Assembly (NCBI GenBank): GCA_945859605.1
Contig: OX243825.1
Span: 32,312,992 to 32,376,991, forward strand
Direction: 5' to 3'
Length of the DNA: 64,000 nt
Source: Lumbricus rubellus
Lineage: Eukaryota; Annelida; Clitellata; Crassiclitellata; Lumbricidae
Numbering within the stretch: the first letter of the stretch is position 1; each line of letters begins with the position of its first letter. Below, piece by piece: positions 1 through 64,000 of the stretch. Under the pieces are notes generated by a model. It saw only the letters and a list, made by a program, of their open reading frames with translations. It searched no databases and had not been told where the DNA came from. Both the position numbers and the translations under genes were made by a program.

Positions 1-720
1 GATCAATAAAAAAACTTGAAACTTGAAACATCCTAATTTAAGAGGTCTGACTTCTGTGGAATTTGACTCTTTAAGATCGTCATTGAAGGAAGGAAGCTAT
101 TGAAATGCGGAATGCCATAATTAATCAATCCAGAATGAATTTGATGTTTGACAGCATTTGCAGATAACTGGATTATGCAGAAAGCAATCATGGGGCACGG
201 TGGTGAAGAGGGTATTTTCGTTGCCTAAACTTGTAATTTTGCAAATTACTTTAATAATATATCAGTTTCAATATAATTTTTTGTTTTCTATTTAATGTTC
301 GTATCCAGTTTTTCTGAGAATTCTTTGCTAAATTACCGGATTCAGATATAAGACTTATTGAGCCAATATACTATGAGACAAAGAAACGATTACTTGATGA
401 TTCACATTGAGCGCCTCTGAGTAGGGGCGCTATATAAATGCTGTGAATGAATTAATCGTAAAGCAGACTATGGCTTTAAATTTTACTATGCCAGATGGAT
501 TTTTGAATAGTATTGCAGGGGAATATTTAGTGTAAACACGATGAGACAATTGGCATCGGGACACACAAATGAAGCATCGTGCCAAGAATATTTAAATAAA
601 GTAAATGTGTACAAACTACAAAATGATAACTCTTTAGTAATACTGTGCTGGTAGCGTTGTGAAAAATGAACCTGAATCTGTGACATAATTCCATCCCTCA
701 TGCAAATTATACATCTGTTA
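1..720 (+). repeat. Copy of the zinc-finger gene downstream flank (sixth locus)
   Basis: This segment matches 10,960-11,500, the region just downstream of the plus-strand zinc-finger gene, with about 90% identity by eye. Shared landmarks in the same order are CTTCTGTGGAATTT, TTTGATGTTTGACAGCATTT, GGTGGTGAAGAGGGTATTTT, CGCTATATA and ATGCCAGATGGATTTT. The reverse complement of part of it recurs downstream of the minus-strand paralogues (13.9-14.06 kb and 29.35-29.45 kb). I infer that another zinc-finger paralogue on the plus strand ends just before this window. No coding capacity is visible here. Confidence 0.7.
408..441. repeat. Hairpin tail AGCGCC...GGCGCTATATAAATG of a retroposon
   Basis: A 6-bp stem (AGCGCC / GGCGCT) closes a short loop and is followed by ATATAAATG. 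Similar hairpins occur at 6,172-6,225, 11,366-11,400, 21,315-21,355 and, partly, at 2,352-2,372 and 36,181-36,200. A hairpin followed by an AT-rich run at the 3' end is usual for some LINE and SINE families; the family assignment is inferred. Confidence 0.5.
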
Positions 721-2027
721 AAACCTCTCATCCGCCTTTTAGTTTTACTGCATTAATTTACCCTCAATACCATGGTTTCACTCCTCACCCAAACTTTCAA
801 ATTTGCTATAACATAATTTTTTTATTATCTTTATGAACTGCTGTATGTAATATTGGTATTTGGACCCATAAACCTTGGAGGTTACTAGATTTTAATGAAC
901 TTTAAAATTGATATATTTGTCTGTCTATCCATCCTTCCAATGATACTGCAACACCCATCCATCCACCAATCCATCATTCAAAGGACTCTTGTTCTCTCTC
1001 ACTCAAGATTATTTTATCTATTTTTCTCTCACAAATAAAGTGTTTAAAACAGTTGCCTAATTGCAATGCAATTTTTGATAAGATGAACACCGCACACATA
1101 ATTATATGAAAAGAGGTTCAGAATGTCAGGAAACAAAGTTTTCAACACCAATATAGCTGAGAAATGTCTAGTCTGATAGGGCCTAGTCTGTGACAAATTG
1201 AGTGAACAATGTGTCGTTGCTTCATAGTCTGGACTCTGCAGTGTACTGCAACCTTTTTTCCAAGGCCTACGGATCGGCAAGTTCCTACAAGGAAACATTT
1301 AATCATAATAATATTGAACACTTAACTTGTTGAATTTAAGATTATTAACAGTTGTTTCGAATTTGATGTTTCATATTTAATCTGAAAAATATTTATGGCA
1401 ATAATTTGCGATTATTCCGGAATATTTTTAAATAATAAAGGTCAAGTTTGGCAATTATTCAAAAAAGTTTTTTTGCAAAACATTTAAACATTAAAATGTA
1501 TTGCATGCATGTACATTTGTTCCTTTATTCATGTATGTACGCATGTGTGCATGCATGTCTGCATAGGTTTTTGTATGCAAATATTCCTGTATGTATGGTT
1601 ATGAACATAAAGATAGGTATGCATATTCTTAGGTAAGCAGCTGCATATGAACTCAAGCATTGTATATCAATCCTTAGGATACTCTGAGAGACACTTTGAA
1701 ATTCAAAATATCTTACTTAAAACATTTCAAGATTCCTGCTTCTCATTAACAGATCAACTACTTCTGTAAACTAGAGTCGTAAAGTTCCAGTGATGGTGCA
1801 TTGAATTTAAAACTTCTGAGGCTTCTGCAAAAGAAATATGGTCTATTACAACATCAGTCATTTGTATCAGTTACTACCCGTATCTAATAACGACAATTTA
1901 TATGGCACCGTAAGTCTGTAACGCGACCATACCGCTACAAGGGCGCCATATTACGTTACGAGAAGTTAGTCTTTGCCATGGTTACATGATTCGCACGAGG
2001 CCTTGCGTGGAATGATTTTTTTATTAC
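721..2027. other. No recognised gene
   Basis: AT-rich sequence with short open frames only. A loose run of ATGTATG/CATGCATG words lies at 1,500-1,605. I see no splice-bounded exon, RNA gene or repeat I can name. Confidence 0.5.
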
Positions 2028-2222
2028 CTTGAGATCAGCCAAGCAGAAGCTTTTTCTCAGCTCCTCCAAAACTCCATCAGACATCGCGGTCGTTGCAAGG
2101 ACGAGGACTTGTGCGCCGCGTTGTGTGATCTCCTTTATGTTCCTTGTGATCGTTTGTTCCATGTCACCGTCAGCATGTTCCAATCCAATAAGCAGAACGA
2201 TACTTGGACCACAACAAAGAGC
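2028..2222 (-). CDS. Isolated 65-codon exon, possibly SIS-fold (sugar isomerase) protein
   Basis: On the minus strand an acceptor (TGTTTTAG) precedes 195 nt of open frame, and a donor (AAG|GTAATA) follows, so the exon is an exact 65 codons in phase 0-0. The peptide starts ALCCGPSIVLLIGLEH and continues DMEQTITRNIKEITQRGAQ, then VLVLATT. The pattern of a GP turn, a hydrophobic strand, a helix ending NI.EI..RG, and a second strand resembles the second SIS domain of glucosamine-6-phosphate synthase, where NIEEVRARGGQLYVFA occupies this place. That comparison is from memory and the match is weak. No neighbouring exon was found within a kilobase, and a copied or stranded exon is possible. Confidence 0.4.
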
Positions 2223-2519
2223 CTAAAACATGAAGGCAACATCATGTTCTTTAAGGAGTCATAGCATCAGTTGTTTTAATAGCAACGAACTCATTAGGAA
2301 ATGTTCAATGACCTTGTGGCACGAGCTGTTACCAACATCGGCGCTGTTGTAACAACTGAACGGCGCTATATAAATTCTAGAAATTATAATTCATATCATA
2401 CACACATTCATCTAGTTTCCAGAGCGTTCAGAAGCTTATCATAAAAATCTGGCGATCTTAGTGCAGCAGTTTCAGGCTTCTGCGTGTCACGTTCCCCTTA
2501 CAAGTTAGTATTTCTAGAG

Positions 2520-2896
2520 CTGAAATAGAAGCTGGATTGATGAAAAACGCTTAAGTAATGGAAGCTCGATGACGGTATTTTGGCAATCCTGGAAACGGCG
2601 GTCATAAATTCCGAAACACTGTTTTCAGCGTCGAAATAATTGATGTCAATCGCGTCATTCAATAGTTGCTATCCAACTTCTATTTAGATAACAATTTTTT
2701 CGGCAATCCAGCTCCAGTTAGACAAGAACATTTTCATCATTCCAGCTTCAATTTCAGCAGAATGACTGCACTAACCCTAGAACTAACCCAAACCGACCTC
2801 ACGACGCCTAACCTGAGCCCTAACCGACCCTCACGCGCTAAATCCCGCTTCTATTTCGTGAGCAAATATTTTTAATCGAATTTATCAATTTTAAAC
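2520..2896. repeat. Minisatellite core and telomere-like module of an outer foldback element
   Basis: Contains diverged GAAGCTGGATTGATGAAAA units, then a module reading CCCTAACCGACCCTCACG (2,807-2,836). An arm at 2,580-2,627 (GGCAATCCTGGAAACGGCGG...) is inverted at 3,568-3,612, so the element at 2,897-3,503 sits inside an older foldback element. Confidence 0.6.
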
Positions 2897-3512
2897 GGTT
2901 CCACGACAACTCGTCTAACGACAACTTGTCTAACGACAACTCGTCTCCGGACAATTGGTCTAACGACAACTGGTCTACAGGCGAATAGTATTGATGAAAT
3001 AGAAGCTGTATTTATAAAAAAAAATTTAGCTTAAATGGAAGCTGGATTTATGATTTTATTCACGTATTTCGACATGCATCAAGCTTCTACTTTAGATCTA
3101 AAAATACCTTCATCCAGCTTCTATTTCTCACCTGTTATTTTCGTCAATCCAGCTTCTATTTCAGATATAGAAATACCCTCATCCAGCTTCCATTACTTAA
3201 GCGTTTTTTCATCAGTCCAGCTTCTATTGCAAATCAAGAAATACTTTCATCCAGCTTTTATTTCTCATGTGTTATTTTCGTCAAAACCAGCTTCTATTTC
3301 ACCTGTAAAAGAGCCATAATCCAGATTCCACTTCTCTTGCGTTTTTTCATTAATACAGCCTCAATTTCACATGTAAAAACTTTCATCCAGCTTCCATTTC
3401 TCAAGCGCTGGATCAGTTGTCAGTAGACCAGTTGTCGTAGACGAATTGTCCGGAGACCACTTGTCGTTAGACGAGTTGTCGGTAGACGAATTGTCGTGAC
3501 ACCATTTTAAAC
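2888..3512. mobile_element. TU-like foldback element 2,897-3,503 with 9-bp target duplication
   Basis: The element starts GGTTCCACGACAACTCGTC and ends GTTGTCGTGACACC. Outer arms are tandem ~15-bp units (ACGACAACTCGTCTA), inverted at the two ends (about 2,897-2,990 and 3,413-3,503). The core is a minisatellite of AATCCAGCTTCTATTTCACC units of about 30-35 bp. ATTTTAAAC is repeated exactly at 2,888-2,896 and 3,504-3,512. There is no open frame for a transposase, so it is non-autonomous. Confidence 0.85.
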
Positions 3513-3900
3513 GTCGAGATGCGTAAAACACGGAGCTGAAAACATGGACTATATATACAATATAAAAAACAGTGTTTCGGAATTTATGACCGCCGTTCCC
3601 AGGATTGCCGGTATTTTTATATCTGAAATAGAAACCGGATTGACGAAAATAACGAGCGAAAAAAGAAGTTGGCTGAAGGTTTTTTAGATCTGAAGTAGAA
3701 GCTGGATGCATGTTGAAATACATGAATGAAAATCATTAATCCAGCTTCCATTTTAAGGTTTAAGAAACATTTTCATAAACCCAGATTCTGTTTAATCAAT
3801 ACGAGTTGCCTGTAGACCAATTATCGTTAGACCAGTTGTCCGTAGACGAGTTGTCGGTAGACATTATTGTCGTGGAACCGTGTTACATGACGCAATAATC
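3513..3900. repeat. Foldback core and arm remnants
   Basis: Holds the right arm of the outer inverted pair (3,568-3,612), GAAGCTGGATGCATGTTGAA-type core units, and a GACGAGTTGTCGG array ending GTCGTGGAACC near 3,798-3,877. No target duplication was found for this array. Confidence 0.55.
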
Positions 3901-4243
3901 AAGGTCGTTGGCAATAATCGCTAGAGTAGGCTACAGAAGAATCTCCCATCTGAATCCTCGCTCTATAGGTTCTTTCTCGTAAGTAGCCATTCTAGGGTAC
4001 TGTAGCAGACAAAGAACATTATGTTGATTTATGGCAAATTCTGGGGTGAGTTTTATCCGAAACAAAGATTACTTGCTGTCTGCAGTTTTTAGCTAACGAT
4101 TATCGCTTCCTTATTTCGCATAATTAGTATGTCATAAATAGTCCTATTTCTCTTGCGCAACGGTTTTAGATTCGGTAAACGTGTATTTTAGCGTCGTCTA
4201 TTATTCGCCATTGCTTAGGTTTCAGCATTAGGCTAGTCGAGTA

Positions 4244-4640
4244 CCAGTCGGGGTAAAATTCTATAACGACGCGGTAGCAAGTAAACATCATGTCGGCAAA
4301 AGATCCGCGCATAATAGAGCCCATAAATCCAACTTCTAGTTTGCCGAGAATTCTTTTAATCGATCCAGCTTCTGTTTAGGCAAGAATTTGTTCGATAAAT
4401 TTCGCTTCTACGTCGTCCGCAAATATTTTTATTCAATTTGTCATTAAAAATTATTGTTCATCAATCCAGCTTCAATTTCAGCATAATGACTGCACTAACC
4501 CTAAAACTAACCCTAACCGACCCTCACGTCGCCTAACCTGAGCCCTAACCGACCCTTACGCGTAAAATCCATGATGTTTACTTGCTACCGCGTCGTTATA
4601 GAATTGCTACCGCGTCGTTATAGAATTTAACCCCAGTCGG
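4244..4640. mobile_element. Nested foldback element 4,252-4,632, TSD CCAGTCGG
   Basis: Inverted ends of about 35 bp begin GGTAAAATTCTATAACGACG and include GCGGTAGCAAGTAAACATCATG. The right end carries a second copy of GCTACCGCGTCGTTATAGAA. CCAGTCGG is repeated exactly at 4,244-4,251 and 4,633-4,640. The core carries CCAGCTTC units and a telomere-like module (4,495-4,560). The paralogous stretch at about 33.2 kb lacks the insertion. Confidence 0.85.
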
Positions 4641-4712
4641 ATTGACTGAAAGAGTTCTTTCTAAATAGAAGTTGGATTGATTAAATTAATTTCTATTGAG
4701 ATAGAAGAGGAA

Positions 4713-5132
4713 TTGATTAAGGTAAAGGTGTATTTTAGCGTATTAAATTATTGGCTCGTTGCACCATCATTATTCTTAATCAATCCAACTTCTAGTTTTC
4801 CACGATTTATAGCCATCGATCCAGCTTCCACTTAGGTAAGAATTCGGCAAGAATTAGTTTCATCAGTCCCGCTTCTGTTTAGGCAGATATCATTTTTCAT
4901 CAAAATCACTTCTATTTAATTAAAAATTATTGTTCGTCAATCCAGCTTTGATTTCAGCCAAATTGTCTTAATAAATCCCACTTCCATTTCAGTAAAAATT
5001 ATTTTCATTAATCCGTCTTCTACTTTGCAAGAATTCTTTTCGTCAATCCAACTTGTGTAGACCTGATAAACACTGAAACCCATGCAATGGCGAATAATTT
5101 AATACGCTAAAATACACCTTTACCTTGATTAA
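4713..5132. mobile_element. Nested foldback element 4,721-5,124, TSD TTGATTAA
   Basis: Inverted ends GGTAAAGGTGTATTTTAGCG / CGCTAAAATACACCTTTACC. TTGATTAA is repeated exactly at 4,713-4,720 and 5,125-5,132. The paralogous site near 33,290 reads GGAATTAATTAAAACAATC and is empty. The core is again CCAGCTTC-type units. Confidence 0.88.
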
Positions 5133-5317
5133 GACAATCTTGCTGAAATTGAAGCTGGATTGAAGAACTATAATGTTAAATTAAAAAAGTTATATTGATG
5201 AAAAATATTTGCTGACGAAATAGAAGCGGGATTCTCGTTCAAAACTAGAAGTTGGATTGATTGAAAATAGCAATGCTGCAGCGAGTGAATAATTTACCAT
5301 ACTAAAATACGTTTACC

Positions 5318-5690
5318 AATTAAAAATAGTTCGTATTCATCGGACTTCTATTTAGCGTGAATTCTTTTAATCAATCCAACTAGTGTGCGACCAGCATATA
5401 CACCATGATTCAAAAATTAAGCCAAATTGTTTTTATATATCGCTAGTTCCTGATAACATCACGCTAACATTTTCCAAATATTTAGAGAATTGGACCAAGA
5501 ATATGATTCCAAAATTTAATGAGAAAAAGTTGAACGGGTAAAAGGATATGAATATTTAAACTTCATATGCCAACGTTTCAGTTTACAAGCAATTTTCTGT
5601 CAGATTCAATAAAAATGTTTCCTTATTATCTCTTATGCCTGATGATTAATCATTCTAAGATTTTCCAGATTGAACTAACAATATGACCCC
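5318..5690. other. AT-rich DNA without a recognised feature
   Basis: No coding frame or repeat I can name; it leads into the mariner fossil. Confidence 0.4.
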
Positions 5691-5705
5691 AACAGTATGG
5701 TTTAA

Positions 5706-6100
5706 TTATTTAAAAATAACATGCTCAAAATGTTCTCCTCCTGTTTGCACGCAAACCAGAAGGCGCTGGCACCATTGCGCAACAACGACGTTGATTATCC
5801 TCGGTCCAGGCCATTCCACACTTCCAACATGCGTTGCTTCAGATCGTTTATATTATGGATTGTTGTCTGGTAGAATCGGTCTTGCATCACGTTCAACGCT
5901 TTATAGTCGACAGGATTCAATTCTGGGCTGTTCGGAGGCCATAATGTGGGAGAAACGAAGTCTGGCGTCTCTCTTGTCAGCATTTCGATGGTTTTCTTGG
6001 CTCTGTGGGCTGGCGCTGTTCTGTTGAAAAAGAAAACAGTCTTCTGGGGCTGTAGATTTCTGATAGCAGGTGGAAGTTGTTTCCATCTAATCGGTCTCAA
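5706..6100 (-). pseudogene. Tc1/mariner-superfamily transposase fragment (C-terminal half)
   Basis: Read on the minus strand in three frames, this is the end of a DDE transposase that cuts and pastes DNA at TA sites. Visible blocks are a QQNSA / APAHRAKKTI region broken by a frameshift, then TPDFVSP, LWPPNSPELNPVDY, MQDRFYQTTI and a C-terminal AQWCQRLLVCVQTGGEHFEH in another frame, ending at a stop at 5,706. The family normally has Asp in the QQDSAP block; this copy has Asn. Spacing from that residue to the Asp of NPVDY is about 37, suggesting a DD37D-type mariner relative. Frameshifts and the missing N-terminal half make it a dead fossil. Confidence 0.8.
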
Positions 6101-6171
6101 CTTCTAACTGGTAATCCCTCCTCCTCATTTTCTTTCATCAAAACTTATTTCTTCTCTCGTGGTCTTGCGCA

Positions 6172-6240
6172 CTGGAAGCGCCTCTGAACGGGTCACCCTT
6201 GTTGAGGCGCTTTATAAATGTTTTAATACGATAATACGAT
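6172..6240. repeat. Retroposon hairpin tail (AAGCGCCTC...GAGGCGCTTTATAAATG)
   Basis: The 9-bp stem AAGCGCCTC / GAGGCGCTT is followed by TATAAATG. The preceding GGTCTTGCGCACTGG recurs, slightly changed, at 36,175-36,190, so this is a dispersed retroposon end. Confidence 0.5.
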
Positions 6241-6289
6241 ACGATGATGTTCATGTTCCGCTAGTAGTAAGAGTTGCAAAGTGGTTGAA

Positions 6290-6540
6290 ACAAAGAAGAT
6301 ATTTTGTTGTGAAATGAAAGGTCACAGCTTCCCATTACAACATCAGATCTCGTTAAGACCTGCATCTCAACTAAAAAAAAACAATATCACCAATTGACCA
6401 TTAGAATAGCTGGCCCTAAACTATGGAACTCTATAAAATCAGGCATTCGTTCTCTAAACTCTCCTGTCCTTCAGGTTGGCAGGCATACAGAGAACAGTTA
6501 TGTGAAGCCTGATTACTGTATGCTATGACTACAACTTAGT
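6290..6540 (+). pseudogene. LINE ORF2 C-terminal remnant
   Basis: The plus strand reads IRIAGPKLWNSIKSGIRS, then in another frame AYREQLCEA. These match the typical end of CR1/L2-type LINE polyproteins (AGPKLWNSLP.. followed by FK..YR..L). It is frameshifted and short. It abuts the promoter region of the zinc-finger gene at 7.4 kb, where the TATA box kept by three other copies is not recognisable. Confidence 0.5.
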
Positions 6541-6552
6541 ATAAACCATGGT

Positions 6553-7118
6553 GTAAATTAAGTTCTAGGACAAAATGGTAGCGGACAAAATGGTACGGAC
6601 AAAAGGGTATGGATAAATTGAAGCTGGATGAGGGTATTTTATTGCTGAAATAGAGGGCGGATGTCTTTCTGGGGGCAGAAGTACAGCTCTAGTGAAGAAA
6701 AAAACTTGAGAAAAGGAAGCCGGATTGGCGAATATAAATGCTTGAGAAATGGAAGCTGGATTGATGTATTTCATTCATGTGTTTCATGATGTATCCAGCT
6801 TCCATTTCAGCCATAAGATTCCTTAAACCAACCTCTAATTGTAATACACCTTTCATTAATCCAGCTTCTATTTCAGCTATGAAAATACCCTGATACAGCT
6901 TCTATATCTAAAGCATTATTTTCATCAATCCAGCTTCCATTTCATATATAAAAATATCCACACAGAGTCTTCATCCAGCTTCAATTTCACATGTGTCTTT
7001 TCATTAATCCAGCTTCTATTTCATATATAAAAATTCACTAATCCAGCTTTCATTTCATCCATACCATTTTGTCCGTACCATTTTGTCCGCTACCATTTTG
7101 TCCGGTCACCGTAAATTA
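6553..7118. mobile_element. Foldback element 6,561-7,110 (GGACAAAATGG type), TSD GTAAATTA
   Basis: Outer arms are tandem 14-bp units, GGACAAAATGGTAC, inverted at the two ends (6,568-6,615 and 7,062-7,105). The core is CCAGCTTCTATTTCA minisatellite. GTAAATTA flanks it exactly (6,553-6,560 and 7,111-7,118). The paralogous sequence upstream of the gene at 15.0 kb has one GTAAATTA (17,018-17,025, minus) with no insertion. It therefore landed between the promoter and the coding part of the plus-strand zinc-finger gene. Confidence 0.88.
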
Positions 7119-7400
7119 TTGTTCTCCTTGTACTTCTTCAATCAGTCTTAACATTATAAGGATGACTAGACAAGCCTTTGGTTGTCTAATCCTCAAGAGT
7201 CGACCTACATTATCCTTTGCCACTTCATCATTATCATGACCTTGTGTGGTAATGTTTACTACATGTATTTTAATCAAATTATAAACTAACTGTGCATGTT
7301 GAATGTATTCTCCACTTCATTGATTAAAATAAATTTGATTTTTTTTATTTCATTTGATTAGTGTCAAATCATCTTTACAAAAGTCTACTTGAAGGTGAAT
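7119..7400 (+). other. 5' region of zinc-finger gene 1 (leader and possible intron)
   Basis: ATGACTAGACAAGCCTTTG at 7,162-7,180 matches ATGACCAGACAAACATTTG in the gene at 15.0 kb. There it runs straight into GAAGGTGAATTTTAC. Here about 215 bp separate the two pieces, as in the gene at 58.1 kb. Either this is an intron, possibly with donor TTTG|GTTGTC, or the sequence was lost in the other copies. Confidence 0.4.
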
Positions 7401-10400
7401 TTTATAAAGAAACAGTTGGAGATAAGTGCAATATATGTCACAGAAGGACTTCAGAAAACACTCAATGATTCATTCTGGACAACTATGCTATGTAATAAAG
7501 ATTTGTTTGAAGAGACCTACAATGAAAACTCATGAAATATTGCAAACTGGAGAAGAATCACATGAGTGCAATTTATGTGAAAAAGCTTTACAAGTAGTAC
7601 TTATCTAGGACAGCACATGAGAATACACACTGGAGAAAAACACTACAAGTGCAAAATAGTAAAACATTTATATGCTGCAGGCGCTGAACATAAATGCTGT
7701 TGTTGTCAATGCAATATATGCATCAAGGCTTTGTTTGAAAACAAATCTCCAATGAAGACTCATAAAAGAATTCAAACTGGAGAAAAAACAAATGAGTGCA
7801 ATTTATGTGGGAACACCTTTGCAGACAGATCTTATCTCAAAGAACACATCAGGATACACACCGGAGAAAAACCGTACAAGTGCAATTTATGTAGTAAAGC
7901 ATTTACACAGAGGGCGGGTTTGTATAGTCACAGAAGAATGCACACTGGCGAGAAACCATTTATATGCAATATATGTCACAGAGCATTTGCACGAAATACC
8001 ACTTTGGACTCACACAAAAGGACACACACTGGAGAAAAACCATTTAAGTGCAATATATGTCACAAAGCGTTTGTCAGCAAACAATGTATGCAGATCCATA
8101 CAAGAACTCATACCGGAGAGAAACCATTTGTTTGCAATATATGTGACAAAGCATTTTCGCAAAGCATTCCTCTCCGTGACCACAGAAGGACTCACACTGG
8201 TGAGAAACCATACTCTTGCAATTTATGTCACAAAGCATTTGTTCGTAGGGAGCAACTAATAAGTCACTCAAGTATCCACACTGGAGAAAAAGCTTACAAA
8301 TGCAATTTGTGTAACAAATCATATACACGATCATGTGGTCTGCTATACCATAAAAGAACCCACACTGGAGAAAAACCTTACAAATGCAATTTGTGTAACA
8401 AAGCATTTACTTATCTCTGTAACCAGCAACGCCATGAAAGTACCCACACTGGCGAAAAACCTTACAAATGTAGTTTGTGCGACAAATCATTTGCACAAGC
8501 CGATGGTCTGCAAAGCCATAAAAGAACCCACACTGGAGAAAAACCATACAAGTGCAGAACATGCAACAAAGCTTTTGCAGATCACAGTAGCCTGCGGATC
8601 CATAACAGCATCCACAGTGGATACAGACCATTCAAGTGCCACTTATGTAAAAAATCATTCACAAAACCTTCTATCCTGGCTGCTCATGCAAGATCTCACA
8701 CTGGTGAAAAGCCATACATGTGCAACATATGTGACAAAGCGTTTTCATATGGCCATACACTGAAAGTCCATATGAGAACTCATTCAGGAGAGAAACCCTA
8801 CATTTGCAATATTTGTGAGAACGCATTTTCTCATCAAATTCATCAAAATAACCACAGAAGAACGCACACTATTGAGAAACCATACCGTTGTAATATATGT
8901 CATACAACCTTTTCTCTCAAGGGACATTTGGATATTCACACCAGAGAAAAACCTTACAAATGCAATTTGTGTAACAAAGCATTTACTTCTGTCTGTAACC
9001 AGCAACGCCATGAAAGTACCCACACTGGCGAAAAACCTTACAAGTGTAGTTTGTGCGACAAATCATTTGCACAGGCCGATGGTCTGCAAAGCCATAGAAG
9101 AACCCACACTGGAGAAAAACCTTACAAGTGCAATTTATGTAGTAAACCATTTACACAGAGGGCGGGTTTGTATAGTCACAGAAGAACGCACACTGGCGAG
9201 AAACCATTTATATGCAATATATGTCACAGAGCATTTGCACGAAATACCACTTTGGACTCACACAAAAGGACGCACACTGGAGAAAAACCATTTAAGTGCA
9301 ATATATGTCACAAAGCGTTTGTCAGCAAACAATGTATGCAGATCCATACAAGAACTCATACCGGAGAGAAACCATTTGTTTGCAATATATGTGACAAAGC
9401 ATTTTCGCAAAGCATTCCTCTCCGTGACCACAGAAGGACTCACACTGGTGAGAAACCATACTCTTGCAATTTATGTCACAAAGCATTTGTTCGTAGGGAG
9501 CAACTAATAAGTCACTCAAGTATCCACACTGGAGAAAAAGCTTACAAATGCAATTTGTGTAACAAATCATATACACGATTATGTGGTCTGCTATATCATA
9601 AAAGAACCCACACTGGCGAAAAACCTTACAAATGTAGTTTGTGCAACAAATCATTTGCACAAGCCGATGGTCTGCAAAGCCATAAAAGAACCCACACTGG
9701 AGAAAAACCTTACAAGTGTAGTTTGTGCGACAAATCATTTGCACGAGCTGATGGTCTGCAAAGCCATAAAAGAACCCACACTGGAGAAAAACCGTACAAG
9801 TGCAGAACATGCAAGAAAGCTTTTGCAGATCGCAGCAGCCTGCGAATCCATAAAAGCATCCACAGTGGTGATAGACCATTCAAGTGCCACTTATGTAACA
9901 AATCATTCACAAAACCTTCTATACTGGCTGCTCATGCAAGATCTCACACTGGTGAAAAGCCATACATGTGCAACATATGTGACAAAGCATTTTCTCAGCA
10001 AACTCATCTATATCGTCACAGAAGAACGCACACTGGAGAGAAACCATACCTTTGTGATATATGTCATAGAACATTTTCTCTTAAGGAACAATTGAAAATT
10101 CACACAAGAATACACACAGGATTGAAGCCATACAAGTGCAAATTATGTCAAAGATTATTTGCTGAAAGTGGTCACCTCAGTAACCACATGAATACTCACA
10201 GTGAAAGATCGGCAAAAAAGAGTGAAATTTTTGATGAAAGTAGTTATCAAGGCACACATGTGAAAATTCGCAGCGTTGAAACATTGTTTGTGGAGGTATT
10301 GTGTCAAAGCAAGTTGTCGGAAAAGACGGAGAGATACGACGATACTGATACTAGTTCAGAGTTGTTAACAACGGAATCGAATCAAGTAGTTTTTTCCAAA

Positions 10401-10628
10401 CAGAGCAAGATATACAGTCCAGATGACAATAGAATGGATGCTGATCATTCGATAAGTACTGCTGATGGAAACTGTTTCATTTCCAGAACCCTTGGTTGCG
10501 GAGTGTGTGATAAAATGTTTGATATTGAAGAGGAACTAATGGAACATTGTAATCATCACTTCGAAAATCCGCCTGAAAGGAGTTTGGGGGAATTCTCTGA
10601 ATTGCGACTTTTAAACTACTTTCCTTGA
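7380..10628 (+). CDS. Polydactyl C2H2 zinc-finger protein, gene 1 (29 fingers, 5' frameshift)
   Basis: Long open frame from 7,617, with an earlier in-frame part at 7,426-7,608. Twenty-eight complete C2H2 fingers and one truncated finger follow TGEKPY/TGEKPF linkers, then an acidic tail and a last single finger ([10 protein letters not shown]...EHCNHH). Such proteins bind DNA in the nucleus; the target is unknown. No KRAB, SCAN or BTB domain is visible. A missing T near 7,588 (GCTTTACAAG instead of GCTTTTACAAG) breaks the frame after ECNLCEKA, so the 5' part is out of frame. The N-terminal THxxxQTGE block occurs twice. Fingers in 7.87-8.9 kb repeat at 9.12-10.0 kb with a constant 1,248-bp offset and few differences, and a finger truncated to HLDIHTREK (about 8,930-8,950) marks a joint. 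Confidence 0.85.
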
Positions 10629-11510
10629 TCACGGACAATGGTTTGAATCTGAGACACATGTCAGTTATAAATACCGTAGCTATTTTCATGTGCTAAAGTT
10701 GACACCGATTACTATGAATTTTTATATATGAAAATACTGTGGCACATGTATTACTATATAGTAGGCCTAATTGGTTGGTAAACATATGTCGGTACTATTT
10801 GAAGAATTACTGAATGCATACGTGAATCTCATACAGAGATCATGGACAAAAATCACTTAAGCAAGGAACAGGCGGAAGAATACTAAGGAAAGTTCATATG
10901 GAGCATGACACTGTATCAGTGTGAATTCAATTGTTTGAGAAAACAAGGGATTTCGCTATTCGTAAATCGTGAATTAAGAATATCTGTGAATGTACATCCT
11001 TATTTAAGTGGTCCGACTTCTGTGGAATTTCACTCTTCATTGAAGGAAGGAGGCTATTGAAATACGGAATGCTATAATCGATCCAGAAAGAATTTGATGT
11101 TTGACAGCATTTCGCATTTTGATTATGCAGAAACCAATCATGGGGCGTGGTGGTGAAGAGGGTATTTTCGTTGCCTTTGTAATTTTGCAAATTACTTCAA
11201 TAATATATCAGTTTCAATATAGTTTTTTGTTTGCTATTTAATGTTCGTTTCCAGTTTTTCTGAAAATTCTTTGCTAAATTACCGGATTCAGATATAACAC
11301 TTATTGAGCCAATTTACTATGATTCCCAGAAACCGATTACTTGATTATTCACATTGAGTGCCTCTGAGTAGTTTCTTGTAGGGGCGCTATATATATACTG
11401 TGAATGAATTAATTGTAAAGCAGACTGGCTTTGAACCTTACTATGCCAGATGGATTTTGAATAGTACTGCAGGGGAATATTTAGAGTAAACATGATACAT
11501 TTTCACACGT
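10629..11510 (+). repeat. Downstream flank of zinc-finger gene 1
   Basis: It begins with a segment shared by all five genes (TATTTTCATATATGAAAATACTGTGGCACATGT region). It continues into sequence that matches 1-720 here and, reversed, 13.9-14.06 and 29.3-29.45 kb. The duplications thus extend well past the coding part. A hairpin tail lies at 11,366-11,400. No gene is seen. Confidence 0.65.
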
Positions 11511-11544
11511 GTGTGCCCTCTCTCCAATATGGATGTCATAATGA

Positions 11545-12354
11545 AGCATGCAACTTCTATTTTTGATATAAAATACCATTGTCCAGCTTCCATTTCACAA
11601 GCGTTTTTCATCAGTACAGCTGCAGTTTAAGCAAGAATATTCTTCATCAATAGAGCTCCAATAATATTGTCGTGTAACAATTGTCTTGAACCAGCTGTCG
11701 GTGAATGAATTGTCTCTTGAACCAGTTGTCAGGGAACCAGCTGTCGTGGGACCTATTTATTTATTGAAGTGTCTTATTTTACTTGGTAGAGGACATACAT
11801 GTATGATGGTTTGATAACATGTAAAACGTCTAGAGTATGCATTCCATTTTTAAATATCGCCATCTTATGAGACTCAGAGTGGAAAATAAATAAAATATCT
11901 TTTTTAAATTGTGTGAACCTTTGAATTACCATAGTAGGCTAAATGCGAGTAAAATCCGTAGTGTAGCCAGGATTTTCCAGCATTTTCATCACTTATCACC
12001 GCTTAAATAAAATCGAAATTAATTCGGGTGAATTAAAATTATAGTACCACAAGATAACTGGTCCAGCGCTTGAGAAATGGAAGCTGGATGAAAGTTTTTG
12101 AAATGGAGGCTGAATTGCTGAAAAACTCAAAAGAAATGGAAGCTGGCTGAAGATGTTTTATATTTAAAATAGAAGCTGGAGGACGAAAATAATTAAAGAA
12201 AAATATAAGCTGGATGAAGTTATTCTTACATGTAGATATGAAATAGAAGCTCGATAAATGTTTAAATAAATAAAAGAAAATCATCCATCCAGCTCCCAAT
12301 TAAGCTAGAAAACCATTTAACATTTAGAAATAAATAAATCTAGCTTCTATTTCA
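11545..12354. repeat. Eroded foldback core and arms
   Basis: GAACCAGCTGTCG/GAATTGTC array remnants lie at 11,668-11,753. At 11,760-11,935 I see nothing nameable. GGTGAATTAAAATTATAGTACC at 12,026-12,048 is the right end of the GGTACTATAATTTTAATTC family, with no left partner found. GGAAGCTGGATGAA core units fill 12,060-12,354. Confidence 0.55.
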
Positions 12355-12674
12355 CCAATACGCAAGGCCGTAGCCAGGATTTTATTTTTGGGGTCTTTCT
12401 TCGCCAGAAATTTTTTCCATTTTCATCGCCAAAATTTCTGACGACCTTTTTTAGTCATCAGGTCGAAAATTCATCTCATTTTGCTGAAATTCTTTTTTGC
12501 GTTATGAGCTATTGAATGCATTCTATTATTTCATTTCGTCGGGGGCGTTTTCATGGTTTTATTTCATGGTTTTTGGATCACCAGCTAGTAAATGCAATAG
12601 ATTTGTTCTGAATTTTCCAGTTCGGGGTGCTCAAACACCCAAAACACCCCTCTGTCTACGGCCTTGCCAATACG
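12355..12674. mobile_element. hAT-like MITE 12,363-12,666, TSD CCAATACG
   Basis: Inverted ends CAAGGCCGTAG / CTACGGCCTTG (11 bp) are flanked by exact CCAATACG copies at 12,355-12,362 and 12,667-12,674. An 8-bp duplication and CA..G-type ends are typical of the hAT superfamily. The interior (CCAGGATTTTATTTTTGGGG onward) has no transposase. The uninterrupted site is seen in the paralogous array at 22,016-22,030. Confidence 0.85.
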
Positions 12675-13300
12675 AGTTGTGGGGTGTCATGACAACTCGT
12701 CTAACGACAACTCGTCTACCGACAAGTGGTCTCCGGACAATTCGTCTAACGACAACTGGTCTACTGACAACTGATCCAGCGCTTGAGAAATGGAAGCTGG
12801 ATGACAGTTTCTAGAGGTGAAGTGGATGTTGGATTGATGAAAAAACGCGAGAGAAATGGAATCTGGATGATGGTTCTTTTACAGGTGAAATAGAAGCTGG
12901 ATTGACGAAAATAACGCATGATAAATAAAAGCTGGATGAAGGTTTTTCTAGATCTCAAATAGAAGCTGGATTGATAAGAAAATCGTTTAAGTAATGGAAG
13001 CTGGATGTTGGTATTTTTATATCTGAAATAGAAGCTGGATTGACTAAAATAACAGGCGAGAAATAGAAGCTGGATGAAGGTGTTTTTAGATTTGAAGTAG
13101 AAATGGGTGCATGTTGAAATACATGAATGAAAATCATCAATCCAGCTTCCATTTAAGCTAAAAACCCATTTTCATAAATCCAGCTTCTATTTCATCAATA
13201 TTATTCATCTGAAGACCAGTTGTCGTTCGACCAATTGTCCGGAGACGAGTTGTCGTTAGACGAGTTGTCGGTAGACCAGTTGTCGTGGAACCGAGTTGTC
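12674..13300. mobile_element. TU-like foldback element 12,682-13,292, TSD GAGTTGTG/C
   Basis: Left end GGGTGTCATGACAACTCG, right end GTTGTCGTGGAACC. Outer arms are ACGACAACTCGTCTA tandem units (to about 12,775, and 13,213-13,292). The core is GAAGCTGGATTGATGAAAA units. GAGTTGTG (12,674-12,681) and GAGTTGTC (13,293-13,300) differ at one base. It has landed inside the arm of an older element of the same family, whose end continues to GTGGAACC at 13,338. Confidence 0.82.
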
Positions 13301-13338
13301 GGTAGACCAGTTGGCTGTAAATCAGTTGTCGTGGAACC

Positions 13339-14139
13339 CATTATTGAAGTTACTGTAGTAGATCGCATAAATTATTTTGAATTTAAAATCCTAATGCAAA
13401 TAAGGGTTTTCGACAAATCAATAATCGATATAATAAGCCAGGCCACGTCTACGGGAAGTTATCTTCTCGCTGGTTTGGAAATTGGAGTGTATCAAGTTAT
13501 TAACTAAGTAAGTAAGCCTAGTTACGTAAGCTTACGTAGGCCCTATTTCTATTATTAATCCATCTGTTCTTCATGTGCAGTTTTTATTGAATACTACAGT
13601 CACAAAATCAGTATAAACATAACACGGCTACCTAGAAATCTATGATGCTGAACAATTTCAGGACAATGAATTGCTAATGGTCATTCCCAGTAACATATGC
13701 GACTGTTGCCTTACTAGACGAGCAATCGAGTAATCGCCGACTTTGTCTTCTGGTATTTGATAACATAATGCCACATCACAGGTTCCAGTTAGTAGTTAAG
13801 TTCTGACAAAAAATTGTAAAAAATCAAATACTTTTTTCCCTCTAATTTTTCAGTATTTGGCCTAAATTAGACATGTCTGGCCTATTATTATCACCGAGGT
13901 AAACGTCTTAACAATGCATTCTAAGCAAAATGTTAACGAACATGACATAATAATTATAATAGCAAACAGAAAACCATATTGAAACGCAAAGTTGCGTTAA
14001 AATATTAATAATTATAGCGAACAGAAAACCATATTGAAACTGATATATTATTAAAGTAATTTGCATTTAAATTGCAAAATGCTTCACTACAAATGTATAT
14101 ATGTGCATGTATGTACGTAGACACTACAGTTCAATACGC
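13339..14139. repeat. Dispersed unit V, part of the zinc-finger gene 2 downstream flank
   Basis: GAAGTTACTGTAGTAGAT... GGCCACGTCTACGGGAAG and CTATGATGCTGAACAATTTC recur at 22,078-22,400, and parts at 36,425-36,560, 37,700-37,780, 44,840-44,950 and 29,150-29,440. It belongs to the duplicated block around the zinc-finger genes. No coding frame is conserved between copies. Confidence 0.6.
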
Positions 14140-14316
14140 GATTCAACGGTTCGACGACAACTGGTATACCTGTTACATAAGCTTCTATTTCCCAAGCGTT
14201 TTCTCGATAATCCGGCTTCTATTTCAGTGGACGAGCTGTCGGTGGACCAGTTGTCTGTGGACGAGTTGTCGTTGGACGAGTTGTCGGTGGACGAGTTGTC
14301 GTGACATCGATTCAAC
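14140..14316. mobile_element. Minimal TU-like foldback element 14,148-14,308, TSD GATTCAAC
   Basis: 161 bp: GGTTCGACGACAACTGG at the left, GAGTTGTCGTGACATC at the right, and only two core units between the arms. GATTCAAC is exact at 14,140-14,147 and 14,309-14,316. The paralogous flank of the gene at 30.2 kb reads GCGCGATTCAACGTCGTATAG (29,503-29,523 region) with a single GATTCAAC at 29,506-29,513, so the empty site is preserved in the same window. Confidence 0.92.
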
Positions 14317-15022
14317 GTCGTATAGACAATTATGTTGTGGAACAAAATAACAATAGGCTATATGACATAACAGTGTACCAAGTGCATAAGTCTAGAATGA
14401 TAAGGATTGTTATTCGAAATAGCTAAACAATATAATCAATGGTGTTTTCTTGTTCTTCTTTAATGTTCTGTTTCTGATAATACCAATTTTACTCTGTACT
14501 ATGCTTGGCGCTTATCCAGTCATCTGCAACGGTTGTCAAGCACAACATTTTTCATGAACTGATTGTGGCATTCCATAATTATGTCAGTAGTTTCCGTCAA
14601 TGACGTCCTTCAACAGTGAAAATTTACAGAAGTTCAACCACTGAAATTAGGATTGCTGGGTGCATAGTTCCATACAATAGCAAAAACTTTATTTGTTGTT
14701 TGTTTGTATGTGCACTTGTTGTATTCATGAGGTTCTCAATTCATGAACCGATTAGAGATGTTCATTGTTTTCTCAAACAACTGAATTGTGTCATGCTCCA
14801 TAATTATGAACTTTCACCATTTTTCAGGCTTTTCTTTGCTACACTGCTTTCTGTCCAGGAAAGTCTCATGATTTCCGTATGAGGTTCACGTCTGCATGCA
14901 ACAAGTCTTCAAGTAAGATGGAGATCCTATCACTCATTTATAGTAATACATGTTCCACAGTATTTTCATGCATACAATCCATAATAAAAAAGTGTCAACA
15001 TTAGCATGTACCATCGTCTGTG
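14317..15022. repeat. Downstream flank of zinc-finger gene 2
   Basis: Matches 29,520-30,205 almost base for base, including TGTTTTCTTGTTCTTC, CCGTCAATGACGTCCTTCAA and CTGTCCAGGAAAGTCTC. It probably holds the 3' untranslated region of the minus-strand gene, but I cannot place a poly(A) site with confidence. Confidence 0.6.
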
Positions 15023-16921
15023 TTAAGAAAAGTAGTCTAAAAGTTTCAATTCAAAGAATTCCTCAAAGCTGTTTCTTGGAGGATTGTCGAAATGATGATT
15101 GCAATGTTCCACAAATATCTCTTGAATATCAAACATTTCATCACACACTCCGCAACCATAGGTTCTGGAAATGAAATATTTTACATCGGCAGCACCTATC
15201 GAATAATCAGCGTCCATTGTATTGTCCTCTGGACTGGGTTTCTTGCAATGTTTAGATGAAACAACTTGATGCGATTCCATTGTTAACAACTCTGAACCAT
15301 CATCGTCGTATCTCTTCGTCTTCTCCAACATCTTGCATTCAGGTAATTCCTCCATGAATAATGTTTCTTCCCTGCGAATTTTAACCGTTGTGCCTCGAAA
15401 AATGCTGTCATCAGAAATCTTACCCTTTCTTGATGATCTTCCTCTGTGAGTATTCATGTGTTTTCTGAGATGACCACTTTGTGTAAATGATCTTTGACAT
15501 AATTTGCACTTGTATGGCTTTAATCCTGTGTGTGTTCTGGTGTGAATTTCCAAATTAACCTTAAGAGAAAAGGTTTTGTGACATAAATAACAAAGGTATG
15601 GTCTCTCTCCAGTGTGCAATCTTCTGTGGACATTTCGACTAGAAATTTGAGAAAATGCTTTGTCACAAATATTGCATATGTATGGTTTCTCTCCTGAATG
15701 AGTTCTCATATGGACATTCAGACTGTGACCATATGAAAATGCTTTGTCACACATGTTACACACATATGGCTTTTCTCCAGTGTGAGATCTTGTATGAACT
15801 TCCAATTTACAAGGTTGAGTAAACGATTTTTCGCATAAGTTGCACTTGAATGGTTTATCACCACTGTGGATAATTTGATGGGTTCGCAGGCTACCGACAT
15901 CTGCAAAAGCTTTGTTGCATTTACTGCATTTGTAACGTTTTTCTCCAGTGTGGATTCTTCTATGGACTTGCAGACCATCCGCTCGTGCAAATAATTTGTC
16001 ACACAAATTGCGTTTGAAAGCTTTTTCTCCAGTGTGGGTTCTTTTATGATATCGCAGACTACTTCCATGTCCATATTCTTTGTTACATATATTGCACTTG
16101 TAAGCTTTTTCTCCGGTGTGGACACTTGAGTGATCTTTTAGTTGCTGCCTACGAATAAAGGCTTTATGACATAAACTGCACGAGTATGGTTTCTCTCCAG
16201 TGTGGGTCCTTCTGTGGCCACGTAGATGAATACTTTGTGAAAATGCTTTGTCACATATATTGCAAATGAATGGTTTCTCTCCGGTATGAGATCTTGTATG
16301 GATACGCACATGTTGCTTGTTGGCAAACACTTTGTGACATATATTGCACATAAATGGTTTCTCTCCAGTGTGCGTTTTTCTATGTAAATCCAGATGATCA
16401 TTTCGTGTAAATGCTTTGTCACATATATTGCAAATGAATGGTTTCGCTCCGGTGTGAGTTCTTGTATGGATGCGTATACATTGTTTGTTGGCAAACACTT
16501 TGTGACATATATTGCACATAAATGGTTTCTCTCCAGTGTGCGTTTTTCTATGTAAATCCAGATGATCATTTCGTGCAAATGCTTTGTCACATACATTGCA
16601 CATGTATGGCTTCTCTCCGGTGTGAGTTCTAGTATGATTTCTCAGAGAACTTTTTTGTGAGAATTTTTTGTGACATAAATCGCATGTAAATGGTTTTTCC
16701 CCAGTGTCGGTTCTTAAGTGAATTTTCAATTCATCCCTATGAATAAAAGTTATGTGACACAAATCGCAAGAGTGTGGTTTCTCACATAAATTGCACTCAT
16801 GTGAGTCTTCTCCGGTTTGCACTCCTTCATGAGTTTTCATTGTTGATCTGTTCAAAGAACGCTTTATAACATCAATTGCACCTGCAGATCGCTGTCCATT
16901 GAGTGTATTTTGAAGTCGCAA
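15023..16921 (-). CDS. Polydactyl C2H2 zinc-finger protein, gene 2 (16 fingers)
   Basis: Open frame of about 632 codons with 16 C2H2 units joined by TGEKPY-type linkers, an acidic Ser-rich tail and the family C-terminal finger ([10 protein letters not shown]...[11 protein letters not shown]). It is expected to be a nuclear DNA-binding protein with no extra domain visible. Two fingers have lost a zinc ligand: the first (HLRTD, second His to Asp) and the tenth (FKRNLC, first Cys to Arg). An in-frame deletion fuses ECNLCEK directly to PHSCDLC, removing fingers kept in the other copies. The frame opens at a TTG; the first ATG is in [10 protein letters not shown] leader reading [17 protein letters not shown] lies upstream in another frame (about 16,875-16,975), so splicing or a frameshift separates them. 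Confidence 0.82.
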
Positions 16922-17017
16922 GTATCTTCAAATGTTTCTTTGTAAAATTCACCTTCAAATGTTTGTCTGGTCATCCTCACGATGGTGAGACTGAGCGAAG
17001 AAGCACAAGCGAAACAA

Positions 17018-17080
17018 TAATTTACACGATGGATTATTATACTAAGTCCTAGCATATAGTTAGCAGGTTTTATAAATAAA
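17018..17080 (-). promoter_or_regulatory. Conserved promoter segment of zinc-finger gene 2
   Basis: TATAAAACCTGCTAACTAT on the minus strand (TATA at about 17,074-17,068) matches the TATATAAAACCTGCTAACTG of the gene at 30.2 kb. The shared ACTTAGTAT about 25-30 bp further would be near the start of transcription. It also holds the single GTAAATTA (17,018-17,025) that is the empty target of the element at 6,561. Confidence 0.5.
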
Positions 17081-17218
17081 GAACATCCATAGGTTTTTTT
17101 ATAGAGGTTTCTTAGTGTAAATTTCTCGGTTTCACTTTCTGTTTTTTAATATGAAGTTTCCTTGATGCAATTCTTTTATTTAAAAAAGAAGAGTAGCCTA
17201 ATTGAAAGCATAGAAGCC

Positions 17219-17410
17219 AGGGCGTGGTTTGCTATCAATATTTTGATCCGCAAAAAATAATAGCCTCAAAGCCGTTTCTTCGTGTGAATTTAGCGGCTAT
17301 CAGTATTTTAGTTACAGATGAAAATATTCATTACAAACCACTAAGTGGGATGACGGAAGAAAATCTTCGGAGCAAAACAAGAAGCATATCACCGCAAACT
17401 GGACAATTGG
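17219..17410. repeat. Core fragment of a palindromic element
   Basis: GGTTTGCTATCAATATTTTGATC and, inverted, GATGAAAATATTCATTACAAACCAC, with AAACAAGAAGC. This is the centre of the CCGGTGTAAAGG palindromes found at 45.2-48.9 kb; the ends are missing. Confidence 0.65.
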
Positions 17411-17485
17411 CCCTTTACCAATTATACCTACAGAAATATGCTATAGGCCCAGTGAATGGGTTAATGTCCGGGGTCAATGTCCTAT

Positions 17486-17979
17486 GCTAAATGTGCAAGT
17501 GGACGTTTCGTCGATGGACGATTCGTCACACAGAATAAATTGAATAAATCCAGCTTCCGTTTAGACACACGTTCAAATAATCGGCCCAACATATATTTTA
17601 GCAAGAACTATGCTTTGCAGATCCAATTTCCATTTTGGAAAGAATTTGTTTCATCATTCCAGTTTTTATTTAAGCAAAATCTAAGTTTTTTCATCCAATT
17701 TCGGCTAAAAATATATTTTTCACCATGAAAACTGCTCTTTAAGCTATGAAATCTTTACATCAATCCCACTTCCATTTCAGGAAACCATATTTTCAATAAT
17801 CCCGCTTTCACGTTACAAGAATTATTTTCATCAATTGATCTGTTTTTACTCAACCACCCTTGGACGAATCGCCCTTGGACGAATCGTCCGTGGACGAATC
17901 GGCCGTGGACGAATCGGCCGTGGACGAATCGGCCGTGTACGAGTCGGCCGTGGACGAAACGTCTGCGAACCGCTGAATG
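17486..17979. mobile_element. Foldback element 17,494-17,971 (GGACGAATCGGCC type)
   Basis: The right arm is a tandem array of GTGGACGAATCGGCC (about 17,860-17,960). The left arm has GTGGACGTTTCGTC and GATGGACGATTCGTC, inverted. The core is CCAGCTTCCGTTTAGAC-type units. GCTAAATG (17,486-17,493) and GCTGAATG (17,972-17,979) form a 7/8 target duplication. Confidence 0.72.
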
Positions 17980-18132
17980 GAGGCGACTATCCAGGGATTT
18001 TGTCTGGGTGGCGGAGGGTGGGGGGTGATGTTCTACACTCCCGCCACCAGACCTAATAAACGCCTCCTGAATTAGAACAGGCAGTCAAAAACCGTTTGCG
18101 ATAAAAAGTCCTAATTTGCGAAATATTGAGAT
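17980..18132. repeat. Start of dispersed unit U
   Basis: GCGAAATATTGAGATGG...AATCG opens a ~230-bp unit. It continues after the inserted element (18,971-19,055), is interrupted again by a hAT-like element, and ends near 19,615 (TCTAGCGATTATTGTATCAT). Other copies: 35,800-35,992, 43,920-44,156, 63,110-63,320. Confidence 0.55.
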
Positions 18133-18978
18133 GGAAATCGGGTAAACGTGTATTTTAGCGTAATTAATTATTTTAACTTTTTTAACCACACAAAAAGCGC
18201 CGTAAATTATTCCTAATGACTTGCAATGGTCTAACTCATCTAACAGCACACTTAAAATTTCGTAAGAATACGAATATTCACAGAAAATACGTTTTTAAGA
18301 TGTCACATTTCCCATGCGAAATCGACGTTCGAATCGCCATTGAACCACAACATCTGACCGGAAGTTGGGGTACGCGCCAAACCATCGACGTATATGCGAC
18401 TATAAATAACGTGTACGTAGGCCTACGTCAAGACTTCTGTCCTAAGTTAAAAATGAGAAATGGAAGCTGGATGAAGGTATTTGTAGATGTGAAATAGAAG
18501 CCGGATTGATGGGAAAAACGCTTAAGAAATCGAAGCTGGATGAGGGTATTTTTATATATGAAAAAAAGCTGGGTTGACGAAAATAACGGGCAGAAATAGA
18601 AGCTGGGGTAATAAAAATAATCAAGCTGAAATTGGAGCTGGATTGATGAGAAATAGTTATTATTGCAACAGAAGTTGGATTCATAAAACAACTGATGCAA
18701 TTGAAAAAGCTAGACTTTTACTTACTTATTTAATAATTTTTGCTTGCCGCGCGCCACTTCCGGAAAGGGTCGCAATTGAACAACAACTTGGATCGGCGGT
18801 TTGTTACGACAAAATATTACAATTTTTCGATCGAAATCCTTCTTTTTAAGATATTCGAAGTATAATCATACATCACTTTGGCAATCGCACGTTGACAGAA
18901 ATATTTTAAGACGCTTTTTGTGCCATTATAAGCGTGAAAATAATTAATTACGCTAAAATACACGTTTACCGGAAATCG
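18133..18978. mobile_element. Foldback element 18,141-18,970, TSD GGAAATCG
   Basis: Inverted ends of about 33 bp begin GGTAAACGTGTATTTTAGCG and continue AATTAATTATTTT. GGAAATCG is exact at 18,133-18,140 and 18,971-18,978. The related unit at 43,945-43,985 has no insertion here. Core units (GGAAGCTGGATGAAGG) lie at 18,455-18,690. Confidence 0.9.
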
Positions 18979-19047
18979 TTTACTAAAACCTGTAGATAAC
19001 AACCATTCAATCGAATAACACTGACGTCAAAATCAACAAGTTACGAA

Positions 19048-19518
19048 GTTCCTTCCAGCGTTGCCACCCTAAAAAATGAAAAATCTAAGTTCTAGGATCT
19101 GAAAAACCCAAGAAAAGCCCAAATTGCTAAAATATTCGAAAAATGTCGACAATTTCCGGTCAAAAAATCTGACAATTTCCGGTCAAAAAATCTGACGAAC
19201 CTGTTTTTAGTCATCCGGACCAAAAATCTTTAAATTTCTCGTCCGAAAATTCTGACCTTTTTTTAGTTTTCCGGCCCAAATTTTTCCAACATGTCCACAA
19301 TTTCCAGATTTTCTTAGTCGAAAGAAAAAACCCAAGCAAAAAACCCAAGTTCTTCCCGAATTTTTTCCCAAGTTCGAATTGAAAAAATCCAAGTTTTTGT
19401 TGTCGAAAAAAACCCAAGCAAAAACCCAAGTTCTTCCAAAAAAACCCCATTACCCAAGTTCGGATGGAAAAACCCAAGATCTTGTGAAAAGCCAAGTAGG
19501 GGCAACGCTGATTCCTTT
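19048..19518. mobile_element. hAT-like element 19,056-19,510
   Basis: Ends CAGCGTTGCC / GGCAACGCTG are flanked by GTTCCTTC and ATTCCTTT, a 6/8 match and probably an aged 8-bp duplication. The related units at 44,041 and 63,205 read TTTCCTTTGTT/GTTCTTTGTT without insertion. The interior is an irregular repeat of AAAACCCAAGTTCTTCC and has no coding capacity. Confidence 0.65.
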
Positions 19519-19615
19519 GTTAGGAATCTAAAATGGCATTTACGAGAAAGAATGTTTGAGAGAAGGAACAGCTGCGAGATTCGTCTGCCCTCTAGCGATT
19601 ATTGTATCATGGTTC

Positions 19616-20093
19616 ACATTAATGGGTTCTACGACAACTGGTTCACAGACAACTGGTTCAACGACAACTGGTTCACGGACAACTCGTCCACCGACAACTC
19701 GTCCACTGAAATAGAAGCCGGATTATCGAGAAAACGCTTGGAAAATAGAAGCTGGATGAAGGTTTTTACAGGTGAAATAGAAGCGGGATTTATGAAAAAC
19801 CGCTTAAGAAGTGGAAGATGGATCAAGTTTTTTTATATCTTAAATAGAAGCTGGATGCATGTTGAGACACATGATAAAAATCATAAATTCAGCTTCCATT
19901 TAAGAAAGAAACACATTAGACTTTTTCGCATAAATCCAGCTCCTATTTCGTAAATAAAGAACTTTCATCCAGCTTCTATTTCCCAAACGTTTTCCCAATA
20001 ATCCGGCTTCTATTTCGGTGAACCAGTTGTCGGTGAACCAGTTGTCCGTGGACGAGTTGTCGTTGGACGAGTTGTCGTGACACCACAATAATG
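19616..20093. mobile_element. TU-like foldback element 19,625-20,084
   Basis: GGTTCTACGACAACTGG at the left, GTTGTCGTGACACC at the right. Tandem GTTCACNGACAACTG arms and CCAGCTTCTATTTC core. ACATTAATG (19,616-19,624) and ACAATAATG (20,085-20,093) flank it with one mismatch. Confidence 0.8.
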
Positions 20094-20702
20094 GGTGTCA
20101 CGACAACTCGTCTACCGACTTATCGTCTAACGACAAGTGGTCTCCAGACAATTCGTCTACGGACAACTGATCCAGCGCTTGAGAAATGAAAGCTGGATGA
20201 AAGTTTTTACACGTGAAATGGAGGTTGGATTGATGAAAAAACGCAATAGAAATGGAATCTGGAATATGGCTCTTTTACAGGTGAAATAGAAGCTGGATTG
20301 ACGGAAATAATGTATGAGCAATAAAAGCTGGATGAAAGTATTTTTTGTCCTGAAATAGAAGTTGGATTGATGAAAAAACGCTTAAGTAATGGAAGCTGGA
20401 TGAGGATATTTTTTAAATCTAAAATAGAAGCTGGATTGACGAAAATAACAGGTGAGAAATAGAATCTAAATGAAGGTATTTTTAGATCTAAAATAGAAAC
20501 TGGATGCATGTAGAAATACATGAATAAAATCATAAATCCAGCTTCCATTTAGGCTAAAAAAAGACATTTTCATAAATCCAGCTTCTATTTCATCAATACT
20601 ATTCGTCTGTAGACCAGTTGTCGTTAGACCAATAATTGTCCAGAGACGAGTTGTCGTTAGACGAGTTGTCGTTAGACCAGTTGTCATGGAACCACATTAA
20701 TG
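20085..20702. mobile_element. TU-like foldback element 20,094-20,693
   Basis: GGTGTCACGACAACTCG at the left, CCAGTTGTCATGGAACC at the right, same arm and core structure as 12,682-13,292. ACAATAATG (20,085-20,093) and ACATTAATG (20,694-20,702) flank it. It lies head to tail with the element before it, sharing a target word. Confidence 0.82.
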
Positions 20703-21305
20703 GGTGTCACGGCAACTTTTCTACAGAAAACTGGTCTAACGACAACTGATCTACAGACAATGGTACTACATGTATAATTTTAATTCACCCGAATTAATTT
20801 CAAAATTATTTCAGTAATGCGCATACGCGAAGGTATCGTCCAAAATAACGTAGCCTATCCCTTTTACCTGGTTTTTGCACGAGTTTAGGACATTAAATTC
20901 CCTTGACAAACCCCCTCGAACAGAAACCCCCGATGTAGTCTTTGACATTAACTCCCCAAGACAAAACAATTCCCCTGTGCAAATAGCCTATTTATGTAGT
21001 TAATTGATAAAGCGTTTCATCAATCCAGCTTCTATTTAAACAGCAAAATTGTTTTATCGACGCAACTTCTAGTTAGATAACGAATATTGTCATCAATTCA
21101 TTTATAATTAATTTCAGCAAAAATTGCGTTTAATCTGTCCAGCTGCTATCTAGGTAGCAACAAATTGTTTTTATCCATCCAACTTCCATTTAAAACAAAA
21201 TTGTCTTACTTCAATCCCGTTTCAATTTAGGCAAGAGCATTTTCATCACTTATCAACGCTGATATAAAATCGAAATTAATTCTGGGGAATTAAAATTATA
21301 GTACC
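20703..21305. mobile_element. Truncated TU-like arm carrying a GGTACTA-type element (20,762-21,305)
   Basis: GGTGTCACGGCAACTTTTC at 20,703 starts a third TU-like arm. At 20,762 it is interrupted by GGTACTA...ATAATTTTAATTCACCCG, inverted at 21,270-21,305 as GAATTAAAATTATAGTACC. Flanks ACAGACAAT and ACAAGACAA are similar but not identical. An eroded GGACATTA..CCCCC array lies inside (20,885-20,985). Confidence 0.6.
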
Positions 21306-21310
21306 ACAAG

Positions 21311-21384
21311 ACAACAGCGCTTCTGAAAGGCTCTTGCTGCGAGAAGCGCTTTATAAATGGTCAGATGCAATAATATACAACAGC
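21311..21384. repeat. Short hairpin retroposon tail insertion, TSD ACAACAGC
   Basis: AGCGCTTCT...AGAAGCGCTTTATAAATGG sits between ACAACAGC copies at 21,311-21,318 and 21,377-21,384. Confidence 0.6.
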
Positions 21385-22073
21385 ACTTGAGAAATAGAAG
21401 CTGGATGAAAGTTTTTACAGTTTAAATAGAGGCTGAATTGATGAAAAAACGCAAAACAAATGGAAGCTGGTTGAAGGTGTTTTACTTGTTTTTTAATTCA
21501 CCCCAACAGCTTTGTTTCTTGGTAGCATCCTATAAAAAATTATTATATAGTTGCTATCCAACTTCTATTGCGAGAACAATAATTTTTCGACAATCCAGCT
21601 CCAGTTAGGCAAGAACATAATCATCAATCCAGCTTCAATTTCAGCAGAATGACTGCACTAACCCTAAAACTAAACCAAACCGACCCTCACGACGCCTGAC
21701 CTGAGCCCTAACCGACCCTCACGCGCTGAATCCCGCTTCTCTTTCGTTAGAAAATATTTTAAATCGAATTTATAAATTTTAGTGGTCGTCAAACAAGCAA
21801 GAATCAACGCTCTTCTGGCCACCAATGACTGTTAGGGGTGAATTAAAAAACAAGTACCGGTGTTTTTATCTAAAATAGAAGCTGGATTGACGAAAATAAT
21901 GAAAGAAATATAAGCCGATAAGTGTTTAAATAAATAAAAGAAAATCATCCATCCAGTTCTATTTAAGCTAGAAAAACATTCAACATTTAAAAATAAATAA
22001 ATCCAGCTTCTATTTCACCAATACGAGTTGTCCGTAGACCAGTTGTCTGTAAACCAGTTGTCGTGGAACCCAT
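21385..22073. repeat. Foldback core with telomere-like module and right arm
   Basis: CCAGCTTC/GAAGCTGG units, a CCCTAACCGACCCTCACG module (21,655-21,725), and a right arm ending GTCGTGGAACC at 22,073, followed by CATTAATG. Confidence 0.6.
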
Positions 22074-22643
22074 TAATGAAGTTACTGTAGTAGATAGAAT
22101 AAATTATGAAGCCCTATTTTGAAGTAATTTAAAATCCTAATGCAAAAAAGGGTTTTCAACAACTCAATAATCGATATTATAAGCCAGGCCACTGTGGCCA
22201 CGTCTACGGGAAGTTATCTTCTTGCTGGTTTGGAGTGTATTAACTAAGTAAAAAATATTTGCAGCATTACTCCATCTGTTCTTCTCGTGTAATTTTTTAT
22301 TAAGTACTACAGTCACAAAATCAGTATAAACATAACACGGCTATCTAGAAATCTATGATGCTGAACAATTTCACGACAATGAATTATTGCTAATGGTCAT
22401 TCCCAGTAACATAATATCACACCCATTTTATCACACTCATGTTATGAGACTATTGCCTTACTAGACGAGCAATCGAGTAATAGTCCGTTTTGTTACTGTA
22501 ACATTGTGCATTTTCCACCTACAAGCAAAAATTTTATATATTCGGAATCAGCTCTCAAAGCTGAACATGATAGGACGTGTGCACATTTCCTGAAGTGAAA
22601 AAAAATTCCCATTTTTTTCCAATTTTAAGAAATTTTCATGTCA
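22074..22643. repeat. Unit V copy
   Basis: 22,078-22,400 matches 13,340-13,700. After 22,450 no known repeat is seen up to the next element. Confidence 0.55.
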
Positions 22644-23159
22644 AATCAACCGGTTTGGGTCCGCTATTCCGAGGGTCCAGTATTCCGAGGGTCCACTATT
22701 CCGAAGGTCCACTATTCCGAAGGTCCGCTATTCCGAAGGTCCACTATTCCGAAGATTGTACTGTTACACGCCTATTATGATAAATCAGTCAGGTCTGGGT
22801 CCATTATTCCGAAGGTCCACTATTCCGAACCCTACACCTAACCCTAACTCACCGTAAACCTATAACCACCAAGGATACAGAACAAAATACAGTGGATATT
22901 CGGAATAGTGGACCCTCGGAATAGTGGGCCGTTACAGTAATCTCCGAACTTATGAAGCTTGGGGATTTTTAGTCAACGGAGTAATTTGAGAATGGGAGTG
23001 ATAATAATTATGATTGTGCTTGGGTTCCCGTCCTGATGACACCACGCGGGCTAGTAAGCTGTGGGTTAGTTACAGACGTTTGAAGTTTTTGGATTCGAGG
23101 TTGAGGAAAAGAGAATTGCAGTAGTCGTGCTTTGAGCAAGAATTATTATTCATCGATCT

Positions 23160-23880
23160 TATATTTTACAAGCTGTGCCCGGCCACGTGTTGCTGTGGCT
23201 GAAAAGACCGTTCAACCCTCCCTTTCTACCTCCCTTACCCTGCTTCCCTCACTCTCCCTCCCTCCGTCCCGTCCCCTCCGTCTCTCTCCTCCCCTCTCGT
23301 CCCTTTCTTTCGCGTCCCCTACCCTCCCCTACCACCTCCCTCTCCCCCTCCCTTCCTCCTCCCCTGCCCCTCCACCTGGACGCATTCGCGAAGGCAAGGT
23401 TGGGTGAAAATTGAAATCGAAATCGCTCGAATCGAATGCAAAATTGTGCGAAAAGATTGCGCTTTAAAAAAAGCATTTACAAAAGCGATCGTATTCGAAA
23501 TTGGTAAATTTTGAAAGGAATCGGTGAAGAACGGTGAATAACTTTCCGAGATCCTTGATTTTGTACAACCGACAGCTACATATGTATATGCGCTATAAAA
23601 AGACGTGCGGATATGCGCCATAAAAACGCGGCCGCGTTAAAATGCACGTTGTGCAAATTTGATATCGAAATTGCTCGAATCGAATGCAAAGTTGTTTTTA
23701 ATTGTCGAAAAGTTTGCGCTTTTTACAAGAAACATTTTACAAACCCGATCGTATTTGAACGGAACATCTTGGTAAAATTTTGAAAGGAATCGGTCAAAAG
23801 CTTTCCGAAATCCTTGCTTAAATACAAACTTATACATTTTTTTATATACTAGCTGAACCCGGCCACGCGTTGCTGTGGCT
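23160..23880. repeat. Partial tandem dimer of a retroposon-like unit
   Basis: AGCTG.GCCCGGCCACG.GTTGCTGTGGCTGAAAAG occurs at about 23,169 and 23,852. The segment between (CTCGAATCGAATGCAAA, GGTAAAATTTTGAAAGGAATCGG, CTTTCCGA) occurs twice (23,410-23,560 and 23,670-23,820). The CCCGGCCACGCGTTG motif resembles conserved ends of RTE- or Penelope-type retroelements; that assignment is inferred. Confidence 0.5.
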
Positions 23881-24600
23881 GAAAAGAGCGTCCAACAATC
23901 CCTTCCTATCTCCATCCCACTTCCTCCTTCCCCGCCCTATCCCGCTTATCCCCCCTCTCCTCTCCCTTCCCCTCCCCTATCCTCTTCCTTCCTCTTTCCC
24001 CCTCCCATCCCCTCCCCTTTCCCCTCCTCTTCCCCTCCCTTCCCTTCCCTTCCCAGCCATCCTCTTCCCATCTCCTCCCTCCCCCTCCCTACCCCCTCTT
24101 CCCCTTACCTCATCCCATCCTCCTCTACCTCCTCCCGTCCCTATCCCCCTCCCTTCCCCTCCACCTCCAACTCCACCCTACCCATCTCACCCTCCCAGTC
24201 CCATCTCCCTCACTCCTACCCTCCATTAATCCATCCATCCCTCCGTCCATTCCTCTGCCTCCCTGCATCCCTCCTGCATCCCTCCCTCCTCCATACCTCC
24301 CCTCCGCTCCCTCTCCTCCCTTTTCGTCCCGCTTCCTCCCCTACTTTCCTCCCTCACACCGAGGGTGAAGGAAGGAGGGAGGGAGGAGAGAAAGGGAAGG
24401 AAGGGAGGGAGAGACGGACGGACGGACGGACGGACGGACGGAGGTAGGTAGGTAGGTAGGTAGGTAGGTAGGTAGGTAGGTAGGGAGGGAGGGAGGGAGG
24501 GAGGGAGGGAGGGAGGGAGGGAGGGAGGGAGGGAGGGAGGGAGGGAGGGAGGGAGGGAGGGAGGGAGGGAGGGAGGGAGGGAGGGAGGGAGGGAGGGATT
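23881..24600. repeat. Long polypyrimidine tract followed by (GGAC)n (GGTA)n (GGGA)n
   Basis: The plus strand is C/T-rich at 23,890-24,340 (similar at 23,215-23,370) and flips to G/A-rich at 24,361-24,598 with GGAC, GGTA and GGGA arrays. Proline- or serine-rich open frames here are artefacts of the repeat. Confidence 0.9.
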
Positions 24601-24704
24601 CATAACAATCTTCGGAATAGTGGACCTTCGGAATAGTGGACCTTCGGAATAGTGGACCTTCGGAATAGTGGACCCTCGGAATAGTGGGCCGTTACCAATC
24701 AACC

Positions 24705-26683
24705 AGGGGTGCACACCACACCCTTTGGATTTTTATGAAATTTGTTATGCATAAACTACATGCTAATTAAGTAATAACAATGAACACTTTAGCAGAATAT
24801 CTCAAAATTTGACCGAGATATTAATTTTTTAAGTTAAGCAAGACACCTGATTGCGCGAATCGGCATGATCTACCAAGTTTGGACTGCTATATATTGGACA
24901 AAAAATGGGCTAGAGGTTTGAAACTTTTTGCATGCAACCAGTTTGTTGTGCTCTTTCTAAATATTCAAGAATCGAGGGTGGTGCTACCATTGGCTCATAA
25001 TATAAAACGTAGTAAATGTTGTACAGAGGTCAATTCTCACTCTGGTTTCGTACATCATTATAAACTACCAATCTTCGCCATGCAGGTAGGAAACAAACAA
25101 CTATGAAAAAAGTCCCTGGATACAGACCAAGCAAATGACGCAGTTATAAAGAAACAAGCAAGAAATAGAGAAAAGTTAAAGTCCAGTTTGATAGAGAAGC
25201 AGTAAACAGTGATGAATGAGGCATATTATGTATCAGCCAAGGGTTATAAAAGTATCAATTGGGCTAAATGGATCCCCATGGAGTTCAATGTGTTGGATGA
25301 TGACACTCCTGCTACTATATGCATTATTTCATCAATATTATGGGTCACATTATTTCAGAAATTACCTATGGACACACTTGTCTACACCACCACAATGACA
25401 CAGATATGTGCAGACCAGAAGTGATTTTACACACCAAAGCAACCTTTTTGGATCTTTCAACGCAACGCTTCTTGCAGCTACAGTGTATAAGTTTACTGTA
25501 ACTTTGTGAAACCTCTGGTAAAGTCGCACCCAGCTTTCACCTTATTACATTATATATGGAAAGTTGTGCTACATGTATTGTATAGTGATATATGAGTCAT
25601 AAACCATCCCACGTGTGAACAGCGAAAAACAGCAACTTAAACAGAACCATATTATATAGCCATAGAAGACAGTTCTGAACTGTAATATTTATAGAAATCT
25701 CAATTCACTAATCATAGCAACCAGTACAAACAAAACCGGAAAGAAACAAGAAAAAAACCCAGAATGATCTGACAAAAAGTGCAAATAACATGCGAAAACA
25801 GCACTTGGAGCATAACGGACAAACATGCATTTAATAACAGACTTGTTTTTCACTTTGAGCAGTTATACACTCAACACCAATATATATGACAGAACTTTGC
25901 AAACTCTAATAATTGCATAAATCTTTATTCACCAAGCATAGTAGCAAACACAAACAAAAAATGATTTTGATATCTAGGTAAACATTCATTATTTTGTTTT
26001 CGAGCAGTATCAAGACTTGTGCAATCCCTAGTCTCGCCATACATTATAATAAAACGATACAATACAGATATTGTGGCATCTACCAAGCAGCCACCATGCT
26101 CAGTATTAAAGTTCATTGATCATAAGCCTTGCAGTAACTGATTTTAAGCATAATCATCAAAAGCATACACTCAAAATTCCCGATATCAAGAAATTCTAAT
26201 TTTGAATTTTTCTGTCATTGCAAAGACAATCAGCAAGTAAGAGCACTTAGAGCAGCTTTGAGTTTTGACTTAGCACAGCAACAGCAGCAGGACACAGAAA
26301 AGAAGATGAGGATCAGGAGAGAGATATAAAATTATGGCAATATAGGCCTCCAGCAATAATGTAAAGCATTACAAGAAGAGAAAATCCAGGCAGTAGGGCA
26401 GAAATATAACTTTTACAAGACAGAGAGAAAGTAATATGGGAAGAAAGATGAAATTGAGAGAGCTTAAAAGATGGCAGCAGCACATGGCTAGGCAAAAAGT
26501 TTCCTGGATACAGAACAAAGTAAAACAAGGCTGCAGATGTGAAGAAACAGAGAACAGCTACAGTTCAGTTGGCACAAAGCATGGACAGATTTGGTGGTAA
26601 CGACTTAGCAGATCAAAACCCTTGCACACTAATGTAAAAATAAAAAAAATTAAACAAATGGCCACAAGTTGTAGATGAGTGAA
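24705..26683. other. No recognised gene
   Basis: AT-rich, mostly free of the foldback repeats. Short open frames at 24,879-25,106 and 25,209-25,424 (+) have no recognisable domain, and I cannot place convincing splice sites. Possibly unique intergenic or intronic DNA, or 3' sequence of the pseudogene that follows. Confidence 0.4.
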
Positions 26684-28164
26684 CTACCCAAAATTGACTC
26701 GCATACAAAAGGAGAAAAGGCCATTACCTTTCTCACACAAGCATACAAATATAGAGAAGCAGATAAAATTGTGTTGTTTTAAGCATGGATGAAGTGGATA
26801 CTGAAGAGGTTCAGGGTGGGACTTCTGCCAGAATGGAATGGAGGATCTTATTTGCTGTATTGTAGTCCTTTGGATGTCAGAAAATCGTTTGCTGATTGTG
26901 TCAATCAATTCAAGTGGAGGGATTAATTGATTATTAATTCCAGGTATGCTTGAAGACCACCTGTTGATTTGGAGGGCTTTTGTCCTCCATCCCAATCAAA
27001 TGTGGATTTGTCAATGGAAATATTGCCAAAAAAGATGCCTCTTCTTTCTTTCTTGTGAAGATTAGAGCTGATGCATTGTAAAACATCATATTTGCCATGA
27101 ATGAGATGGATGTGTATTATTTGTTGATGCCGATGGCAATGGAAATGCTGTGCAATTGATGGAAGGGTAACTTGTTGATAATATCAGGAACATGGTCTAG
27201 CTTGGCTGAACCAGGATGAACCATAATTTGCCAGTCTTGTGGTAGGTATTTCACATAAGCCAAGCGGCAGTTGAAGTCAGCTAGGAATAGATGGCCTGTA
27301 GAGGTGTGTATGTAGACTTCCCAAGAACGACCTTGCTGTTTAAGAATATGTGTCCTTGTTAAAATTTCCTTGATACCTGTGCAAATCTGAGATGGTGGAG
27401 TAAGCTACCTTGTATTGAGGAGCGGTCTGAGAGCAGGTTTTCTGGATGTTCCCTTGGTTGGTTCTTTATTAATCTGTTGTTTATATTGGCGAGATGATTC
27501 AAGTAGGATGCAAGAGGGAGGATGGAGTGTTCTTTTTCTTTCTTTCTGCCAAGGCAGGGATTTTTGTGATTTGGTGATAATGTATGTTGAGGGAGCGAAA
27601 AATTATGGATAATCCGTGGTGGAAAGTAAAGGGTCACGGAGTCGAACTCCCTCCTGGAAATTATAGGTAGGGAGTGAAGTCATTTCTGTGGTTGATCTCA
27701 TTAGTAGATTTCATTATTTGGCTGGTAATTGTAGGACAAACTTTGTCGCTTGATGAGTAGTCTCCTTTCAAAGTACTGTTGAATTCTGTTTCTTATAGCC
27801 ATTCCGGTTTGTGTCAATATCTGTAAAATGTCTTGCTTGAGAGATTCATTTGGTTCTGGGGGTGTAAAGATCCAAGTATGTCAAGGCTCTGTTGAATAGA
27901 CTGGGGAAGAGTTCTTCAATCTTCTAAATGACACCTGGTCTTCACTGCTTTATATAATCCCTTAGAAATCTGAAAGAAGTCTGGATTGGCGAATTTGGTG
28001 GGTTGATCAGGAGGTTTAGAAGACAGTGGCTTGGTTCGACGTGAAGAAACAAAACCCGGGAAAAGTAGGGGGATAATCCGGGATGACTGGGGGCTAATTT
28101 TCATGGAAGATTTCCGAATGTTGAAACGAAACGGTGGAGCGATGATCGCAATATGAGCTACCAT
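26684..28164 (-). pseudogene. Broken open frame, possibly SGNH-hydrolase-like mobile-element protein
   Basis: Read on the minus strand from 28,164, coding-like sequence continues through several frames: KISPQSSRIIPLLFPGF, then about 27,637-27,359, then about 27,410-27,117, then 26,995-26,684. The third piece reads GHLFLADFNCRLAY, then WQIMVHPGSAKLDHVPDIIN and ISIAIGINK. The spacing of LADxNCR, HPGS and an IGINN-like end resembles blocks I, II and III of SGNH hydrolases (GDS, G, GxND), as found in some retro- and DNA-element proteins. The catalytic Ser of block I appears as Phe. At least three frameshifts or stops make it a pseudogene. The comparison is from memory and weak. Confidence 0.4.
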
Positions 28165-29149
28165 CCATCTTGGAGCGGTTAGTCTATAATATCACACAAC
28201 CAAAACCATGGATACAACTCAAAAGCGGTTACGTAAATAAGTAACAAGGTCTTAATTCGTGAAGAAATTAGTCCCAGATTTAAGTGAAATTATGACATTT
28301 TGCTAATAGGCCTAGTAGTCTCACTGCAGGTTTTCAGATTGACCCTATAGAACCTTCAAGATTAACACATTGCAAAAAATATCGCTTTGTTCTGAATTAG
28401 GTACAGCTTATAAATTATAATTTTGATTGTAGCCTACTAATGCAATCGCTTTCGCATCCGTCCAATTGTAGCCTAGTCGAGTGCAGCCGTTGCCTGTAGG
28501 CTATGTGCGATGCCATCATGCCAGCATGCATTGTGTCTGCTGTATGTGTTCTCGCTATCATCGCCTTCATTCCACGAACTGACATCAATGCCGCCGGGAA
28601 ATGATCTCAGCTCCTGATAATATTATGCGAGAAAGTTCTGTAGCCTAAACCAAAATCACTTCTCGATGACAAACCTGGGCAACAACACGCATTTTCCCGT
28701 GTCACTTTCTGACAGAAAATGCAGCAGGTCCAATCCGAAGAATTACCGCTTGGCACTCCATTTATTGAATGTGCTAAGTTAGGTATAGGATGATAATGTC
28801 TTGCCAACTTACCGAAACCACCCAAATTTCCGTAAAATAATCAATTAAAAGAAATATAATTTATTTTAGCAGACCTTCAACGTCGAAAATACCGGAAATT
28901 ACCAACCAGAAGTCTCCAAAATTAGCACAAAACATTTGAACTGTCACTACGTAGCCCAGTAAATAGCCCAAATTGGCATAATAAACGTTACCAAAATATG
29001 ATCAAATTTCTTTTTTCTCGAATACATTTCAAGATGTGCACACGTTTAGTTCGCTTGGTAAAAGCATAAATAATTAATAAAAAAATATTCATGCTTGTTG
29101 GTGGTCAATGCACAATGCGGGGGGTTGATGACTTTAACAGAACGCACTA
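28165..29149. other. No recognised gene
   Basis: Single-copy-looking AT-rich DNA with scattered TAGGCCTA-type words; no exon or repeat I can support. Confidence 0.4.
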
Positions 29150-30205
29150 TAATCGCTGACTTTGTCTTCTGGTATTTGATAACACAATGCCACATCACAG
29201 GTTCCAGTTAGTAGTTAAGTTCTGACAAAAAATTGTAAAAAATCAAATATTTTTTCTCTCTAATTTTTCAGTATTTGGCCTAAATTAGACATGTCTGGCC
29301 TATTATTATCACCGCGGAAAACGTCTTAACAATGCACTCTAAACAAAATGTTAACGAGCATGACATAATAATTAGGCCTATAGCAAACAGAAAACCATAT
29401 TGAAACTGATATATTATTAAAGTAATTTGCATTTAAATTGCAGAATGCTTCACTACAAATGTATGTATGTACATGTATGTACGTAGACACTACAGTTCAA
29501 TGCGCGATTCAACGTCGTATAGACAATTATGTTGTGGAACAAAATAACAATAGGCTATATAACATAACAGTGTACCAAGTGCATAGGGTTAGAATGATAA
29601 GGATTGTTATTCGAAATAGCTAAAAATATAGTCAAGAGTGTTTTCTTGTTCTTCTTTAATGTTCTGTTTCTGATAATACCAATTTTACTCTGTACTATGC
29701 TTGGCGCTTATCCATAATCCAGTCATCTGCAACGGTTGTCACACACAACATTCTTTTCCTGAATTGATTGTGGCATTCCATAATTATGTCAGTAGTTTCC
29801 GTCAATGACGTCCTTCAAGAGTGAAAATTTACAGAAGTTCAACCACTGAAATTAGGATTGCTGGATATAATTATTATAGTTGCATACAATAGAGAACACT
29901 TTATTTGTTGTTTGTTTGTATGTGCACTTGTTGTATTCACGAGGTTCCCAACTCATGAACCGATTAGAGATGTTCCTTGTTTTCTCAAAACAACTGAATT
30001 GTGTCATACTCCTTAATTATGAACTTTCACCATTCTTTAGCCTTTTCTTTGCTATATGCTTTCTGTCCAGGAAAGTCTCGTGGTCTCCGAATGAGATTCA
30101 CGTCTGCATGCAAGTCTTCAAGTAATACATATTCCACAGTATTTCCATGCATAAAATCCATACGGTAATAAAAGTGTCAATGTTAGCATATACCATCGTC
30201 CGTGC
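29150..30205. repeat. Downstream flank of zinc-finger gene 3
   Basis: Collinear with 13,735-15,022 but lacking the 161-bp foldback element (empty site GATTCAAC at 29,506-29,513). It also has a TAGGCCTA insertion at 29,373-29,380 relative to ATTATAATAGC at about 13,953. Confidence 0.7.
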
Positions 30206-32062
30206 TTAAGACAAGTAGTCTAAAAGTTTCAATTCAAAGAAATCCTCAAAGCTGTTTCTAGGCGGATTGTCGAAATGATGATTGCAATGTTCCACAAATA
30301 TCTCTTGAATATCAAACATTTCATCACACACTCCACAACCAAAGGTTCTGGAAATGAAATATTTTACATTAGCAGCACCTATCGAATGATCAGCGTCCAT
30401 TGTATTGTCCTCTGGACTGGACTTCTTGCTCTGTTCAGAAGAAACTAATTCCTTCATGAATAATGTTTCTTCCTTGCGAAGTTTAACCTGGGTGCTTTGA
30501 CAAATACTCTCATGAAAAATCTCACGTTTTCTTGCCGATCCTCCACTGTGACTATTCATGTGCCTTCTGAGATTACCCTTTTGTGCAAATGATCTTTGAC
30601 ATAATTTGCAATTGTATGGCTTTAATCCTGTGTGTGTACTTGTGTGAATTTTCAAATTACTCTTAAGAGTAAATGTTCTGTGACATATATTACAACGGTA
30701 TGGTCTCTCTCCAGTGTGCGTTCTTCTGTGGCCATTAAGATTAGAAATTTGAGAAAATGTTTTGTCACAAATTTTGCAAATGTAGGGTTTTTCTCCTGAA
30801 TGAGTTCTCAAATGGACATTCAGACTGTGCCCGTATGAAAATCCTTTGTGACACAAGTAGCACATGTATGGCTTTTCTCCAGTGTGACTTCTTGTGTGGA
30901 TATCCAGTTTACAAGGTTGAGTGAAAGATTTCTCGCAAAAGCTGCACTTGAATGGTATATCACCACTGTGAATACGTTTATGGATTCGCAGGCTATCGCC
31001 ATCTGCAAAGGCTTTCTTGCAAGTTCTGCATTTGTAAGATTTTTCACTAGTGTGGTTTCTTCTATGGGTTTGCAGACCATTCGCTCGTGCAAATGATTTG
31101 TCACACAAATTGCATTTGTAAGGTTTGACTACAGTGTGTGTTTTTTCATGTGTTTGCAGGCCACCCTCTTTTGCAAATCCCTTGTTACATAAATTGCATT
31201 TGTACGGTTTTTCATATTGTTCTCCAGCGTGGGTCCTTTTATGATATCGCAAGCCACTTCCATGGGCATACGCTTTGTTACACATATTGCACTTGTAAGC
31301 TTTTTCTCCAGTGTGGATACTTGAGTGACTTTTTAATTGCTGCCTATCAATAAAGGCTTCGTGACATATATTGCAGGAGTATGGTTTCTCTCCAGTGTGA
31401 GTCCTTCTGTGACCAGCCAGATTAGATCCTTGAGAAAATGCTTTGCCACATATATTGCAAACGAAAGGTTTTTCTCCGGTATGAGTTCTTGTGTGGACAC
31501 GCAAAATTATTTTGCTGGCAAACGCTTTGTGACATATGTTACACATAACTGGTTTCTCTCCAGTGTGCGTTCTTTTGTGCAATTCCAGAGTGGTATTTCG
31601 TGCAAATGCTCTGTCACATATATTGCACATGTACGGTTTCTCTCCAGTATGAGTTTTTGTATGAGATCTCAGTTGACCTCTATCTGAAAAACCTTTGTGA
31701 CATAAATCACATGTGTATGGCCTTTCTCCATGCGATGTTGAGTGAGTTTTCAGTTCATGCTTATGAATAAAAGCTTTTTGACACAAATTGCAATAGTGTG
31801 GTTTCCCTCCAGTGTGAGTTTTTTTGTGGCTATACAAACCAGCACAATGTGTAAATGTTTTACTACATAATTTGCACTTGTAGCGTTTCTCTCCAGTGTG
31901 TATTCTCGTGTGTTGCCTTAGATAAGCACTGCTTGCAAAAGATTTTTCACACACATTGCACTTATGTGATTCTCTTCCAGTTTGTAATCTTCCATGAATT
32001 TTCATTGTAGACCAAAGCTTTACCACATAAAATGCACGTGTAGAATTAGGATCGTTGTCCAT
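30206..32062 (-). CDS. Polydactyl C2H2 zinc-finger protein, gene 3 (17 fingers)
   Basis: About 618 codons from ATG at 32,062, with 17 C2H2 fingers, acidic tail and the conserved C-terminal finger ([12 protein letters not shown]...[11 protein letters not shown]). All zinc ligands in the array are present. Two linkers are odd: HGER after finger 3 (one residue short) and HAGEQYEKPYK after finger 9 (three residues longer). The first unit (KIHGRLQTGRE) has Gln where the second His should be. Upstream on the same strand the sequence reads TFEGEFSKETFGDS, then an IHS.THYGQRS stretch ending at a TAA, then CILCGKAL, so the real amino terminus probably depends on splicing or has decayed. It is likely a nuclear DNA-binding protein; no effector domain is seen. 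Confidence 0.85.
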   Translation of the reverse strand: MDNDPNSTRAFYVVKLWSTMKIHGRLQTGRESHKCNVCEKSFASSAYLRQHTRIHTGEKRYKCKLCSKTFTHCAGLYSHKKTHTGGKPHYCNLCQKAFIHKHELKTHSTSHGERPYTCDLCHKGFSDRGQLRSHTKTHTGEKPYMCNICDRAFARNTTLELHKRTHTGEKPVMCNICHKAFASKIILRVHTRTHTGEKPFVCNICGKAFSQGSNLAGHRRTHTGEKPYSCNICHEAFIDRQQLKSHSSIHTGEKAYKCNMCNKAYAHGSGLRYHKRTHAGEQYEKPYKCNLCNKGFAKEGGLQTHEKTHTVVKPYKCNLCDKSFARANGLQTHRRNHTSEKSYKCRTCKKAFADGDSLRIHKRIHSGDIPFKCSFCEKSFTQPCKLDIHTRSHTGEKPYMCYLCHKGFSYGHSLNVHLRTHSGEKPYICKICDKTFSQISNLNGHRRTHTGERPYRCNICHRTFTLKSNLKIHTSTHTGLKPYNCKLCQRSFAQKGNLRRHMNSHSGGSARKREIFHESICQSTQVKLRKEETLFMKELVSSEQSKKSSPEDNTMDADHSIGAANVKYFISRTFGCGVCDEMFDIQEIFVEHCNHHFDNPPRNSFEDFFELKLLDYLS

Positions 32063-32149
32063 AATGAGTCTTTGAGTGTATTTTGAAGTTCAAACTATCT
32101 CCAAATGTTTCTTTTGAAAATTCACCTTCAAATGTTTGTCCTCCTCACG

Positions 32150-32400
32150 ATGGTGAGACTGAGTGAAGAAGCACAAGCGGAACAATGATTTACACCATGG
32201 TTTATAATACTAAGTCGTAGCAGACAGTTAGCAGGTTTTATATAAAAATTGTCACAATGGTGTTGTGCCCAACGCCTGCTAAGACCAATCGTGTTCTAGG
32301 ATGGGCAATACTCACGAAAGGCTGACTTTGTTAGGTTTAGGGGAGACCTCTAAGGACAGGATTTTTCTACATGAGGGGCTAGGCTTAGTGGTCTATGAGG
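32150..32400 (-). promoter_or_regulatory. Promoter region of zinc-finger gene 3
   Basis: The minus strand has TATATAAAACCTGCTAACTG (TATA at about 32,247-32,237), and ACTTAGTAT about 30 bp on near the likely start. The surrounding 250 bp match the gene at 58.1 kb (60,490-60,745): CCAACGNCTGCT, GATCATGTCCTAGG/CGTGTTCTAGG and GGGGAGACCTCTA. This is strong conservation for non-coding sequence here. Confidence 0.6.
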
Positions 32401-33190
32401 AAAGACTCTGATGTTGTGGATTGTTGTTGCAGTCATCTTGTCCGAGTTCTCCATTTAAGGTACTTAAGACGTTTCTGCTTCTTACAACTACGTGCAGTGT
32501 TTTACTTACGTTTACATAAGTTAGTTTCTGGTCATCAGCTTTGGGCTGTGACGCTACGTCGAGGACTAGTTTTTGGTTGCTTTCCGCCTGAGGACGAGTG
32601 AAATGTCAACCACCCTACTATACTAGACACAAGTGTTTGTTTGAGCCATTTAGAGTAGGGGACCACAACAATGTTCTCTGACAATGTTCCCTGTAGGCCA
32701 GCTTGAAGAAAATGAGATGCTTTCAAAAGTTAATAGAGTTCCTCTGTTTAGGGCCAGCTATTCTAATGGTTACTTGCCTGTTATTGGTCTTGTAGAGATG
32801 CAGGTTATAATGTGATCTGATATTGTATTGGGTAGCTGTGACCTACTTTCAGTTCACAACTTTCTGTCTTTGTCTCAACTGCTTTCCAACTCTTACTAGC
32901 GAATCACAAGTAACAGGTTAAAGTTCGCTTTTTCATCTTTTCCATTTGTCTGGGATTAGTCCGTCGCTGGTGAGGGGTCAGCATAATTGTTTACTTTAGA
33001 AGGCATGGCTCTTCCTTCTATGGCTGAAGAATGTAATGTAATTGGATTTCATTATTTTCAGAGATAAGGAGTTAACATGAAACCAATTAGTCAAATAAAG
33101 AAATAAAAAGTTCATGTGTCAGTTTCACAATGGAAGGTGATGAAGACAGTAGCATAATCTGCAAAGAGATAATTTAATGAAGTTATGTCA
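32401..33190. other. No recognised gene
   Basis: Upstream of gene 3. Short frames only; no foldback repeat until about 33,190. Confidence 0.4.
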
Positions 33191-33834
33191 ATTATAAATA
33201 TCGGTGATTGGATTGACGAAAAGAGTTCTTTCTAACTAGAAGTCGGATTGATGAAAGCAATTTCTATTGAGATAGGAGAGGAATTAATTAAAACAATCTT
33301 GTTGAAATTTAAACTGGATTGATGAACAATAATTTTAAATTAAATAAAAATCATATTTATGAAAAATATTTGCTCACGAAATAGAAGCGATATTTATCAA
33401 ACTAATGGTACCATCATTTTAATTCACTTGAATTAATTTCGGAATTATTTAAGTGACGCGCATACACGCTTTTATCAATCCGACTTCTATTTACATAAAT
33501 ATTTACATTATAGTCAAATGATTTTGTGTCAAATCGACTTGAAGACTACTGTACTCGATACGAATGTAGGACATTTACCCCCCGGACATATTCCCCCGGA
33601 CATATTCCCCCCGGACATTTACCCCCCCGGACGTTTTCCCCCCTGACCTAGGACATCCCCCCCCATCAGGGTCTCTATGTTAATGAATGATTGCACTAAC
33701 CCTATCACTAACCCTAACCGACCCTCACGATGCCTAACCTGACCCTAACCGGCCCTCACGATGCCTGACCTGATCCTAACCGACCCTCTCGATGCCTAAC
33801 CTGAACCTAACCGACCCTCACGATGCCTAACCTG

Positions 33835-34612
33835 AACCTAACCGGTGACCGGACAAAACCCCCCTGGACAAACCCCCCCCCCCGGACAGAAACTCCCCCG
33901 GACAAAAACCCCCCGGACAATTCCCCCCCTGATTTAGCCTAGGACATTAACCCCCCCGGACAATCCCCCCTTTGCTGCACAAGTGCAGGTAGACCTATAA
34001 TTTGCTTAAACTTACGCTAATTAATTATCCAGTTCCCTGTGCTGTATCACCTAATTAGTGTCATACCGGTAAACACCTGTCGCTGTCATTCAAGCGTGAA
34101 CTTATAACTTGTTAGTGTCATTCAGTCACTCCGATATGAAGATAGTACCTGTTGGTGTAATCTAGGACAGCATGAATCGTTGTCAGCAATCCAGCTTCCA
34201 ATGGGGCAAAAATTCGTTTAATCCAACTTCTATTTAAATGACAATTATTTTTGTCCATCCAGCTCCGATTTAAGAAAGAGTATTTTCATCAATCCAGCTT
34301 CTATTTAAGCAAGAACATTCTCATCAATCCAGCTTCCATTTCAGCAAGAACATTTTTATAAATCCAGCTCCCATTTAAGTAAAATTTATTTGTATCAATC
34401 CGGCTTCTATTTAGCGAGAATTCTTTTCATCAATCCAACTTGCGTACTTCAAACCACCGCTTTATAGTACGACAACTTATGCGCAATATATTCTACCAGG
34501 GGGGGTTATGTCCTACCCTGGGGGGGTTTTTGTCCGGGGGGGTTAATGTCCGGGGGGTTTTGTCCGGGGGGTTTTTGTCCAGGGGGGGTTTTGTCCTACA
34601 ACCAACCTAACC
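33835..34612. mobile_element. Nested element X, 33,844-34,603, TSD AACCTAACC
   Basis: Starts GGTGACCGGACAAAACCCCC, ends GGTTTTGTCCTACAACC. AACCTAACC is exact at 33,835-33,843 and 34,604-34,612. Core CCAGCTTC units at 34,185-34,440. The same element, reversed and carrying further insertions, is at 41,975-43,910. Confidence 0.88.
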
Positions 34613-35429
34613 AACCCGGGGAACGGACATTAGCTCCCCTGGACATTAGCCCCCCCGGACATTAGCCCCCCCGGACATTAGCCCCCCGGACATTAGCCCC
34701 CCCCCCCGAGGTAGGACATTAGCCCCCCCCCCCCCCCTAGTCATACATTGCACATTAGTTTAACATTGTGAGAATATGTTAATAGGAGGTTTAATATGAA
34801 ACATTTAAAGGCATTAATTGTAGAACAACTCATTGTGTGAAGTTTCTCATAAATGTAAAAAAATTCTAAAGTTTGTGAATTGAAGCTCAGACGTAGTTAC
34901 CTGACGTTAACAAACCTTCGTTGTAGCAAAAGCTGACACTAACAAGTAGGCCTAGTTGCTGTAGGCTATACGATTCCCTGCAGTCGTTCATTTCCCTAAT
35001 GTATTGAATCTAATGTTGAAATGAAACGACGCTAATAAGTCTATGAAGCTGAGACGTAGCCTAACTAACTAACGCTAACAAACCTTTGTTGCAGGACACT
35101 AAACAAATAGACTGTATAGGCCCTACATACGATTCCCAGTGGTTCATTTCTAATACAAGTCTATATGCCTACTGACACAATTAGAACCTAAATGACACTA
35201 AGAAGTTTCGTATGCATGCGAATGCCATTGACAATTTATCAGCAACGGCACTATTCGATGATTTGCACAAGAAGGGGGGGGCTAATGTCCGGGGGGGCTA
35301 ATGTCCTAGCAAAAATGGGGGGGGGGCTAATGTCCGGGGGGCTATTGTCCGGGGGGGACTATGTCCGGGGGGCTAATGTCCAGGGGGGCTAATGTCCAGG
35401 GGGGCTAATGTCCTACACTCAACCAACCC
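34609..35429. mobile_element. Nested element Y, 34,618-35,420, TSD AACCAACCC
   Basis: Starts GGGGAACGGACATTAGC, ends GCTAATGTCCTACACTC. Arms of GGACATTAGCCCCCC units. AACCAACCC is exact at 34,609-34,617 and 35,421-35,429. It lies directly against element X in the same telomere-like target. Confidence 0.86.
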
Positions 35430-35798
35430 TCACGATGCCTAACCTATATGTACAGAGAGGGGGAAATTGTCCGGGGGGGGGTAAATGTCCTAGTCAAAAA
35501 CGGGGGAAAAACGTCCGGGGGGTAATTGTCCGGGGGGAATATGTCCGGGGGGGGGAATATGTCCAGGGGGGTAAATGTCCGGCTCCCACTCGATACGTAT
35601 ACATTACCGCTTAAATGAATTCGAAATTAATTCGGGTGAATTAAAATTATAGTACCAAACTAATTCTTGCCTAAAAAGCTGGATTGATAAAAATGATTCT
35701 CGCCAAACTTGAACTTGGATTGATTAAAAATAGCAATGCTGCAGCGAGCGAATAATTTACGATACTAAAATACACGTTTACCAAATAAGCTAAAATAC

Positions 35799-35992
35799 AC
35801 CTTTACCAAAAATCGTTAAATAAAACCTGAAGATAGCAATCTTTCATTCGAATAAAACTCACGCCAACAATAAACAATTTAAGAATTTCCTTTGTTAGAA
35901 ATCAAAAATGGCTACGACGAAAAAATCTGTCGGGAACTAAGAACAGCTGTGATTTTCTTCTGTCCTCTAGCGATCATTGTATCATAAATACA
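35799..35992. repeat. Unit U copy
   Basis: Matches 18,971-19,055 plus 19,511-19,615 and 43,950-44,150: AATCGTTAAATAAAACCTG, CTCACGCCAACAAT, CTAGCGATCATTGTATCAT. Confidence 0.6.
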
Positions 35993-36420
35993 TATGTGAC
36001 CCGCTTCATGAAAAGGTACCATAAGTCGGGTTTGGAGTTATTATGCCTTCACAAACCAGCTAAGTGAGCTGAACATTTTGCTGAAAACCAGATAAAAATC
36101 GGATGATAAATGACCGACTTATAATGATGAACATGAGAAATTGCCACTTTATTTCCATCGATGAGTGTCGTGGGGTCTTGCACACTGGGAGCGCTTCTGA
36201 GCGATTTATCCTACAAGAGGTTCACGACCAATTCTCAGTGTTGTCTATTATGTAATATTATCAGTGTTATTAACTTAAAAGTCCTTTTCACCTGCTGCTA
36301 AAAATACCAAGAACTCAAATTTGATTTTATAACAAAAATTTCCCTTCACGTCTTTATGCGCGATTTCTGGGGAAACTGTACCCCGACTTATGGTACCTTA
36401 TCATATAGCGGGTCACATAT
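35993..36420. mobile_element. DNA-transposon-like element with ~33-bp inverted ends (TATGTGACCCGCT)
   Basis: The left end GTGACCCGCTTCATGAAAAG then GTACCATAAGTCGGG is inverted at 36,379-36,419 with few differences. A partial retroposon hairpin lies inside (about 36,181). The target duplication is not clear (TA or TTAA possible). No transposase. Confidence 0.65.
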
Positions 36421-37420
36421 TAATGAAGTAGTGAATAGTTATAAGAAGCCCTATTTTTAATAAAAAAATCCTAAGGCACCAAGACTAAGCTACCAAATAA
36501 ACCCGTTCGATCTGTATAGCCTTAAAAAACCATCAGTCGTCGAACCTTAGGTTTAAAAATGGATGCTTTGAAGTAGCCTAGAACAAACTTTCCGTTTTAA
36601 ATATAGGTTCGATTGATGAAAACCATTCCTCCGATATGGCAGTGGGATTGATGAATTTTTAGGCTGAAATACAAGATGGACGGATGGAGGGAATGGATGA
36701 TATTGGAAGCTGAGTAGATTTTTTCAAAATGAAACAGAAATTGAATTGATGAAAAGATCGCTTGTGTATGACTTTTAAGCTCGAATAGAAGCTTGAAAAA
36801 AAGCGCTCTAAAAAAGCTGGATTGATCAAATGAAGGTAGGTTTGATAAATCATGTGTTCTTTTCATCAACCAAACTTCTATTTCAGCAATTAAAAACATC
36901 CAACTTTCATTTCTCATCCATTCTGTTTGTCAATCCAGCGCTTCAATTCTCAGGCATTCATTTCATCACCCAACTTCCATTAGAAAAGTTGTCATCAATC
37001 CAGCTTCTATTTCAGCTATAAAAAACAAATCCAACTTTCATTTCTAAGTCATTTTTTCGACAATCCAGCTTCAATTCTCAGGCGTTCATTTCATCATCCA
37101 ACTTCCATTTCGGAAAACGTTCTTTTTATCAATCCAGCTTTCTTTCCTCAGGCATTATCCTCTTAGGCACAGCACCCAGCCTACTTCTACAAAAGCCATT
37201 AAACCAGCTTTCATTAATTTTCTCAAGAGTTCTTTTCGTCAATCATCCAGCATTCAAGCTTCTAGTTTAACAAACATCTCAACTTATCCTTTGTTTAGAA
37301 AAGATCTCTTGTCATCGATCCAACGTCGCATTTTAAACCAAATAAATTTCTCTCATTTGCACAGCTTCTATTTAACCAGAATTATTAATATTGTTCAGAA
37401 TATGTCAACCTCTATGAACA
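36421..37420. repeat. Unit V fragment then long core minisatellite
   Basis: 36,425-36,500 resembles unit V. From 36,600 to 37,390 there are GAAGCTGGATTGATGAAA and, reversed, ATCCAGCTTC units, much diverged, with no recognisable arms. Confidence 0.6.
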
Positions 37421-38796
37421 CCACGGAAAATAAGTGTCAGGCTACAGAGAACCCCTGAATAAGAGCCAAGGTGAAACTACCACGTGGATACCATACAGTA
37501 CACTGATGCAGCTCAGATCATGATGTAAAGCATATCGAAAGCTTTCAACCAGCTGAGGAAAAAGCCCAGTGTGCACTGTGCAGATAGTATTGTCAGCAAC
37601 ACAATCTGACGCATCTATTATAACTAGATTTATAGATGTATCTGAAAAGATTTCACACAACATTTTATTAAATACTACAAAGTCACAGATTCGTTTCAAC
37701 ATAGACAAAGTCACAAAATCGTTTCAACATAGCACTACTATCTAGCAATCAAAGAAGCTGAGCAATTTCAGGTAAATGAATTGCTAAAGTCGATTCAAAG
37801 TAGGATAACCATCACAGATGAGATTGAAAACCAACATTCATTAAGTGGCTTAGCATATCTGACAACACAATACAACGTCACAAATTTCCTGAAGTTGTGG
37901 CAAAAAGGGTTAAAATTTTTAAAAAACTCATTTTCAGTATTTTGGCCTATAGATATTAGCCGCAACTTGCCTAAAATTGGCAACGCAGTCAACGACTTAA
38001 CAATGCATTTCCAAGAAAACTGGAAACCAAAATTACAACAAACCAAAAACTATGTGTATATTGAAACTGATATATTATTAAAGGATTTGCATTTCAATTG
38101 CTGATGGCTCCACTTTATCTAGGAAATTTTAATAGCTCTGTGTAGCAGGAACATAGACATCAGCATTGAGTAAGATGATTCAATGTCTACATGACAACCC
38201 GGACTTGATCCTCTATTTTTCGAAAAAGCTAAATTGCTACGAGTATTTTCCTTTCTTGAATGTTCATTTTACGACAATACCATTTCACTCTGTTCTATTA
38301 TTGGTTTCTGCATAATCCAGTCATCTGCAATGCTTGCCAGATATCAAATTCGTTCTGAATTGATTTATTGTGGCAGTTCGTATTTCAATAGTTTCCTTCA
38401 ACATTGCTTTTCAAGAGTTAATTCCACAGAAATCAGACCACTGATGTTAGAAGTGCTGGATGTATAATTGTATATGACTGAGAAAACTCTACTGTATTCA
38501 CCAATGTTCTCAATTCATGAACCGAATAGGGAAGTTCCTTGTGTTGTCACACAACTGATTTTGTGTGTGCTCCACATGAACTTTCACCAACGTTTTGAAA
38601 TTTTCATTGCCACAGTGCTTGCTTTCAATGATAGTCTCATGATCGCTGTATGAAATTCACATCTGCATGCAGTAATTATTCCTGGACATGCACGTTCTCT
38701 TTACAATAGTAATATTTACATGTGCCACAGTATTTTCATATAATTATCAAATCCATAATAATAAGTGTCAACATTAACATATATCATTGTCTGCAC
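37421..38796. repeat. Downstream flank of zinc-finger gene 4
   Basis: More diverged relative of the flanks at 13.6-15.0 and 29.2-30.2 kb (CAACATAGCACTACTATCTA, GAACCGAATAGGGAAG, TGCCACAGTATTTTCATAT). An open frame at 37,781-38,104 (+) is not conserved in the paralogous flanks and is not annotated. Confidence 0.55.
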
Positions 38797-41289
38797 TTAA
38801 GGAAAGTAGCCTATAAGTCGCAATTCAAAGAATTCCCCTAAACTGTTTTTAGGCGGATTTTCGAAATGATGACTGCAATGTTCCATAAATACCTCTTGAA
38901 TATCAAACATTTCATCACACACTCCGCAACCATAGGTTCTGGAAATGAAATATTTTACATCTGCAGTAAACAACGAATGATCAGTGTCAATTCTATTGTC
39001 ATCTGGACAGGGTTTCTTGTTTTGTGTAGAAGAAACGACATGATTCAATTCCATTATTAACAACTCTGAACCATTATCATCGGATATATTGGTCTTGTCC
39101 AACAATGTGTATTGACGTAATTTCTCCACGAATAATGTTTCTTCCCCATGAATTTTTACTTGGGTGCCTTGACGAATACTTTCATCAAAGATCTCACCCT
39201 GTTTTGCCAATCCTCCGGTGTGAGTATTCATGTGCTTTGTGAGATGATTACTCTGTGCAAATGATCTTTCACATAATTTGCACTTGTATGGCTTCATTCC
39301 AGTGTGTATTCTTGTGTGAATTTCCAATTGTCCCTTACGAGAAAAGGTTCTATGACATAAATTACAAAGGTATGGTTTATCTCTAGTGTGCGTTCTTTTG
39401 TGACGATTTAGATGATCTTTTGAAGAAAATGCTTTGTCACATATGTTGCACATGTATGGCTTTTCTCCAGTGTGACATCTCATATGAACATCCAGTTTAT
39501 AAGGTTGTGTAAATGATTTTTCACATAAGCGGCACTTGAATGGTTTTTCACCCGTGTGTATACTTTGATGGCATCGCAGGTTACTCAGTTCCGCAAATGC
39601 TTTGTTGCATGTATTGCATTTGTAAGGTTTTTCTCCAGTGTGGGTTCTTCTGTGGATCTGAAGAATACTTCCCCGTGCAAATGATTTGTCACAAAAATTA
39701 CATATGTAAGGCTTTTCACCAGTGTGGGTTCTTTCATGGGTTTTCAGACTACTCCCTTTCGTAAATGACATGTTACACAAATTGCATTTGTAATGTTTTT
39801 CATCTTTTTCTCCAGTGTGGGTTCTTTTATGATATTGCAGGCCACTTCCATGGGCATATGCTTTGTTACATACATTACATTTGTAAGCTTTTTCTCCAGT
39901 GTGGATACTTGAGTGACTTTTTAATTGCTGCCTACAAATAAAGGATTTTTCACATAAATTGCAGGAGTATGGTTTCTCACCAGTGTGAATCCTTTTGTGG
40001 CCATGCAGATGAGTACTTTGCGAAAATGCTTTGTCACAAATATTGCAAACAAAAGGTTTCTCTCCAGTATGAGTTTTTGTATGGATACGCAAAATTGTTT
40101 TGTTGGCAAATGCTTTGTGACATATATTGCAATTAAATGGTTTCTCTCCAGTGTGCGTCCTTCTGTGTAAGTCCAGAGTGGTATTTCGTGCAAATGCTAT
40201 GTTACATATATTGCATATGAATGGTTTCTCCCCAGTGTGAGTTTTTGTATGGGATCTCAGTTGATTTTTATCTGAAAAACCTATGTGACATAAATTGCAT
40301 GTGTACGGTTTTTCTCCAGTGTGGGATCTTGAGTGAAGTTTCAATTCGTGGCTATGAGTAAAAGCTTTGTGACACAAATTGCAAGAGTGTGGTTTCTCTC
40401 CAGTGTGGATCCTTTTGTGACCAGTCAGATTAGAACTTTGCGAAAATGCTTTGCCACATATATTACAAATGTATGGTTTCTCTCCGGAATGAGTTCTTGT
40501 ATGGATATCCAGACACTTTTTATTGGTAAATGCTTTGTGACATGTGTTGCATTTATATGGTTTCTCTCCAGTGTGGGTTCTTCCATGAACAATCAGAGTG
40601 TATTTATCTGCAAATGTTTTGTGACATATATTGCAAATGAAGGGTTTCTCTCTGGTGTGAGTTTTCATATGTCTTTTCAAATTACCTGCATCTGAAAATG
40701 TTTTGTGACATACATTGCACATGTATGGTTTCTTTCCAGTGTGGGTTCTTTCATGTAAATTGAGTCTTCTTTTATGTGAAAAAGTTTTGTCACATATATT
40801 GCAAATGTAGGGCTTCTCTCCAGTATGAGCTGTTATATGGATATCCAGACTTCTTTTTTCAGAAAATGCTTTATGGCATATACTGCACACATATGGTTTA
40901 TCTCCACTGTGCATCCTTCCATGAACATTCAGATAACCTTTATGCGCAAATGCTTTGTCACATATATTGCAAATGTATGGTTTCTCTCTGGTATGAGTTT
41001 TCGTATGGCTATCCAGTTGTCTTTTATCAGCAAATGTTTTGTGGCAAGTATTGCAAGCATATCGTTTCTCTCCGGTGTGAGTTCTTCTGTGGCTATACAA
41101 ACCAGCTCTATGTGTAAATGTTTTATCACATAAATTGCACTTGTAGCGTCTTTCTCCAGTGTGTATTCTGATGTGTTCTCTTAGATAAGTATTGCTTGTA
41201 AAGACATTTCCACATAAATTACATTCGTGTGATTTTTCTCCAGTTTGTAGTCTTTCATGAGTTTTCATTGTAAATCTGTTTTCAAACAA
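38797..41289 (-). CDS. Polydactyl C2H2 zinc-finger protein, gene 4 (24 fingers)
   Basis: The longest undamaged array: 24 C2H2 fingers with TGEKPY linkers over about 700 residues, an acidic tail, and the family finger [19 protein letters not shown] see no lost zinc ligand in the array. The open frame begins at a TTG; the first ATG is about 41,268 (TMKTHERLQ). Upstream in the same frame an extra unit reads CYRCNLCNKALFENRF and is preceded by a TGA, with CTACAG just before it as a possible splice acceptor. The leader sequence kept by genes 2 and 3 is reduced and the TATA segment is not recognisable, so expression is uncertain although the protein part is the best kept. A three-residue linker insertion (HTGEKDEKHYK) follows finger 17, at the same place as in gene 3. 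Confidence 0.87.
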   Translation of the reverse strand: MFENRFTMKTHERLQTGEKSHECNLCGNVFTSNTYLREHIRIHTGERRYKCNLCDKTFTHRAGLYSHRRTHTGEKRYACNTCHKTFADKRQLDSHTKTHTREKPYICNICDKAFAHKGYLNVHGRMHSGDKPYVCSICHKAFSEKRSLDIHITAHTGEKPYICNICDKTFSHKRRLNLHERTHTGKKPYMCNVCHKTFSDAGNLKRHMKTHTREKPFICNICHKTFADKYTLIVHGRTHTGEKPYKCNTCHKAFTNKKCLDIHTRTHSGEKPYICNICGKAFSQSSNLTGHKRIHTGEKPHSCNLCHKAFTHSHELKLHSRSHTGEKPYTCNLCHIGFSDKNQLRSHTKTHTGEKPFICNICNIAFARNTTLDLHRRTHTGEKPFNCNICHKAFANKTILRIHTKTHTGEKPFVCNICDKAFSQSTHLHGHKRIHTGEKPYSCNLCEKSFICRQQLKSHSSIHTGEKAYKCNVCNKAYAHGSGLQYHKRTHTGEKDEKHYKCNLCNMSFTKGSSLKTHERTHTGEKPYICNFCDKSFARGSILQIHRRTHTGEKPYKCNTCNKAFAELSNLRCHQSIHTGEKPFKCRLCEKSFTQPYKLDVHMRCHTGEKPYMCNICDKAFSSKDHLNRHKRTHTRDKPYLCNLCHRTFSRKGQLEIHTRIHTGMKPYKCKLCERSFAQSNHLTKHMNTHTGGLAKQGEIFDESIRQGTQVKIHGEETLFVEKLRQYTLLDKTNISDDNGSELLIMELNHVVSSTQNKKPCPDDNRIDTDHSLFTADVKYFISRTYGCGVCDEMFDIQEVFMEHCSHHFENPPKNSLGEFFELRLIGYFP

Positions 41290-41473
41290 AGCTTTATTAC
41301 ATAAATTACACCTGTAGCATCAGAATAGTTGTCCAGAAAGAGTCCTTGAGTGTATTCTGAAGTCGCAACTACTCCTGTTCACAAAATTTACCATCAAGTA
41401 GTCTTTTGTAATGGTGAGTTGCCACTTGCAACTGATATCAAATAAAATAAAATATAAAATAAATAAATTTAGT

Positions 41474-41500
41474 TTTACATAAATTACATGAGAATGGTTT
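41474..41500 (-). pseudogene. Remnant of one zinc finger
   Basis: The minus strand reads PFSCNLCK, the start of a C2H2 finger, about 200 bp upstream of gene 4 and out of any longer frame. Confidence 0.35.
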
Positions 41501-41632
41501 CGTAATACTTAAAAATTAAACCTAAATTAACAATGTCAACATCAAATCAAACGCACGAACCTTAAAACTCCTATCTTCTTCAAACTGACAATACACAAGA
41601 TTGCTTGCACACCCATAAATTTATGCAAACAC

Positions 41633-41651
41633 ACACACACACACACACATA
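41633..41651. repeat. (CA)n microsatellite
   Basis: About nine CA units. Confidence 0.9.
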
Positions 41652-42470
41652 ATTATTTTTCATCATTACTTTGGCGTTAATCATGCTCATCAATCAGGCT
41701 TACAGTTAGGCAAGAATAAATATAATCAATACAGCTTTTATAACGTTTTTCTATCAATACAACTTCTATTTAAATGACAATTATTTTTCATCAATCAAGC
41801 TCCAATCTCAGCAATAATGTTTTCAAAAATCCCACCTCTATTTAAAAAAATATTATTTTCGTCAATCCGACTTCTGTTCAGCAACAATTCTATTCGTCAA
41901 TCTAACTTGAAACCATCAATGCTATATCCTATGCAAAGGCGAAATATGTATTCCGCTAATGCTATACCACATAAGGTTGTAGGACAAAACCCCCTGGACA
42001 AAACCCAAGGACAACCCCCCGGACAAAACGCCCCTGGAATATCCCCCCCCCCACAGGCTTGGACAAAAACTCCCCTGGTAGAATATATTGCGCATAAGTT
42101 GTCGTACTATGAAACGGCTGTTCTAAGTACGCAAGTTGGATTGATGAAAAGATTTCTCACTAAATAGAAGCCGGATTGATACAAAATAAATTTTACTTAA
42201 ATTGAAGCTGGATTGATGAAAATGTTCGTGCTTAAATTGTAGAAGCTGGATTGATGAAAATTTCTTGCTTAGATAGAAGCTGGATTTATGAAAATCTTCT
42301 TGCCTAAATGGAAGCTGGATTGATGAAAATATCGTCTTTAAATTGGAGCTGTATAAAAAAATAAAAGTTATTTAAATAGATGTTGGATGAAAATAATGTT
42401 TGCCTAAATGGAAGCTGGATTGATGACAACGATTCATGCTGTCTTCAGTTACACCAACATGTATTAGTTT

Positions 42471-43634
42471 CATAGCGCGGTTAAACAGTAGTTTACGTTG
42501 TTTAATTATTTTCATTATCGATATCCCGTAGTTTACGTTGTTTAATTAATAAACGCCTAAAATCATGAATGTAACGCGCCATAAAACGCGCTATTCCATC
42601 CAATTTCTGAACATTCGCAACCGGAAGTAGCAATATAAACCGAAAACGCGAGAAGATGGAAGCTGGATTGACGAAAAAAACGGTACTTTTTTATCCGACA
42701 ACCAATTTCTTACATTCGATGACAAATATTTAGTGACGAAATAGAAGCGGAATTTTACGCATGAGGGTCGGTTAGGGCTCAGGTTAGGCGTCGTGAGGGT
42801 CGGTTAGGGTTAGTTTTAGGGTGTGTGTAGTCATTCTACTTAAAATGAAGCTGGATTGATGAAAAACGCTTGAGAAGTAGAACCTGGATAAAGGCATTTT
42901 ATACCTGAAATGGAAGCTGGATAAAGGCATATTTATAGTTGAAATGGAAGCTGGATTGAACCTGGCGATCCAGAAATTACTTGTATATCATTTATACACA
43001 TGCAAATAATTTAACAACGTCACTTGGTAAAAACCTATTTTAACGTCACAAATTATTTTTTGGCGTTTTTCTAGTGGTTTCATTTTAAGCGGCTATTATT
43101 TCTTAGCGTACGCATTTCCGCTTTCATGCGCTTGAAATATAAGCTGGATGAAAGTTCTCTGTAGGTGCAATGGAAGCTGGATGATAGGATGAAACCGGTG
43201 TGGGTTTTACGACCCCCAAGAAGTAACGTTGCAGCGTTGTTTACCAAGACTCCTTTTCATTCATCCAGCTTCTGTTTATGCAACAATTTGTTCCATAAAT
43301 CCCTCTTCTATTTCGTAACTGAATATTTTTCATCAATCTAACTTCTATTTCATTGATACTTATTGTTTATCATTCCAGCTTCAATTTCAGCATAGTGACT
43401 GCACTAACCCTAACACTAACCCTAACCGACCCTCACGGCGCCTAACCTGAGCCCTAACCGACCCTCACGTGAGAAATCCCGCTTCTATTTCGTCGGAAAA
43501 TATTGTTGTGTATGTCATTCTGATGCGACGATTTAATTTGCCATGAAAATAATTTGTGACGTTAAAATGGGTTTTTACCCGTCACTTTTGGCCAAATAAT
43601 TAAACAACGTAAACTACGGTTTAACCCATAGCGC
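42471..43634. mobile_element. Nested element 42,479-43,626, TSD CATAGCGC
   Basis: Ends GGTTAAAC.GTAGTTTACG (about 33-bp inverted repeat). CATAGCGC is exact at 42,471-42,478 and 43,627-43,634. The related site near 34,110-34,120 (CTTCATATCGGAGTG reversed) is empty. It contains telomere-like modules in both orientations (42,765-42,825 and 43,398-43,470). Confidence 0.9.
43018..43587. mobile_element. Nested element 43,026-43,579, TSD CGTCACTT
   Basis: Ends GGTAAAAACC.ATTTTAACGT / ACGTTAAAATGGGTTTTTACC. CGTCACTT is exact at 43,018-43,025 and 43,580-43,587. It carries GGGTTTTACGACCCCCAAG (43,203-43,221), also seen as a nested end at 62.6 kb. Confidence 0.9.
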
Positions 43635-43910
43635 GCTCGGAGTGAATGAATGACACTAACAAGCTCTAAGTTCACGCTTGAATCACAACGACAGGTGTTA
43701 ACCCGTGTGACACTAATTAGTTGACACAACACCGATAACAAACTTAAACTTAGGCTATTTAAGCAAATTATAAGCCTACCTACAGAAACACGCTATTTGC
43801 GCAGCAAGGGAGAAATGTCCGAGAGGTTAATGTCCTAGGCTAAATCAGAGGAAATTGTCCAGAGGGGTTTTGTCCAGGGGGTTTTGTCCAGGGTTTTTTG
43901 TCCGTTCCCC

Positions 43911-44156
43911 ACAAGTAGATTACCAATATTTCTTAATATGCGAAATATTGCGATGATAATCGTTAAATGAAATCTGCAAACAGCAATCATTGATTCCGAA
44001 TGATTCGAATAAAACTCACGCCAGAAATCAACAATTAACCAATTTCCTTTGTTTGGAATCTAAAATGGCTACGACGAGAAAAAACCTCTGAGAGCAGAAG
44101 TCAGATCTGATCTTCTGCCGTCCTCTATCGATTATTACACCACGTTAAAAATTACT
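43911..44156. repeat. Unit U copy
   Basis: AATCGTTAAATGAAATCTGC to CCTCTATCGATTATTACACC; lacks the insertions seen in the copy at 18-19.6 kb. Confidence 0.6.
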
Positions 44157-44748
44157 AATATAATAGGCTGTGATTAGCGGACCGCCAGTCGGCCCTCGAA
44201 TTTCAAATACTAGCGGACCGCCAGTGGCGGCCGTCCAATACGGAATACTAGCGGACCGCCAGGCAATATGGCTGCCAACGTATGCAATAAAATTAGAGCG
44301 CGACGTATCGACGATTGTTCATCAGTTCAGCTTCAATTTCAGCAGAATGACTGCACTAACCATAAAATTAACCCTAACCGACCCTCACGACGCCTAACCT
44401 GAACCCTAACCGACCCTCACGCTTTGCATTTGGGGATGGGTGGTATAATTTGGGACCGCTGTTCACAGGATTATCAAAATCTATTTACACCAAAATTTAT
44501 CTTCGTTAATCAAACTTCTATTTATCATCATCATCTAAATGGTTTCTCGTTTCCCTTCTCCTTGTTTCTAGAATTTTTTGTCCGACATAAAACAAACTAG
44601 GCTATCGCTAACTGCCGCCATTGTAACAATATTCAAGAATCAAGACTCGTTAGGCTACTCATGTGACAGGTTACACGTGACTGGCGGTCCGCTAGTAATT
44701 GAAATTGGACGGCCGCCTGGCGGTCCGCTAGTCACTTCGAATATAATA
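44157..44748. mobile_element. Foldback element 44,166-44,739 (TAGCGGACCGCCAG type), TSD AATATAATA
   Basis: Ends GGCTGTGATTAGCGG / CTAGTCACTTCG. Arms are ~45-bp units holding ACTAGCGGACCGCCAG and CGGCCGTCCAAT, three on the left and two on the right. AATATAATA is exact at 44,157-44,165 and 44,740-44,748. The core has a telomere-like module (44,346-44,420). Confidence 0.85.
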
Positions 44749-45255
44749 TCATTACTTGTATTAAGTCGTCTTTGTGTTAGGTTGACATAATTATTTTCAC
44801 GTAGGCCTATGCCTAACCGTCTTAACGCATAATAGGCTAGACCTCTTCGAAACCTCAATAATCGGTATAATTATTACAGGCTAGATCAGGCCACGTCTAC
44901 GGAAAGTGGTAATTGAGAAGGTAAGTAAGTATGTACGTGAATAAGTAGGCCCTATTTTTATCATTAGGCCTACTTGCAAACGCACAACGGGACATAAAAT
45001 ATCAGCTAGTAGGCCTATGATTATACATAGGAGTAGTAATTGATAATACTATGTAGGCTAGTCTACAAATTAAATCACAAGTTGAATAAAATCAACAAAA
45101 CCTCAGCGTCAAACAAGCCATCTATAATAGCATTGGTATATTAATATCCGTTTCCAATGAAGGAATCACAGCGTGGTATCTCTAGACTATGTGAGCGAGG
45201 CCTGAGAGATTATCCAGTTACTCGTTCTGTTAGAAGGAGGTCATGGAAGACATGC
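44749..45255. repeat. Unit V fragment and unclassified DNA
   Basis: 44,840-44,960 resembles unit V (AATAATCGGTATAAT, GGCCACGTCTACGG). The rest has no recognised feature. Confidence 0.45.
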
Positions 45256-45765
45256 CCGGTGTAGCCTAAAGGTTTCAAATTACCCCCTCCTAAACATTAC
45301 CCCCCGGTAACTGGAAACCGGTCTCAGATTACCCCCCAGAAACTAGATTTGAATCAATCATCGCATTTATTGCACTAATAAAATACGAAAAATCATCGGG
45401 CTTCTTGTTTTGATCGGGCTTCTTGTTTTGGTCAGCAGATTATCATCCGTCATCCCACTTCGTGTTTTGTTGTCAATATTTTGATCGGAAAAAAATAATA
45501 GCCTCGAAGACATTTTCTCCATTGTAACTTCAGCGGCGATTAGTATTTTAGTTACAGATGAAAATATTGATAACAAACCACGAAGTGGGATGACGGATGA
45601 AAATCTTCAGACCAAAACAAGAAGCGGGATGATTTTTCTGAATTTTTTAGTGCAATAAATGCGAAGATTGATGCAAATCTAGTTTTCGGGGGGTAATCTG
45701 AAATCGGTTCCAGGTTACCGGGGGGTAATGTTTAGGAGGGGGTAATTTGAAACCTTTACACCGGT
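45256..45765. mobile_element. Palindromic element, copy 1
   Basis: Both halves read, from outside in, CGGTGTAAAGGTTTCAAATT, ACCCCCTCCTAAACATTACC, an AAACCGGT region, ATCAATCATCGCATTTATTG, ACAAGAAGC, then TTATCAATATTTTGATC at the centre. The whole can fold into one long hairpin. The left end has GCCTA inserted after GTA (45,262-45,268). No transposase. Confidence 0.8.
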
Positions 45766-46324
45766 CTAAAGGGCACATGTTGAGGGTAGACTCGCTCTTG
45801 AGGACTGTTCTCGAGGGAAGAATGGAGGGAAAGAAACCCCCAAGGAAGACCGAGAAAGATTATGTTGGACTGGTTGATGGACAGAGAAAAGGGACGATGA
45901 TAAAAATAAATCAAGGTAAAGCATAGAATAATTATACAAGAATGGTGTCTTTGGAATCTTGTCCCAAGGGCAGAACACTATTATAGAAGAAGACTAATTA
46001 ACGAGACTAGAACACAATTTCATGCTTGCAATAATTATTTAATCAGAAAGAGCAATTCCAGTATTACTTGAATCCTCACTAAATTAATTAATTATGTAGG
46101 TGTCTAATAATTTGGACATCGACAAGAGTTTTGCATTAAATTTGGGTTGTCACATCCAATTAATGTGTCTGCCGTTTTTTGCGGGGGAAATCAAACCTGA
46201 AACAATCGTAAATAAAACACATTCTTCAGATAAATCTATTAATCTTCTATACGGAACAAACACATTCATTTCATTCATTCATTCATTCATTTCAAGAATT
46301 TATTTATTTATAATTATTTATTTT
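45766..46324. other. No recognised gene
   Basis: AT-rich DNA with (CATT)n at about 46,263-46,295; nothing nameable. Confidence 0.45.
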
Positions 46325-47695
46325 CATCCGTCATCCCACTTGGTGGTTTGTTATCAATATTTTAATCGGGAAGAAATAATAGCCTCGAAGCCATTTCTCC
46401 ATGCAACTTCAGCGGCGATTTAGTATTTTAGTGGGATGACGGATGAAAATCTTCAGACCAAAACAAGAAGCGGGATCATATTTCTGATATTTATAGTGCA
46501 ATAAATGCGATGATTGATGCAAATTACAGTTTTCAGAGGGGTAATGTTTAGGAGGGGGTAATTTGAAACCTTTACACCGGTGTAAAGGTTTCAAATTACC
46601 CTCTCCTAAACATTACCCCCCCCCCCCCCCCGGTAACTTGAAACCGGTTTCAGATTACCCCCGGAAACTAGATTTGCATCAATCATCGCATTTATTGCAC
46701 TAAAAAATCACAAAATTTCTGAAATGAAGATTTCCATCCATCATCCAACTTCGTGGTTTGCTATCAATATTTTGATCGAAAAAAACAATAGCCTCGAAGC
46801 CATTTCTCCATGTAAACTTCAGCGGCGATTAGTATTTTAGTTAGCCTACAGATGAAAATATTGATAACAAACCACAAAGTAGGATGACGGATGAAAATCT
46901 TCAGATCAAAACAAGAAGCGGGATGATTTTTCTGATATTTTTAGTGCAATAAATGCGATGATTGATTCAAGTTACAGGGGGGTAATGTTTGGGGGGGGGG
47001 GGTAAACCGGTGTAAAGGTTTCAGATTACCCCCTCCTAAACGAAGTGGGATGACGGATGGAAATCTTCAGACCAAAACAAGAAGCGGGATGATTTTTTCT
47101 GATTTTGTTAGTGCAATAAATGCGGTGATTGATGCAAATCTAATTTCCGGGGGGGGGGGGGGGTAATCTGAAACCGGTTTCAAGTTACCGGGGGGTAATG
47201 TTTAGGAAGGTAATTTTAAACCTTTACACTGGTGCGAAGGTTTCAGATTACCCCCTCCTAAACATTAGGCCTACCCCCCTGAAACTGTAAATTGCATCAA
47301 TAATCGCATTTATTGCACTAAAATAATCGGAAAAATCATCCCGCCTCTTGTTTTGATCTGAAGATTTTCATCCGTCATTTCACTTCGTGGTTTGTTATCA
47401 ATATTTTCATCTGTAACTAAAATACTAATCACCGCTGAAGTTACAATGGAGAAAATGTCTTCGAGGCTATTATTTTTTTCGGATCAAAATATTGATAACA
47501 AAACACGAAGTGGGATGACGGATGATATTCCGCAGACCAAAACAAGAAGCGGGATGATTTTTCTGAATTTATTAGTGTAATGAATGCGATGATTGACGCA
47601 AATCTAGTTTCCGGGGGGTAATCTGAGACCGGTGTCAAGTTACTGGGGGGGGGGGGTAATGTTTAGGAGGGGGTAATTTGAAACCTTTACACCGG
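46325..47695. mobile_element. Tandem run of four palindromic elements (copies 2-5)
   Basis: A right half (46,325-46,580), a full copy (46,577-47,010), an internally deleted copy (47,007-47,234, left end joined directly to CGAAGTGGGATGACGG) and a full copy (47,228-47,695) follow each other, sharing CCGG-containing ends. The run suggests self-targeted insertion or unequal exchange. Confidence 0.75.
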
Positions 47696-47696
47696 T

Positions 47697-48387
47697 GTCA
47701 CAGAGGGGGAACGGACATTATCCCCCCTGGACATTATCCCCCCGGACATTATCCCCCCGGACATTATCTTCCTCGGTTTTTCGTAGGACATTATCCCTCC
47801 GGACATTATCCCCCCTTCATGTACAAATCAGGGTAAGCGTCGTGAGGGTCGGTTAGGGTCAGGTTAAGCGTCGTGAGGGTCGGTTAGGGTCAGTGTAAGC
47901 GTCGTGAGGTTCGGTTAGGGTCAGTGTAAGTGTCGTGAGGGTCGGTTAGGGTCAGTGTAAGCGTCGTGAGGGTCGGTTAGGGTCAGTGTAAGCGTCGTGA
48001 GGGTCGGTTAGGGTCAGTGTAAGCGTCGTGAGGTTCGGTTAGGGTCAGTGTAAGTGTCTTGAGGGTCGGTTAGGGTCAGTTTAAGCGTCGTGAGGGTCGG
48101 TTAGGGTCAGTGTAAGCGTCGTGAGGGTCGGTTAGGGTCAGTGTAAGCGTCGTGAGGGTCGGTTAGGGATAGTTTTAGGGTTAGTGTCGTCATTAGATGG
48201 ATGAACGAATTGGAATTGTATACAGTCAGTAGGCCCACAAAGGTTTGTTAACGTGATTTGAACTTCGTAGACTTATTAGCGTCAATCATTTTTAGGTAAT
48301 AGACTGGGGGATAATGTCCTACTTCGGGGGGGATAATGTCCGGGGGGATAATGTCCAGGGGGATAATGTCCCACAACCGTCACAGGG
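47697..48387. mobile_element. C/G-run foldback element 47,706-48,378 with an 11-unit telomere-like array
   Basis: Starts GGGGAACGGACATTATCCCC, ends GGGGATAATGTCCCACAACC. GTCACAGAG (47,697-47,705) and GTCACAGGG (48,379-48,387) differ at one base. The core at about 47,832-48,165 is eleven 31-bp units, TCGGTTAGGGTCAGTG followed by TAAGCGTCGTGAGGG. Confidence 0.85.
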
Positions 48388-48450
48388 TATTCCTTCCCTC
48401 TAAAGCTATCCGGGGGATTAATAATATTAATTGCCCCGGATATAATATAC

Positions 48451-48862
48451 AGGTGTAAAGGTTTCAAATTACCCCCTTCTAAACATTACCCCCCCTGCAA
48501 ACGGTAATTTGCACCAATCATCGCATTTATTGCAATAAAAATATCAGAAAAATCATACGGCTTCTTGTTGTGGTCCCTCATCCCACTTCGTGGTATGTTA
48601 TCAATTTTTTATCCAAAAAATAATAGCCTCGAAGCCATTTCTCCATTGTAATTTCAGAGGGGATTTGGGCTACTATTTTAGTTACAGATGAAAATATTGA
48701 TAACAAACTACGAAGTGGGATGACGGATGAAAATCTTCAGACCAAAACAAGAAGCGACATTTTCTGATATTTTTAGTGCAATAAATGCGATGATTGATGT
48801 AAATTACAGTTTGCACGGGGGGCAATGTTTAGGAAGGGGTAATTTGAAACCTTTACGCTTGG
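48451..48862. mobile_element. Palindromic element, copy 6, at the 3' end of the peptide gene
   Basis: Same structure as copy 1, ends AGGTGTAAAGGTTTC / GAAACCTTTACGCTTGG. It supplies the stop codon (48,804) of the open frame from the minus-strand exon next to it. Confidence 0.75.
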
Positions 48863-50953
48863 TGGGCCTACAACAGCTAGGCCTACTTATTTTTATAACG
48901 TAAAGTGAAGCAATGCAAGTTATTGTTAGCAAAACCCCCATTTCAAGAGACCTCTTGCTTCCTAATGGCCAATTGCATGCCCAGTTCCCGCAAGGAGCAC
49001 GCTTTTCGGACTCTGCTTCACTAGCGACCGGAACGTTTTCATCGGATCTTTTGATATCATGACCATCGTCAGCGACGTCATCCTTGTGGCAGGTTATACC
49101 TAGCAAATAAATAATTGTTCTGTAAGGTAGCCTAAGGTCAATAACTGCATAGTTTGTGAACAACATCAATAATAGTAAAATTATCAAAAAATAACTGAAG
49201 CGATATCGACTGTTATTAAAAAATAAAAATAACGAGAATTGTTTTACTACTATTAGTAGGCCTAGTGGTGGTGGTGGTGGTGGTGGTGGTGGTGGTGGTG
49301 GTGGTGGTGGTGGTGGTGGTGGTGGTGGTGTGGCAGCAGTAGCAGCAGCAGCAGTAGTAGTAGGCCTAGAGTGACTAGCCAAAAGTCGTCAGAATTTTCG
49401 GCCGAAGATCCGCAACAAATTTCCCGAACAGGGCCCCACATTTCTTAATCCGGCCCTGCAAATGTCAAATTCGGCGACCGAATTTATCCTGCACCTCGTA
49501 TATAGGGTTACCATAAGTGCTCAGGTGAAAAAGAGGACACATAAAATGTTCATCCGGTTATCATCTCGTAGCGCGCTCCAAAATATGTACATGGCTTCAT
49601 AGTGCTACACCAATGTCAAGTGTTGTACAAAAAACCCCATTAAACTACACAAAATATGTACATGGTTTCAACTTAAACATTATTGAGTGAGTGCTCAGTA
49701 CTTCAGTTCAGTACACATTACATAACTGTCAGTCTGTCACTCTCTGTACACAGAAACAAAACAGTGAATTCCTACTAACGTACTTACTTACTTACCATAC
49801 ACTGCACTTGGGGCTCAGCCCCAAAACTGATGGCCTTTAACAAGTTAGGCTGGCTGCTGAGAAAACGCTTTCAGTGCGTCTGTAAATAAACACTTTCGTT
49901 TCGGCATTTTTTATGTCAATGTTTTAGTAAATTTGAAAAATTAGATTATTTTATTTACCATTATCATTATGTACATTGTACAGTGTACCTCAAAGATTTT
50001 AACAGGGAGGTGCCTAACGTTATATTTATGCGTTAAAAACCCACCTCAGGGACCGGAAGTCTATTGGTACCCATACCATTGACCTAAATATTGCTGGAAC
50101 GCGCATTTAATTCACAGAACAGAAGCCTAGAGAATAGTATAATAACACGGAAAAGACTTACTTTTCCGAAATGTAAGTAAGATCGATCGATCGGGGCACA
50201 TGCGGGGAAAACCGGACAAAGCCATATTTCTCGAAAGCTCCCCGGACGCCCCGGACAGGGGCCAAAAAAGAGGACATGTCCGGGGAAACCCGGACGCATG
50301 GTAACCCTACTCGTATACGTAGGAAGCCGGAGAAGTCCCTATTCGTGTAGGCCTATTTCCACAAGGCAAAATGGAAGCGACAAAACCATTACTGAATGTT
50401 AGGCCTATGTCATAATTTCGCAGTCGGTTAAATTAAAATATGTTCTACCACTTTTACAGTATTGTGTAATAAGTTTGGGAATGCCTGCAAGAAGGCGTCG
50501 CATAAAATAGCAGTTAGGCTACATTACAACCATCTAAGACTTAGCAGCAATCATTTTAGTCTTATAATTATAAAATTCATGAAGAATTTGTCTTACCGGG
50601 AGCTAACTGGCTAACCAGCAGAATGCAAATGCAAAGTATGGTCACTTTTCTGATCTGAAATTTGACAGTTTAAGCTTATGCATGTATATTGTGATGAATT
50701 TTTGAATCTGTGTTAGAATCATTTTGCTACTTTAAGCGATGGAAGAAAACAAATTGGATGAGTGATGCAGGATAGAGCATGAAAATGTGTTTAAACAGTT
50801 ACATAGCCATGTAGGCCTATCTTTCTCCTATGTTAGCCTATAATTTATATGATCATGGAGAAAAATTGAGCTGAGCCGTTTGTCTATGATACGGTATAGA
50901 TTTCAAAACTTGCATCTGTTAGAAAACAGTGCTAACCATCGCTGTCTTACCAT
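48804..50953 (-). CDS. Candidate neuropeptide/peptide-hormone precursor, 3 exons
   Basis: Exon 1 ends with ATG at 50,953-50,951, directly before donor GTAAGACAGC; an in-frame TGA lies upstream with no other in-frame ATG between. Exon 2 (50,654-50,597) has acceptor AAATTTCAG and donor CCCG|GTAAGA. With the ATG it reads MIRKVTILCICILLVSQLA, a clear signal peptide (Lys/Arg start, hydrophobic core). Exon 3 starts at 49,099 after TTTGCTAG, exactly in phase. It encodes an acidic propeptide (DDVADDGHDIKR, SDENVPVASEAESEKR), then APCGNWACNWPLGS and KR. Cleavage at Lys-Arg (residues 37-38, 53-54, 69-70) would free a 14-residue peptide with one Cys pair. After residue 70 come SLEMG, a hydrophobic run and residues from the palindromic repeat, so the true 3' end may be altered. 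A small type I membrane protein is an alternative. Confidence 0.6.
49266..49331. repeat. (GGT)n microsatellite
   Basis: About 21 GGT units, in the intron of the peptide gene; antisense frames read as polyproline. Confidence 0.95.
49495..50317. mobile_element. hAT-like element 49,503-50,309, TSD CTCGTATA
   Basis: Ends TAGGGTTACCATA / CATGGTAACCCTA, with AAAAAGAGGACA inward on both sides. CTCGTATA is exact at 49,495-49,502 and 50,310-50,317. No transposase. It lies in the long intron of the peptide gene. Confidence 0.85.
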
Positions 50954-51000
50954 CTTCAGCGATCTTCTCACTTCTTCGGCTGTGTCAATGATCGGCTCTT

Positions 51001-51074
51001 CATCGCTTCAGCCAAGACTCGCATCGCCTTTTATAGCAATTCATTGGCCCGTGGCGAAGCAGCCAGCGTGACGT
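51001..51074 (-). promoter_or_regulatory. Promoter of the peptide gene (CRE half-site, CCAAT, TATA)
   Basis: On the minus strand, ACGTCA (51,074-51,069), CCAAT (51,047-51,043) and TATAAAAG (51,035-51,028) precede exon 1 (about 51,003-50,951). TATA-to-start spacing would be about 25-30 bp. A short out-of-frame upstream ORF (ATGAAGAGCCGATC..TGA) may lie in the leader. Confidence 0.5.
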
Positions 51075-51322
51075 TGTTGCCGTAAATTATCTGATATTGC
51101 TTGAAAAAAAAGCAGCTGGAACGCATGACGAATCGATATTCTGCTCTTGCATTTGATTGTGCATAAATCAATCATGCATTGGTTATTGCTTTCTCTCCAG
51201 CGGAGTTCACGTTAGACCTAAAGAGAATGATAAATTATCCTTAAAAATCTGTCGTCCGATGGCATTTTTATTACATTATAATTAATTTAGGCCTATGTTC
51301 AGATCTAAACAGTTGACACATC
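51075..51322. other. Unclassified DNA upstream of the peptide gene
   Basis: No recognised repeat or exon. Confidence 0.4.
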
Positions 51323-51898
51323 TTAACCCTCGGGCTACCAAGCTTTTTTGTAACACTGACTACCAAAGGGGGGTGGTTACCACCCCCCCATGGATTTTGG
51401 GTTTGGTTTGAGATATCATAACTTGCAATACATCAATGGATTCAGCATTCATTTCTGCACAAAATGGTATATTTAGGTTTAAAATATATGAAAACACATC
51501 GGAATTATGAATTTTTTAATAGGAAAAACATGAAAATTTTATGAAAATAAAACACCTTTATTTATATTTTAATTTATTCTGAGCACTTCCGGTTGTCACT
51601 GAGCAAGGAAATGTAGCCCCACATTCTCTCTACAGAATGGTGTAATTGGTGTCTCTTCATGTCAAAGGACGGATAAGATACAGCCGATAATCTAAGGGGG
51701 GGTGGTATCCACCCGCCCCTCTGGTGCCTCGGGTATATCGGGTATAACTTTTGAATGGTATTAGCGCAAAATGTGTGCAAATGAATCCTCTACAGCTACG
51801 TAAAACGTCAAAATTGTATTCCAAACGAGAAGTTTGATTTGGGAAGAACCTGGGGGGTGTGGATGCCACCTCCCTCTGGTAGCCCGAGGGTTAGGCTA
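51323..51898. mobile_element. piggyBac-like MITE, 51,323-51,893
   Basis: Inverted ends TTAACCCTCGGGCTACCA / TGGTAGCCCGAGGGTTA. TTAA at the left; at the right GGGTTA is followed by GGCTA, and removing that GGCTA restores TTAA. Two related GGTGG..CCACC blocks lie inside. TTAA targets and CCCT ends fit the piggyBac superfamily. Confidence 0.65.
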
Positions 51899-51959
51899 AT
51901 TAGCAAGCGATTATTATGTGCGCGGTATTGACCGGATACCGCAAATAAAACCCAAAACA

Positions 51960-52350
51960 TCGGGCTTGGAAGTATAGAGCCCAACTTGCTAAGATCGATT
52001 TGGAGCTCCTCGATCCGCACTTTGTTTCCTGATGTCCATTTCTCACCCACAGTTCGTGACTTGGGCTTCACTTTGGACGCAGTTCTTCCTTTTTCGGACC
52101 ATGTCAACCGTGTCTCACGTACATGTCTCTACCGCCTACGCCAGCTGCAAACTATTCGCCATTCACTCTCTCCGCAAGCTGTTAAGTCGCTTGTTCATGC
52201 CCTGATCTGCTCTAGGGTTGACTTTGGGAACTCTGCTTACGCAGGTCGCTCCTCACTCAACCTTTCCAAACTTCAGACAATTCTAAACGCTGCTGTTAAC
52301 CTAATTGCTGGTCTTTCCAAGTTCTCTCACATTACTGTCTACGGCGCTAC
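51960..52350 (+). pseudogene. CR1/L2-type LINE reverse transcriptase fragment
   Basis: An open stretch reads FSPTVRDLGFTLD, then CLYRLRQLQTIRHSLS, LVHALICSRVDFGNSAY and LQTILNAAVNLI. This is the thumb/C-terminal part of non-LTR reverse transcriptases, which copy LINE RNA into DNA. Upstream QLAKIDLELLDPHF is in another frame. It stops at SHIT and runs into ATT/ATC microsatellite, so both ends are truncated. Confidence 0.85.
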
Positions 52351-52367
52351 AGTAGGCTATATAAATC

Positions 52368-52460
52368 GTCTTATTGTTATTATTATCATTATCATTATCA
52401 TCATCATCATCATCATCCCCATCGTCGTTGTCATCATCATCAGCAGCAGCAGCAGCAGTA
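52368..52460. repeat. (ATT)n/(ATC)n/(AGC)n microsatellite
   Basis: ATTATT, CATTAT, CATCAT and CAGCAG runs follow the LINE fragment. Confidence 0.9.
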
Positions 52461-52594
52461 GTATTGGCTCAAGGCCGTCCTTTGATCGCGGGGCACTGAA
52501 GTCATTCAGGCTTGAAGAGTGTATGTATCTGATCGCATTGTTTTGTGCGATGCAATGCAATGTATGCAATCACATAAATGTTAACCAGGTCTCA

Positions 52595-52977
52595 TTAACA
52601 CTTGAGTGCCCAAGGTATTTTTTGGTACACGAAGGCCCAAGGGGGGGGGGGGGTCCGCGCGGACCCCAGCGTTTTCATGCTAATTTCTTGAGAAGAGATT
52701 GGAATATCGTAACAGAATTTGGTTCTATGTAATCCCAAATGAATTTGCAATAGATTGATGTATCTTATAGCACAATAGCTCCACCTGGTGCAAAGTAGGC
52801 TAATAGTGTAAAAATCTCGTGATACACATTTTATACTGGCTTGAGTTATTTACCGAAGGAAGCCTATACGTCCGGCGCGGACCCCAGCGTGTTTATGATA
52901 ATATATTGAGAAGGGAATGGAATATCGTTTGAGAATTTAGTTTTAAATATGTACTGCCAAATGAATTTGCAATCGAT

Positions 52978-53043
<66 letters not shown>

Positions 53044-53334
53044 CATCACAATAGCACCCTCTGGTATAAAATAATAGTTATTTTTCAGTAACCATACGCA
53101 TGCATGACGAATGGTCGTATATCTTGGGGTACCCTTAGTATAATTATGCTGTGATTGTGGGGTGCACGGTTGGACAATTACTCACTCAAAATATACCATT
53201 CTATGCCGAAATGGATGTTCTAGGAATACATCAAAGCATTTGTGCACATCCATAGCCTTTAAAAAGTTATCCGGGAAAAACAGGCCTAGGGTCCGGTCGG
53301 ACCCCCCTCCTTCACTTGGGCACTCGAGGGTTAA
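52595..53334. mobile_element. piggyBac-like non-autonomous element
   Basis: Left TTAACACTTGAGTGCCCAAG and right CACTTGGGCACTCGAGGGTTAA give a ~20-bp inverted repeat bounded by TTAA on both sides (52,595-52,598; 53,331-53,334). Inside is a ~215-bp direct repeat (GCGCGGACCCCAGCGT at 52,658 and 52,877) and a (TA)n run at 52,980-53,041. Confidence 0.75.
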
Positions 53335-53497
53335 ACCCGCGTAAGAATGAACGTTGCAAGACGTGTTCACTTGATTGATTGATTGATTGACGTGGAGACG
53401 TTATCGATAACAGTCAAGACAGAGTCTTCTTCACAAGGATAATAAATTATACTGAATGAGAAAAACATTTGCATAAGGACCAGTAAATTTTTAAGAT

Positions 53498-55091
53498 GTC
53501 CGATGCAGAGCCATTCGCCGACTTGAGAGTGTCGGCGGGGGCGCCGCGGTCAATTTTGGTCGGCGGCGGCGGCGGCGCGCCGACCCAAAAAAATTTGGCG
53601 GCGCGGCGCCCTCGAAATGTCGGCGTGGGCGGCGCGGCGTCGTGGGATTAGTGTTCAAGAGTCGCATACTTATTTTAAAACTTGTCATACAAGCAACCTA
53701 TAATTTAAAAAATTGGGTGTTAGGCCATTATTTTGGCAGTTATCTCGTCTTAAAACAATATGCCTGAGAAACAACTATTCTCAGAATAGACGTCCATTTA
53801 GAAAATTGCACAAAGACTGGATTAAAAGCAACTTGACAACGTTATAAAATTCAGACCTCCAGCTTACATAACCTACATAACCTACAAATAGAAGTTGAAA
53901 AAAACTGTTAGCGTAGTGGCGGTGCTACATGCCTATTTTACTCCTGTAATGCTTTATGATCGTCTAAAAATACTTTGGGATTTTATCATCTTCTTTACAC
54001 TTAATTTCTATAATCAGCCGAATGAGACCCATTTACTTGACGCGATCTGCTGAATTGTATAACTGTAGGCATTCAGATTGATTGATTGATGCATACAAGA
54101 ACGCAAATACATAGGCCTATACTCATACATGCATAATATTATACATGCATACACACATAGGGCCTACATGCATACATACATACATACATACATACATACA
54201 TACATACATACATACACAAATACATACATACACAAATACATAGTTCTTTTACCATTGTTGTTCATCATCAATATCATTGGGCTCAATGCCCGTAAGAGTC
54301 CGACGCCACTCTCTGTCTGAGTCTGTCTCGCGTCATGCTGCCCAGCCTCAACCGGTCCGGTCAGCAGGTCTGCTCCATACCATTAACATCTTGGAGCACC
54401 TAGACCACCTTTTCCGATTGAAGAGAATACTGGGAGAGAGGTACGAAGGACAACCTAGGTCAATGCCCGTATATCTCCCACGTATGCTCTCTCCTTCGAC
54501 TCTCTCCACCGGTCTGTCCTGACCGGCCTGTGCATGTCTGCTCCACATCATGACACCTTGAAGCATCTGGGCCGCTCTGTCACTTGTGTCGTGGTTTTTG
54601 CGGATTTCAATCGTCTTGGTCTTTTACTGCCAGTGTATCGCCACCCATCTGGCAAACCTTCCTCCTTTGTCCGAGCTTTGGACCGGCACAGGGACGTTGT
54701 TGGTTTCTTGTGGCGAAGGACGGATGCAGTTTGCCGTCGTGCCCAGGAACGAACCATTGTTGTTGCCGTAAGTTAAATCAAATCGCAAGATGAACAAAAG
54801 TTTAATTAAGCGTTAAGCGCATTGTTTCAGAAGTCAAAACTTGGAGATAACATCATAGGTTTCATTGCATTGACGCAACATCGCCAGAAAAAATTGAAGT
54901 ACAAAAAAAGAATCTACTTCGCACTGACGGAACAATGTTTTCAGCGAAATCGTGCAAAAGTTGAAAAATTATACAAAAAGAAATAGACGAATCAACGTGG
55001 CATCGGCGTCGCCGACCTAAAAAATTTGGCGGTGGCGGCGCCCACAAATTGTCGCGACGGCGGCGCGGCCGGCGCAGAGCTCTAGTCCGAT
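53498..55091. mobile_element. hAT-like element 53,506-55,083 with GC-rich ends
   Basis: Ends CAGAGCCATTCGCCG / CGGCGCAGAGCTCTA (inverted, some mismatches) are flanked by GTCCGATG (53,498-53,505) and GTCCGATA (55,084-55,091). CGGCGGCGG-rich stretches lie just inside both ends. The middle holds (CATA)n (54,170-54,215) and a direct repeat of about 190 bp (GTCTGCTCCA at 54,367 and 54,537). No transposase recognised. Confidence 0.65.
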
Positions 55092-55905
55092 ATCAAGGCC
55101 TACCTGAGTGCACCCTTTAAAAATATTCGAATTTGAACCGCGGTGTCAGCTTGAACGTGAGATGTTTACAAAATAATATTATGAGACAAGTTTTAAGTTG
55201 CTTTTTAGTTGTTTTAATTAATTTTCCAGATGAACTGAAGAGGCTGTTTGCATAATCATATTGTACACTTGGGCCAAATAAATTAATTAATACGGTAATA
55301 GATAAACTTAAGTGTAGGTCTTATGGAGAGGCACGAGCGTTGTGTATTTGTGTGTGATGGTTGTGGGGTGATGGTGGTGGTGGGACAGGTGTCGTTCTCT
55401 TGGCGCCGCATGTGGCTGCCTCTATAGAGTTCGTCAATCGCTTGTCTCTGAATGTGTGTTTGTCGTTGTCAAGGCGCCCTTGTAGCAGCATGGCCGCGTT
55501 ACGGCGCCATAGAAATTGTCATTTTTATTAATATTAATTGCTTGTCCAACTTATGGAACCAAACCGAAAAATTTTTCTTCTAAACATTCGGCTACATTAC
55601 GAAAAAACAAACAAAAAATTTACTTTCGAATGCCAAAAATGAATTCCTTTTCGATACCGTAGTCATCATCAATTACCTGCTAAAAAATTGGGATTTATTG
55701 GCCTAAAATGTATTCCTTACAACATAGATTGCATAATTTTGGTTGCCATTATGTAGCGCCAAAATTTCGATGGTGTTACAACCAACACCTCTTGCAACTA
55801 ACTCCGGTCTCCCCTACTATCCTTTTACCAGTTTAAGCTTATTATGTTCGTAAGTGTCTAGTCACATTCATTATTTTATCTGAATTCTTAGTCTCGCTGG
55901 TGGAC
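55092..55905. other. No recognised gene
   Basis: AT-rich DNA with (GGTG) richness at 55,360-55,385; no exon or repeat family recognised. Confidence 0.4.
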
Positions 55906-55975
55906 TAGAGTGAAATATTCCACAAAAGTTCAACCACTGAAAGTAGGATTGCTGGATGAATAGTTGCATACAATA

Positions 55976-57780
55976 ATAATAATAATACTACTAATAATAA
56001 TATATTTTCTTTAATGAAACGCCTGCAATACGCACTGCGCTTTACATGTACAAGTTATGCAGTAATCTTAAATAACCCATTTACCGCCGCTATGAGAAAT
56101 AGCCACCGCATCAAGCTGCAGCTGATAGTATAATCTATAATTTTATGATGCCAGTAGACTGCTGAGAGTGCAATTTTATTAAAAATATGTCGTGATCTAG
56201 TTTCAGGACGTTGCGTTTTCGCAACAACGACAGGACAGGTGAACTTTATCTATGCATTAAGTCTTATAAAGGTGAATGTGACTATGTATGAATGTGTGTT
56301 TTCCAGTATGTACGCCCACAGTTTCGTTGCTATTGACCTGAAACCTTTCACCTGAGCAGAGGGCCGCCAGGGCCATCCAGTTGAGGGCCTGGGTTTTACC
56401 CCCTCACTGTTGAGGGAGGCGGTGGGCGGCCGAAAAATAACACAAATATCGTTGTTTCCACATCTTCGACTTGGTTTCACATCTAATCCGAAGCTGACAG
56501 CTAGACCGAGTGCCCTCACGGTGACCTCGCCCCCAAAAGGACACACCCCGCCCACCAGGGATGGGTGGGGTGGGCGCTGGGTTTTAGGGTGAACCAAAAT
56601 TTCTACCTGGAAATTTCATGGGTAGCGCCGGTTACTTCAGAGAAGAGGATGGGGACTCTGTGGAGTGGGAGTGAGTTAGGTGTTGACTGGTGAGGTGGGG
56701 TGTGGTGGTGGTGGGGTGGGTGGTGGTGAGGTGGGGATGGCGGTTGGTGTAGGCTAAGTAGTCACAAACCTAAATTTACTGGATAACACTGGGGGACACC
56801 AGAGCGGTGGAAGCATGTTAGGTCGGGGGCAGGCGTGGATGAGTAGAGGAGAGGCTGGATGGAATGGGTCCATAATTGGGTGGGGTGGGAAGAGCGTGAA
56901 ACTAGATGGGTTGAGAGGGAGGGGTAGTGGGTAGTGGCAATGGCGGGGAAAGCCGAAGCTTTCCGAGGTGCGTCAACGCCGGATACCCCAGAGAGGTATG
57001 GGCTGTCTGGAGGCTGGGTGGAACACTCCGCCCCGTAGTAGGTGCTGGGGACTGGTGGGGCGGAAACACGAAATTTCCTGGGAAACGCAGAGTGCCCCAG
57101 GTTGCTTTTTGCAAGCAATAGTAAGTTCACATAATTTTATATGAGTTACTACACGTATTGTAGGCCTATACGTGTCGTAATGCGTAAGCTTATAACGTAT
57201 TCCGTCGAAGCTGCGAAAACGCAACATAATTCGCATAGCGCATTCCGCCGATGTTTCGAAAACGCAACATTAAAATTTCGCAGATTACGGTTTCAGTTTA
57301 CAATGAGATATAAATTTAATAAACAAAAGACGTTAGTTATTCACATTAGTATTCCAATCGTACAGCTTCGCTTATCGAAAATATTGATGTGTTATGAGAA
57401 AGAAAAATTATTGAACAAAATCCCTAAACAGACACAAAAAGACCAAATTTTGACAAAATAAAAAATATATAAGATGACAATAAATAATATTATATTTGGT
57501 AATAGCATACGTAGTAAACACCCATTAAGTAGTAAAAAATGGATTTGTGCAGGTTTCTTTGGTTTTTAATTTTTCCACAATTTTTAAGCAGTACGTTGCG
57601 TTTTCGCAACGTCGGCGGTAAATGGGTACTTAACTACCAACTGAGCAGACAGCTTTGCAATTAGGCTACAGTGGCGCTAATAGCACCCTAAAAATCAAAT
57701 CCGCCCAACGGGGGCTCGAACCTGCTACCTCTCGCACTCTTGGCCAGTGTGTTAACCATTACTCTACCGGCCCTCCCAAC
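55976..57780 (-). mobile_element. tRNA-derived SINE, interrupted by a TTAA element
   Basis: On the minus strand the head (57,778-57,700) has box A-like TAGAGTAATGGTTAAC, CACTGGCCAAGAGTG (anticodon-arm-like) and box B GGTTCGAGCCC (57,722-57,712). The acceptor stem does not pair, so it is not a working tRNA. The tail (56,040-55,976) has AAGCGCAGTGCG and (ATT)n. The middle is split by the 56,068-57,633 insertion. Confidence 0.7.
56068..57633. mobile_element. TTAA-flanked element with ACCCATTTACCGCCG ends
   Basis: ACCCATTTACCGCCG (56,075-56,089) is inverted at 57,613-57,627; TTAA lies 3-4 bp outside each end (56,068-56,071; 57,630-57,633). Subterminal GTTGCGTTTTCGCAAC palindromes occur on both sides (about 56,209 and 57,596). 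The interior has a G-rich stretch (56,640-56,960) and no transposase. piggyBac-like by target, not proven. Confidence 0.6.
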
Positions 57781-58072
57781 AGACTGAAGAAAACTTTATT
57801 GAATTCATCAGGTTTTCCATTCATGAACCTAATAGCTTAGTTCCTTGTTTTCTCAAATGAACTTTCACCATTAAATTGCCTTTTCTTTGCTGAGTGCTTT
57901 CTGTGCATGGAAGTCTCATGATTTCAGTATGAGATTCAAGTCTCAATGCAATAAGTCTTCAAGTAAGATAGACATACTCTTACACATTACAATAATAATA
58001 CATGTGCCACAGTATTTTCATATATAAAATCGATAATAATAAGTGTCAACATCAGCATATACTGGTCTGCGC

Positions 58073-60133
58073 TTACGGAAAGTAGTCTAAAAGTCGCAAT
58101 TCAAAGAATTCATCAAAGCTGTTTTTAGTAGGATTTTCTGAGTGATGATTAAAATGTTCCATAAATAGCTCATGATTATCAAACATTTCATTGCACACTC
58201 CACAACCATGAGTTCTGGAAGTGAAATCTTCTACATCAGCAGCCCATAACAATTGATCGGAATCCATTCTATTTTCAACCACCCTTGACCCCTTGCTCTG
58301 TTTAGAAGAAATTACTTGATGCGATTTAATTGCCAACAACTCTGAACCATCATCATCGTATTTCCTGGTCTTATCCAACAACGTGCTTTGACAAAATTTC
58401 GCCATGAATAATGTTTCTTCCTTGCGAATTTTCACCGTGGTGTCTTGACGAATACCGCCATAGGAAATCTCACGTTTTCTTGCCGATCCTCCACTGTGAG
58501 TATTCATGTGTCTTCTGAGATTACTGCTTTGTACAAATGATCTTTGACATAAATTGAATTTGTATGGCTTTAATCCTGTGTGTGTTCTTTTGTGAATTTC
58601 AAATTTATTCCTAAAAGAAAAGGTTCTATGACATAAATTACAAAGGTATGGTCTCTCTCCAGTGTGTGTTTTTCTGTGGACATTTAGATGATTTATTTGA
58701 GAAAATGCTTTGTCACAAACATTGCAAATGTAGGGTTTCTCTCCTGAATGAGTTCTCATATGTACTTTCAGATTGCCACCATGTGAATATGCTTTGTGAC
58801 ACATGTAGCATATGTATGGCTTTTCTCCAGTGTGATACCTTGTGTGAATGTCCAGTTTACAAGGTTGAGTGAATGACTTTTCACATAAGTTGCACTTGTA
58901 TGGTTTATCACCACTGTGCATTTTTTTATGGATTCGCAGGCTACCGTGATCTACAAAAGCTTTGTTGCATGTTATACACTTGTATGTTTTTTCTCCAGTG
59001 TGGGTTCTTCTATGGACTTGCAGAGCATCCACTCGTGCAAATGATCTGTCACACAAATTACAGTGGTAAGGTTTTTCTCCAGTGTGGGTTCTTTTATGGC
59101 GCCGCAGGCCACTTTCATGTCCATATTCTTTGTTACACATATTGCACTTGTAAGCTTTTTCTCCAGTGTGGATACTTGAGTGATCGTTTAGTTGCTGCTT
59201 ACGAATAAAGGATTTGTGACATAAATTGCAAGAGTATGGTTTCTGTCCAGTGTGGGTCTTTTTGTGCCGTACCAGAGTAGAACTTTGCGAAAATGCTTTG
59301 CCACATATAATGCAAACAAATGGTTTCTCTCCAGTGTGGGTTTTTCTGTGGCCATGTATAGTGTTTTGAGAAAATGCTTTGTTACATATATTGCAAATGT
59401 AAGGCTTCTCTCCGGTATGAGTTCTTGTATGGATACGCAAATATATTTTTTTGGCAAACGCTTTGTGACATATATTGCACATAAATGGTTTCTCTCCAGT
59501 GTGCGTTCTTTTGTGTAAATCCAGACAATCATTTCGTGTAAATGCTTTGTCACATACATCGCACATGTATGGCTTCTCTCCAGTATGAATTCTTGTATGC
59601 TTTCTCAGAGAACTTTTGTGTGAGAAATTTTTGTGACATAAATTACACGTGAATGGTCTTTCTCCAGTGTGGGTTCTTAAGTGAATTTTCATTTTACGAC
59701 TATGAAAAAAAGCTTTGTCACACAAATCGCAAGAGTGTGGTTTCTCTCCAATGTGAATCCTTTTGTGAGCAGCCAGATTAGATCCTCGGGAAAATGATTT
59801 GCCACATATTTTGCAAATGTAAGGTTTCTCTCCAGTGTGCGTCCTTCTGTGTGAATCCAGACTGCCACTTTGTGCAAATGCTCTCTGACATATATTGCAC
59901 ACAAACGGTTTCTCCCCAGTGTGGATTCTTCTGTGGCTATTCAAAGAGGCTCCCTGTGTAAATGTTTTACTACATAAATTGCACTTGTAGCGTCTTTCTC
60001 CAGTGTGTATTCTGTTGTGCTGTCTTAGATAATTACTGCTTGTAAAGGCTTTTCCACATAAATTGCATCCATGTGTTTTTTCTCCAGTTTGTATTCCTTC
60101 ATGAGATTTCATTGTAGATCTGTTTTCAAACAA
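58073..60133 (-). CDS. Polydactyl C2H2 zinc-finger protein, gene 5 (19 fingers)
   Basis: About 686 codons, 19 C2H2 units with TGEKPY linkers, an acidic tail and the family C-terminal finger (GCGVCNEMFD...EHFNHH). The last finger of the array has Phe for its first Cys (YKFNLC), and finger 9 is one residue short (SQNTIHGH), so both may fold poorly. The frame opens at TTG; the first ATG is in TMKSHEGIQ. Just upstream a degenerate unit reads YNLFGDALFENRS, in which both zinc cysteines have been lost, after a leader of the type CDLTIHSITHSGR. Best read as a nuclear DNA-binding protein gene that is ageing slightly. Confidence 0.85.
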   Translation of the reverse strand: MFENRSTMKSHEGIQTGEKTHGCNLCGKAFTSSNYLRQHNRIHTGERRYKCNLCSKTFTQGASLNSHRRIHTGEKPFVCNICQRAFAQSGSLDSHRRTHTGEKPYICKICGKSFSRGSNLAAHKRIHIGEKPHSCDLCDKAFFHSRKMKIHLRTHTGERPFTCNLCHKNFSHKSSLRKHTRIHTGEKPYMCDVCDKAFTRNDCLDLHKRTHTGEKPFMCNICHKAFAKKIYLRIHTRTHTGEKPYICNICNKAFSQNTIHGHRKTHTGEKPFVCIICGKAFSQSSTLVRHKKTHTGQKPYSCNLCHKSFIRKQQLNDHSSIHTGEKAYKCNMCNKEYGHESGLRRHKRTHTGEKPYHCNLCDRSFARVDALQVHRRTHTGEKTYKCITCNKAFVDHGSLRIHKKMHSGDKPYKCNLCEKSFTQPCKLDIHTRYHTGEKPYICYMCHKAYSHGGNLKVHMRTHSGEKPYICNVCDKAFSQINHLNVHRKTHTGERPYLCNLCHRTFSFRNKFEIHKRTHTGLKPYKFNLCQRSFVQSSNLRRHMNTHSGGSARKREISYGGIRQDTTVKIRKEETLFMAKFCQSTLLDKTRKYDDDGSELLAIKSHQVISSKQSKGSRVVENRMDSDQLLWAADVEDFTSRTHGCGVCNEMFDNHELFMEHFNHHSENPTKNSFDEFFELRLLDYFP

Positions 60134-60760
60134 AGCATCACCAAATAAATTGTACTCTTACCATTGGAATCATCGTCCAGAATGAGTTATTGAGTGTATT
60201 GTTAAGTCGCAACTATCTCCAAATGTGACTTTATAAAATTCACATTCAAGCAGTGTTTTATTATGATGAGTTGCCACTTGCAACTGATATCTAATAAAAT
60301 AAAATAAAATTTATTTATAATCATTGAAGGAGAGAATACATTTCACAATGCACTTTGTCTAATTTCACTAAATATGTAACAAATAGTAAACATTACCACA
60401 CAACATCATTTAAATAATGATGAAAGTTCTGGCAACCTAGGATAATGTAGGTCAACTCATGAGGATTTGAAGTCCAAATGTTTGTCTAGTCATCTTCATA
60501 ATGGTAAGGTTGAATGAAGAAAGAAGCACAAGCGGAACAATAATTTCATACCATGGCATATACTAAGTCGTCGCATACAGCTAGCAGGCTTTATATAAAA
60601 TGCGTTTGGGTCCAACGACTGCTTAAGTCCGATCATGTCCTAGGGTTGGCAATAGTCATGGATGACTGACTTTATTAAACTTGGGGAGACCTCTATGGAA
60701 AGAGGGTTTTTCTATTTAAGGACTAGTCTTAGTGGATGCTAAGGAAAGACTTTGATGTCA
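60134..60760 (-). promoter_or_regulatory. Leader and promoter region of zinc-finger gene 5
   Basis: The minus strand has TTTATATAAAGCCTGCTAGC (TATA at about 60,600-60,590), then ACTTAGTATATGCCATGG near the probable start, and ATGACTAGACAAACATTTG (about 60,506-60,488). Between that ATG and TGTGAATTTTATAAAG (about 60,230) lie ~250 bp absent from genes 2 and 3, a possible intron. The outer 250 bp match the promoter of gene 3. Confidence 0.55.
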
Positions 60761-60764
60761 TCAG

Positions 60765-61020
60765 CATTTAATCAAGAACATTTTCAGCAATCTCACTTCA
60801 TTCAGGCAAAAACATTGTCATCAAATCCAGCTTCCATTTAAGCAAGAACATTTTCATTATTCCAGCCTCCATTTAAGCAAGTACATTTTCATCAATCCAG
60901 CTTGTATTTAATTCAAACATGAATTTATGGCATCGTAAATTATTCGCTTGTTGCTGCTTTATTATTTTTTGAGTAGGCCTACGGACAATTCCCTCTGGAC
61001 AAAAACAGGGTAGGTCAAAA
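60765..61020. repeat. Core minisatellite units
   Basis: CCAGCTTCCATTTAAGCAAG units; ends with an eroded GGACAA array near 60,983-61,010. Confidence 0.6.
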
Positions 61021-61026
61021 CAGATC

Positions 61027-61448
61027 CCGGTGTAAAGGTTTCATTACCCCCGGTAAAGGTAAACATTACCCCCGGTAACTTGAAACCGGTTTCAGATTAC
61101 CCCCCGAAAACTAGTTTTGCATCAATCACCGCATTTATTACACTAAAAAAATCAGAAAAATCATCCCGCTTCTTGTTTTGGTCTGAAGATTTCCATCCGT
61201 CATCCCACTTCGTGGCATCGAAGCCATTTTCTCCATGTAAACTTCAGCGGCGATTAGTATTTTAGTTACAGATGGAAATATTGATAACAAACCACGAAGT
61301 GGGATGACGAATGAAAATCTTCAGACCAAAACAAGAAGCGGGATGATTTTTCTGATATTTTCAGTGCAATAGATGCGATGATTGATGCAATTTACAGTTT
61401 GCAGGGGGGTAATGTTTAGGAGGGGGTAATCTGAAACCTTTACACCGG
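61027..61448. mobile_element. Palindromic element, copy 7
   Basis: CCGGTGTAAAGGTTTCATTA at the left, GAAACCTTTACACCGG at the right, and the usual centre. The left half has a short deletion around the ATCAATATTTTGATC centre. Confidence 0.75.
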
Positions 61449-62039
61449 TAGAACATATTGCGTATAATTGGTATTTCTCAGAATGGAGAAAACGTTTGAG
61501 AAATGGATGCTGGATGAGGATTCTTTTACAGGTGAAATATAAGCTGAACTTATTTATGAACAAAACGCTTGGGAAATAGAACCTGGACGAATGTTCTTTC
61601 ACAGGTGAAGTAGGAGCTGGATTGATGAAAAAACGTTGAAGAAATGGAAGCTGGATCAAGGTGCTTTTGGATATGAAATAGAAGCTGGACGCATGTTGAA
61701 GTACATGAATGAAAATCATCAATCCAGCTTCCAATTAGGCTAGAAAACCATGAAAATCTTTTCATGAAGCCAGCTTCTATTTTATAAATGAAGAGCCTTC
61801 ATCCACCTTCCATTTCTCAAGCGCTTTCTCATTAATCCGGCTTCTTTTTCGGTGGACGAGTTGTCGATGAACCAGTTGTCGTGGAACCCCCTAAAAGTCC
61901 TTCATCCAGCTTACACGTAAACTTACCTTTTTTTCATTATTTGGTTTCACTCAAGTGAGGTTTATTTCATTGTAAACATTGGGCTGTTGATCGACGTAGG
62001 CGAGAGCGCTCTATTCTGCGCCTATCTGTGACCACCATA
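61449..62039. repeat. Foldback core and short right arm
   Basis: GAAGCTGGATTGATGAAAA units at 61,500-61,840, then GTGGACGAGTTGTCGATGAACCAGTTGTCGTGGAACC at 61,851-61,888 (a TU-like right arm without a left partner). 61,900-62,039 is unclassified. Confidence 0.55.
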
Positions 62040-63009
62040 TTGTTTCCAGTAAAATCCCATTTTAGCGTCGGTAATTATTTTCATGGCAAATTAAATCGTC
62101 GCATCATAATGGCATACACAATGTGCAGTTTATGCATAATTGTCACCCAAGGTGACTATGAAGTTGTTAAATATGTCATCTCCCAGAAATCTATTGCGAA
62201 ACCGGTTTCAGATTACCCCCTAGAGGTAATCTGAAACCGGTTTCATCCTATCATCCAGCTCCTTTTTCCCCTACAGAGAAATTTCATCCAGCTTCCATTT
62301 CACCTATAGAAAACCTTCATCCAGCTTCCATTTCTCAAGCGTCGTTTTCGTCAATCCAGCTTCTATTTCACCTACAGAGAACTTTCTTCCAGCTTCCATT
62401 TCACCTATAGAAAACCTTCATCCAGCTTCCATTTCTCAAGCGTCGTTTCCGTCAATCAAGCTTCCATTTCACCTACAGAGAACCTTCATCCAGCTTATAT
62501 ATCACGCATATTAAACGGAAATGCGTACGCTAAGTAATAATAATCGCTGAAAATGAAACTCCTAGAAAAACGCTAAGAAAATTAAGGTACTTGTGGGTTT
62601 TACGACCCCCAAAACTTAAAATTTCGAGAAAAAATATTTCCGACGAAATAGAAGCGGAATTTCTCACGTGAGGGTCGTTTAGGGCTCAGGTTAGGCGCCG
62701 TGAGGGTCGGTTGGGGTTAGTGTTAGGGTTAGTGCAGTCATTATGCTGAAATTGAAGCTGGAATGATAATCAATAATTGTCAATGAAATAGAAGTTATAT
62801 TGACGAAAAATATTGACTTACGAAATAGAAGTGGGATTTATGGAACAAATTGTTGCATAAACAGAAGCTGGATGAATGAAAAGGATTCTCGGCAAACTAG
62901 AAGTTGGATTTATTCAACATAACGCTGCAACATTACTTCTTGGGGGTCGTAAAACCCACAAGTACTGAAAATAATTACCGACGCTAAAATGGGATTTTAC
63001 CTTGTTTCC
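62040..63009. mobile_element. Foldback element 62,048-63,001, TSD TTGTTTCC, with a nested copy
   Basis: Ends AGTAAAATCCCATTTTAGCG / CGCTAAAATGGGATTTTACC. TTGTTTCC is exact at 62,040-62,047 and 63,002-63,009. Inside, GGTACTTGTGGGTTTTACGA (62,586) is inverted at 62,939-62,967 (TCGTAAAACCCACAAGTACT), with flanks GAAAATTA and GAAAATAA: a second, nested element carrying a telomere-like module (62,665-62,735). Confidence 0.88.
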
Positions 63010-63324
63010 TTGCTACCGAGCAATTCTAGAGTTTCACCCCGACTTGAATTCGACCAACGCTAAAAACCCATGCAATGAAAATAATTTACGACGCTAAACT
63101 ACGTGTTTACCTGTGCGAAATTATTGAGATAATAGTCGTTAGCGAAAACCTGCAGACATCAATGTTGGATTCGAATAAAACTCATGCCAACAATCGACAA
63201 TAATTTACGAATGTTCTTTGTTAGGAATCTAAAATGGCTATCACAAGACAGAACCTTTGAGATCAAGAAGTCAGATGTGGCGTTCTCCTGCCCTCTAGTG
63301 ATTATTCTGCCGTAATTATACCGT
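63010..63324. repeat. Right end of a GGTAAACACG-type element and unit U copy
   Basis: CGACGCTAAACTACGTGTTTACC at about 63,090-63,112 is an element end without a partner in the window. Unit U (GAATAAAACTCATGCC, GGAATCTAAAATGGC) follows to about 63,310. Confidence 0.55.
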
Positions 63325-63937
63325 ATTTGCAATGGTGTCACGACAACTCGTCTAACGACAACTCGTCTAACGACAAGTGGTCTCCGGACAATTCGTCTAA
63401 CGACAACTGGTCTACTGACAACTTATCCAGCGCTTGAGAAATGGAAGCTGGATGACAGTTTTTAGAGGTGAAATGGAGGTTGGATTGATGAAAAAACGCA
63501 AGAGAAATGGAATCCGGATGATGGTTCTCTTACAGGTGAAATAGAAGCTGGATTGATGAAAATAACGCATGGTAAATAAAAGCTGGATGAAGGTATTTCT
63601 AGATCTGAAATGGAAGCTGGATTGATAATAAAACCCCTTAAGTAATGAAAGCTGGATGATTGTACTTTTATATATGAAATAGAAGCTGGATTGACTAAAA
63701 TAACAGGCGAGAACTAGAAGCTGGATGAAGGTATTTTTAGATTTGAAGTAGAAATGGGTGCATGTTGGAATACATGAATGAAAATCGTCAATCCAGCTTC
63801 CATTTAAGCAAAAAAAACATTTTCGTAAATCCAGCTTCTATTTCATCAATACTATTCGTCAGTAGACCAGTTGTCGTTAGACCAATTGTCCGGAGACGAG
63901 TTGTCGGTAGACCAGTTGTCGTGGAACCATTTGCAAT
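63325..63937. mobile_element. TU-like foldback element 63,334-63,928, TSD ATTTGCAAT
   Basis: GGTGTCACGACAACTCG at the left, CCAGTTGTCGTGGAACC at the right. Arms of ACGACAACTCGTCTA units, core GAAGCTGGATTGATGAAAA. ATTTGCAAT is exact at 63,325-63,333 and 63,929-63,937. It is very similar throughout to 12,682-13,292, indicating recent common origin. Confidence 0.92.
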
Positions 63938-64000
63938 AAGTTCATTCAGACATAGCCTATAATGAAAAAACTAAAATTGAAAATGCCGAAACAAATTTTA

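What the first reader, a model, noticed from the sequence alone, without database searches (positions are those of the whole stretch)
48804..51074. Unrecognised secreted-peptide precursor gene hidden in repeats (minus strand)
Seen directly: TATAAAAG and CCAAT, an ATG lying exactly on a GTAAGA donor, a 58-nt exon with AG/GTAAGA borders that reads as a signal peptide once joined to that ATG, and a third exon that continues in the same phase. The third exon has three Lys-Arg sites in an acidic propeptide around APCGNWACNWPLGS, with one Cys pair. Three independent splice-phase agreements plus a signal peptide are unlikely by chance. Knowledge: this layout is standard for neuropeptide precursors. 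Inference: a 14-residue disulfide peptide would be released. I do not recognise the family; the GSKR end does not give a standard amide.
Basis: partly seen in the sequence, partly recalled or inferred. Interest (0 to 1): 0.88.

Follow-up and report, generated by a model that had tools for sequence, protein, structure and literature searches.

The report
Earthworm family of variable secreted peptides
The spotted gene is real and belongs to a small earthworm gene family that keeps the same secretion leader but gives members different short two-cysteine peptides, a pattern better known from fast-evolving defence and venom peptides than from neurohormones.

Summary
The host is not an echinoderm; the assembly matches the earthworm Lumbricus rubellus. 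The precursor is a signal peptide, an acidic pro-region with Lys-Arg sites, then APCGNWACNWPLGS-KR. Between six members (15 pairs) mean DNA identity is 0.87 in the signal exon, 0.79 in the pro-region, 0.78 in alignable intron-2 windows, but 0.59 in the mature segment, equal to shuffled sequence (0.58). Yet 8 of 9 members keep two cysteines, with loops of 4, 8 or 11 residues. That suggests diversifying secreted peptides rather than one hormone with one receptor. 'Secreted-peptide precursor' is supported; 'neuropeptide' is unproven; 'echinoderm' is wrong. The window copy lacks the stop used by its sister copy, so its frame runs into former 3' UTR and a repeat; the third KR would remove that tail. 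No transcript, peptide or function could be tested, and relatives outside this genome could not be searched.

The parts
51068..51075 (-). CRE-like AACGTCAC (motif name recalled)
   Evidence: AACGTCA in 11 of 13 aligned promoter rows
51043..51047 (-). CCAAT box
   Evidence: sequence; not in all paralogues
51028..51035 (-). TATA box TATAAAAG
   Evidence: TATAAAA in 12 of 13 aligned rows
50951..51005 (-). exon 1 (5' end inferred from TATA distance), ends in the start codon ATG 50953-50951 on the donor GTAAGA
   Evidence: donor GTAAGAC in 11 of 12 readable of 13 rows; ATG in 9 of those 11
50655..50950 (-). intron 1; its 3' part carries a stretch similar in all 10 members
50597..50654 (-). exon 2, 58 nt, signal peptide
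   Evidence: 10 signal-peptide exons found in the genome; aligned; hydrophobic core KD 2.7-3.8 over 11 residues in 9 models
49100..50596 (-). intron 2, 1497 nt, phase 1
48804..49099 (-). exon 3 coding part as read in this copy, including the extension past the point where C18b stops
49047..49052 (-). Lys-Arg site 1
   Evidence: sequence; KR in 7 of 9 models, KT in 2
49005..49046 (-). acidic spacer SDENVPVASEAESE
   Evidence: pro-region found at 9 places genome-wide
48999..49004 (-). Lys-Arg site 2, before the mature peptide
   Evidence: KR or RR in 9 of 9 models
48957..48998 (-). predicted mature peptide APCGNWACNWPLGS, one disulfide (inferred)
   Evidence: one match of the CGNWACNW coding pattern in the genome; two cysteines in 8 of 9 models
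48951..48956 (-). Lys-Arg site 3 (AAGAGG; Gln-Arg in the two C18 sister copies)
48942..48944 (-). GAA where C18b has its stop TAA (C18c also GAA; TAA is the stop used there in C18b and C6c, other members stop earlier)
48887..48941 (-). conserved stretch that is 3' UTR in most members, read through in this copy
48455..48856 (.). inverted, multi-copy repeat that supplies the last codons and the stop of the open frame

Best explanation
The gene is one of a family of about ten in the earthworm Lumbricus rubellus. A TATA promoter with a CRE-like site drives a short transcript. Exons 1 and 2 give the start codon and signal peptide; exon 3 gives a pro-region with an acidic spacer bounded by dibasic sites, followed by the mature peptide. 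In the secretory pathway the signal peptide is removed, prohormone-convertase-type enzymes cut at Lys-Arg, basic residues are trimmed, and a 14-residue peptide APCGNWACNWPLGS closed by one Cys-Cys bridge is released; the read-through tail is cut off at the third KR. Leader, pro-region, 3' stretch and introns stay alike between copies while the mature peptide is rewritten, keeping only the cysteine pair. So the family most likely supplies different short cyclic peptides to a fast-changing outside target (defence against microbes or parasites, deterrence, or chemical recognition between worms) rather than one hormone to one receptor. Shown: gene family, exon structure, hypervariable mature segment. 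Inferred: expression, processing, disulfide, selection as the cause, and the outward role (about 0.5 on its own).
For: Exon-3 DNA has paralogues at seven other loci, an eighth found by profile (C6d); promoter and exon-2 DNA likewise; 10 signal-peptide exons, 9 pro-regions. Gene models with the same exon phases in 9 of 9. Mature segments: APCGNWACNWPLGS, APCGNWACTWPEGS (two copies), QFCPNRNCWGFWSPHPPGG, KPRCGKDFSERMCRD, NQHDCKHANCWEHVSSL, KLSCSGSGKKTKCTWS, AIQCASKTYNLSTGKCATKGYKRGRTGRSSTDGKDMQG; the ninth (C6d) is short and has no Cys. Mean DNA identity over 15 pairs of six members: signal exon 0.867, pro-region 0.786, mature 0.591, shuffled mature 0.580 (sd 0.055); intron-2 windows 0.776 (n=130), of which 1 falls at or below the mature value of its own pair. 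Chance of exactly two Cys in six mature types taken as random codons about 3e-7 (leaves out C6d and ignores common descent). PMC10501145 (passages) contrasts conserved leader plus hypervariable mature part in toxins with conserved mature part in signalling peptides.
Against: No RNA or peptide data could be used. Leader plus pro-region shows dN/dS about 0.95 over 36 pairs of 9 members, so no purifying selection at protein level; the family could be weakly constrained. Between the window gene and C18b the mature part is no faster than the rest (42 of 46 aligned bases identical against 93 of 101 in the pro-region). As broken alignments the contrast is weaker: the alignment breaks at the mature part in 9 of 15 pairs, a hit spans it fully in 6, and 15 breaks fall elsewhere. 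My first intron null took in intron 1, exon 1 and promoter where intron 1 is short: mean 0.770, 10 of 224 windows at or below the mature value of their pair and 32 of 224 at or below the highest mature value; for intron 2 alone 15 of 130. All windows come from alignable blocks, which favours the contrast. C6d lacks cysteines in the mature part; C6e has no third exon within 12.7 kb. Dibasic sites and an acidic spacer suit a neuropeptide precursor, and two members (C6a, C10b) end in Gly before the stop, a possible amide donor.
Confidence: 0.72

Rival explanations
1. A lineage-specific neuropeptide or peptide-hormone family: the mature peptides act inside the worm on receptors that co-evolve, or several paralogues have been freed from constraint.
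For: Signal peptide, acidic spacer and Lys-Arg bounded two-cysteine peptide are the usual neuropeptide-precursor layout; CRE-like plus TATA promoter; starfish and sea-cucumber precursors with CxxxxC peptides are described as putative neuropeptides (PMC4772807 passages; PMC6586643 section 30); two members end in Gly.
Against: The mature part is less conserved than intron 2 between paralogues; loop size varies 4, 8, 11; no glycine for amidation in the window peptide.
Confidence: 0.25
2. A decaying, functionless gene family: the genes were duplicated with introns, lost constraint, and the mature part drifted by insertions and deletions.
For: dN/dS about 0.95 in leader plus pro-region; the window copy lost the stop of its sister; C6d lacks cysteines; C6e, the two C8 loci and one C10 place are partial; a hit spans the mature part in 6 of 15 pairs.
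Against: Frames open through signal and pro-region in 9 of 9; exon 2 differs only by a multiple of three (58 or 76 nt); two cysteines kept in 8 of 9; drift at the intron-2 rate would leave about 78% identity, not shuffled-level identity.
Confidence: 0.12
3. The first reader's gene model is a chance assembly of unrelated ORFs and splice-like sites in repeats.
For: The 3' end of the open frame lies in a multi-copy repeat.
Against: Same exons, borders and phases in paralogues on C18, C6 and C10, same promoter also on C8.
Confidence: 0.02

Closest known systems
Starfish Arnp22/Arnp23 (PMC4772807, passages) and sea-cucumber Ajnp23 (PMC6586643, section 30), putative neuropeptide precursors
   Same: Signal peptide, dibasic sites, peptide with two cysteines four residues apart, no amidation signal described; an acidic spacer is described for Ajnp23
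   Different: Other phylum; starfish peptides end in RGW, ours do not; their full letters are not in the text that I read, so no alignment was made
Annelid excitatory peptides / GGNG peptides (EP/CCHamide; PMC6617912, passages)
   Same: Short annelid peptide with one Cys pair; W and A inside the loop (recalled for GGNG)
   Different: EP usually follows the signal peptide directly and is amidated; ours follows a pro-region and the window peptide is not; GGNG end absent
Vasopressin/oxytocin type (annetocin; PMC7181382, passages)
   Same: Four residues between the cysteines and a PLG after the second one
   Different: No neurophysin at this locus; the seven neurophysin places found lie elsewhere; no Gly before KR; NW stands before PLG
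Conotoxin superfamilies, as a mode of evolution (PMC10501145 passages and one section; PMC4278219 passages)
   Same: Conserved signal and spacer, hypervariable mature peptide after a basic site
   Different: Earthworm, one disulfide only, about ten genes, no venom gland known to me; no sequence relation tested
Annelid antimicrobial peptides (lumbricins, macins; PMC6780910, passages)
   Same: Small secreted annelid peptides
   Different: Lumbricins are proline-rich, not built on one Cys pair; macins have disulfide arrays; no Pfam family over its cut-off for 6 of the 9 members tested

Membership tests
[quoted passage not shown]
   Basic n-region and 11-residue core with KD 2.7-3.8 in 9 models; no SignalP available
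Secreted, dibasic-processed peptide precursor (general) | Dibasic site directly before the mature peptide | tested here: met
   KR or RR in 9 of 9
Secreted, dibasic-processed peptide precursor (general) | Released peptide found by mass spectrometry | not testable with these tools
   Predicted disulfide form 1472.597 Da monoisotopic
Classical neuropeptide family | Mature peptide more conserved than its spacers | tested here: not met
   Mature 0.591 against pro-region 0.786 over 15 pairs; paralogues only, orthologues not testable
Vasopressin/oxytocin type | Neurophysin domain in the precursor | tested here: not met
   7 neurophysin places found in the genome, none at this locus
Vasopressin/oxytocin type | CxxxxCPxG-amide | tested here: not met
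   CGNWACNWPLGS-KR
EP/GGNG/CCHamide | Peptide directly after the signal peptide, C-terminal amide | tested here: not met
   33-residue pro-region between, and no Gly before KR in the window peptide
Fast-diversifying secreted peptide family (conotoxin-like mode) | Conserved leader with hypervariable mature part | tested here: met
   weaker by the alignment-break measure
Fast-diversifying secreted peptide family (conotoxin-like mode) | Codon-level positive selection in the mature part | tested here: inconclusive
   Too few changes among the three C18 copies; the others do not align
Conotoxins as a family | Sequence homology and venom-gland expression | not tested
   No homology claimed
Known Pfam family | Match over the curated cut-off | tested here: not met
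   Window protein and 5 of the 8 other full members: none over cut-off; 3 members not scanned

The most novel reading that the evidence does not exclude
An earthworm runs a conotoxin-style diversification system: about ten dispersed genes share one promoter, leader and 3' stretch, and each lineage carries a freshly rewritten one-disulfide loop, kept diverse by selection against changing microbes, parasites or predators, or for recognition between individuals.
Probability: 0.4. Interest if true: 0.7.

Novelty: new member of a known kind. Interest (0 to 1): 0.5.

Why it matters
If expressed, this is a compact natural series in which the leader and gene scaffold are held and the mature loop changes (loop sizes 4, 8, 11), in an animal with a chromosome-level genome. 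It makes a direct test possible of what drives such diversification outside venoms. It also shows that short secreted-peptide genes can sit in repeat-rich DNA and be found from raw sequence.

Tried and rejected
Genes for CFVRNCPTG (annetocin of Eisenia in PMC7181382) and the chromosome lengths then pointed to Lumbricus rubellus.

Text searches for the peptide letters: 'CGNWACNW' 0 papers; 'CGNW' with echinoderm and neuropeptide 0; six pieces of 5-6 letters 16 papers, 14 listed, off-topic by title and abstract, none opened. Topic searches. Absence in print rests on these alone, and supplements and figures were not searched.

Solved structures: none for the window precursor. Rfam over the window: none at gathering score. 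Third exon of C6e and bodies of the two C8 promoter loci: not found in 12.7, 16.7 and 17.2 kb downstream; the C6d exon found none for C6e genome-wide. Global alignments with long insertions gave unusable numbers, so I used block-wise identity and, on checking, repeated it with intron 2 alone. A pattern search for a GGNG gene elsewhere did not complete. Structure prediction was not run (short, probably disordered precursor).

Full report
What was claimed and what is there. The joined frame starts at the ATG 50953-50951, continues through the 58-nt exon 50654-50597 and the third exon from 49099, and reads MIRKVTILCICILLVSQLAPG ITCHKDDVADDGHDI KR SDENVPVASEAESE KR APCGNWACNWPLGS KR SLEMGV....

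Which organism. The window lies in a 787,420,884-base assembly of 368 contigs, on contig C18. A published genome of Lumbricus rubellus spans 787.5 Mb in 380 scaffolds, with chromosomes of 49.16, 41.37, 39.25 and 33.54 Mb among its 18 (PMC11015115, passages). Contigs C6, C8, C10 and C18 here are 49.15, 41.36, 39.25 and 33.54 Mb. Contig count and total differ slightly, so the match is very close, not exact. Two vasopressin/oxytocin-type genes here encode CFVRNCPTG, which PMC7181382 lists as annetocin of the earthworm Eisenia (passages). The echinoderm assumption is therefore wrong.

It is a family. Exon-3 DNA matches itself plus seven other loci on C18, C6 and C10; an eighth, C6d, came by profile. 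Promoter, exon 1 and exon 2 match these and further places on C6, C8 and C10. A search with another member's exon 2 gives 10 places, a search with the pro-region 9; the tool calls such counts lower bounds. The nine full models share exon phases; exon 2 is 58 nt in 8 of 10 and 76 nt in 2. In the promoter alignment of 13 rows, TATAAAA is in 12 and AACGTCA in 11; the exon-1 donor GTAAGAC is in 11 of the 12 readable rows. The tree is star-like except for the three C18 copies.

What varies. The mature segments are APCGNWACNWPLGS (window), APCGNWACTWPEGS (two C18 copies), QFCPNRNCWGFWSPHPPGG (C6a), KPRCGKDFSERMCRD (C6b), NQHDCKHANCWEHVSSL (C6c), KLSCSGSGKKTKCTWS (C10a), AIQCASKTYNLSTGKCATKGYKRGRTGRSSTDGKDMQG (C10b), and one short segment without cysteine (C6d). 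Loops between the cysteines are 4, 8 or 11 residues and net charge runs from -1 to +6 over the six types. For six members (C18b, C18c and C6d of the nine left out, 15 pairs) mean identity is 0.867 in exon 2, 0.786 in the pro-region and 0.591 in the mature segment, against 0.580 after shuffling. Alignable windows of intron 2 average 0.776; 1 of 130 falls at or below the mature value of its own pair, 15 of 130 at or below the highest mature value of any pair. An earlier null that also took in intron 1 and, where that is short, exon 1 and promoter gave 0.770, with 10 of 224 and 32 of 224. The conserved 3' stretch is 0.858 over 25 pairs (C6d and the within-C18 pairs left out). So the mature segment has changed faster than intron 2 while the cysteine pair was kept. 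Diversifying selection is an inference from this; a direct codon test was not possible.

Results that weaken this. Leader plus pro-region has dN/dS near 0.95 (36 pairs). Between the window gene and C18b the mature segment is no faster than the rest. Alignment breaks occur at the mature part in 9 of 15 pairs, a hit spans it in 6, and 15 breaks fall elsewhere. Windows were taken from alignable blocks. Several places are partial.

The window copy. TAA in TCTCTTTAA is the stop of C18b and C6c; C6a, C6b, C10a and C10b stop earlier at TGA, C6d earlier at TAA; the window copy and C18c read GAA there. In the window the frame therefore runs through what is 3' UTR in most members and ends in an inverted, multi-copy repeat at 48455-48856. 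The third KR, present here (AAGAGG) but Gln-Arg in the two C18 sisters, would remove the tail. The exon-2 ATG of seven members is ATC in the three C18 copies, so there the ATG on the exon-1 donor supplies the start in frame with the signal peptide.

How it most likely works. A secretory precursor, cut at Lys-Arg, releases a short peptide closed by one disulfide; family members release different peptides. The outward role (defence or recognition) is my best guess at about even odds; a neurohormone role is the main rival, and two members (C6a, C10b) end in a Gly that could serve for an amide. No Pfam family fits over cut-off for the six of nine members scanned, no solved structure matches the window precursor, and the protein database was off, so relatives in other species remain unsearched.

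Comparison. It resembles starfish Arnp22/23 and sea-cucumber Ajnp23 in layout, but those belong to another phylum and their full letters were not readable. It fails defining features of vasopressin/oxytocin (no neurophysin) and of EP/GGNG peptides (position and amide; features from PMC6617912 passages). Its mode of change is that described for conotoxins (PMC10501145 passages), without any claim of kinship.

Noticed in passing
L041, L042, L043, L044 (C18:1.41 Mb, C1:47.5 Mb, C5:13.18 and 20.18 Mb): Several vasopressin/oxytocin-type genes in one earthworm: CFMADCPRG, CIVHNCPVG and CFVRNCPTG twice, each upstream of a neurophysin stretch; 7 neurophysin places found, 4 read.
   Followed up: partly
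window 7581-10625 (+), 38800-41319 (-), 58076-60157 (-), 15026-16927 (-), 30209-32089 (-): Five long open frames; the first three show HTGE linkers in the printed part and look like C2H2 zinc-finger repeats, the other two similar but weaker, suggesting a zinc-finger cluster around the peptide gene (by eye, no profile run).
   Followed up: no
window 50730-50760, intron 1, 76-106 nt upstream of exon 2: CATCCAATTTGTTTTCTTCCATCGCTTAAAG is closely similar in all 10 aligned members although intronic; possible regulatory or splicing element.
   Followed up: no
L039:2870-3100 and L040:6898-7073: The family's promoter and exon-1 sequence stands at two C8 loci with no recognisable exon 2 or 3 within about 17 kb.
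   Followed up: partly
3' ends of C6a, C6b, C6c, C6d, C10a, C10b (L031, L032, L033, L037, L034, L036): The conserved 3' stretch runs into a trinucleotide microsatellite, mostly (TAA)n, (TGA)n in C10a, in six of nine members.
   Followed up: no
window 47828-48168: 31-base unit in 11 tandem copies just beyond the gene's 3' side.
   Followed up: no
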